Below, piece after piece: positions 1 to 59,602 of a stretch of DNA of 59,602 nt; the first letter of the stretch is position 1, and the number at the start of each line of letters is the position of its first letter. The DNA is taken from positions 1-59,602 of the forward strand of contig JAFGER010000001.1 in NCBI GenBank assembly GCA_016931495.1. Reading direction: 5' to 3'. A program made the translations under genes and the position numbers. The notes below the pieces were generated by a model. The model was not told where the DNA came from, made no database searches, and saw only the letters and a list, made by a program, of their open reading frames with translations. The DNA is from Chlorobiaceae bacterium. Lineage in GTDB: Bacteria > Bacteroidota > Chlorobiia > Chlorobiales > Chlorobiaceae.

Positions 1-519
1 AGAAATTGGGCTAAAGCCCGTATTTATTTTGTGTTATCCGCATACCCCGGACTGAAGTCCGGGGCAATTGTTTAAGATGTTTAATGGCCGGAGCAATAAT
101 TGCCCCGGCTTCTTATACTCAGGGGGGGGAACCCGACGGACATTCGATGCTTACATTGCCGTTTAGTTGCCCCGGCAACAAAAAATCGCAATCGTCGCCG
201 TTGTAAGAAATTGGGCTAAAGCCCGTATTTATTTTGTGTTATCCGCATACCCCGGACTGAAGTCCGGGGCAATTGTTTAAGAGGTTTAATGGCCGGAGCA
301 ATAATTGTCCCGGCTTCTTATACTCAGGAGGGTTTTAACCCGACGGACATTCAACTCTTACATTGTCGTTCAATTGCCCCGGCTTCTTACACTCAGGAGG
401 GGTTTAGCCCGACGGACATTGAATTCTTACATTGCCGTTTAGTTGCCCCGGCTTTCAAGCCGGGGACTACATGACAAAAAAAATACCGGGCTTCAGCCCA
501 ATTTCTTTATGCCTGGCAA
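1..519. repeat. REP palindrome cluster with a 205-bp tandem duplication
   Basis: No gene is visible here; the stretch is made of short palindromes. Units include GGGCTAAAGCCC (about 9 and 214), CCCCGGACTGAAGTCCGGGG (about 46 and 251), a TCAGGAGGG...CCCGACGGACATT unit, and CCCCGGCTTTCAAGCCGGGG near 445. The block from position 2 is repeated from 207 with few differences (offset 205), and a third partial copy follows near 365. The array ends with GGGCTTCAGCCC near 490, the inverted form of the opening unit. It lies just beyond the 3' end of a RAYT transposase gene, the usual partner of REP elements. Confidence 0.8.
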
Positions 520-522
520 TTA

Positions 523-954
523 TCAGAACCTGTCAGCAAATCCAAACTTCTCAATGAACTCCTGATACTCGTCGGCATAGGTTTTCACTCGGTGATGTTC
601 AACCTGAGCATCGATATAAGTACGAACCGCATCGAGCTGTGATTCACTGACGGAAACGGCGAAATAGTCATCCTGCCAACTGAAGCGGAATGGGAGCATA
701 TCACTTTTGTTCATCCAGCACGACGATTCTCCCTTGAGAGTCTGAATGATTCTGGAAATATTCTGATCGGAACCAAGAGAGATCAGGAGATGGACATGGT
801 CATTGCTTCCGTTAATCCGATCGATAAAAATGCCCTGATTCCCGGCATAATTCGCGATGTGGCTGAAGAGGTTTGTGCGAACGTCATGATCCATCATTGC
901 CGAGCGGTTTTTTGTCGCCCAGACGCAATGAATCCAGATTTTGATAAATGGCAT
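523..954 (-). CDS. REP-associated tyrosine transposase (RAYT, Y1_Tnp/IS200-like)
   Basis: This 143-residue protein belongs to the Y1 transposase (HUH) family. RAYT members act on REP palindromes, nicking single-stranded DNA through a tyrosine. The HUH metal-binding motif is visible as NDHVHLLI near residue 49, and the likely nucleophile tyrosine is in RTYIDAQVEHH near residue 114. I chose the ATG at 954 because the protein then opens with MPFIKIWIHCVWATKN, typical of the family; a longer reading frame extends upstream through REP sequence and is not credible. REP clusters flank it on both sides (1-519 and 1006-1118). The gene looks intact, so it may still mobilise or maintain the REPs found elsewhere in the window. 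Confidence 0.88.
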   Translation of the reverse strand: MPFIKIWIHCVWATKNRSAMMDHDVRTNLFSHIANYAGNQGIFIDRINGSNDHVHLLISLGSDQNISRIIQTLKGESSCWMNKSDMLPFRFSWQDDYFAVSVSESQLDAVRTYIDAQVEHHRVKTYADEYQEFIEKFGFADRF

Positions 955-1005
955 TTTAGGAAGAGATTGCAGGGGTTGAAGTCTTCCAGTGAAGTTGAAA
1001 TATAA

Positions 1006-1118
1006 GAAATTGGGCTGAAGCCCATGAGGGGGGGAGCTCTGTCTTCCCCGGACTGAAGTCCGGGGCAACATGAATGCAAAAGCCGAAATGTCCGGCGGGA
1101 TGAATCCCGCCTGAATAT
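1006..1118. repeat. REP palindromes upstream of the RAYT gene
   Basis: It opens with GAAATTGGGCTGAAGCCC, continues with CCCCGGACTGAAGTCCGGGG near 1046, and ends with an inverted copy of the TCAGG..CCGGACATT unit (GTCCGGCGGGATGAATCCCG near 1087). These are the same units as in the cluster at 1-519. The element fills the gap between the RAYT start and the pgl stop. Confidence 0.75.
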
Positions 1119-1142
1119 GGGAGCCGAAGCCTAAAGAAGAGC

Positions 1143-1973
1143 TTACACTAAAAAATATCTCGATTTTGCTTCTGAGATCCCTTCCACAAACCACCACACA
1201 TCCCCATCCCTCGGTTTCACCATCCCAGACGGCAGTTCCGGTCTTTCTCCGTTGCTGATTGTGCGGGCGAGGTCGTAGCGTGACGATGGGATGAGGAAGA
1301 GCACGTTGGCGGCTTCGTTGATGACTGGCAACGTCAGCGTCAACCTTGTGCCGGGCGGTTTGCCGTTTGGGGCATCCACCGCGATGACCCAGCGTTCTTT
1401 TTCTTCGAGCGCTTTACGGTCGCCCGGCATCAGCGAGGCGGTGTGGCCGTCGTCGCCGAGGCCGAGGAGGATGAGGTCGAACGAGGGCGGAGCTTCGTCC
1501 GGGTCGTTGCCGTGCTTCCGGAAAAGCCCGCGGATGAGCGCTTCGTAGCGGCGGGCGTCGGCTTCGGGGTCGCCCGATTCGGTTGGCATCCGGTGGATGT
1601 CTGCGGGCTTGATGCAGATGTAGCGGATGAGCGTTTTGCGGGCCATGCCGTAGTTGCTGTCGGGGTGGCTGGGGGGCAGGTAGCGCTCGTCGCCCTGGAA
1701 GAGCAGCGTTTGCGGCCAGGGCAGGATGATCGATTCGGGGTCGCGCACCGGTCGCCGCGCTTCGTCCGGCAGGGTATAGCCGAGTTCGAGGTAGCGCTCC
1801 TCCTTGATGCCCCGCGCGAGCTTGAGGTAGAGCGCTGCCGGGGTTTTGCCGCCCGAGAGCACGAGCGTGAAGCGCCCGCGCTCGGCGACCGCGCGGTAGG
1901 CCAGGTCGGTGATGAAGGCCACGGCCTGTTCGAGAAGCACGTCGTGCGGCGCGGAAATCCAGTGAGTCATCAT
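1143..1973 (-). CDS. pgl: 6-phosphogluconolactonase
   Basis: It hydrolyses 6-phosphogluconolactone to 6-phosphogluconate in the cytosolic oxidative pentose phosphate pathway. Family motifs are clear: LVLSGGKTPAALY near the N terminus, FQGDERYLPPSHPDSNYGMA in the middle, and LGLGDDGHTASLMPG further on. About 276 residues is slightly long for the family. Two adjacent ATGs (1973 and 1970) precede THWISAP; upstream codons in the same frame look non-coding, so the start lies there. It is downstream of tkt on the same strand (gap about 116 bp), so the two pentose phosphate genes may be co-transcribed. Confidence 0.9.
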   Translation of the reverse strand: MMTHWISAPHDVLLEQAVAFITDLAYRAVAERGRFTLVLSGGKTPAALYLKLARGIKEERYLELGYTLPDEARRPVRDPESIILPWPQTLLFQGDERYLPPSHPDSNYGMARKTLIRYICIKPADIHRMPTESGDPEADARRYEALIRGLFRKHGNDPDEAPPSFDLILLGLGDDGHTASLMPGDRKALEEKERWVIAVDAPNGKPPGTRLTLTLPVINEAANVLFLIPSSRYDLARTISNGERPELPSGMVKPRDGDVWWFVEGISEAKSRYFLV

Positions 1974-2089
1974 ACCATGTTGTTTCTTTCTGATCCTGTC
2001 GTGCCGGACTGGATTTTTCGCTTCGCCCAGCATGACAGAGTGAAGTTCATCCGGTATTCGTTACTTGGAAAAAGCCGTTTCGGAGCTGT

Positions 2090-4096
2090 TTATGTGAGCA
2101 GTTCGAGGGCTTTTTCGGCGATGCTGGCCGCGGTGAAGCCGAAATGCTCCATCACTTGCGGGCCGGGGCCTGACGCGCCGAAGTGGTCGAGGCCGATGAC
2201 GATTCCGCCGCTTCCGGCCACGTCGTGCCACCCGAAGGTGGTGGCGGCTTCGACGACAACGCGCTTCGTGACGCTCGCGGGCAGCACGCTCAGCCGGTAT
2301 GCCGCACTCTGTTCGGCGAACAGCTCTTTCGAGGGCATCGAGACCACGCGGACGGCGTAGCCTTGCGCTTCGATCAGCGCTTTGGCTTCGAGCGCCGGAT
2401 GCACTTCGGAGCCGGTGGCTACGATGATGATCCGCTGCTTGTCATCGGCGCTATCCTGCCAGTCGGCGAGCACGTAGCCGCCTTTTGCAACTCCGGCGCG
2501 GAGGCGTTCGTCGGTGTCGTCGAGCACTGGCAAACCTTGGCGTGTCAGCACAAGGGCGGCAGGTTTTCGGCGTTCGATGGCGAGCAACCATGCGGCCTTC
2601 GTTTCGTTTGCGTCCGCCGGGCGATAGACGTCCATCCCCGGCAGCGAGCGCAGCATGGCGAGCTGCTCGATGGGCTGGTGCGTTGGCCCGTCCTCGCCGA
2701 CGCCGATGCTGTCGTGCGTGAAGATGAAGATCGAGGGCGACTGCATCATCGCGGCCATGCGCAGCGCCGGTTTCATGTAGTCGGCGAAGACCAGGAAGGT
2801 CGCGCCGTAGGGAATCATCATGTTCGAAAGCGCCATGCCGTTCACCAGCGCGCCCATCGCGTGCTCCCGGACGCCGAAGTGGAAGGTCGGGCCGCCGTAG
2901 CTCTCCGCTCCGAAAGCGGCTCCGAGGAGCGTGCCGTTCGACGGGGCGAGGTCAGCCGAGCCTCCCGCCAGCAGCGGGATTTTCTCCGCGATTGCACCGA
3001 GCACTTTTTTCGACGCCTGCCGCGTGGCGAGCTTTTCGCCTGCCGGGAACTCTGGCAAATCCTCCGTCCAGGCGGCGGGGACTCTGCCGTCGAGCAACTC
3101 AGAAACGGCTGCGAAGAGGCCGGGCTCCTCCCGCTCGAACTCCTGCCACCGCGTCCGCCACTCCTCTTCCAGCCCGATGCCGCGTTCTGCTATCGTCCGG
3201 AAATGATCTCGCACCTCTTCCGGCACGACGAACGATTCATCCTCCGGAAAGCCGAACTGCCGCTTGACGAGCTTCGCCTCCTCCGCTCCGAGCGGCTCGC
3301 CGTGCGCCGAGGCGGTGCCCTGCTTGTGCGGGCTGCCGTAGCCGATGGTGGTGGTGACGATGATGAGCGACGGGCGGTCGCCCTCCTCCTGCGCGTCGCG
3401 CACGGCCTGTTCGATGGCCGCGGTGTCGTTGCCGTCGATGTGCGAAATGACGTGCCAGCCGTAGGCTTCGTAGCGCTGGGCGACATTTTCGGTGAAGGCC
3501 AGGTCGGTCGAGCCTTCAATCGAAATGTGGTTGCTGTCGTACAGGCAGATGAGCTTGCCGAGCTTGAGGTGGCCCGCCAGCGACGAGGCTTCCGAGCTGA
3601 CGCCCTCCATCAGGTCGCCGTCGCCGCAGATGACGTAGGTGAAGTGGTCGATCAGCGGGTTGCCGGGCCGGTTGAGTTTGGCGGCGAGGAACCGTTCGGC
3701 GGCGGCCATGCCCACGGCGGTGGCGATGCCCTGGCCGAGCGGGCCGGTGGTCATCTCCACGCCCGGCGTGTGGCCGTACTCCGGATGGCCCGGCGTGCGG
3801 CTGCCGAGCTGGCGGAACTGTTTCAGCTCGTCGAGACCGAGGCCGTAGCCGCACAGGTGCAACAGCGCGTAGAGCAGCGCCGAGCCGTGGCCCGCCGACA
3901 GCACGAAGCGGTCGCGGTTTGGCCACGCCGGATTGGACGGATTGAAGCGCATGAGTTTGGTGAAGAGCGTGTAGGCCATCGGAGCCGCGCCGAGCGGCAG
4001 TCCGGGGTGGCCCGATTTGGCCTGTTCGACCATATCGACCGCAAGCAGTCGGATCGTCGCGATGGCCTGCTGTTCGATGGAGGAGGTGTTGGTCAT
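2090..4096 (-). CDS. tkt: transketolase
   Basis: Thiamine-diphosphate enzyme moving two-carbon units between sugar phosphates in the pentose phosphate pathway. Its 668 residues match the family length. Visible are [12 protein letters not shown] near residue 28, the TPP-binding GDGDLMEG near 158, [10 protein letters not shown] in the middle and the GVREHAMGA stretch typical of the pyrimidine domain. I place the start at the ATG giving [11 protein letters not shown]; the open frame runs about 1 kb further upstream but that part overlaps the opposite-strand DUF2278 gene and has no family similarity. No strong Shine-Dalgarno is seen. It is divergent from the DUF2278 gene. Confidence 0.95.
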
Positions 4097-4258
4097 GATC
4101 GGATGGTTTCGGCAATTGGGCAAGATGTGTTCCTGAAAGTAAACATTCTGGGCGATCAAGGTCAAAAGAGGGGTGCTCGGGGAGTGGCGGTTTTTGCGGT
4201 TGGGCGGAAGAATCCTAAGTTTAAGGGAATGGCGGAATAACCCGACACCCCATCGCTC

Positions 4259-4915
4259 ATGCCACTCTTCGACGGTTATGGCGTTCTTGCCGGATCGCTG
4301 CTCCGGTACGGTTGCGACAACCGGCAGGACGAAACGCACTACTACCACTGCTCGCTTCTGGTTCGCGCACGAGGAGGCCGCGGAGGCGTCTATCGCTGCG
4401 TCGTCGATCTCGACAGCAAGCAGCGGCGTGACGGCATCCAGTGGAAGGTGGTGAAATTGCCGCAGGATCGCGCGGCGGCGTTGCGCGAGCGCCCGGACGG
4501 GTGGCATGAAATCGGAATGGATGAACATTCCGGAGCGCTCGATTACTACCGGAGCGGGTGGCTCGGCCCGTCGGCGGAGTGCGTCCGCGCGGGCCGGGAG
4601 GCGGGTGCGGGCAGGTATTGCTGGAAGTACGGTACCGGGCACGATGCTTTCCGCGACCTCGAACCGCTGCTGCGGCGAGGGCGGAGAATTTTCGTGTTTG
4701 GCGAGCCGTTCCGTAACGGCAGGGGCGTGCACAATATCCACCAGAACCAGGGCGACCCGCCCGGCAGCCGCTGGGCGGCGGAAAATGGCCCCTGGCAGGA
4801 CGGGGCGGTGATGGTGGAGCGCCCCGACGGCAGCGTGGCGGCCTTTCTGTGCAAGTTCAGCACCCAGCGCTTCTGCATCGGCGAGCCTGCCGTGACGGAA
4901 TCGTGCAAAACATAA
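4259..4915 (+). CDS. DUF2278 (YukJ-like) protein
   Basis: This 218-residue protein resembles the DUF2278 family (Bacillus YukJ). The N-terminal half carries the YGVL..S..RYGCDN..THYYH stretch, and the C-terminal half carries [17 protein letters not shown], the strongly conserved NIHxNQG signature. No signal peptide or membrane segment is seen. The biochemical function of the family is not known to me. The gene is divergent from tkt across about 160 bp and is followed after about 155 bp by the SIMPL gene. Confidence 0.75.
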
Positions 4916-5070
4916 GGAGCGCTTTGGGCTTTGCCGGTGTGGCGCTGTTCTTTTCTGCGATGCTGGCGGGTGTTTTCTCAGCGCAGCCACGGGGGAGGCC
5001 AGCAGGATGTTCGGGATCAAAATCGGCGAAAAACTGTTGACTGCATTATCACCGTAAACAAGGAGTTTCC

Positions 5071-5805
5071 ATGAGATCGCTTTCTGATTCGATAAGGCTT
5101 GTTCTGCTTTCGCTGGCGTTGCTGTGCGGCAGCCTGTTGCCCGCTTTGCTTCATGCGGAGGTTCCTGCCATTTCGGTGGCGGCATCGGCCAGCGTGCGGT
5201 ACGAGCCTGATACCGCCGAGTTCACCACATCGCTCTCCGCGACCGAAAACGATGCGTCGAAGGCCGCCGCGAAGGTTGCCCGGCTCTGGAGCGGCTTGCA
5301 GCAGTCGTTGCGCGCCGCCGGTATTGCCGCGCAGGACGCCTCGTCGATCAGCTATTCGGTGAATCCCGAGTGGGAGTGGAACCGCGCGACCGGGAGCAGG
5401 AGCCTGAAGGGCTACACGGCGCGGCACACCGTCCGGGTGGTGGTGCGTGATTTGCGCAAGCTCGGCGCGGCCATCGACGTGGCGGCAGGCGCTGGCGCGG
5501 GCAGCATCGAGGGGCTGCGCTATACTTCCTCCCGCTTCGAGCACTTCCGCGCCGAAGCGCTGGCCGATGCCGTCAGGAGCGCCCGGCAGGACGCCGAGGT
5601 GATGGCCAGAGCTGCCGGCGGGCGGCTCGGCACGCTGCTCTCGCTCGACTACGGCCAGCCGCAGCCGGACTATCCGGTGATGCGCGCAGTCATGGCCGCT
5701 GCCCCTGAGGCCGCCGCGCCTGTCACCGAGCTTGAGCCTGCCGGGCAGAAGCTGACGGTTTCAGTGAATTCGCGCTGGCAGTTTGTATCCGGAAAAGGGA
5801 AGTGA
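5071..5805 (+). CDS. SIMPL-domain (DUF541) periplasmic protein
   Basis: The protein has 244 residues with a signal peptide (charged MRSLSDSIR, a hydrophobic core to about residue 24, then HAEVPAIS). The mature part shows the SIMPL pattern: [22 protein letters not shown] at the start, alternating strands, [10 protein letters not shown] in the middle and a C-terminal [11 protein letters not shown]. The family includes periplasmic proteins of uncertain role linked to stress and envelope functions. AAGGAG lies a few bases before the ATG and supports the start. It leads a plus-strand run of envelope genes. Confidence 0.82.
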
Positions 5806-5837
5806 GGCAGCGGTAAGGCGCAAGGAGGCGTGAGGCC

Positions 5838-6404
5838 ATGAAGGAAAACATACTCGAACGGTACGATCGCTCGGTCGATGGACGGGTCATCATCGACGTT
5901 TCCGCCTCGAAAGTCGAGGAGCTGTACGATGATTACGACAAACAGGCCCCCTATCACCGCAAGGACCTCGACGAAGAGCTGGCCTCCTATCTTTTTGACT
6001 GCGTCCGGGAGATCGGCAGGGCGGGGTTCGTCATCCGCATCACGCTCGACAGCGCTCCGTCCGCCGAGCTTCAGGCGCGCATCCGCACCAGCCTCTACAA
6101 GTTTTTCATGTACCAGCGCGAGCTTGAGATCTCCTCGGTGAAAAGCCTGTGGCGGCGCTCCCTGATGTTCCTGCTGGCCGGTTTCGTGCTGCTGTTTTTC
6201 TCGTTCAGGCTTGACGGCGTTGCCGCGCGCCCCTTTTACCAGACCGTCCTGATTGAGGGGGTGACCATCGCCGCCTGGGTTTCGCTCTGGGAAGCGCTGA
6301 GCATCGTGCTGTTCAACTGGTGGCCATCGCGCCAGCGCATCGCAATAAATTACCGCATCGCCAGCGCCGAGGTGATTTTTCAGGCCAGTTCGAGGCAGTC
6401 CTGA
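5838..6404 (+). CDS. conserved hypothetical membrane protein (two TM helices)
   Basis: I do not recognise a named family. The 188-residue protein begins with a soluble domain of about 100 residues (MKENILERYDRSVDGRVIID, then EELASYLFDCVREIG), followed by two hydrophobic helices near residues 112-128 and 138-160, and a short tail. The gene follows the SIMPL gene by 32 bp on the same strand with an AAGGAGG-type ribosome site, so they probably form one transcript. The arrangement suggests a cytosolic domain anchored to the inner membrane. Confidence 0.65.
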   Translation: MKENILERYDRSVDGRVIIDVSASKVEELYDDYDKQAPYHRKDLDEELASYLFDCVREIGRAGFVIRITLDSAPSAELQARIRTSLYKFFMYQRELEISSVKSLWRRSLMFLLAGFVLLFFSFRLDGVAARPFYQTVLIEGVTIAAWVSLWEALSIVLFNWWPSRQRIAINYRIASAEVIFQASSRQS

Positions 6405-6614
6405 CGCCGTGCCGGTTTTTGGCTTTGCAAAAAAAAGCCTTACATTTCCGAAGTGTCAAAAAAAAATCTGCCGTACCTCCCCGGTTCGGCCCGCGTGCAG
6501 GGGGTTCCCAAGGCGCCCTGCACTGTGTGAGTCTTGTCTGATATCCATAACCGAGTAGTTATTACCATGACCCGGATGCTGCTTTTGCATCCGCGATTTA
6601 CAAGGAGCCTGCGT

Positions 6615-7337
6615 ATGAAAAGAGGAGCCGTGGCCTTACTTATGCTGTTCATGATCGCACCCTTGAACAGCCGTTCCGCGACGATGGACAACCGGCCCGA
6701 AAACCGGTGGATGTCTTCGGTGATGCGATCCGTCAACAGGAACAACGATATTGATCCGCAAGCCCTCCGGCTCGCCTTGCAGGGATACTGGAACCTCAAG
6801 CGCCAGGGAATGATTCGCCGCGATGGCATCGTTACCCTTATCGATTTCAACAAGCCTTCCGACGCCAGGCGTCTTTTTATCATCGATGTCAACCATGGCA
6901 AAGTCCTTCATTCAGCCCTGGTCGCCCACGGGCGGAACAGCGGCGATGTGTTCGCGACCAGTTTTTCCAACCGGCCCGGCTCGAACCAGAGCAGTATCGG
7001 CTTTTATCTCACGGCAAATACCTACATTGGAAAGAACGGTTATTCGCTTGTTCTGAAGGGGCTTGACCGCGGCATCAACGACAAGGCCGAGATGCGGAGC
7101 ATCGTGATGCACGGTGCGGACTATGTTTCCGAGGATTACATTCAACAGAACGGCCGTCTCGGACGGAGCCTCGGGTGCCCTGCCGTGGAGATGGGGATGC
7201 GTTTCGAGCTGATCGACCAGATCAAGGAGGGCTCCTGCCTGTTCATTTATCATAACGGCACTGATTATGTCTCCAGCTCGGCGGTGCTCAATCCCGAGTT
7301 GGCTTCGAGAGCTGATCAGAGCCGTAATCCTGCATAA
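6615..7337 (+). CDS. murein L,D-transpeptidase catalytic domain protein (YkuD_2 type)
   Basis: The 240-residue exported protein starts with a signal peptide (MKRGAVALLMLFMIAPLNSRS). The catalytic region has SIVMHGADYVSE near residue 168 and LGRSLGCPAVEM near 187, the His and the SxGCP cysteine motif of the YkuD_2 branch. Members are thought to act on peptidoglycan stem peptides. AAGGAG eight bases before the ATG at 6615 supports this start over upstream in-frame codons. The next gene is a second, larger L,D-transpeptidase starting 16 bp later, so the two are almost certainly co-expressed. Confidence 0.85.
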   Translation: MKRGAVALLMLFMIAPLNSRSATMDNRPENRWMSSVMRSVNRNNDIDPQALRLALQGYWNLKRQGMIRRDGIVTLIDFNKPSDARRLFIIDVNHGKVLHSALVAHGRNSGDVFATSFSNRPGSNQSSIGFYLTANTYIGKNGYSLVLKGLDRGINDKAEMRSIVMHGADYVSEDYIQQNGRLGRSLGCPAVEMGMRFELIDQIKEGSCLFIYHNGTDYVSSSAVLNPELASRADQSRNPA

Positions 7338-7353
7338 CGCTCAATTGGTATCG

Positions 7354-9108
7354 ATGCGTCCGCTTTTGTTGTACTGGATTGCCGCCCTGCTTTTGCTGCC
7401 GGCGGCAACCCCCTCCGTGCTCCATGCCGTCGAAAACAGCGACGGCGCTTCAATGCGCGACCAGATCGTTGCGGAGCATCTGCAGAACGCGCTGGGACGG
7501 CTCGAACGTTCCGCCGATTCCGCTTCTCCTGCAAGAGCGGTGGTCGCCAGGCAGATGCAGCGCTTTTACGAGACCCTTGGGTATCGCGTGGCCTGGACCA
7601 ATCGCAAGGCCATCGCGCGTCTCGTCGAGGTGATCGAACAGAGCGCCGGTGACGGGCTCAATCCCTCGGACTATCATCTCGACCAGATCAGGACGCTGTA
7701 CGAAAATCCGCCACTGTACCCGGCCATGCAGGTGCGCGCCGATCTTCTGATGACCGATGCGCTCTTCACCCTGCTTTCGCACATGCGCGCGGGGAAGGTG
7801 GTGCCGAGGTCGCTCGATCCGAACTGGAACCTGCCGCTCTCCGGGCCTGCCGGGAACAGCGATGAAATGCTGATGTCGGCCGTGATGGATGCAAGATTTC
7901 CCGAGCTGATCGCCTCGCTCCGCCCCTCCACGCAGGAGTACCGGCTTCTGCGCAAAGGCCTTGCGCAATACCGGACGATCGCGGCTTCCGGCGGCTGGAA
8001 GCAGGTGCCCTCAGGGCCGGGAATCTCCGAAGTCGGCCAGACCGACAAGCGTATGCCGTTCATCCGCCAGCGGCTCATCATGACGGGCGATCTGGTCGAC
8101 AACGGCCTGACGCAGGGCGCTCTTCCGGCTCCGTCGGACACCACGGCTACCGGGCAGAACCCGGCTCACGTTTACACCCCCGAGCTGTTCGAAGCGGTCA
8201 AAGCGTTCCAGCGCAGGCACGGCCTCGTGGTGGATGGCATTGTCGGCAACGAGACCATTGGCGCGATGGACGTGTCCATTCTGGCGTGGATCGACCAGAT
8301 TCGGATCAATCTCGAACGCTACCGCTGGTACTCCGGAAAGCTGGGCGCGACCTACGTGATGGTCAACATTCCGTCATTTTCGGTCACGGTGGTGCGTGAC
8401 GGCGAGTTGCGCTGGACATCGCGGGTCATCGTCGGCAAACCGAATCAGCAGACGCCTGTCTTCAAGGCGGAGATTCAGTCGGTGGTCTTCAATCCGCGCT
8501 GGGTGATTCCGTCGGGCATTCTGGCCCAGGAGGCGCTTCCGGCCATCAAAAAGAACATCAGCTACCTGAGCCGTCACCAGTTAAGCGTGGTGAACAGCGA
8601 AGGCAAACCGGTCGATCCCTCAACGGTCAACTGGTCGGCCTATCACGGCCCCGGATTTCCCTACCGCCTGGTGCAGGCCTCGGGTGACGACGGCGCGCTC
8701 GGCAGGATCAAGTTCAACATGCCCAACCGTTTTACGGTCTATATGCACGACACTCCGACCAAGCCGCTCTTTGAACGGAGCTACCGCGCGTTCAGCCACG
8801 GCTGCGTCAGGGTGCAGAACCCGAATGAGCTTGGCGTGATTCTTTTCAACGATCCGGTCAAGTGGAACATGCAGCGGATCGAGGAGATGATCGACACCGG
8901 CAAGACGCGCACCATCAATCTTCCGGAGAGAGTCCCGGTCTATTTCATGTATCAGACCGCGTTTCCTGATGCCGAAAACATCGCCTTCAGGTATGACGTG
9001 TATGGCCGCGATCCGCGCCTGCTGAAGGCGCTCGACAGCTCCAGGGAGCGTCGTTTCGTCGAGGATGCGCTCCGTTCGCTCGCGGTTCCCGAGCCACAGA
9101 AACCGTGA
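7354..9108 (+). CDS. L,D-transpeptidase (YcbB/LdtD-like) with peptidoglycan-binding domain
   Basis: The 584-residue protein has an N-terminal signal or anchor helix (MRPLLLYWIAALLLLPAATP), a scaffold region, a PG_binding_1 domain (TPELFEAVKAFQRRHGLVVD near residue 272), and a C-terminal YkuD domain with MHDTPTK and the catalytic RAFSHGCVRVQNP near 480-492. Proteins of this architecture form 3-3 cross-links between peptidoglycan stem peptides in the periplasm. The ATG at 7354 gives a good signal sequence. The gene follows a smaller transpeptidase by 16 bp and is followed by an SRPBCC gene by 9 bp. Confidence 0.93.
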   Translation: MRPLLLYWIAALLLLPAATPSVLHAVENSDGASMRDQIVAEHLQNALGRLERSADSASPARAVVARQMQRFYETLGYRVAWTNRKAIARLVEVIEQSAGDGLNPSDYHLDQIRTLYENPPLYPAMQVRADLLMTDALFTLLSHMRAGKVVPRSLDPNWNLPLSGPAGNSDEMLMSAVMDARFPELIASLRPSTQEYRLLRKGLAQYRTIAASGGWKQVPSGPGISEVGQTDKRMPFIRQRLIMTGDLVDNGLTQGALPAPSDTTATGQNPAHVYTPELFEAVKAFQRRHGLVVDGIVGNETIGAMDVSILAWIDQIRINLERYRWYSGKLGATYVMVNIPSFSVTVVRDGELRWTSRVIVGKPNQQTPVFKAEIQSVVFNPRWVIPSGILAQEALPAIKKNISYLSRHQLSVVNSEGKPVDPSTVNWSAYHGPGFPYRLVQASGDDGALGRIKFNMPNRFTVYMHDTPTKPLFERSYRAFSHGCVRVQNPNELGVILFNDPVKWNMQRIEEMIDTGKTRTINLPERVPVYFMYQTAFPDAENIAFRYDVYGRDPRLLKALDSSRERRFVEDALRSLAVPEPQKP

Positions 9109-9117
9109 GGTGGCGCC

Positions 9118-9585
9118 ATGTCCTTCACGGTAACCATCGATGTGTCAAAGCAGTTCGAGACCCCGGCCTCGCCGGAGAAAGTCTTCGAACTGCTTGCCGA
9201 CGTGCCCCGCTCGGCAAGCTACTTTCCTGATGTCGAAAAGCTCGAACCGCTCGGCGGTAACTCCTACCGCTGGATCATGGAAAAAATCGCCATCGGCGAC
9301 CACACCCTCCAGCAGACCATCTACGCCAGCACCTACCGAAGCGACCCCGCGGCAATGAGCGTAAGCTGGACGCCCGTCGAAGGCGAAGGCAACGCGCGCG
9401 TCGAAGGCAGCTGGCGGCTCGAACCCGCCGCAACCGGAGCGAACGTCCGGCTCCACACCAGAGGCACGCTCGAAGTCGATTTCCCCGGATTTCTGCAATT
9501 CCTCCTCTCCCCGCTCATCGAACTCGCCTTCACGCAGAAGATCGACCGTTATATCGCGAATTTGCAGGTGGCGTTTGAAGGGTAA
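9118..9585 (+). CDS. SRPBCC (START/CoxG-like) family protein
   Basis: The 155-residue protein has the SRPBCC helix-grip pattern: IDVSKQFETPASPEKVFELL at the start, DVPRSASYFPDVEKLEPLGG next, and the long C-terminal helix FLLSPLIELAFTQKIDRYIA. Such folds bind hydrophobic ligands; the ligand here cannot be read from sequence. The gene begins 9 bp after the L,D-transpeptidase stop, so it ends the envelope operon. There is no signal peptide, so it is probably cytosolic. Confidence 0.75.
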   Translation: MSFTVTIDVSKQFETPASPEKVFELLADVPRSASYFPDVEKLEPLGGNSYRWIMEKIAIGDHTLQQTIYASTYRSDPAAMSVSWTPVEGEGNARVEGSWRLEPAATGANVRLHTRGTLEVDFPGFLQFLLSPLIELAFTQKIDRYIANLQVAFEG

Positions 9586-9662
9586 GAGGGGGATTTTTCT
9601 TGGGAGCACCATGCTCCAGCTTGGCATGAGCCGAATGCTCAACGAATGTTCGGTATTGGTTT

Positions 9663-9761
9663 CAGGCGATCATCCGCTTCTACAACGCCGCCACCGACGA
9701 AGAAAAACTCACCGCCGCCGCCTCGCTAAGCGAAATTCTCCGACAGATTGATGAGGGGTGA
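9663..9761 (+). pseudogene. possible 3' remnant of a lost gene
   Basis: An open stretch reads QAIIRFYNAATDEEKLTAAA and continues to EILRQIDEG before TGA. It has GC-rich host codon use and a helix-like composition, but I see no credible start. It may be the tail of a gene removed when the AT-rich island that follows arrived. Family unknown. Confidence 0.25.
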
Positions 9762-9875
9762 GTGGGCGTCTTATGGGTTAAGATGCTGTGTTTTATTGGC
9801 GAAATAGTACATTGTTAGACGTTTAGATGTTTTTGGCTTTGCTTGATAGAGTTACCTGTAATTCATATAAATTTT

Positions 9876-10928
9876 ATGGATAGATTAATCAATAATTCAC
9901 AAGGCTATGTTTATATCCTACAGGTGAAGGACATAGACCTTCCTGTTTGCAAAATCGGCATGACCACCAGGAATCCCTATCGGCGTTGTGAAGAAATCAA
10001 TATCAGTTCAACAGGCGATTTTATTTGGGAAGTTGCTCATTCTGTTGCTGTAAGCGATTGTGGAAAATTGGAATCACTGGTTCATCAAAAACTCGAACCA
10101 TTGCGACAAAAGAGAAGAGAGTTTTTCAACCTGAATCCGACAGATGCGTATCAGGCTATGCTCTCTATCATTGATCGTCAAGATGAGATCACTTTTGTTG
10201 ATGTCATTGAGCCAATAAGTCGCGATAATAATGCATTTGAAAGCCAGAAAAGGTCAACGCAGCGAGTACAGCGAAACAGCCGATCAAATGAGAAATACGT
10301 AGAAATGCTTGATGCTTTCACAACTGTATTGGGCATTAAAGGTCGGCCTTTTGGACAGCTAAACAAACCGTATTTCGGGATGAGTGATGGTAATGATGGA
10401 GTTCAATGGAATATTGTCATCTTTGCCGATGCTGATAAAGCAACACTGGGGATTAATCTTGAAGGGATGAAATATAAAGACTGGCCTATAGCAAGGTTTA
10501 TTATTTCTGAATTGAAAACATTTGCTTTATTAAATGCAACGCAGAGCTTGTCGAACCCTGAACGAGTGTTTGTCCGTTTCACTAGAGATGCTTGGCAGGT
10601 TACAAGCCGACCTCTTATTGAGGAACAGTATATTGGCGGCAAACAAATATCGTTATCTGATTTAAACGAAAGCTTATGGTTTTCGATGTTGAAAGAAGCT
10701 TTGGAATGCCTTGATGAAAAGAAGAAATATCATGGAAGAAAAACTCAGGAGGTAACACTTGCGAACAAACAACGGAATGGTTTTCAAAAGAGGATGCTTC
10801 CCGTTTCACCTCATTTAAATGTATGGACAGATATATCCTTCCAGGGGGAGATATTAGAAAATCTTATAAACGGGACAAAGCTTTTGACGCCATTGTATGA
10901 GAGGGTAAAAAAGATTTTGGAGCGATAA
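9876..10928 (+). CDS. GIY-YIG-like (T5orf172/MUG113 type) nuclease-domain protein
   Basis: The first 100 residues carry the GIY-YIG-like pattern: GYVYILQVKD (the Y..Y element), CKIGMTTRNPYRRCEEIN with the conserved KIG and R, and ALESLVH-like CGKLESLVHQKLEPLRQKRREFF with the catalytic-type Glu. The remaining 250 residues are unfamiliar and include IVIFADADKATLGINLEG and a C-terminal LTPLYERVKKIL helix. The ATG at 9876 gives MDRLINNSQGYVY; a TTG further upstream is possible. Base composition is far more AT-rich than the flanking genes, pointing to horizontal acquisition. It is followed after 25 bp by a zinc-ribbon membrane protein, a possible functional partner. Restriction, repair or phage defence are all possible roles. 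Confidence 0.6.
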   Translation: MDRLINNSQGYVYILQVKDIDLPVCKIGMTTRNPYRRCEEINISSTGDFIWEVAHSVAVSDCGKLESLVHQKLEPLRQKRREFFNLNPTDAYQAMLSIIDRQDEITFVDVIEPISRDNNAFESQKRSTQRVQRNSRSNEKYVEMLDAFTTVLGIKGRPFGQLNKPYFGMSDGNDGVQWNIVIFADADKATLGINLEGMKYKDWPIARFIISELKTFALLNATQSLSNPERVFVRFTRDAWQVTSRPLIEEQYIGGKQISLSDLNESLWFSMLKEALECLDEKKKYHGRKTQEVTLANKQRNGFQKRMLPVSPHLNVWTDISFQGEILENLINGTKLLTPLYERVKKILER

Positions 10929-10953
10929 GATAAATATAAGAATCTTAATCGAT

Positions 10954-11604
10954 ATGAACTTAGAACCATGCAGAGAATGCGGGAAGTTAATAAGCAGACA
11001 TGCCAAGGGATGCCCGCATTGTGGAGCTAAAAACAAAGATATTTCTAAACATGTAATCTTTGGGGTAATTGGTGGAATGCTTTTTCTTGCGGTGGTTTTT
11101 AATCCCAGTGTTTTTGCCCCTAATAATCAGACCTCCCAGAACGATGCGACTTCAAATAATATTTCCACTATATCTGACAGGTGGACGTATCAAGAAGACT
11201 CGATCGGGATTGACGCTATACCCGTAAAAATTTTAACATTAAGAAGTGAGCAATCGATAGATCTCGCGTTTCCCTACCAAGGGGAAAATTATGGTCATAT
11301 AGTCGTGCGAAAAATCAAGGAGAAAAGACCAGAAGTAATATTTACTGTTGATAAAGGACAATTTAATAATTCATACTTAGGAGCCAAGATTAAGGCTAAG
11401 TTTGATGATAAACAGTCCATAACATTTACAGGAAAACCACCAAGCGATCATTCATCAGGAATTGCGTTTATTAAAAACCCTGTTAGTTTTATCAAATCTA
11501 TCCAAAATTCAAAAAAATTAAGAATCGGAGTAGAGTTTTTCCAGCAAGGCGAACAATACTTTGATTTTGAATTAACTGGTTTTGATTTATCGAAACTCAA
11601 ATAA
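10954..11604 (+). CDS. zinc-ribbon single-pass membrane protein
   Basis: The protein of 216 residues opens with a CxxC-x11-CxxC zinc ribbon (PCRECGKLISRHAKGCPHCG), then one hydrophobic helix near residues 32-49 (VIFGVIGGMLFLAVVF), then about 160 residues predicted to be outside the cytosol. The outer part is unfamiliar. It is AT-rich like the GIY-YIG gene before it and sits 25 bp downstream, so the pair probably arrived and is expressed together. Function unknown. Confidence 0.6.
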   Translation: MNLEPCRECGKLISRHAKGCPHCGAKNKDISKHVIFGVIGGMLFLAVVFNPSVFAPNNQTSQNDATSNNISTISDRWTYQEDSIGIDAIPVKILTLRSEQSIDLAFPYQGENYGHIVVRKIKEKRPEVIFTVDKGQFNNSYLGAKIKAKFDDKQSITFTGKPPSDHSSGIAFIKNPVSFIKSIQNSKKLRIGVEFFQQGEQYFDFELTGFDLSKLK

Positions 11605-11702
11605 TTGTTCGAAATATGGGATTCTTTCACTAATCGGGTAGGCGCTCGACGCTTCTGTCTTATGAAAGAAAGAGCATTACTCAATGCTTTTGCAAACAAA
11701 AA

Positions 11703-11909
11703 TCAAACCGTTTTCTTCGTGATCTCCTGATAAGAAAATTCCCACGATCCGGCCTTTTCTTTGGCGTGCTCGACGGTCATGCTGACCAGATTTCCCTCTT
11801 CATCGACGTCGATCAGAACGTTGTCGCTGATTTCCCGTGTTTCGAAAACCGGCTTGTCCAGAAGCTGAATGAGGGCGGTGTCGGTGTCTTTGAAATAGGT
11901 GATTTTCAT
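11703..11909 (-). CDS. DUF2283 family protein
   Basis: Small 68-residue protein with the DUF2283 pattern: MKITYFKDTDTALIQL, then FETREISDNVLIDVDEEGNL, and a variable C-terminal tail. Genes of this family are frequently found beside small toxin-like genes, but no partner is visible here: the neighbours are an unrelated AT-rich gene and REP palindromes. It could be a solitary antitoxin-like remnant. The start at 11909 gives the family-typical MKITY opening. Confidence 0.7.
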   Translation of the reverse strand: MKITYFKDTDTALIQLLDKPVFETREISDNVLIDVDEEGNLVSMTVEHAKEKAGSWEFSYQEITKKTV

Positions 11910-11940
11910 AGGTTTCGGGGTTGCTACGGTAAACCAAATT

Positions 11941-12112
11941 CTTGATAATTGCCCCGGCCTTCAGGCCGGGGTTAATGTGCAATGCAAAACACATCAGGGC
12001 TTTAGCCCAATTCATATATCTCAGAAAATCAATGAATAGGTTGGGCTGAAGCCCGGAGTTTATTTTATCCTTCTCTACCCCGGACTGAAGTCCGGGGCAA
12101 TTGTAAGAAGAA
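11941..12112. repeat. REP palindrome cluster
   Basis: It contains CCCCGGCCTTCAGGCCGGGG near 11951, CAGGGCTTTAGCCCAATTC near 11995, TTGGGCTGAAGCCCGGAG near 12041 and CCCCGGACTGAAGTCCGGGG near 12077, all of the family seen around the RAYT gene. The cluster fills the gap between the DUF2283 gene and the metH terminator. Confidence 0.75.
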
Positions 12113-12124
12113 TATTATCGGAGC

Positions 12125-12154
12125 AAAAGCCCCCGGCTGAAGCCGGAGGCTTTT
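12125..12154 (-). terminator. Rho-independent-type terminator of metH
   Basis: The hairpin AAAAGCC(C/T)CCGGCT..AGCCGG(A)GGCTTTT lies 13 bp after the metH stop on the minus strand and ends in a T-run. It is a GC-rich stem of about 13 bp with a short loop. Confidence 0.7.
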
Positions 12155-12166
12155 GGCAAGACACGA

Positions 12167-15850
<3,684 letters not shown>

Positions 15851-15936
15851 GCAGCGGCGGAAATTGGTTGGAAAAATTGACCCTAAAAGTAAGCAAAAAA
15901 GCGCTCAATTCCCCATCCGCCGCAAGGCCAGCCGGG

Positions 15937-16608
15937 TCACGAAATGGCCCGGTCGATGCGCTCGGAGAGCCACGAAGCCATGAAGTCGAGCGACTCCTGA
16001 TCGATCTGGTGCGCCATCGGATATTCGCGGTAGGTGTAGTCGGAGATCTTGTCGCGAAGCCACGCATCGGCCTGCCGCCCCCGGTCGATGGGCAGCACGT
16101 CGTCGAACAGCCCGTGCTGCACGAGGAACGGCACCTCGGCGAGTCCTGTCGGCAAAGCATCAGCCTCGGGCCGCGCATCGGGAAGCTGCCCGCTGAGGGC
16201 GAGGACGCCATGCAGCAGCGCGGGATTGCGGAACGCCGTGAAGTAGCTCATCACCGTTCCCTGGCTGAAGCCCATGAGAAACGTTTTCCCGCCGGTCGGC
16301 TGGAGTTTTTCGATCAGATTTTCGAGGAACGCCGCGAGCTTGTCGGCCACCTGCCGCGCCGCCTCGCGGTCAACGGTGATGCCATTCGGCGTGAAGTCGA
16401 TCGGGAACCAGCCGTACATCTCCGGCGCGAGCGCGAGCGGCGCGCGCACGCTCACAACGCGGAGCCGAGGATCGAGATAGTTCGCCAGGCTGATGAGATC
16501 CTTCTCATTGCTGCCCCAGCCATGCAGCATGACGAGCAGCGGGCTTTTTTCATCGGAACGGCGGTTGTAATCGAGCCAGGTAAAAGCGTCTTTATTGCGT
16601 GTGAACAT
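15937..16608 (-). CDS. alpha/beta-hydrolase (phospholipase/carboxylesterase family)
   Basis: The protein has 223 residues with the Abhydrolase_2 layout: VMLHGWGSNEKDLISLA (oxyanion HG) near residue 31, the nucleophile elbow GFSQGTVMS near 114, VQHGLFDDVLPID with the acid Asp, and YPMAHQID with the catalytic His. It probably hydrolyses small carboxylic esters in the cytosol; there is no signal peptide. It lies 86 bp upstream of metH on the same strand and may share its transcript. Confidence 0.85.
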   Translation of the reverse strand: MFTRNKDAFTWLDYNRRSDEKSPLLVMLHGWGSNEKDLISLANYLDPRLRVVSVRAPLALAPEMYGWFPIDFTPNGITVDREAARQVADKLAAFLENLIEKLQPTGGKTFLMGFSQGTVMSYFTAFRNPALLHGVLALSGQLPDARPEADALPTGLAEVPFLVQHGLFDDVLPIDRGRQADAWLRDKISDYTYREYPMAHQIDQESLDFMASWLSERIDRAIS

Positions 16609-16733
16609 GGGGGATGGGTTGGGGATGATGATGTTGCTATGAATTGAAATTGCAAAACCTGTAGGGGCAGAGCTGCGTGTCTGCCCTGATTTTTTGGATT
16701 GTTGATAACCTGTCGTAAAGGTCTCTGGAAAAA

Positions 16734-16956
16734 GAAATTGGGCTGAAGCCCTGATTTTTTTTGATTGTCCTTTAACCCCGGACTAAAGTCCGGGGCAATT
16801 GTTTAAGCGTTTGAATCACTTGAAGAGAGCGATAGACTCTGCCATATTCAGGAGGGATTTATCCCGACGGACATTCATCACTCTTACATTCATATTGCCC
16901 CGGCTTTTAAGCCGGGGTTATTTAGCACAAAAAATAATGGGGCTTTAGCCCAATAT
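16734..16956. repeat. complete REP/REPIN-like element ending inside mnmA
   Basis: The element starts with GAAATTGGGCTGAAGCCC and ends with its inverted form GGGCTTTAGCCCAATATC. Inside are CCCCGGACTAAAGTCCGGGG near 16777, a TCAGGAGGGATTTATCCCG unit near 16850, and CCCCGGCTTTTAAGCCGGGG near 16897. It is the clearest single copy of the family in the window. Its right end supplies the last three codons and the stop of mnmA. The stretch 16609-16733 before it holds no gene; near 16661-16686 is GGGGCAG..CTGCCC, a member of another short palindrome family. Confidence 0.8.
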
Positions 16957-18045
16957 CTTCTGAGGCTGCGCTTCAGGATTCACCTCGGAGATAATCCCGC
17001 CACCGAGCACCTCGTCGCCGTCGTAGAAAACCACGGCCTGCCCGCAGGCAACGCCGCGCTTCGGTTCGCGGAAGGTCACTCGAGCCCGATTATCCTCTAG
17101 CGGCTCGACTGTGCAGGCGCTTTGCCGGTCGCGGTAGCGAATCTTCGCTTCGGTCTCGAACGGCGCGTTTGGTGCGTCGATACCGCTCCAGTTGACAGCA
17201 GTGGCGACGAGGCTGCGGCATTCGAGATCGGCTTTGCTGCCGACGCGGATTCTGTTGTGCGCGGCGTCGATCTCCGTCACATACACCGGCTCGCCGGTCG
17301 CGACTCCGAGGCCGCGCCGCTGGCCGATGGTGTAGAACGGATAGCCGCGATGGTGGCCGATCACCCTGCCCGCCTGATCGACGATCTCGCCGCCCGCTAC
17401 CCGCTGCTCCAGCCCCGGAATCGCGCTGGCGAGATAAGCGCAATAGTCGTCGTGCGGCACGAAGCAGATCTCCTGGCTCTCCTTCTTTTCCGCCGAGTGC
17501 ACCCCGAACGACCGCGCCAGCTCCCGCACCTCGGGCTTGGTGCAGTCGCCAAGCGGAAAGAGCGTTTTGGACAGCTCCGCCTGACTCAGCATCCAGAGAA
17601 AATAGCTCTGATCCTTCCCGGCATCGACTCCCTTGCGAAGCCGCGTCACGCCGTCACGCAGCTCCACGCGGGCGTAGTGGCCGGTCGCCACGAGGTCAGC
17701 TCCAAGCAGTCGCATCGCCTCGAAAAGTCCGAACCACTTGATCGCCTTGTTGCACACCATGCACGGATTCGGCGTCCGTCCGCCGAGATAATCGTTGTGG
17801 AAATAGCCGATGACGTCACGCGCGAATTTCGCGCTCAGGTTCAGCGTGAACACCGGAAAATCGAACTCCGCCCGGTCGCTGATGCGCATTGCCGACGGCG
17901 TCAGCACCGGCGCATTCTCCGGCGTATCGAGCACACGGATGTTCAGCCCGGTCACGCGATAGCCTTGCTTGACGAGCAGGCAAGCCGCCACCGCCGAATC
18001 GACGCCGCCCGAAAGGCCGATGATGACGTGTTGTTGTGAGGTCAT
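16945..18045 (-). CDS. mnmA: tRNA-specific 2-thiouridylase
   Basis: It thiolates C2 of the wobble uridine in Lys, Glu and Gln tRNAs. Its 366 residues fit the family. Visible are the PP-loop GLSGGVDSAVAACLL at the start, NPCMVCNKAIKWF with the first catalytic cysteine, the GKDQSYFLW motif, QEICFVPHDDYC with the second catalytic cysteine, and RGYPFYTIGQRRGLG. The last codons (Ile-Leu-Gly-stop) fall within the terminal palindrome of a REP element, so the natural C terminus appears replaced or slightly trimmed. The body of the enzyme is intact. Confidence 0.95.
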   Translation of the reverse strand: MTSQQHVIIGLSGGVDSAVAACLLVKQGYRVTGLNIRVLDTPENAPVLTPSAMRISDRAEFDFPVFTLNLSAKFARDVIGYFHNDYLGGRTPNPCMVCNKAIKWFGLFEAMRLLGADLVATGHYARVELRDGVTRLRKGVDAGKDQSYFLWMLSQAELSKTLFPLGDCTKPEVRELARSFGVHSAEKKESQEICFVPHDDYCAYLASAIPGLEQRVAGGEIVDQAGRVIGHHRGYPFYTIGQRRGLGVATGEPVYVTEIDAAHNRIRVGSKADLECRSLVATAVNWSGIDAPNAPFETEAKIRYRDRQSACTVEPLEDNRARVTFREPKRGVACGQAVVFYDGDEVLGGGIISEVNPEAQPQKILG

Positions 18046-18183
18046 ACCATGCTGGACTGTTGGTTTGGCTGAAACTTACGGTTTTTTCGGGATTGTGTGG
18101 TTGCCGCGCGAATGGTTTGCACCGCCAAGGTGCCGGATTGCGCTGGGCAGGGGCAACCTGTTCTTTGCCCGGGTCACCATATC

Positions 18184-18249
18184 CCGGTTTTTGCGCTTCG
18201 GCCGCCTTGTACTCGGGGCTTTCATGACACTGTTTAGAGGTGCCCTTTT
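18184..18249. repeat. 66-bp dispersed repeat, copy A
   Basis: This stretch matches 40864-40929 at about 80% by eye, starting with CCGGTTTTTGCG and ending in AGAGGTGCCC. In the minus direction both copies begin GGGCACCTCT and read a similar peptide (RAPLxSVMxAPS). It lies in the gap between mnmA and the next plus-strand gene. It resembles an insertion-element end or a small non-autonomous repeat. Confidence 0.6.
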
Positions 18250-18311
18250 CTTGCGTATATTAAGTGGTTTTTTGGAGGGCAAACGAAAAAATCTATCAAC
18301 CCTTTACTGCA

Positions 18312-18590
18312 ATGAGCGAAGAAAAAAAACAACCACAACAGCAACCGCCTGCGATCGGGCCGTATTTTTTTCCTGTCTTGTTGTTTATTCTGGGAATGTG
18401 GTGTGTTTATGATGGCTGGTTTACCACCGATCCCGATATGCTGAAGCACCAGACATTTAACAGGGTTGTTGCGGCTGTATTGGTTCCGTGGTCAATCTAT
18501 GACTTTGTTCGTACCCGGAAATCCGAACAGGCAAGAAAATCAAAGGAAGGTATGGAAAAAAATATAAAGGCCAATGATTCCAAATCGTAG
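18312..18590 (+). CDS. small hypothetical membrane protein
   Basis: The 92-residue protein has a glutamine/lysine-rich start (MSEEKKQPQQQPPAIGPYFF), one or two hydrophobic segments (FPVLLFILGMWCVYDGWF and VVAAVLVPWSIYDFV) and a basic tail. No named family is recognised. It overlaps the following CAAX-protease gene by 17 bp, which suggests translational coupling and a shared role at the membrane. Confidence 0.65.
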   Translation: MSEEKKQPQQQPPAIGPYFFPVLLFILGMWCVYDGWFTTDPDMLKHQTFNRVVAAVLVPWSIYDFVRTRKSEQARKSKEGMEKNIKANDSKS

Positions 18591-19260
18591 GCTTCTGGTT
18601 GCATACGTTGCTCCCTATTTTGCGTATGTATTTATCGCCTCGATTTTTGGAAGGTTCGTTTCCATGGAGGTGAATTATATACTGAGAATTCTTGCTGTTT
18701 CGTTTTTGCTTTTGTGGGCAAGACGATGGTTCTTTTCATTCAAGGGTCCCAAATCACCTCTCGTTTCTGTTCTGCTTGGGGGTGTGGCTGGTGTCATCGG
18801 ATTGGTTCTCTGGATTGCGCTTTTAGAGCCGTTTGTTTCGGCGGAGGGAACAAAAGCATGGTCGGGCAGTGCATTTGTTTTGCGATTGCTGGCAGCGGGC
18901 TTGCTGGTTCCTGTTTTTGAGGAGGTGTTCATGCGCGGCTTTGTGTTCCGCTTCGCATTCCAGTGGGATGAACTCAGAAAAAACGGTGACGGCGACGCTC
19001 TGGATACGGCACTCGATGAGCGCTCAGTCAACGATGTGGAGCCGGGAGCGTGGTCGTGGGCGGCGGTTATCATTGCAACACTTGTCTTCACGCTTGGCCA
19101 TACCATGCCGGAGTGGCCGGCATCCATCGCCTACGGCCTGCTGATGGCGGGATTATATATTTGGCGAAAGGATTTGCTGAGCTGTATTGTTGCCCACGGA
19201 GTGACCAATATCGCATTGGCGGTCTATGTGTATCAAACCGGGAAATGGCAGTTCTGGTGA
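18574..19260 (+). CDS. CAAX prenyl protease-related (CPBP) membrane protease
   Basis: The 228-residue polytopic protein has CPBP glutamyl-protease motifs: VPVFEEVFMRGFVFR (EExxxR) near residue 112, TLVFTLGH (FxxxH) near 168 and VAHGVTN near 208. The ending AVYVYQTGKWQFW closely resembles the branch found in exosortase/PEP-CTERM loci. No exosortase is in this window. The ATG overlaps the end of the small membrane gene before it. It may cleave or guard membrane proteins; the substrate is unknown. Confidence 0.82.
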   Translation: MIPNRRLLVAYVAPYFAYVFIASIFGRFVSMEVNYILRILAVSFLLLWARRWFFSFKGPKSPLVSVLLGGVAGVIGLVLWIALLEPFVSAEGTKAWSGSAFVLRLLAAGLLVPVFEEVFMRGFVFRFAFQWDELRKNGDGDALDTALDERSVNDVEPGAWSWAAVIIATLVFTLGHTMPEWPASIAYGLLMAGLYIWRKDLLSCIVAHGVTNIALAVYVYQTGKWQFW

Positions 19261-19308
19261 TCGTTTCCTCGACAAGAAAAAAGACAGAACCAAAAAGCAG
19301 GGCAGGCG

Positions 19309-19653
19309 TTAACGCAAATCGCTGATTTCAATGATCAGCTCTCCGGAAAGCAATAACTCCGCAGCTTTATCGAGAGATTTTTCCATCACAGCTCTCATCC
19401 TGGCATTCGATGTATTTCCACAAGTGATCCAGAGAAGTTGATGCGGCGTTCCGTATTGATCGACAAGTTTGAGGACGTCCGCAACTTTGCTCATGATGAA
19501 GGCATTCGCTTTTCGGGCAGCCTCGACTACGCTCCGATCATCGGCTCGTTGCAAATTCATGTTACTCAACGATTTTGCTTGAATGGCCGGATAGGTACGG
19601 TTGATCCACGCTGCAAATGATGGCGAAAGATGCGCATCGATCCAGAATATCAT
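19309..19653 (-). CDS. DUF5615 PIN-like toxin
   Basis: The 114-residue protein starts MIFWIDAHLSPSFAAWI, the acidic first strand of DUF5615 PIN-like RNases, followed by DRSVVEAARKANAFIMSKVAD with the second acidic position, and QLLWITCGNTSN. It is predicted to be the toxin of the pair; its start overlaps the upstream DUF433 stop by 4 bp, typical of coupled toxin-antitoxin genes. Confidence 0.8.
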   Translation of the reverse strand: MIFWIDAHLSPSFAAWINRTYPAIQAKSLSNMNLQRADDRSVVEAARKANAFIMSKVADVLKLVDQYGTPHQLLWITCGNTSNARMRAVMEKSLDKAAELLLSGELIIEISDLR

Positions 19654-19874
19654 GCTGCGATAACCGGATGATCGAGTTTCTGGCTGGCGTATTTGAGCGC
19701 CGCCAGAATATCCTCTTTTTCGAGATCGGGTAACTCTTCGAGAATTTCATCCTGATTCAGACCTGCTGCAAGAAGGTCGAGAATATCGATTACCCTGATT
19801 CTCAAGCCGCGGATGCAGGGCCGTCCGCCGCACTGATTCGGATCGATGGAAATACGATTTTGCCACTCGCTCAT
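19650..19874 (-). CDS. DUF433 antitoxin
   Basis: The 74-residue protein shows the DUF433 signature: RISIDPNQCGGRPCIRGLRI, then VIDILDLLAAGLNQDEILEE and a short C-terminal helix. These proteins pair with DUF5615 PIN-like toxins and are expected to bind both the toxin and their own promoter. It lies immediately upstream of the toxin gene with a 4-bp overlap, and downstream of mgtE. Confidence 0.82.
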   Translation of the reverse strand: MSEWQNRISIDPNQCGGRPCIRGLRIRVIDILDLLAAGLNQDEILEELPDLEKEDILAALKYASQKLDHPVIAA

Positions 19875-19980
19875 ATCATGCTTGCCGATTTGTTGTCAAC
19901 TATAATCAATAGTAACGAAAATCGTCGATAATCGTTCAAATCCGAGGCACTCGTTATCGCGTTCGCGCCTTCCGCCATCC

Positions 19981-21363
19981 TCACAACAGCACGCCTTTGA
20001 GCAGCACGGAGGCGAAGCTGAAGTAGATGACGATGCCGGTGACGTCCACCAGCGTGGCGACGAAGGGGGCAGAGGAGGTGGCCGGGTCGATGCCGGCACG
20101 CTGGAGCAGCAGCGGAAGCATGGAGCCGGCGAGCGTGCCCCAGATGACGATGCCGAGCAGCGAGAAGCCCACCGTGAGACCGATCAGCAGCCAGACGGTG
20201 CTGTACTGGTCGAGAATCATGGCCCACAAGACCACCCTGAAAACGCCGATGATGCCGAGGATGCTGCCAAGCATAAGTCCCGAAGAAATCTCTCGTTGCA
20301 TCACTTTCCACCAGTCCTGCAAGGTGATTTCGCCAAGCGACAGGGAGCGGATGATGAGCGTTGCTGCCTGGGAGCCGGAGTTGCCGCCGCTTGAAATGAT
20401 GAGCGGAATGAAGGTCGCCAGCACGATCGCTTTGGCCAGCTCGCCTTCAAAGAAGCTCATGGCCGAGGCGGTGAGCATTTCGCCGAGGAAGAGCACGATC
20501 AGCCAGACGGCCCGTTTGCGCACCAGTTCGAGCAGCGGCACGTCGATGTAGGGTTCGTCGAGCGCTTCGATACCGCCGAATTTCTGGATGTCTTCGGTCT
20601 CCTCCTCTTCGGCGACGTCGAGCATGTCGTCAACCGTGACAATGCCGATCAGGTAGCCGTTGGAATCGACAACCGGCAGGGCGACCTTGTCGTAGCGCTT
20701 GAACGCTTCGAGGGCGTCTTTCTGGTCCTGCGTGGCCGTCAGGGTGATGATCTTGTCTTCGGAGATGATTTCGCTGACCTTCTGGTCGAGCGGCGAAAGC
20801 AGGATGTCGCGCGCCAGCATTTCGCCGACGAGCTTGCCGTGGTCGTCAACCGCGTAGATGACGTTGAGGGTTTCGCTTTCGTGGCCGAAGGTGCGGATGT
20901 ATTCGAGCACCCGGCGGATCTCCCAGTCCGTCTTGACGCTCAGGAAGTCCGGCGACATGAGGCGACCGACGCTGTATTCGGCGTAGGCGAGCAGCGTCTT
21001 GGCGATCTTGAACTCCTTGAAGGTGAGCAGCTTGATCAGCTCCTGCGCTACCGGGCCGGGCAGCTCTTCGAGCAGCGCCGTGCGGTCGTCAGCCGACATG
21101 CTGTTCAGGATGTGGGTCACATCCTTCTGGGTCAGGGCGTTGAGCAGGTTCTGCTGGGCGTCGAAGTCGAGGTACTCGAAGGTGTCGGTGGCGACGTCTT
21201 TGGGCAGCAGCCGGAAAAGGATGGCCTGCTCGTTTTCGGGGAGGTCGGAGATCAGTTCGGCGAGGTCAACCGGCAGCCAGTCGTTGAAGAGGCGTTGCAG
21301 GGCGCTGAAGTTTCTCTGTTCGATCAGCTCGCGGATTTCAGGAAGTATGGGGGTGCCGATCAT
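19981..21363 (-). CDS. mgtE: magnesium transporter MgtE
   Basis: The 460-residue protein has the full MgtE layout. An N-terminal alpha-helical domain (to about residue 130) carries [12 protein letters not shown]. Two CBS domains follow ([17 protein letters not shown] and the [17 protein letters not shown] segment). The C-terminal channel of five helices carries [18 protein letters not shown] and [12 protein letters not shown]. It imports Mg2+ through the inner membrane, gated by Mg2+ binding to the cytosolic domains. It lies 68 bp downstream of the glycosylase gene on the same strand. No M-box is seen in that gap. Confidence 0.96.
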
Positions 21364-21431
21364 AGCAGGCTCGAGGTTGACTTGACGGATGTTCCCTCAA
21401 AGAACCGTATGCCCTAAAAAAGGAAAAATTC

Positions 21432-22058
21432 TCATCTTTCCAACCGCTTCCGGCTCTTTTTTTTCGGGGCGCCCAGCCGGGTTTTCGATACGTGCGGCGA
21501 AGTGGTCACGAATTTCCGCCAGGGCAGCTCCGTGCTGCGCGAAATGCCGATGCGCGGCGACGTGCCGATCAGCTCCGGCGGGATGGCCGGGGCATCTTCG
21601 AGCCAGCACGTTTCGCCGAGCAGCGAGGTTCCGTACAGCTCCGGCCCGATGCCGAGCGCTTGCGCCAGCTTGCCGGGGCCGCTCATCAGCGCCAGCGCGT
21701 CCGCCATCTGGCGCCGCTCGCGCATCCGCCCGATGCCTTCGAGCGGCTCCATCGCCCGGAGCAGCACCGCGCCGGCTCGGCCTTCCGGCTCGGAAACGAT
21801 GTTCATCATGAAGTGGCAGCCATAGGTGAAGTAGATGTACAGGTGGCCGGGCGGCCCGAACATCGCGCGGTTTCGCCCGGTCATGCCCCGCCAGGCGTGG
21901 CAGGCCTCGTCGCCTTCGCCGAGGTAGGCTTCGGTCTCCACGATGCGCGCTTTCGACACCACGCCGGACTCTTCGCGGCGGACGAAAATCTTGCCCAGCA
22001 GCCGCTCGGCAAGCGCAAGCGTGGGCGCCTCGTAAAATTCGGCTCCAAGCCGTTTCAT
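21432..22058 (-). CDS. 3-methyladenine DNA glycosylase (AAG/MPG type)
   Basis: The 208-residue protein matches the AAG family that removes alkylated purines in base excision repair. Visible are LAERLLGKIFVRR near the start, ARIVETEAYLGEGDEACHA with the catalytic Glu, FGPPGHLYIYFTYGCHFMMN with the intercalating and binding Tyr residues, and GPGKLAQALGI. The C terminus is basic (KKKSRKR). It is divergent from parA across about 107 bp. Confidence 0.92.
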   Translation of the reverse strand: MKRLGAEFYEAPTLALAERLLGKIFVRREESGVVSKARIVETEAYLGEGDEACHAWRGMTGRNRAMFGPPGHLYIYFTYGCHFMMNIVSEPEGRAGAVLLRAMEPLEGIGRMRERRQMADALALMSGPGKLAQALGIGPELYGTSLLGETCWLEDAPAIPPELIGTSPRIGISRSTELPWRKFVTTSPHVSKTRLGAPKKKSRKRLER

Positions 22059-22165
22059 GGGTCGATATTCCTGTTTGCAAAAGTTTTTTCAAGTATTATA
22101 CTATATAACGTGTCGCTGAAGAAGATCAACCGCTTGAATATTTTTCATTTCGCTGACCACTGTTC

Positions 22166-22963
22166 ATGGGTAGAGTCATTGCTATTGCAAACCAGAAGGG
22201 CGGGGTTGGTAAAACAACTACCGCGGTCAATATTGCGGCTTCCATTGCGATATCCGAATTCAGAACGCTCCTGATCGACATCGATCCGCAGGCTAACGCC
22301 ACCTCGGGTTTCGGGCTTGAAACCGGGGACGAGATCGAGAACACCTTTTACCACGTGATGGTCAACGGCGGTGAAATCAGGGACGCCATCAGGCCTTCGG
22401 GGCTTGAGTATCTCGACGTGCTGCCCTCGAACGTGAACCTCGTGGGCATGGAGGTGGAGCTGGTCAACATGCGCGAACGCGAGTACGTGATGCAGAAGGC
22501 GCTGAAGCAGGTGCGCGACCAGTACGATTACATCATCATCGACTGCCCGCCTTCGCTCGGGCTCATCACGCTCAACTCGCTGACCGCCGCCGATTCGGTG
22601 CTCATTCCGGTGCAGGCCGAGTATTACGCGCTCGAAGGCCTCGGCAAGCTGCTCAACACGATCAGCATCGTTCGCAAGCATCTGAACCCGAAGCTCGAAA
22701 TCGAGGGCGTGCTGGTGACCATGTTCGATGCGCGGCTCCGGCTCGCCACGCAGGTGGCCGAAGAGGTCAAGAAGTTCTTCAAGGACAAGGTCTATAAAAC
22801 CTGCATTCGCAGGAACGTCCGCCTGTCCGAGGCTCCGAGTCACGGCAAACCGGCGCTTTTGTACGATGCCCAGAGCATCGGCTCGAAAGATTACCTCGAC
22901 CTTGCGCAGGAAATCTTCGAGCGCGACGGCAATATCAAGAAATTCAAGGTCAGGCAGCAGTAG
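22166..22963 (+). CDS. parA: chromosome-partitioning ATPase ParA (Soj)
   Basis: The 265-residue deviant-Walker ATPase starts [20 protein letters not shown] (KGGVGKT with signature lysine), followed by [26 protein letters not shown] and [13 protein letters not shown] near the end. Together with ParB it segregates the chromosomal origin region. It is followed by parB 20 bp later and then by dapB, so the three form one operon. Lack of an N-terminal HTH marks it as the chromosomal type. Confidence 0.96.
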
Positions 22964-22983
22964 CTTGCCGGCCACGGGAACGT

Positions 22984-23868
22984 ATGTCCAAACAAGCACT
23001 GGGAAAAGGCCTGAAAGCGCTGATCTCCGACGAGGGATTCGCGGCAGCCGAGAAAGCCGAAGAGCAGGAAACCATGAAGGCCGGCGCTATCGGCAGCCTT
23101 CCGGTCGATAAAATCAGGGTCAATCCCTTCCAGCCGCGCAAGGAGTTCGACGAGACGGCGCTCGAAGAGCTGCGCAACTCGATCATCGAAAATGGCGTCA
23201 TCCAGCCGGTGACCGTCTGCCGCGACGGCGACGGCTACCAGCTCATCAGCGGCGAGCGGCGTCTGCGCGCCGTGACCTCCGCCGGCTTCAAGTTCATTCC
23301 CGCCTACGTCATCGAAGCGCACGCGGATGCCAGCAAGCTCGAACTGGCGCTGATCGAGAACATCCAGCGTGAAGACCTCAACGCCATCGAAGTCGCCCTC
23401 GCGCTCCGGAGCCTGGTCACCAAGTGCAACCTCACGCAGGACGAGGTGGCCCAGAAGGTTGGCAAGAACCGTTCCACGGTCGCCAACTTCCTGCGCCTCC
23501 TCAAGTTGCCGCGCCAGATTCAAGAGAGCATCCGCACGCGGGAGATTTCATCGGGCCACGCCCGCGCGCTCATCAACCTGCCGAGCGAGCACCTGCAACT
23601 CAAGGTGTGGCGGCAGATTATCGCCCGCCAGCTTTCGGTTCGCCAGACCGAAGCGCTGGTCAACAACATGTTCAAGGACGCGTCCAAACCCGCCGTTCCG
23701 AAAGCCGAGCCCAGGGCCATCCAGCTCGGCCAGATCGAAAGCCAGCTCCGGGACCGGCTCGCCACCAAGGTGAAGCTCGTGGAGCGCAAAGGCGGACAGG
23801 GCGAAATCCAGATCAAATACTTTTCCGGCGAGGATCTCGACAGGATTCTCGATCTGCTCGGTCAGTGA
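22984..23868 (+). CDS. parB: chromosome-partitioning protein ParB (Spo0J)
   Basis: The 294-residue protein has the ParB N-terminal nuclease-like/CTPase domain: IRVNPFQPRKEFDE near residue 44, GYQLISGERRLRA (the arginine-rich GERRxRA box) and ALIENIQREDLNAIE. A KorB-type HTH follows (LTQDEVAQKVGKNRSTVANF), then a C-terminal dimerisation domain. It binds parS sites and spreads. I found no clear 16-bp parS nearby. Confidence 0.96.
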   Translation: MSKQALGKGLKALISDEGFAAAEKAEEQETMKAGAIGSLPVDKIRVNPFQPRKEFDETALEELRNSIIENGVIQPVTVCRDGDGYQLISGERRLRAVTSAGFKFIPAYVIEAHADASKLELALIENIQREDLNAIEVALALRSLVTKCNLTQDEVAQKVGKNRSTVANFLRLLKLPRQIQESIRTREISSGHARALINLPSEHLQLKVWRQIIARQLSVRQTEALVNNMFKDASKPAVPKAEPRAIQLGQIESQLRDRLATKVKLVERKGGQGEIQIKYFSGEDLDRILDLLGQ

Positions 23869-23913
23869 ACGCTCCGGAAAAGCGCCAACTGAAATTCCAA
23901 CCTTTACCAAATC

Positions 23914-24663
23914 ATGAAGATTACCCTGGTCGGCAATGGCCGTATGGGCCGCCAGATAGCCGGTATCGTCGAAGCGTCGGACAGCAACGTCATCCACAAG
24001 GTGCTCGACGTGAACGATGCCATTACGCCTGAATCGTTCGAGGGATCGGACGTCATCATCGATTTTACCGTCAGGGCGGCGTTCCTGGCCAACTGCAAAG
24101 CCATCATTGCCTCGGGCGTGCCGGTCGTGGTGGGCACCACCGGCTGGGACGACCTGATGCCGCAGATCGCCGGTGAGGTCAACGCCGCCGGAAGCACGAT
24201 GCTCTACTCGGCGAACTTCTCGCTTGGCGTGAACATCTTCTTCCGCACGCTGCGAGAGGCTGCGCGGCTGATCGCGCCGTTCGAGCAGTTTGACATTGCG
24301 CTCTCCGAACAGCACCACACCGGCAAGGCCGACTTTCCGAGCGGTACGGCCATCAAGGCCGCCGAGGAGGTGCTGAACAGCAATCCCCGCAAACGTACCA
24401 TCGTCCGCGAGCTTAAGGACGGGCGCAAGTTGCAGAGCGACGAATTGCAGGTCGCCTCGATCCGCCTCGGCTCGGTGTTCGGCGTTCACTCGGCGTTCAT
24501 CGATTCCGAGTCCGACACCATCGAGCTGACCCACACGGCCAAGAACCGCACCGGCTTCGCCTCGGGCGCCGTCCGCGCCGCCGAGTGGCTGGTGCAGCGC
24601 CACGCCACCGCGCCGGGCTTCTGCACGATGGACGATTTTTTGAACGATCTTTTTACGGCCTGA
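23914..24663 (+). CDS. dapB: 4-hydroxy-tetrahydrodipicolinate reductase
   Basis: The 249-residue enzyme of lysine and diaminopimelate synthesis, needed for peptidoglycan precursors. It shows the nucleotide-binding [16 protein letters not shown] at the start, [10 protein letters not shown], and the substrate-site [15 protein letters not shown] with catalytic His and Lys. At 249 residues it is shorter than the E. coli enzyme, as is common in Bacteroidota/Chlorobi. It lies 45 bp after parB and 3 bp before a membrane-protein gene. Confidence 0.95.
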
Positions 24664-24666
24664 GCA

Positions 24667-25182
24667 ATGGGAACTGACCTCATACCGGCACGGCCATCGA
24701 AGCGCACGGCGATTGCTCTGGGCGCGGCGGTGCTGTTGCTGACGACCACGGTGCCGTATCTGACGCTCATCAACGCCATGCTTTTTGCCGGGATCATTTC
24801 CGCCGGTTCGGTTGCGGCGTGGTTCTACATCATGCGCCATCAGGTGCGGCTCAGCTACCCCGAGGCCTTCGTGCTTGGCGGCCTCAGCGGCTTTGCCGGC
24901 GGCGCGCTCTCGGTGCTTGCCGGATTTCTGCTGGAGAGCTGGTTCGGATATGTGCCCGGCCTCGAAAGCCTGAGGCTGCTGGTCGATTGGGCCAGCAGCA
25001 TGGATCCCCGGGATGCCGAAAACTTCCGGCAGATGCTTGCGATGGTGAGCGAGCCGAAAGAGATCAGTCTCGTCGATCTGATTATCAGCATGCTGTTTAC
25101 CGGCATTCTCTACGCCCCGCTCTCCGGCCTCGGCGGCCGCCTGACGGTGTTCGTGCTCAAGCGGAAGGCGAGGAAGAAGTAA
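24667..25182 (+). CDS. conserved hypothetical integral membrane protein
   Basis: This 171-residue protein has four hydrophobic segments: two near residues 16-58 (IALGAAVLLLTTTVPYL and AMLFAGIISAGSVAAWFYI), one around LGGLSGFAGGALSVLAGFLL, and one around ISMLFTGILYAPLSGLGG. The C terminus is basic (KRKARKK). The pattern resembles small DUF4199-like membrane proteins, but I cannot name a family with confidence. It starts 3 bp after dapB and so belongs to the parAB-dapB operon. Confidence 0.65.
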   Translation: MGTDLIPARPSKRTAIALGAAVLLLTTTVPYLTLINAMLFAGIISAGSVAAWFYIMRHQVRLSYPEAFVLGGLSGFAGGALSVLAGFLLESWFGYVPGLESLRLLVDWASSMDPRDAENFRQMLAMVSEPKEISLVDLIISMLFTGILYAPLSGLGGRLTVFVLKRKARKK

Positions 25183-25208
25183 GGGTTGGCAGACTCTTTT
25201 TCTCTCCT

Positions 25209-25245
25209 CTACGACTTATAGGACTTGCAGGTCGTAGAAGTCCTA
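25209..25245. other. interleaved inverted repeats between convergent genes
   Basis: CTACGAC (25209-25215) pairs with GTCGTAG (25231-25237), and TAGGACTT (25219-25226) pairs with AAGTCCTA (25238-25245). The two pairings interleave, so the transcript could form either hairpin or an H-type pseudoknot. It lies between the convergent stops of the membrane-protein gene and menE and may act as a bidirectional terminator. Confidence 0.45.
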
Positions 25246-25258
25246 CAGGTTTAACAGA

Positions 25259-26644
25259 TTAGCATTTCGCCGATTGAGCCTGCTTCCGGTACCACCCCCG
25301 GTCGATCTTGGCTGAGCCGGGGAGGGTTTGCCACTCGCGGACGCGATGGAACGCCACAGGCGTCTTGAGCCTGCCGAGTGTGCTGCCGAGGCTGGCGATG
25401 ATCGTTGCGTCGCCGGGCGCGTTGTTGCCAACCTTGATCCACGCCACCGGTCTCGCGCCGTATTCGGCATCCGGGGCGGGAACCACCATGGCCTCTTCGA
25501 TCCCGTCAATCGAGCAGAGCGCTTTTTCAATCTCTTCGGGATGGATGTTTTCGCCGCCCGAGATGAACATGCTGTCCCTTCTGCCGAGCACCGTCAGCCT
25601 CCCGTCATTCGACAGCTCGCCCATGTCGCCCGTGTGAAACCATCCATTTTCGTTCCGCGCCGTCCGCAATCCGCTCTCTTCGAGATAGCCCATGAAGAGG
25701 CACTCGCCTTTGACGAGGATTTCTCCATCCGCAGAAATCGCAACTTCCCGGTACGGCAGCACGACGCCGCTGTCGCCCTGCGCCGAGGTGACGGGAGCGG
25801 GCGAGGTCGTGACCTGCGTGCTCATTTCGGTGGAGCCGTAGGTGAGGTAGAGCGGTACTCGCTCGCGGATGGCTTCGCGCAGAAGCGGGGTGCTGACGGC
25901 GCTGCCGCCGAGCAGCAGGGCTTCGAGGCTTCGCAACCGTTCCGGGCCGCTATCCGCGCGGAGCATCCGGTAGAGCTGCGTCGGCACGAGCGAGAGGTGC
26001 GTGACCGGGAAGCTTTCGAGCGACTCGGCGAGTGATGCATCAGGCGATGGAATCGCGAGAGAGCCGCCGCCGAGGAGGGATTTGAAAAGCATCGAGTAGC
26101 CGCCGACGTGGTAGAGCGGCAGCGAAAGCAGCCAGCAGTCGCCCGGCCCGAACGGCAGGTTTTGCGCGGAACCCATCGCACTGTGCCAGTGGTTCGAGAG
26201 GCTGTGCATGGCGGCTTTCGGCTTGCCGGAGCTGGCCGAGGTGTGGATGATCGAGACCGGCCTCGCCAACGCCGTCGCAGCGGTGAAGCTCGTGTCCCTC
26301 CGAACGAGCGCGTTGGCGACGAAGGCTTCGAGGTTCGACTCGTCAAGCGTCATCACCGGATGCAGCCGCGCGAGCACGCCGTCGATGTGGCTTGCCGGAA
26401 AGCGGTGGTTCACTGGCGCGGCGATTGCGCCCATGCGCATGAGCGCCATCAGGGCGAGCACGAGCGCCGCGCTGTTCGGTGCGACGAGCGCGACAACGTC
26501 GCCCGGCTTGAGGCCCGTCGCCTCGAATGCGGCGGCGATGCGAGCTGTGTCGCCTTCAAGCCCGGCGAAGCTCCATTGCTGTTCGGCGGTGATAAGCGCG
26601 GGCTGGTCGCCGAACTTCTGTGCGGCGTGGGCTACAAGGTCCAT
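25259..26644 (-). CDS. menE: O-succinylbenzoate-CoA ligase
   Basis: This 461-residue adenylate-forming enzyme makes succinylbenzoyl-CoA in menaquinone synthesis. The AMP-binding core is visible as SIIHTSASSGKPKAAMHS (a variant of the TSGTTG loop), LYLTYGSTEMST, and WFHTGDMGELSNDGRLTVLG with GRRDSMFISGGENIHPEEIE. The start [14 protein letters not shown] lies 13 bp inside the end of menC, the best fit for a coupled operon. It is the last gene of menB-menC-menE. Confidence 0.9.
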   Translation of the reverse strand: MDLVAHAAQKFGDQPALITAEQQWSFAGLEGDTARIAAAFEATGLKPGDVVALVAPNSAALVLALMALMRMGAIAAPVNHRFPASHIDGVLARLHPVMTLDESNLEAFVANALVRRDTSFTAATALARPVSIIHTSASSGKPKAAMHSLSNHWHSAMGSAQNLPFGPGDCWLLSLPLYHVGGYSMLFKSLLGGGSLAIPSPDASLAESLESFPVTHLSLVPTQLYRMLRADSGPERLRSLEALLLGGSAVSTPLLREAIRERVPLYLTYGSTEMSTQVTTSPAPVTSAQGDSGVVLPYREVAISADGEILVKGECLFMGYLEESGLRTARNENGWFHTGDMGELSNDGRLTVLGRRDSMFISGGENIHPEEIEKALCSIDGIEEAMVVPAPDAEYGARPVAWIKVGNNAPGDATIIASLGSTLGRLKTPVAFHRVREWQTLPGSAKIDRGWYRKQAQSAKC

Positions 26645-27723
26645 GATTCCGCGATTTCGATCATCTCTGGTCTTACGCGCAGGCTGTCGCGCCACGCGGC
26701 GGCGGGATCAGCGAAGCCGTCCGGCGCGGCGAAGGGGGTTTCGGTAAGATCATCAGCCAGAAAGCTTGCCGTGTCGAGGCCGGACGCCGCCGGGGTTGGC
26801 GACGAGACGGCGGCCATGAGCGCGTACATGCCGAGGCTGACGCTGCTCTCGAAGGCTGAGCTGAAGACCGCCTGCAATCCCATCCGGTGAGCCTTCGAGG
26901 CGAGGTCGAGCGATTTTGCGATGCCGCCGATGCAGTTTGGCTTGAGCACCAGCGCGCCGAGCGGCGTGGGGTCGATTTCGCCGAGCAGCTCCGGACGCTG
27001 CCAGAGCGACTCGTCGAGCGCCGACGGCAGGCCGGTGGCGGCGTGGAACTCCGGGATCAGCGCTGCGTCCGTCAGCGGCTCCTCGATGTACGAGATGCTG
27101 CCGTGCGGCAAGGCTTTGCCGAACCCGACGGCCTCGTCGAAATCAAGCGACTGGTTGGCGTCGAGCCGCAACTCCGCCTTCTCGCCAAACGTCTCGTGCA
27201 ACGCTCGAATGCAGGCGACCGCCTCGTCGAGCTGTCCTTTGCGCACCTTCAGCTTGAACGCGCGAAACCCCTCGGCGTAGCGCTTCGCCGCACGGTCGAG
27301 CACGGCTTGCGGATCACCGGCGAGCAGCGCGTTGACGGGAATCTTCGATGCTGGCGGGAAGGCGTCGGGAAAAACTGGAAATCCGCCGCATTCGGCAGCT
27401 TCGAGGTTCACGAGCGCCATCTCGATGCCGGTCGTCACCGACGGCGGAAGCGTCGCCTTGTCGAGCAGGCGTCGCCGTTCATCGGGAGCGTTCCGGTCGA
27501 GTCGGGAAAGTTCGGGAATGAATTCGGTGAGCGCTTGCAAAGCCTCGTCGAGCGACTCGGCGTGGAGGCCGGGCAAGGGAGCGATCTCGCCGAAAGCGAG
27601 TTGTGGGCCACATTTCAGCCGCAGGAGCAGCCCCTCGCGCTTGGCGAGGAGCACTCCGCGGACGTTGACCGGCGCGGTGAAATCCATTTCATACCGGCAG
27701 ATGTCGGCATGAAGCGGCTTCAC
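26632..27723 (-). CDS. menC: o-succinylbenzoate synthase
   Basis: The 363-residue enolase-superfamily enzyme dehydrates SHCHC to o-succinylbenzoate. Visible are the catalytic AFKLKVRKG (KxK) near residue 165, [11 protein letters not shown] and the ISYIEEPL metal ligands, and [10 protein letters not shown] near the C-terminal lysine. I chose a GTG start at 27723, overlapping the menB stop as GTGA; a longer frame runs into menB and is not credible. It ends 13 bp inside menE. Confidence 0.9.
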
Positions 27724-28541
27724 GGGTGTTTCGGGAACTTGCTGAAATCGGGTTTGCGCTTCTCGACAAAGGCGTTGCGCCCTTCCTGGCCCTCTTCGCT
27801 CATGTAGTAGAGCAGCGTGGCGTTGCCTGCAAGCTCCTGCAAACCGGCCTGGCCGTCGCAGTCGGCGTTCAGCGCGGCCTTCAGGCAGCGGATGGCGAGC
27901 GGCGAGTTGGCGAGGATTTCGCGGCACCACTGCACGGTCTCCTCTTCGAGCTTTTCGAGCGGCACGACGGTGTTGACCAAGCCCATGTCGAGCGCCTCCT
28001 GCGCATTGTACTGGCGGCAGAGGTACCAGATTTCGCGTGCCTTTTTCTGACCGACCAGCCGCGCCATGTAGCTCGCGCCCCAGCCGCCGTCGAAGGAGCC
28101 GACCTTCGGACCGGTCTGACCGAAGCGGGCGTTTTCGGCCGCGATGGTCAGGTCGCAGAGCATGTGCAGCACGTGGCCGCCGCCGATGGCGTAACCCGCC
28201 ACCATCGCGATGAGCGGCTTCGGGCAGGTGCGGATGTCGCGCTGGAAGTCGAGCACGTTCAGTTTGTTCACGCCCTTCTCGTCGGCGTATCCGGCGTTGC
28301 CGCGAATCTTCTGGTCGCCGCCGGAGCAGAAGGCGAGGTCGCCTGCGCCGGTCAGGATGATGACGCCAATCTGGCTGTCGTTACGCGCATCCTGCAACGC
28401 TTCGATCATCTGATCCACCGTCTGCGGGCGGAACGCATTGCGCCGCTCCGGGCGGTTGATGGTGATTTTGGCGATTCCCTCGGCCTTGTGGTAGAGGATG
28501 TCGCTGTACTCACCGGCCTGTATCCAGTTCACTGTGCTCAT
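27720..28541 (-). CDS. menB: 1,4-dihydroxy-2-naphthoyl-CoA synthase
   Basis: The 273-residue crotonase-family enzyme closes the naphthoquinone ring of menaquinone. It carries [12 protein letters not shown], the oxyanion-hole [11 protein letters not shown], and [17 protein letters not shown], with [21 protein letters not shown] further on, all characteristic of MenB. The start [15 protein letters not shown] is chosen because upstream codons overlap the regulatory gap. It overlaps menC by 4 bp. A ribbon-helix-helix/ParE pair lies upstream on the other strand. Confidence 0.95.
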
Positions 28542-28746
28542 AGCTGAAGTTTCGATGGTTGTTGATGAAACGCTGTGTTGTCCCGGCTCTGCGGGCAAAA
28601 GAGTTGAAATATAAACAATCCCCGTTGATTCGTGAGGGCTCATGTAGGTGCGCATGGCGTGTGCCTTCTCTGGCGATTGGAAGTCTCCGATTCAGTTGGT
28701 ATTTTGCATCGCAAATGCAATGCATTGCCATCAAACCACAGCTATC

Positions 28747-29016
28747 ATGAAAAGTGTATCGTTACCATCGCTCCGGGTCGAGCCTGAACTGCGTAAGGCA
28801 GTTGAAGATGTGCTGCGAAAAGATGAGACCCTCTCATCATTTATGGAGGATTCTATCAGGGCGAGCATCGAGCGGCGGCTAAGCCAAAAGGAGTTTATTG
28901 CGCGAGGCCTCGCCGCGCGGGATCGCGCCATCGAAACTGGCCAATACGTCGAGGCCGGGGCGGTTCTCGACAGGCTTCAACTGATGCTGAACGAAGCGAA
29001 GGAAAACCGTTCATGA
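28747..29016 (+). CDS. ribbon-helix-helix type antitoxin (YlcI/YnfO or ParD-like)
   Basis: The 89-residue protein begins KSVSLPSLRVEPELRKAVED, a short strand then helices as in ribbon-helix-helix antitoxins, followed by ETLSSFMEDSIRASIERR and a C-terminal GQYVEAGAVLDRL segment that would grip the toxin. It overlaps the ParE-type gene by 4 bp (ATGA), the normal order for antitoxin then toxin. The pair lies on the plus strand inside the minus-strand men cluster. Confidence 0.75.
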   Translation: MKSVSLPSLRVEPELRKAVEDVLRKDETLSSFMEDSIRASIERRLSQKEFIARGLAARDRAIETGQYVEAGAVLDRLQLMLNEAKENRS

Positions 29017-29312
29017 GTTTTGCTGTTCGCTTTACCCCTGAAGCGGAGGATGATCTTGTCCGCCTCTACTCTTTTCTTTTGCATGAAGATATGATCGCAG
29101 CTGAACAGGCTTTGGGCTCATTGAAAAAGGCGGTTTACCTGTTACGAGAGTTTCCGTTCACTTGCCGGAAAGCGCTACCCGACAATCCATTTCAGCGCGA
29201 ACTTCTGGTTCCGTTTGGTCAATCGGGGTACGTTGCGCTGTTCGAGATCGACGGCCCAGATAGCGTGACGATTCTCGCTGTCAGGCATCAGCGCGAGGAT
29301 GATTATTATTGA
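29013..29312 (+). CDS. ParE/RelE-family toxin
   Basis: The 99-residue protein shows the ParE pattern: MSFAVRFTPEAEDDLVRLYSF, a middle KAVYLLREFPFTCRK, and the C-terminal strand SVTILAVRHQREDDYY. ParE proteins poison gyrase and RelE proteins cut mRNA; sequence alone does not decide. Its stop overlaps the convergent menH stop by 7 bp, so each gene's mRNA end is antisense to the other. Confidence 0.8.
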   Translation: MSFAVRFTPEAEDDLVRLYSFLLHEDMIAAEQALGSLKKAVYLLREFPFTCRKALPDNPFQRELLVPFGQSGYVALFEIDGPDSVTILAVRHQREDDYY

Positions 29313-30112
29313 GCGATGAAATCCTCCACGCTTGCGAGGAATCGCTCCGGCTCTTCGATGTGCAGCGTGTGGCCGCACTGCTCGAAAAGTTCAAGGCTCG
29401 ATTGCGGGCACAGCTCCGCCATTTGCTTGCCGATCTGTACGTACTTCGCATCCTTTTCGCCGACGCAGAGGAGCATCGGAACGCGGCATTCCGGCAGCTC
29501 CTCCCAGAACGATGGCTGGTTGCCCGTTCCGAGCAGGCGTAACGCGCAGGCGAGATTTTGCCGGGAGCCTTGCTTGCGTTGCGCTTCGACCTCGTGGAAA
29601 AGCGCATGGCTTTTGAGCGTCGCGAAAAGCGGCTGATCGTACCAGAACTCGATGAAGCCCTCGAAGTTCCGCTCGATCTTGCGCGCGATTCCTTCGTCGC
29701 TCTTCCGCCGCGCCGCTCGCTCCTCCTCCGTCCGCAAACCCGGCGACGACGACACGATCACCGCCTTCGAGAAGAGCTGCGGATAGCGCAACGCAAGCGC
29801 CAGCCCGATCCGCCCTCCCATCGAATAGCCCACCAGCACGCACGGCCCGGCGCTCAAACGCCGAATCTCGTAAGCCAGCGCTTCGACTGTTTGCACGAAA
29901 AAAAGCTCCGCATCGCCATCCGCCGGAATCGCCGCCTCGCCATGCCCCGGCAGATCGACAAGAATGCTGCAAAAGCGCCCGTCCAGCTTCCGCGCGAACG
30001 GCAGCCAGTCGCTTCCCGATCCGAGGAATCCGTGCAGGAACACGATCTTCGGAAGTGCTGGATCGCCGACGGTGGTGATGTGGAGGGGGATGTATGATGA
30101 TGGCGATGTCAT
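29306..30112 (-). CDS. menH: SHCHC synthase-like alpha/beta-hydrolase
   Basis: The 268-residue alpha/beta-hydrolase is best read as MenH, which releases pyruvate from SEPHCHC in menaquinone synthesis. It has IVFLHGFLGSGSDW near residue 22, LVDLPGHGEA, the nucleophile elbow LVGYSMGGRIGLALA near 103, and CGHTLHIEEPERF with the catalytic His. The start MTSPSSYIPLHITT is chosen because the upstream frame overlaps hsdM. It lies 47 bp after hsdM and may be read from the restriction operon. Confidence 0.85.
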   Translation of the reverse strand: MTSPSSYIPLHITTVGDPALPKIVFLHGFLGSGSDWLPFARKLDGRFCSILVDLPGHGEAAIPADGDAELFFVQTVEALAYEIRRLSAGPCVLVGYSMGGRIGLALALRYPQLFSKAVIVSSSPGLRTEEERAARRKSDEGIARKIERNFEGFIEFWYDQPLFATLKSHALFHEVEAQRKQGSRQNLACALRLLGTGNQPSFWEELPECRVPMLLCVGEKDAKYVQIGKQMAELCPQSSLELFEQCGHTLHIEEPERFLASVEDFIAQ

Positions 30113-30159
30113 GAGCGAGTCGGTGTTGTGTTGTCGGTTATCGGTTTTTGCTTTGCCTG

Positions 30160-31653
30160 TTATTCCGCGCTTGCTCCCAAACTTGCGGCGATCTGGCGAA
30201 AGCTGTTCAGGCCGGCTTCGATATTTTCGATGATCTCCGCTGCCAGATCTTCGGGGTCGGGGAGGTTGTCGAGGTCGGAGAGGGATTTGTCTTTCAGCCA
30301 GAAGATGTCGAGGCTGGTTTTGTCTCGGGCGATGATGTCGCTGTAGCTGTATTTGCGCCACCGGCCTTCCGGATTCGTTTCGGCGTTCCAGCTCTCTTTT
30401 CGGTCGTGGCGGTTTTTGGGATTGTAGCACTCGATGAACTCACGAAGGTCTTCAAAGCGCAAGGGCTTTTTCTTGAGGGTGTGGTGGATGTTTGTCCGGT
30501 AGTCGTAGATCCAGACCTCTTTTGTCCACGGCTCTTTCTGGGCCGGGTGGTTGTCGAAAAAGAGGACGTTGGCCTTGACGCCGTTGGCGTAGAAGATGCC
30601 GGTTGGCAGCCGCAGAATGGTGTGCAGCTCCGTGGTTTCCATCAGCTTTTTCCGGACGGTTTCGCCCGCCCCGCCTTCAAAGAGCACGTTGTCGGGCACA
30701 ACGACTGCGGCGCGGCCTGTGGATTTCAGCATAGAGCGGATGTGCTGCACGAAGTTGACCTGCTTGTTGGAGGTCGTGGCCCAGAAGTCCTGGCGGTTGT
30801 AGGTGAGGTCGTCTTTCTCCTGTTCACCCTCCTCGTTGGTGAAGGTCATGCTGCTCTTTTTGCCGAAGGGGGGATTGGCGAGCACCATATCGACCGTTTG
30901 CGCCGGGGGAGCGATGAGGGCGTCGGTGGAGCTGACGGCGCTTTCGCCGTCGATTTCGCCGATGTTGTGCAGGAACATGTTCATCAGGCACATGCGGCGG
31001 GTGCTGGAGACGATTTCGTTGCCGCTGAAGGTGAGGTGCTTGAGGAAGAATTTCTGGTGTTTGTCGAGCGTGTAGTTCTCCTCGTTGGTCAAATAATCAT
31101 ACGCGGCGAGGAAGAAGCCGCCGGTTCCGCAGGCCGGGTCGGCAATGGTTTTGTGCGGTTCCGGGCGCATACAGGCAACCATTGCCTTGATGAGCGCGCG
31201 GGGGGTGAAGTACTGGCCCGCGCCGGATTTGGTGTCTTCGGCGTTCTTTTCGAGCAGCCCTTCGTAAATCGTGCCTTTGGTGTCGGCATCGAGCATGACC
31301 CAGTTGGTGTCGTTCACCATTGAAATCAGGCGTGAGAGCTTGGCCGGGTCCTGAATCTTGTTTTGGGATTTGGTGAAGATCTGGCCGAGCATCCCTTTCT
31401 TTTTGCCCAGCTCGCGCAACAGGGTCATGTAGTGGGCCTCCAGCGCCGCGCCTTTTGGGGTGCAGAGGCTCTTCCAGTTGTACTCTTCGGGAATACCGAC
31501 TTCACGGTTGTAGGGCGGCTTGCTGTACTCATCGGCCATTTTCAGGAAGATGAGGTAGGTCAACTGCTCAAGGTAGTCGCCATACCCGACCCCGTCGTCG
31601 CGCAGGGTGGTGCAGAAACTCCAGACTTTGGAAACAATGGTATCGGCGGTCAT
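30160..31653 (-). CDS. hsdM: type I restriction-modification methyltransferase subunit
   Basis: The 497-residue N6-adenine methyltransferase subunit has the HsdM N-terminal helical domain (LEQLTYLIFLKMADE), AGQYFTPRALIKAM, the SAM-binding DPACGTGGFFLAA near residue 170, and the catalytic ANPPFGKKS near 270. It methylates host sites and is the core of the restriction complex. It follows hsdS by 22 bp. The sequence looks complete, and base composition is nearer the host than that of hsdS. Confidence 0.96.
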   Translation of the reverse strand: MTADTIVSKVWSFCTTLRDDGVGYGDYLEQLTYLIFLKMADEYSKPPYNREVGIPEEYNWKSLCTPKGAALEAHYMTLLRELGKKKGMLGQIFTKSQNKIQDPAKLSRLISMVNDTNWVMLDADTKGTIYEGLLEKNAEDTKSGAGQYFTPRALIKAMVACMRPEPHKTIADPACGTGGFFLAAYDYLTNEENYTLDKHQKFFLKHLTFSGNEIVSSTRRMCLMNMFLHNIGEIDGESAVSSTDALIAPPAQTVDMVLANPPFGKKSSMTFTNEEGEQEKDDLTYNRQDFWATTSNKQVNFVQHIRSMLKSTGRAAVVVPDNVLFEGGAGETVRKKLMETTELHTILRLPTGIFYANGVKANVLFFDNHPAQKEPWTKEVWIYDYRTNIHHTLKKKPLRFEDLREFIECYNPKNRHDRKESWNAETNPEGRWRKYSYSDIIARDKTSLDIFWLKDKSLSDLDNLPDPEDLAAEIIENIEAGLNSFRQIAASLGASAE

Positions 31654-31675
31654 CGTATTGGCTCTCGTTTACGAG

Positions 31676-33217
31676 TTAGATTTTTTGTGATTTTTTCACG
31701 CCCCGGTCCTTTTTAGCCGTAGCCTCCGCCTTTTCTCTGGCGATGCGCTCCAGCAAAGCGGATGCCGGTTCGTCGTTCGAGTCTTGCGGCACCAACTGGC
31801 CGGAAAAGGCTTTTTTCAGAATGGATTGGCGAAGGGCTTCGGAGCGAGCAATATTGTCCTCAATATCTGACTCAAGCTTATCGATTACAGAAAAACGATC
31901 ATCAAGTAATGTGTTTATCTCTTTTTGCTCTGAGATTGAACACACCGGTATTATTAAATCTCGGCATATTTCAAGCGTTAAATTAAACTGGCCAGCAGTT
32001 GCTTTTGATTTTTTTATCATGGAGCGAACTACGCCTTCAGACAAGAGATAGTTAGATAAATAATTTCCTTCGATGATATTGGTTCGGTATCTCACTATAG
32101 CTTGGTTTATATTCCATTCTGGATGGGTGTTTGGAATTAGAGAAACCTTTCCAAGTGGAGGGCCAACTATATTCATTAAGATGTCACCCGGTTTGCACTT
32201 TGAACGATTTAAAAATCCGCTGTGAATAGATTTTGATACAAATGTTGGTTCAATTGAAAAATCTAGTTTGCCATTCGTTGTCAGATTATAAACCTTTATA
32301 AAAGGGATTTCGCCTTTGCCAGATAAAAGCTCATTTTTTTCTGGAGTGGTGCCTTTTGTGATGAAATCAGAAATATATAATGCTTTGACGAGTGCCCAGC
32401 CATCAGGTGTGTTTGATTTGTCTATGTTCTTTATTTGAACTTCAGGAAGATTTTTAGGCTTACTCGGTCTCTTCCCAATTTTCCCATCCTTTTCCCACTG
32501 CTCAACCGCAGCTTTCCACTCTTCGAGCTGCTGCTGGTAGCGGGCTTCGCGCTCGCGCTTGATGCGCTTTAGGAGTTGCTCTGCGGTTTCGAGCTTGTCG
32601 GCATTCTCTTTGCGCCACTGCTCGGTGAGCTTGCCTTCAAAGGCGTGCTTGAGCAGTGCCTGACGGTAAACCTTGAGCTGCTCACGCGCTTGCTTCAGGC
32701 TCTCGACGCCTTTGTCAAGTTCGGAGAAAAGTTCTTCGATTTTGGCAACGATGCGGTGTTGCTCGTTGAGGGGAGGAAGGCCAAATCTAACTTCTTCTAT
32801 GTATTGCTTGTTTATAGCAGAGAACGTTGTTCCTGTGCCATCTTTGGCTATTTCTCGTTCAATACTTCTTATCAAGTAAAGCAAGTAGCGAGAACTAATT
32901 CCTCCTAAAGCATGAAATGCTGCAAGACCTCGTCCAATACAGCATTTTTCTGGGGCAATATTTGTCGGCCCAACTGGGGCTCTGACGGACATAAGTACCG
33001 ACCCTTTTTGAGCTATTTTATTTGGCTTTGAGCAATATTTATCAATTCTCGGAAATAAAGCTTGGAATTCAGCTTTCCCTTGAAAAAAAGGCAATCCTTT
33101 GCCATTCTTATTGTATGTGCTTGATGGTGGTGATTGTCCCATTACAACATTGGCAATATGATTAAACCCACATTCTGACCAGCCAGAAGGTAGTTCTTTT
33201 TTATTGCTATTTGTCAT
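31676..33217 (-). CDS. hsdS: type I restriction-modification specificity subunit
   Basis: This 513-residue subunit sets the recognised DNA sequence. It has two target-recognition domains, near residues 10-150 and 260-430, separated by a coiled-coil spacer (KIEELFSELDKGVESLKQAR) and followed by a second conserved region ending in SILKKAFSGQLVPQDSNDEPA. The recognition domains are AT-rich, a sign of exchange. I prefer the ATG at 33217 (MTNSNKKELPSGW). The sequence just upstream is a remnant copy of the hsdR 3' end, so the ancestral order was hsdR followed directly by hsdS. Confidence 0.94.
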   Translation of the reverse strand: MTNSNKKELPSGWSECGFNHIANVVMGQSPPSSTYNKNGKGLPFFQGKAEFQALFPRIDKYCSKPNKIAQKGSVLMSVRAPVGPTNIAPEKCCIGRGLAAFHALGGISSRYLLYLIRSIEREIAKDGTGTTFSAINKQYIEEVRFGLPPLNEQHRIVAKIEELFSELDKGVESLKQAREQLKVYRQALLKHAFEGKLTEQWRKENADKLETAEQLLKRIKREREARYQQQLEEWKAAVEQWEKDGKIGKRPSKPKNLPEVQIKNIDKSNTPDGWALVKALYISDFITKGTTPEKNELLSGKGEIPFIKVYNLTTNGKLDFSIEPTFVSKSIHSGFLNRSKCKPGDILMNIVGPPLGKVSLIPNTHPEWNINQAIVRYRTNIIEGNYLSNYLLSEGVVRSMIKKSKATAGQFNLTLEICRDLIIPVCSISEQKEINTLLDDRFSVIDKLESDIEDNIARSEALRQSILKKAFSGQLVPQDSNDEPASALLERIAREKAEATAKKDRGVKKSQKI

Positions 33218-33222
33218 TATTA

Positions 33223-33258
33223 TCACGCAACTAACTCCTTATTCATTGCTTCAATCAA
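33223..33258. repeat. imperfect duplicate of the hsdR 3' end
   Basis: This 36-bp stretch matches 34065-34100 at 31 of 36 positions. On the minus strand it reads LIEAMNKELVA-stop, against LIEEMNEELVA-stop in hsdR. Its stop lies just before the hsdS ATG. Together with the hsdR copy it brackets the DUF559/palindrome block. Confidence 0.85.
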
Positions 33259-33274
33259 AATTCTCCTCGAACCC

Positions 33275-33450
33275 TTTTAATCCCCCTCGGTCCCCCTTTT
33301 TCAAAGGGGGAGGGTGGAAGATAGGGGTGCCATATTTCCCCCCTTAGAAAAAGGGGGGTAGGGGGGATTTTGGACACTGCGCCAACATTGAAACCCTCCA
33401 TTTCACATTCCCCCCTTTTGCGAAGGGGGGCCAGGGGGGATTCGGGGGAT
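33275..33450. repeat. C-rich palindromic repeat array, left
   Basis: Units such as AATCCCCCTCGG, CCCCCTTTTTCAAAGGGGG, CCCCCCTTAGAAAAAGGGGGG and GGGGGGCCAGGGGGGATT recur. The array starts with the CCCCC form and ends with the GGGGGG form, so its ends are inverted relative to each other. Its right part codes for the last 13 or so residues of the DUF559 protein. Confidence 0.8.
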
Positions 33451-33810
33451 TTCCAAACGCTCTCCCACTTTCGCATAAATATCCTCAACCACCGCCTCAG
33501 TCTCCAACAGCACTTGCCGGTTGTCGTAACGAAGCACAAGCAACCCCAATTCCGCCAATCTCTGATCCCGAACCTGGTCTTTCTCCCGATGTTCGGGTTC
33601 ATAATGTTGACTGCCGTCCAGTTCAATCACCAACGTTGCTTTTGCACAGTAGAAATCGACAATGTAGTCAAGAATCGGTTTCTGCCGGTTGAACTGCACG
33701 CCATGTATCTGCTTTCGACGCAGACGTGACCATAGATGCTGCTCCGCATCGGTCATTTCGCAGCGCAATCTTCGTGATGGCTCCTTGAGTTTTTTGTTGT
33801 ACGCTTCCAT
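33403..33810 (-). CDS. DUF559 endonuclease-like protein (Vsr/PD-(D/E)XK fold)
   Basis: The 135-residue protein belongs to the DUF559 family of PD-(D/E)xK-fold nucleases. It has MTDAEQHLWSRLRRKQIHG, FNRQKPILDYIVDFYCAKATL and LVIELDGSQHYEPEHREKD; the D...ELDGSQH catalytic core is intact. Then RDQRLAELGLLVLRYDNRQV. The last residues, PRIPPGPPSQKGG, are read from a C-rich palindrome rather than from an ordinary tail. The gene sits between hsdR and hsdS on the same strand, flanked by C-rich arrays on both sides. It may be an independent mobile nuclease rather than part of the restriction enzyme. Confidence 0.85.
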   Translation of the reverse strand: MEAYNKKLKEPSRRLRCEMTDAEQHLWSRLRRKQIHGVQFNRQKPILDYIVDFYCAKATLVIELDGSQHYEPEHREKDQVRDQRLAELGLLVLRYDNRQVLLETEAVVEDIYAKVGERLEIPRIPPGPPSQKGGM

Positions 33811-33844
33811 TATTCTCGTTTTTTCATTCTGCCTTCATAATCCA

Positions 33845-34056
33845 TGAATCCCCCTCGATCCCCCTTTTCCAAAGGGGGAGGGTAGAGGAAAGTGGCTACA
33901 TCCCCCCTTTTCCAAAGGGAGAGGACAGAGGAAAGTGGCTCCCCCCCCTTTTTCAAAGGGAGAGGGTAAGGATGGGCTACATTTCCCCTCTTAGAAAAAG
34001 TGAGAGGGTCGAAGCTCTATTCCCCCCTTAGAAAAAGGGGGGCCAGGGGGGATTCC
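33845..34056. repeat. C-rich palindromic repeat array, right
   Basis: It starts AATCCCCCTCGATCCCCC and ends AAGGGGGGCCAGGGGGGATT, giving inverted ends. Inside are degenerate units such as CCCCCCTTTTCCAAAGGGAG, and a repeated AGAGGAAAGTGGCT spacer. Units are irregular in spacing and length, so it is not a CRISPR. It ends 9 bp from the hsdR stop codon. Confidence 0.8.
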
Positions 34057-34064
34057 AAAAGGCC

Positions 34065-36893
34065 TCACGCTACTAACTCCTCGTTCATCTCTTCAATCAA
34101 TCGATCCATTTCTTCTCCAAAAAGTTGATACATTTTTCCCAAGCCGCCCTGCCGGTCAAAAGGAGCCATCTCCAGATCATCGCGCTCAAAGTGAAATGAG
34201 CTGATGATGTGGTCGCGGATTATCTGGAGCCAGTGCATCTGCTCCTCGTTGAACTTTTCGCCCGCACCCGCGTGGCGCTTGAGCATCCAGTTCTGGAAGT
34301 TACGGCGCACCGTGGCGTCATAGGTCGAAAGGCTTGTGTCGATTCCGCAAACCCGGCGAATCACCGACACCAGTGCGGTCAACTCGTTGATCGGGTGCTG
34401 ACCTTTGTACTCGTCAATTTGACTGAAGGCGTTCCACACCCTGAGCGGGGCGAGCGCGGGCCTGTCCGTCCGTAGCCTCTCCATCACCTCCCGAATCATG
34501 CCATACGTGACCTCGCGCCTGCGGTACGGCTGATCGTAAAAAATTGCCAGCGCGTCGATTTCGTCCTTGTGCTCGCGGATGTAGTCGGCAAACGCCTCGA
34601 TCAGCTTGTGAGCGTTCTCGATCGAATCCTTGCCCCACTCGGCGCGGATGACCTCATCCAGATTGTCGTGGTCGATCTTCTGCTCCTTCTCCCGTCTGAT
34701 GGAGTCCAGCAGCTCGATCAGTTCACCGTTCAACACATTGGCCGCCTGACGCACCAACTGCTCCTGCGCCTCCTGCCGTTTCTCGTCCCCCGGATCGCCG
34801 TCTGCCGGTTGGCCGGCCAGCTCCAGCGCCTTCGTTTCCACCTTGTCGGCATCGATGGCGTCGAACAGATTCCCGATGAACTGGCTCAGCTCCACCCCTT
34901 TCGCCGCCGTTTTGACCCGCTCTTGCTCATCGGCATCGAGCTGGTTGTTCAACCGCGCAAGGCGTCCGGCCAGCGAGCTGACGGTATCGGCATCGCTGGC
35001 CCCCATCATCACGCCCATCGCCAGGTCTTTCAGCGACAACGATGGTTTGGTGATGATCGGCTGGCTTGAAGTTTTGAGCGACCTTGTGACGCCGACGGCA
35101 TCGATAATCACATAGTGGGTCTTGGCGCTCCGTGCCGACGGCGTGACCTTTTGCAAGCCGTCAAAGTCGAGGGTTCGCGTGCCCCGGCCCTTCATCTGCT
35201 CGAAGTAGTTCCTGCTTTTGACGTCGCGCATAAAGAGCAGGCACTCCAGCGGACGAACGTCGGTTCCGGTGGAGATCATGTCCACCGTCACGGCGATTCT
35301 GGGGTTGTAGTCGTTGCGCAACTGCGAGAGGATCGATTTCGGGTCTTCGCCCGGCTGAATCAAATTTCCCTCTTTATTGCGACTGTCCTGCGCCGCCTTG
35401 TAGGTCACCTTTTTGCAGAAGGCGTTGCTCTCGCCGAACTCTTCGCGTACGGTCTGGATGATGTCGTCGGCGTGGCTGTCGGTTTTAGCGAAAATCAGGG
35501 TTTTGGGCACCTCTTCACGCCCCGGAAAGAGTTCCGGCAGGCAGTTTTTGAAGGCTCGGATGACCGTTCTGATCTGGCTCGGATTGACAATATCGCGGTC
35601 AAGCTGCGTCGATGAATACAGCTCGTCTTCGTCCTGCTCTTCCCAGCGCTTTTTGCGGGTTCTCTTCTCACGCCGTTCGATGAGCTGTTTGGCCTTGAGT
35701 TCCGCGCCTTGCCGGGTGATACGGGTATCGATGTAATAGATTTCGTTACCAACGTTCACGCCATCGGCCACAGCCTTTTCGTGCGTGTACTCGCTGACCA
35801 CGTTTTCATCGAAAAAGCCGAACGTGCGGCTATCCGGCGTGGCGGTCAGGCCGATCAGGTAGGCGTCGAAGTAGTCGAGCACCTGCTGCCAGACGTTGTA
35901 GATGGAGCGGTGGCACTCGTCGATAAAAATGAAGTCGAAGAACTCGATTGGCACCTTCGGGTTGTAGGCGACCGGCACAGGCTGCTTCGGGCGGGTGTGC
36001 TGCTCCCACGGATTGTTCTCTTCGAGCGCCTCGTCCAGCTCTTCGCCTTTGAGGATGGAGTACATGCGCTGAATGGTGCTGATGCAGACCTGAGCATCTT
36101 TCGGGACGCTCGCGTTCTTCAAGCGCTGCACCGCATAGAGTTCGGTGAACTTGCGGTTGTCGTCACTTGGCGTGAAGGCGAGCATCTCTTGCTCGGCCTG
36201 TTCGCCAAGGTTGCGGGTATCGACGAGGAACAGGATGCGCTTGCCTTTGGCGTGCTTCAGAATCCGGTACATGGCTGTGATTGCCGTGTAGGTCTTGCCC
36301 GCGCCGGTGGCCATCTGGATCAGCGCCTTTGGCCTGTCGGCCTTGAAGGAGGCTTCGAGATTGCTGATGGCCGTTTCCTGACAGTCACGCAAGCCCAGCT
36401 CTTTTGCCGGGAGCTTCTCGGGGTTGAGCGGCGGAATATGATGCAGGCGGGCGCGGAGGCTTTCGCCCTCTTCCAGCCACTCCTTGAGCGTTTCCGGGCG
36501 ATGGAAAGTGAAGACTTCCCGTGAGCGGGGTTTGGGATCGCGGCGGTCGGTGAAGCGGGTGATTTCGCCGGTGCTCTGGTAGAGGAATGGCAAGGGGGTG
36601 CTATTCGTGACCCACTTGAGCTTGGAATCCGCATAATCCTCGGTCTGCTCCTCGACCGTGGTAATGTTCTCGGCCTTGCTTTCGCGTTTGGCTTCGATGA
36701 CGCCGACCGGGTGCCTGCCGACGAACAGCACATAATCAGCCGGACCGCTGTAGGTCGGGTACTCTCTGACAGCCTGTCCGGGCCCGTCATTCAGATCGAG
36801 TTTCTTTTTTTCCTGGACGCGCCAACCCGAAGCCCTGAGCAAGGCGTCGATAGTATCGCGTGCTCTCTGTTCCGGATCTTGATTAGGGGTCAT
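34065..36893 (-). CDS. hsdR: type I restriction endonuclease/translocase subunit
   Basis: The 942-residue subunit cuts and translocates unmethylated DNA. An N-terminal nuclease domain shows ADYVLFVGRHPVGVIEAKRE (PD-(D/E)xK). The SF2 helicase has Walker A MATGAGKTYTAI near residue 196, FIFIDECHRSIYN (DEcH) and LIGLTATPDSRT, then motif VI MKGRGTRTLDFD. A C-terminal EcoEI-type domain follows and the protein ends IEEMNEELVA. It is first in hsdR-DUF559-hsdS-hsdM. The last 36 bp have a diverged duplicate before hsdS. Confidence 0.96.
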   Translation of the reverse strand: MTPNQDPEQRARDTIDALLRASGWRVQEKKKLDLNDGPGQAVREYPTYSGPADYVLFVGRHPVGVIEAKRESKAENITTVEEQTEDYADSKLKWVTNSTPLPFLYQSTGEITRFTDRRDPKPRSREVFTFHRPETLKEWLEEGESLRARLHHIPPLNPEKLPAKELGLRDCQETAISNLEASFKADRPKALIQMATGAGKTYTAITAMYRILKHAKGKRILFLVDTRNLGEQAEQEMLAFTPSDDNRKFTELYAVQRLKNASVPKDAQVCISTIQRMYSILKGEELDEALEENNPWEQHTRPKQPVPVAYNPKVPIEFFDFIFIDECHRSIYNVWQQVLDYFDAYLIGLTATPDSRTFGFFDENVVSEYTHEKAVADGVNVGNEIYYIDTRITRQGAELKAKQLIERREKRTRKKRWEEQDEDELYSSTQLDRDIVNPSQIRTVIRAFKNCLPELFPGREEVPKTLIFAKTDSHADDIIQTVREEFGESNAFCKKVTYKAAQDSRNKEGNLIQPGEDPKSILSQLRNDYNPRIAVTVDMISTGTDVRPLECLLFMRDVKSRNYFEQMKGRGTRTLDFDGLQKVTPSARSAKTHYVIIDAVGVTRSLKTSSQPIITKPSLSLKDLAMGVMMGASDADTVSSLAGRLARLNNQLDADEQERVKTAAKGVELSQFIGNLFDAIDADKVETKALELAGQPADGDPGDEKRQEAQEQLVRQAANVLNGELIELLDSIRREKEQKIDHDNLDEVIRAEWGKDSIENAHKLIEAFADYIREHKDEIDALAIFYDQPYRRREVTYGMIREVMERLRTDRPALAPLRVWNAFSQIDEYKGQHPINELTALVSVIRRVCGIDTSLSTYDATVRRNFQNWMLKRHAGAGEKFNEEQMHWLQIIRDHIISSFHFERDDLEMAPFDRQGGLGKMYQLFGEEMDRLIEEMNEELVA

Positions 36894-37227
36894 TCAGAGA
36901 TCGTCTTTGTTGCCTCGCCTATCGTAATGTTCAGCGGTTCGGTGGGGGGATGCAAAGGGTACAGCAGCTCACGACATTCGTCTATCCAACCGAATTGCAG
37001 TAAATTACCAGTTGGCTGCATGAACCCCAAGCATTTACATCAAATGAGCAGGACAGGTTTTTCTTGTTGCCATTCCATCACAGCCTTCGCTACGTCGAGT
37101 AAAGGCAAGCCCTTGAAATACACGCTCAGCCCGCACAACGAGGTGGCGACGACTTGGAGTTTCGGGTATCTTGCCGGCTTGTTTGAAATGAAATGAGGTG
37201 AGTAAGGCGATACAAGATTTGATAGAT
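36894..37227. other. intergenic gap with a possible gene remnant
   Basis: No complete gene is visible. On the minus strand around 37045-37190 an open frame reads YPKLQVVATSLCGLSVYFKG and continues to MEWQQEKPVLLI before TGA, with coding-like composition but no credible start. It may be a fragment left where the restriction operon was inserted. The gap holds the divergent promoters of hsdR and the next gene. Confidence 0.3.
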
Positions 37228-37716
37228 ATGCCCACCACAGACGACTATCGAACCGGCAAAATTGTCGAGGGGATTAAAAAGGCCGAGATGGTTCTCGACA
37301 GCCGATCCGCATTGGCGGCTGGCGATCCTGCGTTCGAGCGTATCCGGGAGAAGATCGTTGCGTTCAGGCCCGTGTGGGTCACGGCGGAACAGGCGGTCGA
37401 GCTGATTCGGCGGGCGGAGGTCATCGCCATTGGTGAGCGGGTCTGCCGGGCGCTTCATCCTGATTCTCCCGAAACGCAGTCCGTGTTTCTTGACGAGCTT
37501 GCCGAAGCGATGGTGGATGCGAACAAGGCGGAGGTCATCACAGTGCCGGAGGCTATGCAGATCATCAACCGGCAGTCGCCTCACCGCATCATCACCTCGA
37601 TGGTGAGCGGAAAGTATCTCGAACTCTGCGCCGCCTGGCCGCCGGATTGCGTTTTCTGCAAGGCGGAGCGGGTCGGTATCCGGTGCATCGGCGTGCGTCA
37701 AGACTTTCGAATCTGA
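37228..37716 (+). CDS. hypothetical protein
   Basis: I do not recognise this 162-residue protein. It is mostly helical (GKIVEGIKKAEMVLDSRSAL, then TAEQAVELIRRAEVIAIGER) and ends with a cysteine-bearing segment (AAWPPDCVFCKAERVGIRCI) whose CVFCK-x6-C pattern could bind a metal. The GC content is host-like. A GTG at 37198 would add ten residues; the ATG at 37228 is preferred without a strong ribosome site. The TfoX gene follows by 13 bp on the same strand. Confidence 0.6.
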   Translation: MPTTDDYRTGKIVEGIKKAEMVLDSRSALAAGDPAFERIREKIVAFRPVWVTAEQAVELIRRAEVIAIGERVCRALHPDSPETQSVFLDELAEAMVDANKAEVITVPEAMQIINRQSPHRIITSMVSGKYLELCAAWPPDCVFCKAERVGIRCIGVRQDFRI

Positions 37717-37729
37717 AACTCTTCATCCA

Positions 37730-38059
37730 ATGTCATCCGATTTGTCGTTTGTCGAGTATGCGTGTGAGCAGATGGGGGCGGCGGGCGCGATTACGTTCCG
37801 GAAAATGTTTGGCGAGTACGCGATCTACTGCGAGGGGAAGGTGGTGGCGCTCGTGTGCGACAACCGGCTTTTTGTGAAGCCGACCGCCGCCGGGCGCAAC
37901 CTTGCCGGGCAGCTTGCCGAAGCGCCGCCCTATCCGGGGGCCAAACCGTATCTTCTTGTCGGCGAAGAGATCGAGGATCGGGAGTGGCTCTCGAACCTCA
38001 TCCGGATGACTGAAAAAGAACTTCCGCCACCGAAAAAGAAAAGCGGGAGAAAAACGTAG
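37730..38059 (+). CDS. TfoX N-terminal domain protein
   Basis: The 109-residue protein has the TfoX_N pattern: VEYACEQMGAAGAITFRKMFGEYAIYCEGK near the start (fold with RKMFGEY), ALVCDNRLFVKPT in the middle and APPYPGAKPYLLVGEE. Full-length TfoX/Sxy regulates competence in gammaproteobacteria; stand-alone N-terminal domains such as this one are common and of uncertain role. The tail is basic (PPPKKKSGRKT). It follows the preceding gene by 13 bp. Confidence 0.85.
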   Translation: MSSDLSFVEYACEQMGAAGAITFRKMFGEYAIYCEGKVVALVCDNRLFVKPTAAGRNLAGQLAEAPPYPGAKPYLLVGEEIEDREWLSNLIRMTEKELPPPKKKSGRKT

Positions 38060-38120
38060 CAAGTCATGAGCACTTTTTCACGGAGGCATCGAAATGGATG
38101 CCTCCGGAACGTACGTGGAC

Positions 38121-38699
38121 TTAAAAGACGAGGTAAGCGCGGGCCTGGTCGAGCTTGTAGCTCCAAGGCAGGTTGGCGTTTTTCCAGCCGTTGACCGAGC
38201 GGCGGCCCTCCTTGCTCAGGTCGCCTTCAAATCCGTCATAAACCGACCAGACATCGGTGTATCCGGCTTTGGTGAGCAGGTCGGCAGCACCGGCGCTGCG
38301 GTCACCGGAACGGCACATCAGGATGACCGGATCGGTTTTCTTCAGCCCGCGAGCGGCCAGCGCCTCGGCAATCTTCATGGTGAAGGCCGAGTTGGGGTTC
38401 ATCTGGAAGCGCTGATTCTTGACATCCCACGTCGAGTAGTCGTTGAGCATGTACGGGATGTTCAGGTTGATCTGGTCGGCGATGCCCACATACAGGGTTT
38501 CCGAAGGCGTCCTGATATCGACAAAGAGCACCTTTTCCGGAGCCTTCACCACCAGGTCATAAGCATCTTTTGCGGAGAGATACTTGCCGGCGATGGTGCG
38601 TTTCTTGGCAGGCAGCGTGCTGGCGTCGAACGATGCGGCGTGCAGCAGGCTGGTCGAAACCAGCAGGAGGGTGACGACCAGGGAGACAATTTTTTTCAT
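38121..38699 (-). CDS. exported rhodanese-like protein
   Basis: The 192-residue protein has a signal peptide (MKKIVSLVVTLLLVSTSLLHA) and a single rhodanese domain: KVLFVDIRTPSETLYVG near residue 57, the active-site loop ILMCRSGDRSAGAA with the catalytic Cys, and VWSVYDGFEGD near the end. Periplasmic rhodaneses move sulfane sulfur, which fits a sulfur-oxidising phototroph; the substrate is inferred only. AAGGGA upstream of the ATG supports the start. Confidence 0.88.
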   Translation of the reverse strand: MKKIVSLVVTLLLVSTSLLHAASFDASTLPAKKRTIAGKYLSAKDAYDLVVKAPEKVLFVDIRTPSETLYVGIADQINLNIPYMLNDYSTWDVKNQRFQMNPNSAFTMKIAEALAARGLKKTDPVILMCRSGDRSAGAADLLTKAGYTDVWSVYDGFEGDLSKEGRRSVNGWKNANLPWSYKLDQARAYLVF

Positions 38700-38818
38700 G
38701 AGGATTTCCCTTGTTTTAATGTGTTGTCGAGAAAGTGGAGCTGATGGCCTCAAGCTTGAGGAGCTTCAAAGGCAGCGCTGGAGCTGATCTATAACCCTTT
38801 GTGCTTGATAGCGTATAA

Positions 38819-38834
38819 CTATATCGTTATATAG
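38819..38834. promoter_or_regulatory. palindrome upstream of the rhodanese gene
   Basis: CTATAT-CGTT-ATATAG is a perfect 6-bp inverted repeat about 120 bp upstream of the rhodanese start. It could be an operator or part of an AT-rich promoter. The rest of the 38700-39008 gap holds GGGGCGATCCCTTGCAGGG and GCGCACGCCATGCGCCC, short palindromic repeats like those near 46.2, 56.9 and 59.0 kb, but no gene. Confidence 0.3.
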
Positions 38835-39008
38835 CAAAGTGATTCGATTTTTGCAACTATCAGGCAAGAATTTTGTACGAGGGGCGATCCCTTGCAGGGA
38901 AGCATCGGGACAATGTCGCCAGACGCGGGCGCACGCCATGCGCCCGTACAGATGCTGCGTTATGTTGTGGCCGTGCAGGGGCGGTTCGCGAACGGCCCGT
39001 CCGGGGTA

Positions 39009-40784
39009 TTATCGATGGCTGGGTGTGAAGATCGGTTCCTTGCGGTTGGCCATTTGCTCGAAAATCGTGTCGAGTTGCGCCCTGAGCGAGCGGTGCAGGT
39101 GAAGGTTTGCCTGGCGGTCGCTGCTGATTTCGATGACGATGCTTTCGTTCCGCCGGAGCGCTTCGGCGTAGAGCGCGCTGAACTCGCGGTTGGTTGCCGG
39201 GCAGGCGTAGCTGAGGCCGAAAGTTTTGGCGGCCAGTTCGACGCTGAAGTTCTGCGGGGTGGCGAAGCACTCGTCGAGCCGGTCGGTCTGCGAGGCGATG
39301 GGCAGGAAAGAGAAGATGCCGCCTCCACGATTGTTCAGCACGATGACGATGAGCGGATTCCACGGGTGCTTGAGCAGCGAGAGGGCGTTCAGGTCGTGCA
39401 GGAAGGAGATGTCGCCGATGAGCAGCGTGGCCGGGCAGCCGAGGCCCGCCGAGAATCCCGCCGCCGTGGAGATGATGCCGTCGATGCCGCTGACGCCGCG
39501 GTTGAGCGCTACGCGCAGGGGCCTGCCTGAGGTCGGCGCGGCGTACAGATCCATGTCCCGCGCGGGCATGCTGTTCGACACGAAGAGCGCGTGTCCATCA
39601 TCGGCAAGTGACGAGACGATGCGTGGCGCGGAGATTTCGCTGACCGGTGCGTCCGGCGAGCATACCGTGTTGTCGATGGTTTCTGCAACTTCCGGGAAAA
39701 GGTCGGCGTATCCGGCCGAAAGCAGTGGTTCGCGGCACGCTTCGAGCGCTGAGGCGACGCTGGCCGGCGAGGCTTCGATGCTCAGGGTGACGTTGTGGTC
39801 GGGGCTGAAGCGGCCCGGATGGTTTCTGACGACCACGTAGTGGCGCGGCGGATGGTTCCGGAGCATCATCGCGGGCTGCTTGCCGATCATCGGGCCGCCG
39901 AAATGGATGACCGTGTCGGGGCTGAAGGCGCTGGCGAAGGTCTCGTTCTGCAAGGCGAGCTGCCATGGTGTGCAGCGCGCCGAGAGCCGGATGCCGGAGG
40001 TGAGATCGGCAAAGAGCGGAACGCGGAGCGAGTCGGCCAGCGCGGCTACAGCCTCGCCCTCCTCGGTGCGGCTCATGCTTCCGGCAACGAAGAGCGGGCG
40101 TTCAGCATCCGCAATGATCTGCCGGAGCGCGGCTACGCCGTCGGCGTCCGGCTCCTGGCGCGGGCGCTCGAAACGGCACCACGGCTCGCCGGACTCAAGC
40201 CAGCCGCGAACCGGCGCGGCCCATGGATGGCCGGGGTCGGGCGCTTCGGGTTCGAGCGGTTCGCGGAACGGCAGGTTCAGATGCACCGGCCCGGCTGGAG
40301 AGCCGAGGCTTCGCTTGACCGCCTGCCCGACCGTCGAAAGCAGCGAGGCGAGCGGCGTGGCGGTGCCGGGTTCGGGAAGTTCGAGGTTCCACCGGACGTA
40401 ATCGCCGAAAAGATGCTGCTGGCGGATCGTCTGGTTGGCCCCTGCTTCGAGCAGCTCGAAGGGGCGGTCAGCCGAGAGCACGATCATCGGCTGCGCGTCC
40501 GCCGAGGCTTCGACGACGGCGGGGAAGTAGTTCGCCACGGCGGTGCCGGAGGTGCAGATGAGGACCGCGGGCCTGCCGGTCGCCCTGGCGTAGCCGAGCG
40601 CATAGAATCCCGCCGGACGCTCGTCGGGGAACATCCTGAAGCGGGCTTTCGGGTTTGACGCCACGGCGAGGGTCAGCGGGGTCGAGCGGGAGCCGGGGGA
40701 GATACAGAAAAATCCGGCGCCCTGCCGGATCAGTTCCTCCACGATCAGCCCGCACCAGAGGGTTGTGATCTGCTTGTGATTCAT
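39009..40784 (-). CDS. menD: SEPHCHC synthase
   Basis: The 591-residue thiamine-diphosphate enzyme joins isochorismate and 2-oxoglutarate in menaquinone synthesis. It begins with WCGLIVEELIRQGAGFFCIS and PGSRSTPLTLAV, has the glutamate in FPDERPAGFYALGYARATGR and CTSGTAVANYFPAVVEA, and the TPP loop ATLLIGDISFLHDLNALSLL with LNNRGGGIFSFL near the C terminus. It lies downstream of menF with a repeat-bearing gap of about 140 bp. Confidence 0.96.
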   Translation of the reverse strand: MNHKQITTLWCGLIVEELIRQGAGFFCISPGSRSTPLTLAVASNPKARFRMFPDERPAGFYALGYARATGRPAVLICTSGTAVANYFPAVVEASADAQPMIVLSADRPFELLEAGANQTIRQQHLFGDYVRWNLELPEPGTATPLASLLSTVGQAVKRSLGSPAGPVHLNLPFREPLEPEAPDPGHPWAAPVRGWLESGEPWCRFERPRQEPDADGVAALRQIIADAERPLFVAGSMSRTEEGEAVAALADSLRVPLFADLTSGIRLSARCTPWQLALQNETFASAFSPDTVIHFGGPMIGKQPAMMLRNHPPRHYVVVRNHPGRFSPDHNVTLSIEASPASVASALEACREPLLSAGYADLFPEVAETIDNTVCSPDAPVSEISAPRIVSSLADDGHALFVSNSMPARDMDLYAAPTSGRPLRVALNRGVSGIDGIISTAAGFSAGLGCPATLLIGDISFLHDLNALSLLKHPWNPLIVIVLNNRGGGIFSFLPIASQTDRLDECFATPQNFSVELAAKTFGLSYACPATNREFSALYAEALRRNESIVIEISSDRQANLHLHRSLRAQLDTIFEQMANRKEPIFTPSHR

Positions 40785-40863
40785 GGGTATCTCTGAAAAC
40801 TTGTTACGAGCGCCGGTTGCTGTGTCGGGTGGCGTTCAAAATCTTCACGCACGCCATGTGCGC

Positions 40864-40926
40864 TCCGGTTTTTGCGTGCCAGCCGTCTTGCGCTTGGGGC
40901 TCTCATGACGCTTTTCAGAGGTGCCC
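40864..40926. repeat. 66-bp dispersed repeat, copy B, abutting the menF stop
   Basis: It matches 18184-18249 at about 80% by eye, from CCGGTTTTTGCG to AGAGGTGCCC. The repeat ends exactly against the menF TGA. In the minus direction a peptide RAPLKSVMRAPSARRLARKN can be read, similar to copy A, but no ribosome site is evident. Confidence 0.6.
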
Positions 40927-42333
40927 TCATGCTTTCTGTTGCGTGATGGCCAGAATATCGCCGATCTTCTGATCGACCTCCTCCCACTCCGACTCGGGAT
41001 CGGAGCCTCGCACCAGTCCGGCTCCCGAATAGAGATAGACCTTGTCTTCGAAAATCAGTGCCGAACGGATGCCGACGGCGAACTCGGCGGCGTCGCGGCT
41101 GAGCCAGCCAACCGGTGCGGCGTACCAGCCCCGGCAGAACGGTTCGACCGACAGGATCAGCTCCATCGCCTCTTCGCGCGGCACTCCACCGACAGCCGGA
41201 GTTGGGTGGAGCTGGCGGAGTACCGTGCTGTCGTTGCGGAACTCGGGGCGCAGCCGGGCGCGGCACCGCGCGTAGAGGTGGGCCAGACGGTTGAGCTGGA
41301 GCACACCGACCTCCTCCTGCATGTCGATCTCGCTGCACACCGGTTGCAGTTCGCGGTAGATGGTGTCCTTCACGAAGCGGTGCTCCCGGACGTCCTTTTC
41401 TGAGCCGAGCAGCAGTTTCGAGGCGGTGTGGTCGTCGGCTTTCACCTTCTCCTTGGTGACCGTGCCAGCAAGCGCTTCGGTCTGGAGCAGGTCGCCATCG
41501 CGGCGGTAGAGCCGTTCGGGCGTGAAGCTCACGAAGGCGTGACCCTCGATCGGTTCGAAATAGAAGCGATAGGCGGCGTTCTCAGGATATGGGTAGTCGA
41601 GCAGGAACCGGATGGCCGGAACCTTGCCGGAAAAACTCAGCTCGGTCTGCCGGGCGAGGATCACCTTGTCGAGTCCGCCTTCGTCGAATTTCCTTAGAAT
41701 CGTTTCGCAATGCTCGATCCACTGAGCCCGGTCGGGGCTGTAGGCGGTTCGGGTTATTCCGGGAATCGCGGGCGTCTTTACAGCCTGTTCGCTCCTGAGC
41801 GAAGCCAGGGTCTGCAAGAGCTGTTCGAGGGCCTGCTTGCGGTCGTCCGGCTTGAGCCAGACCGAGCAGGTCATCGAGGTTTTGCCGTCACGGCGCTCCA
41901 AGCTGATGAGTGGCAGAATGAACAGCGCCGAGCTGAAGCCGTGCCAGATGTGATCCTGTTGCTGGCGGTTGTTGAAGCAGAATCCGCCTACATATCGGGC
42001 GTGCGGATTTTTCAGTTTCAGGGCCTCTTCAAGCAGGGTGAAACTTCGTTCGTTCGGGCCGGTTTCGGTGATTTCGATGCGGTCGGCTTCTCCGATGCCT
42101 GCAATCCACTCGCTTTTCTCGCGGTTCATCCAGAAAAGCTTCGGGAACTGCTGCCTTTCCGCAAGCCAGGCCGGGCCGTCGACCACGCCGTCAATGCTGG
42201 TGGTGAAGCTCTCCAGCACGGGGCTGCCGTTGTCGTTATGCGGCGGTTGGGGCTGCGCAATGGCGGCTTTCACCGATTCTTCGAGGAGTTGAAGTGCCTT
42301 TTGCAACATTAGGGTACTATCGTCCGCCGGCAT
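40927..42333 (-). CDS. menF: isochorismate synthase
   Basis: The 468-residue chorismate-binding enzyme makes isochorismate, the first menaquinone step. The C-terminal catalytic half shows LDKVILARQTELSF, HAFVSFTPERLYRRDGD, LAGTVTKEKVKADD and LHPTPAVGGVPREEA, typical of MenF/DhbC. The N-terminal start at MPADDSTLM is preferred; MLQKALQ eight residues on is possible. It begins 13 bp after the TPR lipoprotein stop, so the two form an operon leading into menD. Confidence 0.92.
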   Translation of the reverse strand: MPADDSTLMLQKALQLLEESVKAAIAQPQPPHNDNGSPVLESFTTSIDGVVDGPAWLAERQQFPKLFWMNREKSEWIAGIGEADRIEITETGPNERSFTLLEEALKLKNPHARYVGGFCFNNRQQQDHIWHGFSSALFILPLISLERRDGKTSMTCSVWLKPDDRKQALEQLLQTLASLRSEQAVKTPAIPGITRTAYSPDRAQWIEHCETILRKFDEGGLDKVILARQTELSFSGKVPAIRFLLDYPYPENAAYRFYFEPIEGHAFVSFTPERLYRRDGDLLQTEALAGTVTKEKVKADDHTASKLLLGSEKDVREHRFVKDTIYRELQPVCSEIDMQEEVGVLQLNRLAHLYARCRARLRPEFRNDSTVLRQLHPTPAVGGVPREEAMELILSVEPFCRGWYAAPVGWLSRDAAEFAVGIRSALIFEDKVYLYSGAGLVRGSDPESEWEEVDQKIGDILAITQQKA

Positions 42334-42346
42334 GGTGGTTCAGAGT

Positions 42347-42961
42347 TCATTTTCCGGCCTTTTCAGGCACATCGTTCTGCAGGTGCCGTTCCAGGGATGC
42401 GGCAAGATAATTGTTTTTGTCCTGAAGCCATGTAAGGATTTTTCTGGCTTCGTCAATTTTGCCCTGTTGAAGGTAACACATCCCCATCGTGTAGTAAGCC
42501 TCCTGGAACGAATAGCTGTTGTCGATGGCTTTCTGATAGGAGTCGAGTGCGTCGTCGTAGCGTTTGAGCTGGTAATAGACGTTGCCGAGATCGAAATGAC
42601 GGAGCGAGTCGTCGGGCGCGATGCCGACCCGTTTCTGCATCCATGGAAGGGCCGCGGCATACTCTTCTTTATTGAAATAGGCTGCGCCGAGCCCCGAATA
42701 GGCTTCGTCGAGACCCGGTTCGATTTTGATGGCTCGTTGGTATGACTCGATAGCTTCATCGAACCGCTGCTGGCGAGCGTATTCTCTGCCGAGGTTCAAA
42801 TAGGCTCGTGCATTTTCGGGATTTTTCCAGACCACCTGTTGCAGCTCCTGAATGCGCGCCTCCTTGTTCTGGCAGCCCAGAAGTCCGGAAAGGCAGCAGA
42901 GGATAAGCAACGGACGGGCAATCCGGCGGTATGGTTGCAAAATCTGTATCATAAACTTCAA
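42347..42961 (-). CDS. TPR-repeat lipoprotein
   Basis: The 204-residue protein has a lipoprotein signal (LLILCCLSGLLGC, lipobox LLGC with Cys at residue 30) and then about four tetratricopeptide repeats: ENARAYLNLGREYARQQRFD, GLDEAYSGLGAAYFNKEEYA, DDSLRHFDLGNVYYQLKRYD and SFQEAYYTMGMCYLQQGKID. It is likely an outer- or inner-membrane-anchored scaffold on the periplasmic side. It precedes menF by 13 bp on the same strand, though no functional link to menaquinone is obvious. Confidence 0.85.
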   Translation of the reverse strand: MKFMIQILQPYRRIARPLLILCCLSGLLGCQNKEARIQELQQVVWKNPENARAYLNLGREYARQQRFDEAIESYQRAIKIEPGLDEAYSGLGAAYFNKEEYAAALPWMQKRVGIAPDDSLRHFDLGNVYYQLKRYDDALDSYQKAIDNSYSFQEAYYTMGMCYLQQGKIDEARKILTWLQDKNNYLAASLERHLQNDVPEKAGK

Positions 42962-43070
42962 TATAGCGACTGGTTTTTTTTTCTGCTAACCTCTGCACTG
43001 CCGGGGATGTTCTTGCCGTCGTGCAAGGGGAGTGTTTTCTGCAAGATCGACAAACAAAAACAATCTGGTC

Positions 43071-43277
43071 ATGAAAAAGACAATACAGGTCAGCGGAATG
43101 CGCTGTTCAAGCTGTGAAATGCTCGTTACCGAAGCTCTGGAGGCCCTCGATGGAGTGCAGAAAGCGAAGGCTTCCCATCAGCTCAGTGAGGTCGAGGTCG
43201 AATACGATCCGTCGAAAACCGGTGATGATGCGCTGAAACAGGCGATCGAAGGGGAGGGCTTTACGGTAACCGGATGA
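43071..43277 (+). CDS. heavy-metal-associated (HMA) domain protein, copper-chaperone-like
   Basis: The 68-residue protein is one HMA domain: TIQVSGMRCSSCEMLVTEAL with the metal-binding GMxCxxC, then VEVEYDPSKTGDDALKQAIE. It is the size of CopZ-type copper chaperones. No copper ATPase lies nearby. The ATG at 43071 gives the compact form. A terminator hairpin follows at 43302-43327. Confidence 0.88.
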   Translation: MKKTIQVSGMRCSSCEMLVTEALEALDGVQKAKASHQLSEVEVEYDPSKTGDDALKQAIEGEGFTVTG

Positions 43278-43301
43278 GTGGCGAGGTATCGGCGGAAAAC
43301 A

Positions 43302-43327
43302 GAAAAGCCTCCACATGGGAGGCTTTC
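43302..43327 (+). terminator. terminator hairpin between the HMA gene and tRNA-Asp
   Basis: AAAAGCCTCC-CACAT-GGGAGGCTTTC forms a stem of about 10 bp with flanking A and T runs. It lies between the convergent HMA gene and tRNA gene and could serve both strands. Confidence 0.65.
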
Positions 43328-43341
43328 GTATCGGTACGGTG

Positions 43342-43416
43342 CGGAGCTGACGGGGCTCGAACCCGCGACCTCCTGCGTGACAGGCAGGCGCTCTAACCAA
43401 ACTGAGCTACAGCTCC
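43342..43416 (-). tRNA. tRNA-Asp(GTC)
   Basis: The 75-nt gene folds as a standard cloverleaf on the minus strand. The acceptor stem pairs GGAGCTG with CAGCTCC, with a G discriminator. The D arm is GCTC..GAGC, the anticodon stem-loop is CCTGC-CTGTCAC-GCAGG with anticodon GTC, and the T arm is GCGGG-TTCGAGC-CCCGT. CCA is not encoded (the next bases read CACC). Confidence 0.95.
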
Positions 43417-43654
43417 GTTCCTGATTGAGTGGACAAATGTAGTGAAGCCCTCTTTTGTTTCCAAATAATTTTTTCATTTTTAACAAGCACGCATGCAGAA
43501 GAGAGGGATGCCGGTCGGTTCGGGAGGTTTTTTTCGAGCTGCTTGCAAAGAGGTGTCCTAATGCCGGGAGTTTCGTAAATTAGTGCTCAATGTGACGGCA
43601 ACCCCTCGTAAAAGGGGCGTTATGTCTTTGTTAACGTTTATCAGTGCAACAAAC

Positions 43655-44998
<1,344 letters not shown>

Positions 44999-45049
44999 CT
45001 CCGATCTGCCAAACGCAAAGTATTTGTTTTCATTAACTGGATTTACATT

Positions 45050-45337
45050 ATGTCTGTCACTACAAAAGATGTCGCCTATATCGCGGAACTTGCCCGCCTG
45101 AAATTCACCGATGCCGAGCAGGAACGGATGACCGATGAGCTGAACATGATTCTGCACTATGTCGACAAGCTCAACGAGGTCGATACCGAGGGGGTCGAGC
45201 CGCTCAACACGATTCACGATCAGATCAACGTGCTCAGGGCCGATGTGGAGCATACGCCGCTCTCCAACGAGGAGGCGCTGAAAAATGCTCCCGACCGCCA
45301 GGATCGTTTCTTCAAGGTGCCGAAGGTGATCGGCTGA
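45050..45337 (+). CDS. gatC: Asp-tRNA(Asn)/Glu-tRNA(Gln) amidotransferase subunit C
   Basis: The 95-residue subunit stabilises GatA in the transamidation route to Gln- and Asn-tRNA. It shows [40 protein letters not shown] and the C-terminal [19 protein letters not shown], all standard for GatC. It lies 51 bp after gltA and 4 bp before the DUF167 gene. Confidence 0.95.
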
Positions 45338-45341
45338 GCCG

Positions 45342-45659
45342 ATGCCGTTCATCAGCCAGAAGGGCGACGATGCCTGCCTCTCGGTGAGGGTGCAGCCCCG
45401 TTCTTCGAAAACAGGCATTGCCGGCCGGTACGGAGATCAGGTCAAAATCTGCCTGAAGTCCGCTCCGGTGGACAATGCCGCCAACAAGGAGTGTTGCCAG
45501 TTGCTGGCCAAAACGCTCGGCGTGCCACGCTCAAACGTGTCGGTCATGAACGGCCAGACCTCGCGCAGCAAGGTGCTGAAGGTGGAGGGCATGACGCCCT
45601 CCGAGCTTCGCAAAGCGCTCGCTCCCGTGCTCGGTGACGAACCGGAGGCGGGTGTATGA
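45342..45659 (+). CDS. DUF167 (YggU) family protein
   Basis: The 105-residue protein has the family motifs [19 protein letters not shown] and [20 protein letters not shown] near the middle, then [18 protein letters not shown]. The function of the family is not known to me. It begins 4 bp after gatC. Its TGA overlaps an ATG (ATGA, 45656-45659) that is the expected start of dtd. Confidence 0.88.
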
Positions 45660-46107
45660 GGTGTGTTGTGCAGAGCGGGTGCGCGAGGCGAGCGTTACCA
45701 TCGGCGGTGAACGTTTCAGCTCCATCGGCAGCGGCCTCATGGTACTTGCCGGAATCTCGCGCGAGGATACGGAAGCCGATCTCGCCTGGATGAGCCGCAA
45801 GCTTCCTAACCTGCGCATTTTTGAGGACGACGAGGGGCGTATGAATCGCTCGGTCAAAGAGATCGGCGGCGAGCTGCTTGTCGTCTCGCAATTCACGCTT
45901 TACGCCGATGCCAGCCGGGGCCATCGTCCGGGCTTCACCGAATCCGCGCCCTCCGAAGTCGCTCGTCCGCTCTTCGACCGCTTCGTCGAACTGCTCCGCA
46001 GCGAGTCCGGTCTGCCGGTCGAAACCGGAAGCTTTGGCGCGGACATGCAGGTCTCGCTCATCAACGACGGTCCGGTCACCATTATTCTCGAATCACCGAA
46101 AAAGTAA
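45656..46107 (+). CDS. dtd: D-aminoacyl-tRNA deacylase, apparent 2-nt frameshift near the start
   Basis: The enzyme frees D-amino acids from mischarged tRNA. The body is intact: [40 protein letters not shown] (SQFTLYAD motif) and the C-terminal [12 protein letters not shown] cross-dimer motif. The expected opening is MRCVVQ-RVREASV. The ATG coupled to the DUF167 stop reads MRCVVQ, but the sequence then has CAGAGCGG where CAGCGG would keep the frame, so an extra AG (45674-45675) shifts it. In the main frame a GTG at 45661 would give a protein of about normal length with a changed first strand. A sequencing error is possible. Confidence 0.85.
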
Positions 46108-46161
46108 AGGGCATGGCGTGCGCCTGTTGTGTGCTGTCATTTTTTCGATGCTTCCAAAAAC

Positions 46162-46187
46162 GGGCGACCGCAAGGGATCGCCCCTAC
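46162..46187. repeat. GGGCRACC palindrome copy
   Basis: GGGCGACCGCAAGGGATCGC followed by CCCTAC is a near-perfect hairpin. Similar sequences occur near 56.8-56.9 and 59.0 kb. It lies in the gap between dtd and kdsB. Confidence 0.6.
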
Positions 46188-46226
46188 ATCATTGAAATCG
46201 AGTTCTGATAACGCTACTATCCATCC

Positions 46227-46973
46227 ATGAACGTCGTCATCGTTATTCCCGCCCGGCTCAGTTCCAGCCGCCTGAAAGAGAAAATGCTGGCCGATCTGGA
46301 GGGCGAGCCGCTGATCGTGCGTACCTGGCAGCAGGCGATGAAGTCGCGCCTGGCCAAGCGCGTGGTGGTGGCGACCGACAGCGAGCGCATTTTCGCGGTG
46401 CTGCGTGACGCCGGGGCGGAGGTGGTGATGACCTCGCCCGACCTCACCTGCGGCACAGACCGCATCGCCGAAGCCGCTGAGCAGGTTGGCGGCGACGTCT
46501 TCGTCAATCTCCAGGGGGATGAGCCGCTCATCGACCCGGCGACCATCGACCTGGCCATCGCGCCCTTCTTCGAGGATGACTCGACGCCCGACTGCACCAC
46601 GCTGGTTTTTCCGCTGAAGCCGGATGAGCGGCACATCATCGACGACCCACACGTCGTCAAGGCGGTGCTCGACGCCAAAGGCCACGCCCTCTACTTCTCG
46701 CGCTGCCCGATTCCCTACCGCCGCGAAATGCTGTCCGATACGCGCTATTATCGCCACATCGGTCTCTACGCCTTCCGCGCCGACGTGCTCAAAGCGTTCG
46801 TCGCACTTCCCCCCTCGATGCTCGAACGTGCCGAATCCCTCGAACAACTCCGCCTGCTCGAAAACGGCTACCGCATCCGCTGCATCGAAACGACAACTGA
46901 CACGCCGGGCGTCAATACCGAGGAAGAGTTGGAAGAGGTGCGGAGGCTGTTCAGGGTGCGGTATGGGAGGTGA
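46227..46973 (+). CDS. kdsB: 3-deoxy-manno-octulosonate cytidylyltransferase (CMP-KDO synthetase)
   Basis: The 248-residue enzyme activates KDO for lipopolysaccharide core assembly. It begins [20 protein letters not shown] (nucleotide-binding loop), followed by [39 protein letters not shown] with the metal-binding Asp, and [12 protein letters not shown] and [12 protein letters not shown], all hallmarks of KdsB. It indicates an outer membrane with LPS. Confidence 0.95.
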
Positions 46974-47037
46974 GTAAGAGGGGGCTGTTTTTTTTCAGAA
47001 CGAAACCTTGATATTTTATTCGGAAATTTATCAGTCA

Positions 47038-47886
47038 ATGATTCGTTGTGAAAAGCGTTATTTTCCTGAGGTTATATCGCAATCTGACTCGACATTTCAC
47101 GTGATTAAAAAAATAAAAGCTTTGTTTGCCGGCGCAGGCATCGGAACCCTCGGGGGTTTGATTGGTCTTGGTGGCGCTGAATTTCGTTTGCCGCTTTTAC
47201 TCGGAATGTTTGCTTTTCCGCCGTTGGAAGCTGTCATTCTCAACAAGGCGATGAGTCTTCTGGTGGTTGCCTCAGCCCTGCCGTTCAGGGCAGCCACCAT
47301 CTCCTGGGAGACTCTGTTCGCGCACTGGACGATCATTGTCAATCTTCTGGCTGGTAGTTTGGTCGGGGCCTGGCTTGGGGCAAGTTGGGCGACAAAATTG
47401 CGAAGTGAAACCCTCTACCGGGTTATAGCAATCCTTCTGGTTGGTATTGCCCTTGTGTTGCTGACCGGACACCAGACAAATACAGCAGGATCAGCGCTAT
47501 TCGATTCACCTGCCCTGCTGATGACAACAGGCGTAATCGCGGGTTTGGGGATCGGCATCGTTGCCGCCCTTCTTGGTGTGGCCGGTGGCGAGTTGCTGAT
47601 TCCTGTGATCGTTATCCTGTTCGGGGCGGACATTAAACTTGCGGGGAGTTTGTCGCTCGCCGTCAGCCTGCCAACCATGCTGGTCAGTTTTGCGCGTTAC
47701 AGTAAGGACAGCAGCTTTGTGGTTCTTGGCGCGAACAAATCGTTTGTCCTGATCATGGCTATCGGCTCGATTGTTGGCGCCTGGTTCGGTTCCCGGTTGC
47801 TTGGCATTGTTCCCGACACTTATCTGCTGCCGATGCTTGCCGCAATTTTGTTGATTTCAGCGCTTAAAGTGTGGAAGCACAAATAA
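47038..47886 (+). CDS. TSUP (TauE/SafE) family membrane transporter
   Basis: The protein of about 282 residues has eight or so hydrophobic helices with the two inverted TSUP motifs, GTLGGLIGLGGAEFRLPLLL near the start and GLGIGIVAALLGVAGGELLIP in the middle. TSUP proteins export sulfite or organosulfonates, or move other anions; a sulfur-related role would suit this host but is inferred. The start is uncertain: ATG 47038, or GTG 47101 directly before IKKIKALFAGAG. Confidence 0.85.
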   Translation: MIRCEKRYFPEVISQSDSTFHVIKKIKALFAGAGIGTLGGLIGLGGAEFRLPLLLGMFAFPPLEAVILNKAMSLLVVASALPFRAATISWETLFAHWTIIVNLLAGSLVGAWLGASWATKLRSETLYRVIAILLVGIALVLLTGHQTNTAGSALFDSPALLMTTGVIAGLGIGIVAALLGVAGGELLIPVIVILFGADIKLAGSLSLAVSLPTMLVSFARYSKDSSFVVLGANKSFVLIMAIGSIVGAWFGSRLLGIVPDTYLLPMLAAILLISALKVWKHK

Positions 47887-47915
47887 CTCCCTGCAAAGCG
47901 TAGCCTGCGATTTCT

Positions 47916-49112
47916 CTACTCTGTAACCCGCGCATCCCTCCGCCCATCGTGGAACGTGAGCGCAATCTCCGACCCCGCCTCCAGCGCAGCGGCTGAAGTG
48001 ACATACCGATCATCCTGCGTCACCATCGCGAAGCCGCGTTTGAGGACTCGCTGGATGTCGAGCATTTCGAGGCGGTCTGTGGCTGCGCGGAGTTGCCGGT
48101 CGCGGTCGCGGAGCTTTTCCGAGATGGCTCGCTTCATCTCTTTTTCCGTCAACGCCAACCGTTCTTCAAACTGGCCGAGCATCTGCGCCGGGCGGTTGAA
48201 GGCGTAGCTGCTGGTGATGGAGTCGAGCTGGAGCTGCGCTCCCGAAATCTTGCCCTCCATCAAGATCGATTGCCGCTGCATGAGCCCGTCGATTTGTCGG
48301 AGCAGTTCGTCGCGGTCGGGCACAGCGCGTTCGGCGGCGATTGACGGCGTGCCTGCGCGGAGGTCGGCCACCATGTCGGCGACCGAGAGGTCAGTTTCGT
48401 GGCCGACGGCGCTGATGACCGGAATCTTCGACTGGTAGATCGCTTCAGCCACGGCCTCGTCGTTGAAGGCTTGCAGGTCTTCGGCGGAGCCGCCGCCGCG
48501 TGCCACGATGAGCACGTCGGGGCGGTGTTTCGGCGTTGGCGGGTCGTTGAAGTAGCGGAGCGCGCGCACGATCGACTCGACGGCGCGCTCGCCCTGCACC
48601 TGCACCGGGTAGAGCAGCAGCTCTGCAGCCGGGAAGCGCCGGGCGAAGACGTCGCTCATGTCGCGAATCACCGCGCCGGTGGAGGAGGTAATCATGCCGA
48701 TGCGCCGGGGAATGCGCGGGATCGGCTTCTTGCGTTCCGGATCGAAGTAGCCGGCCTGGGCCAGTTTGGCGATCAACCTTTCGAGCGCCAGCCGTTGTGC
48801 TCCCTCGCCGGTTTCGAACAGCGCCGTGCAGATGAGCTGATATCGTCCGGCAGGCGGATAGACCTCAAGCCGCCCTTCCGCGATCACTTCAAGGCCGTCG
48901 CGCAGCTCCATCGGAAAGCGGGTGCGCACGCTCTTCCACATCACGGCGGGCAACTGCGCCTCGCTGTCCTTCAGCGTCAGATAGACATGCCCAGAGCTGT
49001 GCAGCTTGCAGTTCGACAGCTCACCCTTCACCCTGACGAAGGGGAACAGGCTCTCCAGCTCGCTTTTGATGGTGCGGGTCAGCTCGCCGACGCTCTGTGC
49101 GGTTTCAGTCAT
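47916..49112 (-). CDS. xseA: exodeoxyribonuclease VII large subunit
   Basis: The 398-residue subunit degrades single-stranded DNA with XseB. It has an N-terminal OB fold (FVRVKGELSNCKLHSSGHVY), PRIPRRIGMITSSTGAVIRDM, VLIVARGGGSAEDLQAFNDE and ISAVGHETDLSVADMVADLR, then coiled-coil and C-terminal domains. I chose MTETAQSVGEL as the start; the upstream frame overlaps the divergent HU/SPOR gene region. xseB is not seen next to it. Confidence 0.95.
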   Translation of the reverse strand: MTETAQSVGELTRTIKSELESLFPFVRVKGELSNCKLHSSGHVYLTLKDSEAQLPAVMWKSVRTRFPMELRDGLEVIAEGRLEVYPPAGRYQLICTALFETGEGAQRLALERLIAKLAQAGYFDPERKKPIPRIPRRIGMITSSTGAVIRDMSDVFARRFPAAELLLYPVQVQGERAVESIVRALRYFNDPPTPKHRPDVLIVARGGGSAEDLQAFNDEAVAEAIYQSKIPVISAVGHETDLSVADMVADLRAGTPSIAAERAVPDRDELLRQIDGLMQRQSILMEGKISGAQLQLDSITSSYAFNRPAQMLGQFEERLALTEKEMKRAISEKLRDRDRQLRAATDRLEMLDIQRVLKRGFAMVTQDDRYVTSAAALEAGSEIALTFHDGRRDARVTE

Positions 49113-49234
49113 ACGGTCGCGGTTTTTCGGCAACTTACGGTTTTTCACCCTGATTCCCGCGTCCGTCAGAAGCCCGTCTTTTGGCGGGGATGTATTATAT
49201 TCTCTGGACTTTTCACTCTTCATCGGATAACGTA

Positions 49235-50239
49235 ATGGCCGACCAAACAGCACCTGATATTCTCGCCGGGCTTCTCGACATCCAGCCGGATGAGGCGCAG
49301 CGCCTGCTCGATCGCTTTGCCGGTGGCATGACGGCCGAGCTGCTCGACCGGAGCCGCTTATCCGTTGATGGATTGGGATCGTTTTCGGTTGTTCATGAAC
49401 AGCCGGTGCGTGAGTCGGGCGCGGATGGAACGCGCTATTTGCCCCCGAGGAACAGGGTGGAGTTTACTCCACGCGCAAAAGGGAGTGATGACACGGCGGC
49501 CATTGCGTCGGCGCGGCTCGACATGGCGGCGGATGAAGCGCAGCGTTTCGCGCAGGCGCTTTCCGGCATGTTCGGTCAGCTTTCCGGCAGCGCGAGCGGA
49601 TTGGAGTTGCGCGGATTCGGATCGTTTGCCGCCGGGACGGGGACGTTCCGTTTTCAGCCGGACGGATCGCTCGACGAGCTGCTCAACATCGGTTACGGCG
49701 ATTTGAAGGAGATCGTGATTCCGGAGCAGACGGCGGTCGAGGCCGGAAGCGCAGCTCCGGAGCGTAGCGGGATGATGAAGCTCGTGGCGCTGCTCGTCGT
49801 CGCGCTGCTGCTGCTGGTCGGCGGCTGGTTGCTCTATCGTCACGTTGCTCCCGGCAGTGTCGAGACTGGCTCCGCCCCGGCTCCGTCAGCCTCCGTTTCC
49901 GCCGTCGAAGAGAAGCCGGAGTCAGCGCCTCGGCCGGAAGCTCCGCAGGCCGGTTCGCTCCTGCTTCGCAAGGGGCGATACACGGTGATCGTGGCGACCT
50001 TCTCGTCGAAAAACGGCGCGAAGCAGGAGTGGCGGCGGCTTTCGGAGCTTGGCCACCAGCTCAGGGTCTGGCCGGTAAAATCCGGCGGCGACCGCTATTA
50101 CCGGCTCGTCACTGGCGATTTCGGAAGCGTGAGAGCGGCTCGCGACAGCATGAAGTCGATGCCGAAAGGTCTGCCAAGTCACAGCTATATTCAGCAAGCA
50201 CCAAAAAATGTCGTTTTGTATGGAGAAGAAGGCTTGTAA
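49235..50239 (+). CDS. HU-CCDC81/SPOR domain membrane protein
   Basis: The 334-residue protein has two HU-like (CCDC81-type) domains in the first 160 residues (LSVDGLGSFSVVHEQP and LELRGFGSFAAGTGTFRF), one membrane helix near 190 (LVALLVVALLLLVGGWLLY), a Pro/Ala-rich linker and a C-terminal SPOR domain (YTVIVATFSSKNGAKQEW). This layout is typical of Bacteroidota/Chlorobi. SPOR domains bind denuded septal peptidoglycan. Its end overlaps bchY by 32 bp, indicating coupling. Confidence 0.82.
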   Translation: MADQTAPDILAGLLDIQPDEAQRLLDRFAGGMTAELLDRSRLSVDGLGSFSVVHEQPVRESGADGTRYLPPRNRVEFTPRAKGSDDTAAIASARLDMAADEAQRFAQALSGMFGQLSGSASGLELRGFGSFAAGTGTFRFQPDGSLDELLNIGYGDLKEIVIPEQTAVEAGSAAPERSGMMKLVALLVVALLLLVGGWLLYRHVAPGSVETGSAPAPSASVSAVEEKPESAPRPEAPQAGSLLLRKGRYTVIVATFSSKNGAKQEWRRLSELGHQLRVWPVKSGGDRYYRLVTGDFGSVRAARDSMKSMPKGLPSHSYIQQAPKNVVLYGEEGL

Positions 50240-51467
50240 CAATCTGCATCCGCAATCGATGTGCCCCGCATTCGGCGGGTTGCGCGTGCTCATGCGCATC
50301 GACGGCGCGCAGGTCTGCATGGTTGCCGACCAGGGCTGCCTGTACGGACTCACCTTCGTGTCGCACTTCTACGCGGCGCGGCGCTCGATTGTGTCGCCGG
50401 AGCTGATGAACGTGCAGATTTCAGGCGGCACGATGATCGACGACGTGCGCCGCACCATCGAACAGATTGCCGAAGACCCGGCGGTTCGCTTCATTCCGGT
50501 GGTGAGCACCTGCGTCGCGGAGACAGCGGGCATCGCCGAGGAGCTGCTGCCGAAGAAGGTGGGAAACGCCGAGGTGTTGCTGGTGCGGCTTCCGGCGTTC
50601 CAGATCAGGACGCACCCGGAGGCGAAGGATGTGGCTGTGTCGTCGCTGGTGAAGCGGTTCGGCGCGTTCGGTGAGCCGAAAAAGGGCAAGACGCTCGTGG
50701 TGCTTGGCGAAATTTTCCCGGTCGATGCGATGATGATCGGCGGTGTTCTGCAGAAGATCGGCGTCGAGTCGGTCGTCACGCTGCCCGGCGCTGACCTCGA
50801 CGACTACGTGCAGGCGGGACGCGCGTCGGCCTGCGCGGTGCTGCATCCGTTCTACGAACGCACGGCGACGCTTTTCGAGTCGGCGGGCGTGAAGATCGTG
50901 GGCGGCAACCCCATCGGCGCGAACGCCACCGGACAGTGGATCGAGCGGATCGGCGAAGCGCTCGACCTCGATCCGGCGACCGTCAAAACCGTAGCCGAAG
51001 AGGAGCGGCAGAAGGCCAAAGGGGTGATGGCCGGGTTCGCGCAAAAGCTGCAAGGCTCGGTGATTGTCGCGGGCTACGAGGGCAACGAGTTGCCGCTGGT
51101 GCGCCTGTTGCTCGAAGCGGGCCTCGACGTGCCGTACGCCTCGACCTCCATCGCCCGCACCGCGCTCGGCGAGGAGGATCACCGCCTGCTCACAATGCTC
51201 GGCACGGAGGTGCGCTACCGCAAATACCTCGAAGAGGACATGCAGGCCGTGCTGGAGCACAAGCCCGACCTGGTCATCGGCACCACCTCGCTCGACAGCT
51301 TCGCCAAGGAGCACGGCATCCCGGCGATCTACTACACCAACAACATCTCCGCCCGCCCGATCTTCTTCGCCTCCGGCGCTGCCTCGGTGCTTGGCATGAT
51401 CGCGGGATTGATCGAAAAGCGCGAGATTTACGGGAGGATGAAGGAGTACTTCATGCCGACGGAGTGA
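50208..51467 (+). CDS. bchY: chlorophyllide a reductase subunit Y
   Basis: The 419-residue protein belongs to the nitrogenase-like reductases; with BchX and BchZ it reduces ring B of chlorophyllide a on the route to bacteriochlorophyll a. It has MCPAFGGLRVLMR, CLYGLTFVSHFYAARRS and VVSTCVAETAGI. The three cysteines at 19, 44 and 102 have spacings of 25 and 58, the same as the cluster ligands I recall for Rhodobacter BchY. The start ATG at 50208 lies inside the HU/SPOR gene; ATG 50220 is also possible. The last 20 codons recur at 52189-52248 beyond vapBC. bchX and bchZ are not in the window. Confidence 0.9.
   Translation: MSFCMEKKACNNLHPQSMCPAFGGLRVLMRIDGAQVCMVADQGCLYGLTFVSHFYAARRSIVSPELMNVQISGGTMIDDVRRTIEQIAEDPAVRFIPVVSTCVAETAGIAEELLPKKVGNAEVLLVRLPAFQIRTHPEAKDVAVSSLVKRFGAFGEPKKGKTLVVLGEIFPVDAMMIGGVLQKIGVESVVTLPGADLDDYVQAGRASACAVLHPFYERTATLFESAGVKIVGGNPIGANATGQWIERIGEALDLDPATVKTVAEEERQKAKGVMAGFAQKLQGSVIVAGYEGNELPLVRLLLEAGLDVPYASTSIARTALGEEDHRLLTMLGTEVRYRKYLEEDMQAVLEHKPDLVIGTTSLDSFAKEHGIPAIYYTNNISARPIFFASGAASVLGMIAGLIEKREIYGRMKEYFMPTE
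51408..51467 (+). repeat. direct repeat copy 1 (bchY 3' end)
   Basis: These 60 bp are the last 20 codons of bchY including the stop (LIEKREIYGRMKEYFMPTE). They recur at 52189-52248 with six differences, all at synonymous third positions. The copies bracket the vapBC pair. Confidence 0.9.
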
Positions 51468-51555
51468 GGGGGCTGACAGTTTCGTGAACTTCTGCGCATT
51501 TTGATTTGTTCTCTTCGATGGTTATCGTTGATATATATCATCAGGAGGGAAGCAC

Positions 51556-51789
51556 ATGGACACAGCGAAAATATTTACTTCGGGTCGCAGTCAGGCGGTT
51601 CGGTTGCCGAAAGAGTATCGGTTCGAGGGCAAAGAGGTGATCGTCCGGCATTTTGGCAACGGCGTCATTCTTCTGCCGTGTGACAAGCCCTGGGATATGC
51701 TCGAAGCGGCGCTGAACGAGTTCGAGCCGGGTTTTGAACTCGTGCGTGAGCAGCCGGAGTCGCAAACCCGCGAGGAGATCAAAGGATGA
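51556..51789 (+). CDS. vapB: VapB-type antitoxin
   Basis: The 77-residue protein has the AbrB/SpoVT swapped-hairpin DNA-binding pattern: [20 protein letters not shown] and then [15 protein letters not shown], with a C-terminal tail that would block the toxin. CAGGAGGGAAG precedes the ATG. It overlaps vapC by 4 bp. Confidence 0.9.
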
Positions 51790-52187
51790 TCTATCTGCTC
51801 GACACCAACATCTGCATCTACATCATCAACCAGAAACCGCCGCACGTTCTCGAACGCTTTCGCCGCGAGAGGCTGGGAGATATTGCCATATCGAGCGTTA
51901 CGGCGTCGGAGCTGACTTTTGGCGTTGTCAAAAGCGGTTCGGAGAAGAACCGGCAAGCGCTGGCTTTGTTCTTTGCTCCGCTCGAAATCCTGCCGTTTGA
52001 CGCTTCCGTGATCTGGCATTACGGAGAGATCAGAAGCGACCTCGAAAAGCGTGGCTCTCCGATTGGCTCCCACGACACCATGATCGCCGCCCACGCCAGA
52101 GCACTCGGCGCGGTGCTGGTAACGAACAACGTCAGGGAGTTCAGCAGGGTTGAAGGATTACGGGTGGAGAATTGGGCGGAGCTGTAG
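51786..52187 (+). CDS. vapC: VapC PIN-domain ribonuclease toxin
   Basis: The 133-residue PIN-domain RNase shows the acidic residues expected: [12 protein letters not shown] (Asp) at the start, [11 protein letters not shown] (Glu) near 41, and [20 protein letters not shown] (Asp) near 97, with [12 protein letters not shown] near the end. It is the toxin of the VapBC pair, likely cutting tRNA or rRNA. The stop lies one base before a second copy of the bchY 3' end, so the pair sits neatly within a duplicated gene end. Confidence 0.93.
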
Positions 52188-52188
52188 A

Positions 52189-52248
52189 TTGATAGAGAAG
52201 CGGGAGATTTATGGGAGGATGAAGGAGTATTTTATGCCGACGGAGTGA
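52189..52248 (+). repeat. direct repeat copy 2 (diverged bchY 3' end)
   Basis: This 60-bp copy encodes the same 19 residues and stop as the bchY end but differs at six third-codon positions. No start codon leads into it. It is followed within 25 bp by a strong terminator, which was probably the original end of the bchY transcript. Confidence 0.9.
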
Positions 52249-52271
52249 GGTGGTTCGTTGGTGAGGATATG

Positions 52272-52302
52272 AAAAAAGCCGGGGGTTTCCCCGGCTTTTT
52301 TG
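52272..52302 (+). terminator. terminator hairpin, probably of the bchY transcript
   Basis: AAAAAAGCCGGGG-GTTTC-CCCGGCTTTTTT has a 12-13 bp stem and T-run. It serves the plus strand after vapBC and the bchY remnant; with its A-run it may also stop minus-strand transcripts. Confidence 0.85.
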
Positions 52303-52395
52303 TTGATATGGCTTTAGTTTGAACGAGGCCAAAGTGCTGTGCTTCAAGTTTCGCATTATAGCAGATTTGGGCTTAGCCCTTGTTGGATTTAGTTT

Positions 52396-53340
52396 TTATT
52401 CTGCAATTTCTACATCCACAGCTATATCGTCACCTTTGTCGTTTTGATCTATTCGGTATGATACTTTATCCCCTTCATTAAGGTCGTTAAAGTCAATACC
52501 ATTTACTGATTGATAGTGAAAAAACAAATTGTTAGGTGGTCTTCTGATAAAACCAAACCCATTTTTAAGCGTCATAATTTCACCTTGTTGTGCTTCGTTT
52601 TTTTCTTCTGTCGTGTTTGCTTTTTTGGGGAAAGTTGTCGTCTTATTAGCCACTTTTTTTTCGATTTTTTCCTGCGGCATAAAGAGATTGTTGATCGCAA
52701 AGCTTCCCTTCGCTACTCTGTTGTCAATTTCCTCGTGCATAGAAATCGGGTAGGTTACCACTTCCAAAAGGTCTTGAGACGTTCTTGTTACCCTTTCATT
52801 ACCATAGTCATCTCTGTATTTGAAATCCCAAGACAATAGCATAACACGCGTTCCCAATGTGTTTAGTTTTCGTATCAATGGAGTGTAATCTCCATCTGAG
52901 GCAACAAGAGCTAATACATTAAATCTCTTGTAATAAGCCAGTTCAAAAGCTTCAAGGGCAAGCCAAACATCAATGCCTTTTTCATGTTTTACGCCTGCAT
53001 TAGAGGTCTTGACGGGTAAATAATGAGTTGTAATTCCTTCTTTCATTAGAACGTCGTCGAACAGGCGATCATAATACAAAGAATTTGATCGTTCAGAAGC
53101 TTCCTTTGCGTTTAACCGTCCACGGAAATAATGAGCGTCAACGATTTGACAGTGTCTGTACCCCGAAGCATCTCCTTCCAGTTCAGCCACTTTATGTCGT
53201 ATATAGTCGTGAAGACCAGATATACTTATTCTCGATTTTCTATTGTGTATATAGGCGTAATAGTTGCTGACGTGTAAGAAATAATTTCCATCGTAGAACA
53301 CGCCAATTCGTGTCAATCTGTTGTCTTTGTCTGCACTCAT
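52396..53340 (-). CDS. NYN-domain (PIN-like) protein with C-terminal cold-shock-like domain
   Basis: This 314-residue protein fuses an NYN/LabA-type nuclease fold with a nucleic-acid-binding tail. The NYN part shows RIGVFYDGNYFLHVSNYYAY, KGIDVWLALEAFELAYYKRF with Asp, and ALVASDGDYTPLIRKL with two more acidic residues, so the active site looks complete. After a charged linker, GEIMTLKNGFGFIRRPPNNL starts a cold-shock/OB-like domain ending DIAVDVEI. It is AT-rich compared with neighbours, and the adjacent gap holds an IS3 remnant, so horizontal transfer is likely. It may cut RNA; its role is unknown. Confidence 0.8.
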   Translation of the reverse strand: MSADKDNRLTRIGVFYDGNYFLHVSNYYAYIHNRKSRISISGLHDYIRHKVAELEGDASGYRHCQIVDAHYFRGRLNAKEASERSNSLYYDRLFDDVLMKEGITTHYLPVKTSNAGVKHEKGIDVWLALEAFELAYYKRFNVLALVASDGDYTPLIRKLNTLGTRVMLLSWDFKYRDDYGNERVTRTSQDLLEVVTYPISMHEEIDNRVAKGSFAINNLFMPQEKIEKKVANKTTTFPKKANTTEEKNEAQQGEIMTLKNGFGFIRRPPNNLFFHYQSVNGIDFNDLNEGDKVSYRIDQNDKGDDIAVDVEIAE

Positions 53341-53400
53341 TTTGATTAAGTTATTTGGTTTGTGATCAAATTGCTTTCAACAATAGAGCGTCCTTCCCGT

Positions 53401-53571
53401 TTACAAGAACACTTTTTCTTGGCAAAATCTGTTTGCTTGAACTAGAAAATTTCCCGGTGTTAGCCTGCAGAGTGAGTCATGCGGTCGGATGGAATGGTAA
53501 TTCTCGCGCCATTGCTCGATGAATGCCAGGCCATTATCGACTGTTATTATTTCCGGTATTCCTTTTAGCTA
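53401..53571 (-). pseudogene. IS3-family transposase remnant (internal deletion)
   Basis: On the minus strand the frame reads GIPEIITVDNGLAFIEQWRE and NYHSIRPHDSLCRLTPGNF before stopping. The first part is the DNG core around the second catalytic Asp of IS3-family OrfB; the second is the C-terminal WRxxYN..RPHxSL motif. Normally about 50 residues separate them, so the catalytic Glu region is deleted, and a stop lies just upstream (TAG at 53571-53569). No inverted repeats are evident. The rest of the 53341-53717 gap shows only the frr terminator. Confidence 0.75.
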
Positions 53572-53665
53572 ATTCTTGCCAACACATTATTCCAATGTAA
53601 AAAAATGTAACGCCCTTACAAACTCATGAAGGGAATTTGCCGCACTCATCAAAAACAATAAACGC

Positions 53666-53691
53666 AAAAAGCCGGGGAAATCCCGGCTTTT
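53666..53691 (-). terminator. terminator of frr
   Basis: AAAAAGCCGGG-GAAA-TCCCGGCTTTTG forms a GC-rich hairpin 27 bp beyond the frr stop on the minus strand. Confidence 0.8.
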
Positions 53692-53717
53692 GCAATGGTG
53701 TCATCTTCAGAAAATCG

Positions 53718-54278
53718 TCAGACCTCCATGATCTCCTTTTCTTTCTGGGCGATCATTTCGGTGATCTTCTTTTCGTACTTGTGCAGAAGATCGTCGGCTT
53801 CCTTTTTTCCGCGTTTCAACTCGTCCTCGCCGATCTGCTTCTCTTTTTCGAGCTTCTCGACCTCGTGGATCATGTCGCGGCGATGGTTGCGCAGCGAGAC
53901 CTTGGAATCCTCACCGAACTTCTTGGTGAGCTTCACGAACTCCTTGCGGCGCTCTTCGGTGAGCGGGGGAATGCTGATGCGGATGTTCTGGCCGTCGGCT
54001 GAAGGGTTCAGGCCGAGACCGGCGTCGCGGATTGCGCGTTCGGTCGCGCCGACCATCGACTTGTCCCAAACCTGCACCGTGAGGGTGTGCACGTCGAGCA
54101 CGCCGACGTTGCCGACCTGCTTGAGCGGCATCTGCGATCCATAAGCCTCAACCTTGACCCGGTCGAGCAGCGCCGTGGTGGCCTTGCCGGTGCGGATCGA
54201 GGCGAGTTCGTGCTGGAAAGCCTCGATGGTTTTCTTCATGCGAGGCTCGATTTTCTGGATAACGTCCCTGACAGTCAT
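53718..54278 (-). CDS. frr: ribosome recycling factor
   Basis: The 186-residue factor splits post-termination ribosomes with EF-G. It shows MKKTIEAFQHELASIRTGKA, LLDRVKVEAYGSQMPLKQVG, ISIPPLTEERRKEFVKLTKK and SLRNHRRDMIHEVEKLEKEK, all family signatures. It lies 33 bp after rpmE on the same strand and is followed by a clear terminator. Confidence 0.97.
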   Translation of the reverse strand: MTVRDVIQKIEPRMKKTIEAFQHELASIRTGKATTALLDRVKVEAYGSQMPLKQVGNVGVLDVHTLTVQVWDKSMVGATERAIRDAGLGLNPSADGQNIRISIPPLTEERRKEFVKLTKKFGEDSKVSLRNHRRDMIHEVEKLEKEKQIGEDELKRGKKEADDLLHKYEKKITEMIAQKEKEIMEV

Positions 54279-54311
54279 GGCAGTATCGAATTGATTGTTT
54301 CAGGCAATCGC

Positions 54312-54536
54312 TCAGTTCGCGGCGGCTTTGGGAGCTGCTTTCGCGAAGCGCTTGTTGAAGCGTTCGACGCGGCCGGCGGTATCGACGAGCACCTGCTTGC
54401 CGGTGTAGAACGGGTGGCAGCTGCTGCAAATATCGACCTTGATGTTGTTGCGGGTGGAGCGGGTTTCGAAGCTGGCGCCGCAGTTGGCGCAGTTGACCGT
54501 AACTTTCGTATACTTTGGATGAATGTCTGCTTTCAT
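54312..54536 (-). CDS. rpmE: 50S ribosomal protein L31 (zinc-binding type)
   Basis: The 74-residue protein begins [20 protein letters not shown] and has [20 protein letters not shown], giving the C..C..CxxC zinc ligands of the C+ type L31. The tail is rich in Ala and Lys. It heads the rpmE-frr pair and is divergent from recG across about 95 bp. Confidence 0.97.
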
Positions 54537-54631
54537 GACCTTTTGGATTTCGTTGCCTTGGTGACAATAAACAATTGACCCGAAATAAAGTTATTTTTTC
54601 GCTCTTAAACAAGTAAAGACCGTAAATCTTC

Positions 54632-56749
54632 ATGCCTCCTTTTTCATCGTTGCAGAACATCAGGGGCGTGGGGCCGAAGCGTGCGGCAATTCTGGCGGAG
54701 GCGGGCCTGCGGTCGGTTGCCGATCTCTGCGACTACTTTCCGCGCCGGTACCTCGACCGCACCACGATTAAAAAAATCGGTGCGTTGCGTGACGGCGAAA
54801 CCGTGACCGTCGTGGGGAGCGTGACCGGCACGCGGCTCGAAGGCGGCGGCGGTCGCGGCGGCTCGCGCTTCAAGGCGCAGATCAGCGACGGGTCGGGCGT
54901 GCTCGAACTGACCTGGTTTCGGGGCGTGCACTACTTCTCGAAAACCATCCACGTGGGCGACCTCTTCGCGGCGCACGGGCGCGTCACCTTTTTCGGGCGC
55001 ACGCCGGGGATGCAGCATCCCGATTTCGACAAGCTTGGCGGCGATGAGGAGAGTGGCTGCGGGCATCGGGACGACGAGCTCTACAAGACCGGTGCGATCA
55101 TTCCGATCTATCCCACCACCGAGGCGATGAAGCAGGCTGGCCTCACGTCAGCGGCGTTGCGGGCGATTGTGCACCGGGCGTTCCGCGACCATCCGTTGCG
55201 CATCGTCGAGTACCTCACGCCGGAAATCATGGAGGCGCACGGGCTGATGCCTCTCGCCGAAGCGTACTGGCAGCTCCACTTTCCCGACTCCGCCGAAGCG
55301 CTCGAACGGGCGCGGTACCGCATGAAGTGGAGCGAGCTGTTCTTCGCGCAGCTCTTCTTCGCCCTGCGCCGTGCCGGGGAGCGCCGGAGCCTCGTTTCGG
55401 CGCGGTTCGAGCGCTCCGGCGAAAAGACCGCAGGCCTGCACGCGAGTCTGCCGTTCCAGATGACCGGCGACCAGAAGCGGGCCGTCAAGGAGATTTACCA
55501 CGATTTGCGCAGCGGCCGCCAGATGAACCGGCTGGTGCAGGGCGACGTCGGTTCGGGCAAGACGCTCGTGGCGCAGTTCGCCATGACGCTTGCGGTCGAT
55601 AACGGCTTGCAGGCGGCCTTCATGGCGCCGACCGAAATTCTCGCCTTCCAGCACTACATCGGCCTGAAGCGTGCGCTCGAACCGCTCGGCGTTACGGTGG
55701 CGCTCCTGACTGGCCGCCAGAAGAAAAAGCAGCGCGAGGAGCAGCTCGCCCGGCTCGAACAGGGCGAAATCGACATCGCGGTCGGCACGCACGCCATCAT
55801 CGAGGCTGGGGTGCGGTTCCGGCGGCTGGGGCTTGCGATTATCGACGAACAGCACCGCTTCGGCGTGATGCAGCGCAAGGCGTTGCAGGAGAAGGCCGAG
55901 AACCCGCACGTTCTGCTCATGACCGCCACGCCGATTCCGCGCACGCTCACGATGGGCATCTACGGCGACCTCGATGTCTCGATCATCGCCGAAATGCCCG
56001 CCGGGCGGCAGCCGATCCGCACCAGCCTGTGCCGCGAGGAGGACAAGGCGCGCCTCTACGAAGAGCTTCGCCGCGAGGTGCGAGAGGGGCGGCAGGCCTA
56101 CATCGTCTATCCGCTGGTCGAGGAGTCGGAGAAGATGGACCTGAAGGCGGCCACCGAGAGTTTCGAGCAGCTCAAAAGCGAGGTGTTCGCGGAGCTGCGG
56201 CTCGGGCTGATTCACGGCAAGCTTCCAGCCGAAGAGAAGGAAACGGTGATGGCGGCGTTCCGTAGCGGGCAGCTCGACATTCTGGTCGGAACGACGGTCA
56301 TCGAGGTCGGCGTCGATGTGCCCAACGCCACGGTGATGGTGATCGAGCACGCGGAGCGCTTCGGCATTTCGCAGCTCCACCAGCTTCGCGGGCGCGTCGG
56401 GCGCGGCAAGCACGCATCGTCGTGCTACCTCGTCTATGCCAAAATGGCCGGTGACGCCAAAGAGCGGCTGCACGCAATGGCCGCCACCAGCGACGGCTTC
56501 CGGCTCTCCGAGATCGACCTCCAGCTTCGCGGCGCGGGCAACATGCTCGGCCGTGAACAGTCCGGCACGGCAAGCAGCCTCAGGATCGCCGACCTGATGA
56601 CCGACGGCGAAATCATGCGCTCGGCGCGGGCGGCCGCCTTCGAGCTGGTCGAAAAGGACGAGACGCTCTCCCATCCCGCCCACGCACTTCTCCGCGACTA
56701 CTACCACACCCACTTCCGCAAGCGCATCTCGCTGGCCGACGTGGGGTGA
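54632..56749 (+). CDS. recG: ATP-dependent DNA helicase RecG
   Basis: The 705-residue helicase remodels stalled replication forks and branched DNA. An N-terminal wedge/OB domain (to about 270) is followed by the SF2 motor: LVQGDVGSGKTLVAQFA near residue 309, MAPTEILAFQHY, LAIIDEQHRFGVMQRKAL (DEQH) and LMTATPIPRTLTM, then LIHGKLPAEEKE, TTVIEVGVDVPNATVMVIEH and QLHQLRGRVGRGKHAS. The C-terminal end is normal. It stands alone on the plus strand. Confidence 0.97.
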   Translation: MPPFSSLQNIRGVGPKRAAILAEAGLRSVADLCDYFPRRYLDRTTIKKIGALRDGETVTVVGSVTGTRLEGGGGRGGSRFKAQISDGSGVLELTWFRGVHYFSKTIHVGDLFAAHGRVTFFGRTPGMQHPDFDKLGGDEESGCGHRDDELYKTGAIIPIYPTTEAMKQAGLTSAALRAIVHRAFRDHPLRIVEYLTPEIMEAHGLMPLAEAYWQLHFPDSAEALERARYRMKWSELFFAQLFFALRRAGERRSLVSARFERSGEKTAGLHASLPFQMTGDQKRAVKEIYHDLRSGRQMNRLVQGDVGSGKTLVAQFAMTLAVDNGLQAAFMAPTEILAFQHYIGLKRALEPLGVTVALLTGRQKKKQREEQLARLEQGEIDIAVGTHAIIEAGVRFRRLGLAIIDEQHRFGVMQRKALQEKAENPHVLLMTATPIPRTLTMGIYGDLDVSIIAEMPAGRQPIRTSLCREEDKARLYEELRREVREGRQAYIVYPLVEESEKMDLKAATESFEQLKSEVFAELRLGLIHGKLPAEEKETVMAAFRSGQLDILVGTTVIEVGVDVPNATVMVIEHAERFGISQLHQLRGRVGRGKHASSCYLVYAKMAGDAKERLHAMAATSDGFRLSEIDLQLRGAGNMLGREQSGTASSLRIADLMTDGEIMRSARAAAFELVEKDETLSHPAHALLRDYYHTHFRKRISLADVG

Positions 56750-56790
56750 AAGGGGGATCCTTTTCGGTCATTGAAATCGGTGACGTTGTC

Positions 56791-56934
56791 GGGACAACCC
56801 TCGCGGTTGCCCTTTTTCGGCATTATCGAACATGTGGTGGTGCACCTGGGCAGGCGCAAGGCCTGCCCCTACAAGGATGGTTGAATTTTCAGCAGAAATT
56901 CCATTGACGTAGGGGCAATCCCTTGCGGTTGCCC
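56791..56934. repeat. three GGGCRACC-type palindromes between recG and the PAP2 gene
   Basis: Units are GGGACAACCCTCGCGGTTGC near 56791, GGGCAGGCGCAAGGCCTGCC near 56848 and GTAGGGGCAATCCCTTGCGG near 56909. Two end in or begin with GCCCCTAC. A further CGGGATGCCATGCGCCCGTA unit is near 56983. The 298-bp gap holds no gene. Confidence 0.65.
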
Positions 56935-57047
56935 TTTTGCGAATGCGCCCCGGAACCATGTCGGCACATCCCGACTTGTCGGGATGCCATGCGCCCGTAC
57001 GAGGGCAAAGGTAGGGTTGTGCCGTGGCGGGTTTTATGCCTGCCTGT

Positions 57048-57767
57048 TCACTGGCCGGGAAGATCAAAGTTTTTCCGGATGACCTTGACGATGGTTTCAA
57101 CCATGCTTCTCAGGCCCGGGAAGAGGTTGTAGGCTTCTGCGATAAAAAGCATCAGCATGGCGCTGATGATGTTGAGCCGGTTCTGTGATGATTCGAGCAG
57201 CATTTCGATTTTGCCGCGGATAAAGGCCGGGTTGTCGAACAGCAGCACCACAGCCGGAGCAATGACCAGCGAGCCGAGAATATCCGACGGGTAGTGCCAG
57301 CCGAGGGCGACCCGGCAAAGCCCCGCGCTGAGGAGCGACCAGAGGAGAACCGCGATACCCATCCGCTTGTTCAGCAGAAAAATCGTCGTTGACAGCGCGA
57401 AGTAGAGCATGGCTGTATCGCTCGGAAAAGAGCTGTTGTGATCCCATGTTTGCGTGGCCATGTGCAGGGTGAGGGCGGGGTCGAGCACGGGGCGCGTGTG
57501 CACGTGAAACAGATATTGTGTTGCAACCGAGATGCCGACAGCCACGCAGGTTGCCAGAAGGCCTGTCAGAATGCGGCTGCGCCGTTCAGTGGAGTCGTTG
57601 CCAAACCAGAGAAGCAGCAAAGGAAAAAAGACAGGAAATCCTCGAAGAAGGGGGTTTTCACCAACGTTATAGACCAGCAGTCTGAAGAGTCTGTTTCCGG
57701 CGCCGTTTCCGGCAAGAAAGTCGCTGAGTCCCGTCACGATGGCGGTATCCAGAGTGCTGATGTTCAT
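57048..57767 (-). CDS. PAP2-family membrane phosphatase
   Basis: The 239-residue protein has about five membrane helices and the PAP2 layout. Motif 1 is reduced to VHTRPVLDP, motif 2 reads SSFPSDTAMLYFA and motif 3 reads CRVALGWHYPSDILGS. The motif-3 Arg, nucleophile His and Asp are present, but motif 2 has Thr where a catalytic His is usual and motif 1 lacks the usual Lys. It could be a lipid (undecaprenyl or phosphatidyl) phosphatase with a changed active site. The start MNISTLDTAIVTG is chosen to avoid an unlikely Phe-rich leader. Confidence 0.8.
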   Translation of the reverse strand: MNISTLDTAIVTGLSDFLAGNGAGNRLFRLLVYNVGENPLLRGFPVFFPLLLLWFGNDSTERRSRILTGLLATCVAVGISVATQYLFHVHTRPVLDPALTLHMATQTWDHNSSFPSDTAMLYFALSTTIFLLNKRMGIAVLLWSLLSAGLCRVALGWHYPSDILGSLVIAPAVVLLFDNPAFIRGKIEMLLESSQNRLNIISAMLMLFIAEAYNLFPGLRSMVETIVKVIRKNFDLPGQ

Positions 57768-58010
57768 CGTCGAAGGTGCGTTTGGGTACTCGTTAGTATA
57801 ATGCAGAAAAAAAAAGAAGAATGTAAGATATGTAATTTGCAAGATCGTTTCATGCTTGAATCAGATCAATGGAGGTTGCCTGGCAAGAGGCGTGGCTTCC
57901 GTAATGGCATCGAAAAAGCTTATATTCAATATTTTGCGCTCCTGCTCCGTTTCGTCCCGCCCGGGGTCGGTATGGCGGCGTGCGGGGGATAATCAGTTCA
58001 GACTTTTCGC

Positions 58011-58946
58011 ATGAATGAAACGCTTGCCGGAGTGGTGACGCGAGTCACCGGCGCATCATATATCGTTGAGACCGGTGATGGCCTGAAGGTCAGGTGCAGA
58101 ACCGTGCCCGGCACCGTCAGCGAAAACGAGGGATCGAACCTCGTGGCGGTCGGCGACCGGGTCGAGTTCAGGCCAAAAGCATCGGAGACCGATATGGCCG
58201 AAGGGGTGATCACCCGTGTCGGACGGCGGCGCAGCGTGCTGGAGCGGCGGCGGGAGGTGCGGCGGAACCGGAGCAAGGAGAAGGAGCAGGTGATCGCGGC
58301 GAACATCGATCAGCTCGTGCTCATCACCTCGTTCGACGATCCTCCGTTCAACAGCAGGCTCGTCGATCGCTATCTCGTTTTCGCCGAATCTGAAAAGTTG
58401 CCGCTGCTGATCGTGGTCAACAAGATCGATCTCGACGAAGAGGGGATGGTCGAGGATGATCTCGAAATTTATCGAAATCTCGACTGCAATATCTGCCTCG
58501 TCAGCGCCGAGGATGGCCGGGGAATCGAGGAGCTGCGCGAGCTTTTGCGCGACCGTTTGTCGGCCTTCAGCGGTCACTCCGGCGTGGGCAAATCGACGCT
58601 CATCAATCTGCTGGTCGGGCGCGAGGAGCTGCGAACCGCCGAGACGAGCGGCAAGACTGGCAAGGGGGTGCACACCACCACCAGCTCGGCGATGTTTCAG
58701 CTGCCGGGCGGCGGTTACGTGATCGACACGCCGGGCATCCGCGAGTTCAACCTCTCCGGCATCACGAAAGAGAATCTGCGATTTTACTACACGGAGTTCC
58801 TGCGCTATATGCCGGAGTGTGCGTTTTCATCCTGCACCCACACGGTCGAACCGGGATGCGCCGTGATCGCGGCGGTCGAGGCCGGCCTCATCGCCCCGGA
58901 ACGCTACGAGAGCTACCTGGCGCTGCTCGATTCGCTTGATGAGTGA
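58011..58946 (+). CDS. rsgA: ribosome small-subunit biogenesis GTPase RsgA
   Basis: The 311-residue circularly permuted GTPase matures the 30S subunit. It has an N-terminal OB fold (ETLAGVVTRVTGASYIVETG), the G4 motif VVNKIDLDEE, then G1 FSGHSGVGKSTLINLL near residue 187, G3 VIDTPGIREF, and a C-terminal zinc site ECAFSSCTHTVEPGCAV. The order G4-G1-G3 is diagnostic. Confidence 0.96.
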   Translation: MNETLAGVVTRVTGASYIVETGDGLKVRCRTVPGTVSENEGSNLVAVGDRVEFRPKASETDMAEGVITRVGRRRSVLERRREVRRNRSKEKEQVIAANIDQLVLITSFDDPPFNSRLVDRYLVFAESEKLPLLIVVNKIDLDEEGMVEDDLEIYRNLDCNICLVSAEDGRGIEELRELLRDRLSAFSGHSGVGKSTLINLLVGREELRTAETSGKTGKGVHTTTSSAMFQLPGGGYVIDTPGIREFNLSGITKENLRFYYTEFLRYMPECAFSSCTHTVEPGCAVIAAVEAGLIAPERYESYLALLDSLDE

Positions 58947-59041
58947 ATGCGGCGTTGTCGTGGTAATTTGGACGGATCCTACAGATTGGGTGGATGGCGT
59001 GCGCCCGCGTATGCCGATATGGTTAGGATGCGCCCGCGACA

Positions 59042-59067
59042 GGGCAACCGCGAGGGTTGCCCCTACA
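59042..59067. repeat. GGGCRACC palindrome copy
   Basis: AGGGCAACCGCGAGGGTTGC followed by CCCTAC matches the copies near 46.2 and 56.9 kb. Just before it, near 58993, is GGCGTGCGCCCG, which recurs inverted near 38.9 and 57.0 kb. The 58947-59192 gap holds no gene. Confidence 0.6.
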
Positions 59068-59192
59068 AGAACAGGGGACTGACGAGTTTACCGAAGTGAA
59101 AAAAAACGATTCCGATTCTGATGGCGTGAGAGCGTGTTATCTATCAACATAACATCATTCATAATCCGAACACCCATAAAGAACTCACAGAT

Positions 59193-59602
59193 ATGATTGT
59201 TACCATCAATCCCGCTACCGGCGAAAACCTCGCCGAATATCCGGTGATGATTGCCGGGGAAATCGATGCCGTGCTTCGTCAGGCCGACGCCGATGCGCGC
59301 CACTGGCGCTCGACCAGCTTCGCGGAGCGCCGCGCCTGTATGAAGCGGCTGGCTGAGCTGCTTCGCACGGAGGCCGCCGAACACGGGCGGCTCATCACGC
59401 TCGAAATGGGCAAGCCGCTCTCGCAGGCGGTGGCCGAGGTGAACAAGTGCGCCTGGGTGTGCGACTACTTCGCCGACAACGCCGAACAGTTCCTTCAGCC
59501 AGAAGAGAGTGCGATCGACGGCGCGAAGGGTATCGTGGCTTTCGAGCCGCTTGGCGTGATTCTCGGCGTGATGCCGTGGAACTTCCCATACTGGCAGGTG
59601 CT
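59193..59602 (+). CDS. NAD(P)-dependent succinate-semialdehyde dehydrogenase-like protein (partial)
   Basis: The first 136 residues of an aldehyde dehydrogenase are visible, cut by the window end. It opens MIVTINPATGENLAEYPVMI and continues with RRACMKRLAELLRTEAAEHG, LITLEMGKPLSQAVAEVNKC, WVCDYFADNAEQFL and GVILGVMPWNFPYWQV, the conserved PWNFPYWQ. The pattern fits the GabD/SSADH branch that oxidises succinate semialdehyde to succinate, but the catalytic Cys lies beyond the window so substrate is inferred. Confidence 0.85.
   Translation, partial: MIVTINPATGENLAEYPVMIAGEIDAVLRQADADARHWRSTSFAERRACMKRLAELLRTEAAEHGRLITLEMGKPLSQAVAEVNKCAWVCDYFADNAEQFLQPEESAIDGAKGIVAFEPLGVILGVMPWNFPYWQV

Follow-up and report, generated by a model that had tools for sequence, protein, structure and literature searches.

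Genes for DUF559 nucleases and their flanking C-rich hairpins as a probable REPIN-like mobile element in bacteria

The locus described here raises the question of why a small DUF559 gene inside a restriction-modification operon is bracketed by C-rich hairpins, and whether gene and repeats belong to one element. The window, meaning the whole 59,602-nucleotide stretch of DNA that was analysed, corresponds to positions 1–59,602 (forward strand) of contig JAFGER010000001.1 from the Chlorobiaceae bacterium assembly GCA_016931495.1. Judged by its nearest loci, the genome groups with Chlorobium/Chlorobaculum. The minus strand of the window carries a host type I restriction-modification operon with hsdR (34065–36893), hsdS (31676–33226) and hsdM (30160–31653), and between hsdR and hsdS lies the DUF559 gene (33403–33810, minus strand; PF04480, 126.5 bits), which codes for a 135-residue protein predicted to be a Vsr-like PD-(D/E)XK nuclease. 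The original prediction placed the feature at 33275–34056; this encloses a real feature, although 34056 marks the end of the right-hand array and not the end of the gene.

Two arrays of tagged hairpins flank the gene, as had been claimed. The left array (33279–33443) holds three hairpin units, starting with AATCCCCCTCGG and finishing with GGCCAGGGGGGATT, and the right array (33847–34055) holds five, starting with AATCCCCCTCGA and again finishing with GGCCAGGGGGGATT; some of the units are degenerate. Each good unit consists of a CCCCC-TTT-loop-AAA-GGGGG hairpin with a one-sided tag AATCCCCCT.., and in the two units adjoining the gene the tags point towards it. The outer unit on the downstream side of the gene (33279–33310, plus strand) has the tag AATCCCCCTCGG followed by the hairpin CCCCCTTT..AAAGGGGG, and its inverted partner (33338–33371, minus strand) has the hairpin followed by the tag (GGGGGGATT), and together they make up a REPIN-like dimer. 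The third unit (33410–33443, minus strand; hairpin CCCCCCTTTTGCGAAGGGGGG with the inward tag GGCCAGGGGGGATT) doubles as coding sequence for approximately the last 13 residues of the DUF559 protein (RIPPGPPSQKGGM), in agreement with the original prediction. On the other side, immediately upstream of the gene start, are the inward tag AATCCCCCTCGA and hairpin CCCCCTTTTCCAAAGGGGG (33847–33880, plus strand), followed by three more, partly degenerate units to which no strand was assigned (33902–34008), spaced by about 42 nt (43, 41 and 42), and by an outermost hairpin with the tag GGCCAGGGGGGATT (34019–34055, minus strand). The last of these is an inverted match of 33279–33310 (88% over 32 nt), so that the two arrays do have inverted outer ends.

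The abundance of hairpin units within the arrays was likewise upheld. The strict palindrome CCCCCTT-N(0-6)-AAGGGGG occurs five times in the window in comparison to none in 100 shuffles, and with loops of up to 8 nt the entire 2.25-Mb genome has only the five window copies; a degenerate second array elsewhere in the genome (L209) is missed by the strict pattern. The window arrays also fold better than shuffled DNA, with z = −3.7 for 33279–33371. No Rfam match was found for the hairpins, and their mirror-image layout is open in frame, which led us to reject a terminator or riboswitch.

Pfam matches of the window protein were limited to DUF559 and related PD-(D/E)XK models, with neither an HUH nor a catalytic-tyrosine domain. 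An alignment of 34 proteins showed ten invariant residues (E23, R42, Q43, D52, E63, D65, G66, H69, D78 and R94), indicating an active site under constraint. A structure model (pLDDT 90.5) gave fold matches to 3hrl (E 9e-7), to the catalytic domain of the homing endonuclease I-Bth0305I (3r3p; TM 0.69, E 2.8e-3) and to Vsr (1cw0; TM 0.59), and a sequence profile alone finds both 3hrl and 3r3p (the latter at E 1e-4). DUF559 is accordingly predicted by the model to be a single-domain PD-(D/E)XK nuclease with fold kinship to Vsr and I-Bth0305I, and it has the conserved acidic and histidine residues (E23, D52, E63, D65, H69, D78) expected of EDxHD/Vsr-like homing endonucleases. A Caulobacter DUF559-domain protein was previously found to provoke the SOS response in vivo (PMC12907096), which in the literature searched is the sole experimental hint of DNA damage by DUF559 proteins.

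Gathering 80 relatives of the window protein by protein similarity showed that most have C-rich hairpins immediately upstream of the start codon, and again at the stop codon or beyond it. The Pro/Gly/Lys tails that had been attributed to other DUF559 proteins are indeed present and are hairpin-coded. For quantification, each upstream flank was scored for an inverted repeat with its downstream counterpart, and the scores were compared with those of geometry-matched control placements in the same DNA. At a score of at least 28, the first set gave 42 of 74 DUF559 loci in comparison to 4 of 625 control placements, and at a score of at least 32 an extended set covering many phyla gave 78 of 140 measurable loci in comparison to 0 of 566 controls. 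In the extended set, 80% of the upstream flanks and 78% of the downstream ones contained a C-rich hairpin (7% of control flanks). Three unbiased sets collected with the Pfam profile alone (score of at least 28) gave the same picture in the order of the Methylomicrobium genome G100 (29/44 vs 2/124 controls), in the order of the Ulvibacter genome G107 (11/16 vs 0/42) and in Chlorobia (9/14 vs 1/34). These same-locus controls rule out chance or base composition as the source of the hairpin flanks. DUF559 genes without clear inverted flanks form a minority of about 30–40%, depending on the set. The absence of any positional link had been named as grounds for refutation, and the link that was found is very strong. 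At the loci inspected the tags point to the gene, giving a canonical unit of hairpin-tag-DUF559-tag-hairpin with the hairpins outermost, of which the window copy is an enlarged version with extra hairpin units.

The hairpin motif varies by lineage. The CCCCCTTT motif is found in Chlorobia, many Gammaproteobacteria, Deltaproteobacteria and Chloroflexi, a CCCTCTCCC motif with the tag CCCTCACCC accompanies other gammaproteobacterial DUF559 genes, CCCCTCTC is found in Bacteroidetes, and Clostridia and Bifidobacterium have longer forms with an additional stem; the tags are C-runs, namely AATCCCCC, CCCTCACCC and lineage variants. The motif class was the same on both sides of the gene in 73 of 94 loci (18 expected). 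Mapped onto the DUF559 tree, it shows 22 changes, in comparison to 59.5 with shuffled labels (minimum 53); within one order there are 7, in comparison to 12.2 (minimum 9 of 500). Some paralogues in multi-DUF559 genomes carry differing motifs that are nevertheless matched between sides. Proteins of the CCCCCTTT type from four gammaproteobacterial genomes are 53–70% identical to the Chlorobia protein vs 41–58% to nearly all paralogues in the same genome. Judged from these comparisons, the pattern is that of a unit which would have moved between species together with its own ends.

Filled and empty versions of the same site were recovered in several hosts. The metG gene of G137 contains a 165-codon in-frame insert that has the hairpins as its exact ends and replaces about seven linker residues, and its close relative G157 has an empty linker in a MetG that is 93–96% identical. 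The same metG linker is filled in G147 and G155 and empty in the relatives G108 and G121. The inserts of G147 and G137 are 67% alike in comparison to 77–83% for their hosts, and no recent transfer between the two was seen. For the window genome (G000), the empty counterpart is G011, with an hsdR 86% identical to that of the window, hsdS directly after it and no element. Conserved sites with both an occupied and an empty allele, as expected of homing endonucleases, were thus found in metG (G137 vs G157; G147 vs G108 and G121) and in hsdR (G000 vs G011).

Pfam searches located DUF559 within single open frames of metG, leuS, metH, hsdM, hsdS, hsdR, an N6/N4 methylase and a type ISP enzyme, with the leuS insert lying before the editing domain and the metH insert between the B12-binding domains. 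In L181, L182 and L195 (metG), L266 and L268 (leuS) and L272 (metH), a complete DUF559 domain lies in frame in an interdomain linker, and annotation pipelines probably call such MetG, LeuS and MetH proteins ordinary enzymes. Type I restriction-modification genes are unusually frequent hosts (hsdM in L186, L194 and L248; hsdS in L188, L157 and L137; hsdR in L192; and the window at 30160–36893), and several hsdM inserts share one linker just before a YxDIPxFCKxATL stretch.

The sequences bordering the element differ from site to site. In the window and in Chlorobia relatives, 36 nt of the hsdR 3' end are duplicated beyond the element: the first copy (34065–34100, minus strand) encodes LIEEMNEELVA and the stop, and the second, diverged copy on the far side (33223–33258, minus strand; 86% identical) encodes LIEAMNKELVA and the stop. 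The second copy is absent at the empty site L228. The element of G001 is flanked by two copies, 97.2% identical, of a 282-bp part of an alpha/beta-hydrolase (menH-like) gene (L117:3627–3908 and 4891–5172). A menH-like alpha/beta-hydrolase gene also adjoins the restriction operon of the window (29306–30430). At L029 the flanking copies of the host-gene end differ mostly at synonymous sites. In L183 (G181) the element lies between two HsdM-like C-terminus copies of about 37 residues, which have many residue differences and no stop; this suggests, from the sequences, that the two copies may differ in origin and are not a simple target duplication. Direct repeats internal to the hairpin arrays were discarded from the tally of flank duplications. 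Duplication of the host 3' end as a universal feature was rejected, as it was confined to a minority (the window, L008, L009, L012, L029 and L183) and metG inserts have none. The fixed-length target-site duplication of integrase-type insertion sequences was not found either, the signatures being 36 nt at hsdR, 282 bp in G001 and a replacement of about seven codons without duplication at metG. Such variation argues against a fixed-duplication transposase and is compatible with break repair.

Hairpins also occur away from DUF559 genes. G125 has 11 scattered pairs of tagged hairpins with inward tags like those around the gene and spacers of 49–52 nt, most of them in unrelated flanks, and similar dimers or arrays were found in G088 (L129, L131), G001, G005 and G165. 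One of the gene-less G125 dimers (L255) has a hairpin interrupted by a short insertion that apparently arose secondarily. The 51-nt spacers of G125 were also considered as unique sequences captured in a CRISPR-like manner; this idea was dropped, since recognisable spacer sequence is common to several dimers and G165 has similar spacers, and the spacer is consequently read as part of the repeat. The dimers of G157 (L259–L262) were left out of the counts of independent dimers because each lies within a larger MITE that has ends of its own (CCTAAATCCGGCAGTTGGA/..TTTTTAGG) and a length of about 200 nt; this MITE holds an outward-tagged hairpin dimer and is present in four near-identical copies with unrelated flanks. 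Within the genus Chlorobium, five genomes have an array separating a conserved gene from a cobT-like gene, and 12 have none there; a strict DUF559 gene is present in four of the five. The array before the cobT-like gene (L207 in G009, L210 in G017) has expanded in some genomes to a long tandem series of hairpin units and comprises just a few in others.

Whether repeat abundance follows the presence of DUF559, as originally predicted, received a divided answer. At least two strict repeats were found in 5 of 11 Chlorobia genomes with a strict DUF559 gene vs 1 of 87 without (p = 4e-5), and in the gammaproteobacterial order that includes G100 the CCCTCACCC-CCCTCTCC motif was found in 21 of 28 DUF559-bearing genomes vs 15 of 53 without (p = 1e-4), but the AATCCCCC-CCCCCTT motif in the same order showed no significant difference (12/28 vs 15/53, p = 0.22). 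These counts take in gene-adjoining copies and the statistics ignore kinship, which makes co-occurrence weaker than the positional evidence. Repeat-rich genomes with no DUF559 match were also found (G165, G173, G179, G133 and G005), and standing copy number therefore needs no resident gene. Separating the counts by motif helps, but G165, G173, G179 and G133 are real counter-evidence to a strict dependence of the repeats on DUF559; their repeats could be relics after gene loss, copies from undetected relatives, or repeats moved otherwise.

We consider it likely that the DUF559 gene and its hairpins constitute one mobile element, a new class resembling REP/REPIN systems and encoded by a PD-(D/E)XK nuclease of the Vsr/homing-endonuclease type. 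The proposal that DUF559 is the partner enzyme of the repeats is supported by the positional link across phyla, the side-matched motif, its tracking of the protein tree and the gene-less dimers. The hairpins might instead be independent, abundant repeats moved by another enzyme, with DUF559 hitchhiking or inserting into them as some insertion sequences do into REPs. The repeat-rich genomes lacking a DUF559 match, and the dimers that lie inside larger MITE-like repeats (L259–L262), would be in keeping with such an origin. Random insertion into pre-existing repeats, however, predicts neither matched pairs, gene-facing tags nor exact ends, and at DUF559 loci the left and right hairpins match and track the protein tree, paralogues of one genome carry different matched pairs, the tags point inwards at the loci examined and the metG insert ends exactly at the hairpins. 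An independent origin of the repeats is accordingly regarded as quite unlikely.

It appears unlikely, too, that DUF559 proteins are simply homing endonucleases cutting empty hsdR, hsdM, hsdS, metG and leuS alleles and spreading by allele conversion, with the hairpins as passive ends. The catalytic fold matches that of I-Bth0305I, insertion recurs at one metG linker (G137, G147, G155) and at one of hsdM, empty sister genomes exist for metG, and the mostly synonymous differences between the L029 copies would fit such conversion. Set against this, insertion sites are diverse overall, and gene-less dimers at many unrelated sites together with co-inheritance of hairpin and protein need hairpin-specific recognition. 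Alternatively, DUF559 proteins could serve the host as accessories, either in Vsr-like mismatch repair or as components of restriction systems, with the palindromes working as terminators or as regulatory hairpins. Such a host function would draw on the Vsr-like fold, the frequent location in restriction-modification operons and the VSP-repair role proposed for Caulobacter VsrA (PMC12907096). This seems highly improbable, as the hairpins are mirror-oriented on two sides and run in frame through DUF559 and into MetG and other proteins, unlike terminators, have no match in Rfam, and accompany DUF559 elements outside restriction loci as well.

Under the single-element reading, the nuclease would recognise its own tagged hairpins and may cut them, would cut target DNA, and break repair would then copy the hairpin-bounded DNA into the break; DUF559 would also act in trans on gene-less copies. 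Copying by cut and repair would explain why inserts have no fixed target duplication (flank duplications of 36 nt and 282 nt, exchange of a few codons), why gene-less dimers, which would relate to DUF559 as REPINs do to RAYTs, have spacers of uniform length, and why inserts persist only where they do little harm, in intergenic positions, at gene ends and in frame in interdomain linkers. Insertion into linkers probably reflects selection, not targeting, and the repeated use of the metG and hsdM linkers leaves room for a homing-like choice of target.

The parallel to REP-RAYT systems that had been drawn for this locus holds in layout and fails in membership. Both have short tagged palindromes, inverted pairs of the enzyme's own repeat family around its gene (78/140 DUF559 loci vs 0/566 controls), dispersed gene-less dimers (G125, G088), a lineage-specific motif tied to the enzyme lineage, and arrays, which here resemble BIMEs. 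RAYT (TnpA-REP) is a Y1 HUH transposase of the IS200/IS605 type, whereas the DUF559 fold matches are PD-(D/E)XK-class nucleases and no HUH enzyme is present; the REP tag is GTAG/CGTC, whereas the DUF559 tag is a C-run (AATCCCCC, CCCTCACCC); and, unlike REP-RAYT, DUF559 elements often lie in frame inside host proteins. Free-standing EDxHD/Vsr-like homing endonucleases (I-Bth0305I, 3r3p) share a related catalytic fold, occupied and empty alleles and recurrent gene positions. Unlike the I-Bth0305I class, DUF559 consists of the catalytic domain alone, has hairpin repeats at its borders, lies outside introns and splicing inteins and has gene-less derivatives. Rickettsia palindromic elements likewise lie in frame within coding genes (Ogata et al. 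2000, 2002, as described in PMC10969869), and that review names no partner enzyme; in contrast to them, the DUF559 element encodes a nuclease and spans many phyla. A 2013 REP survey describes, in its conclusions, palindromes of various bacteria without GTAG/CGTC ends and leaves their partner proteins open (PMC3733652). The DUF559 repeats likewise lack such ends, and a candidate partner enzyme is now identified. No prior report of a link between DUF559 and repeats was found in the literature searched, the scope of which did not extend to preprints and most subscription journals.

In summary, we lean towards a new class of hairpin-ended element that has a Vsr/homing-type nuclease as its sole gene, enters genes in frame, including the essential metG and leuS, sheds gene-less dimers and may lie behind a large part of those C-rich palindromic repeats in bacterial genomes that are still unexplained. 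Bacterial genomes commonly harbour untagged palindromic repeats, for which a mobilising enzyme has so far been missing, and the function of the widespread DUF559 domain is unknown; the link supplies each with a testable partner. It also suggests another way to read the SOS response caused by the Caulobacter DUF559 protein, and it predicts the existence of a natural enzyme with specificity for a short DNA hairpin. For the hosts, it means that a selfish-looking nuclease can persist as an extra domain inside essential proteins.
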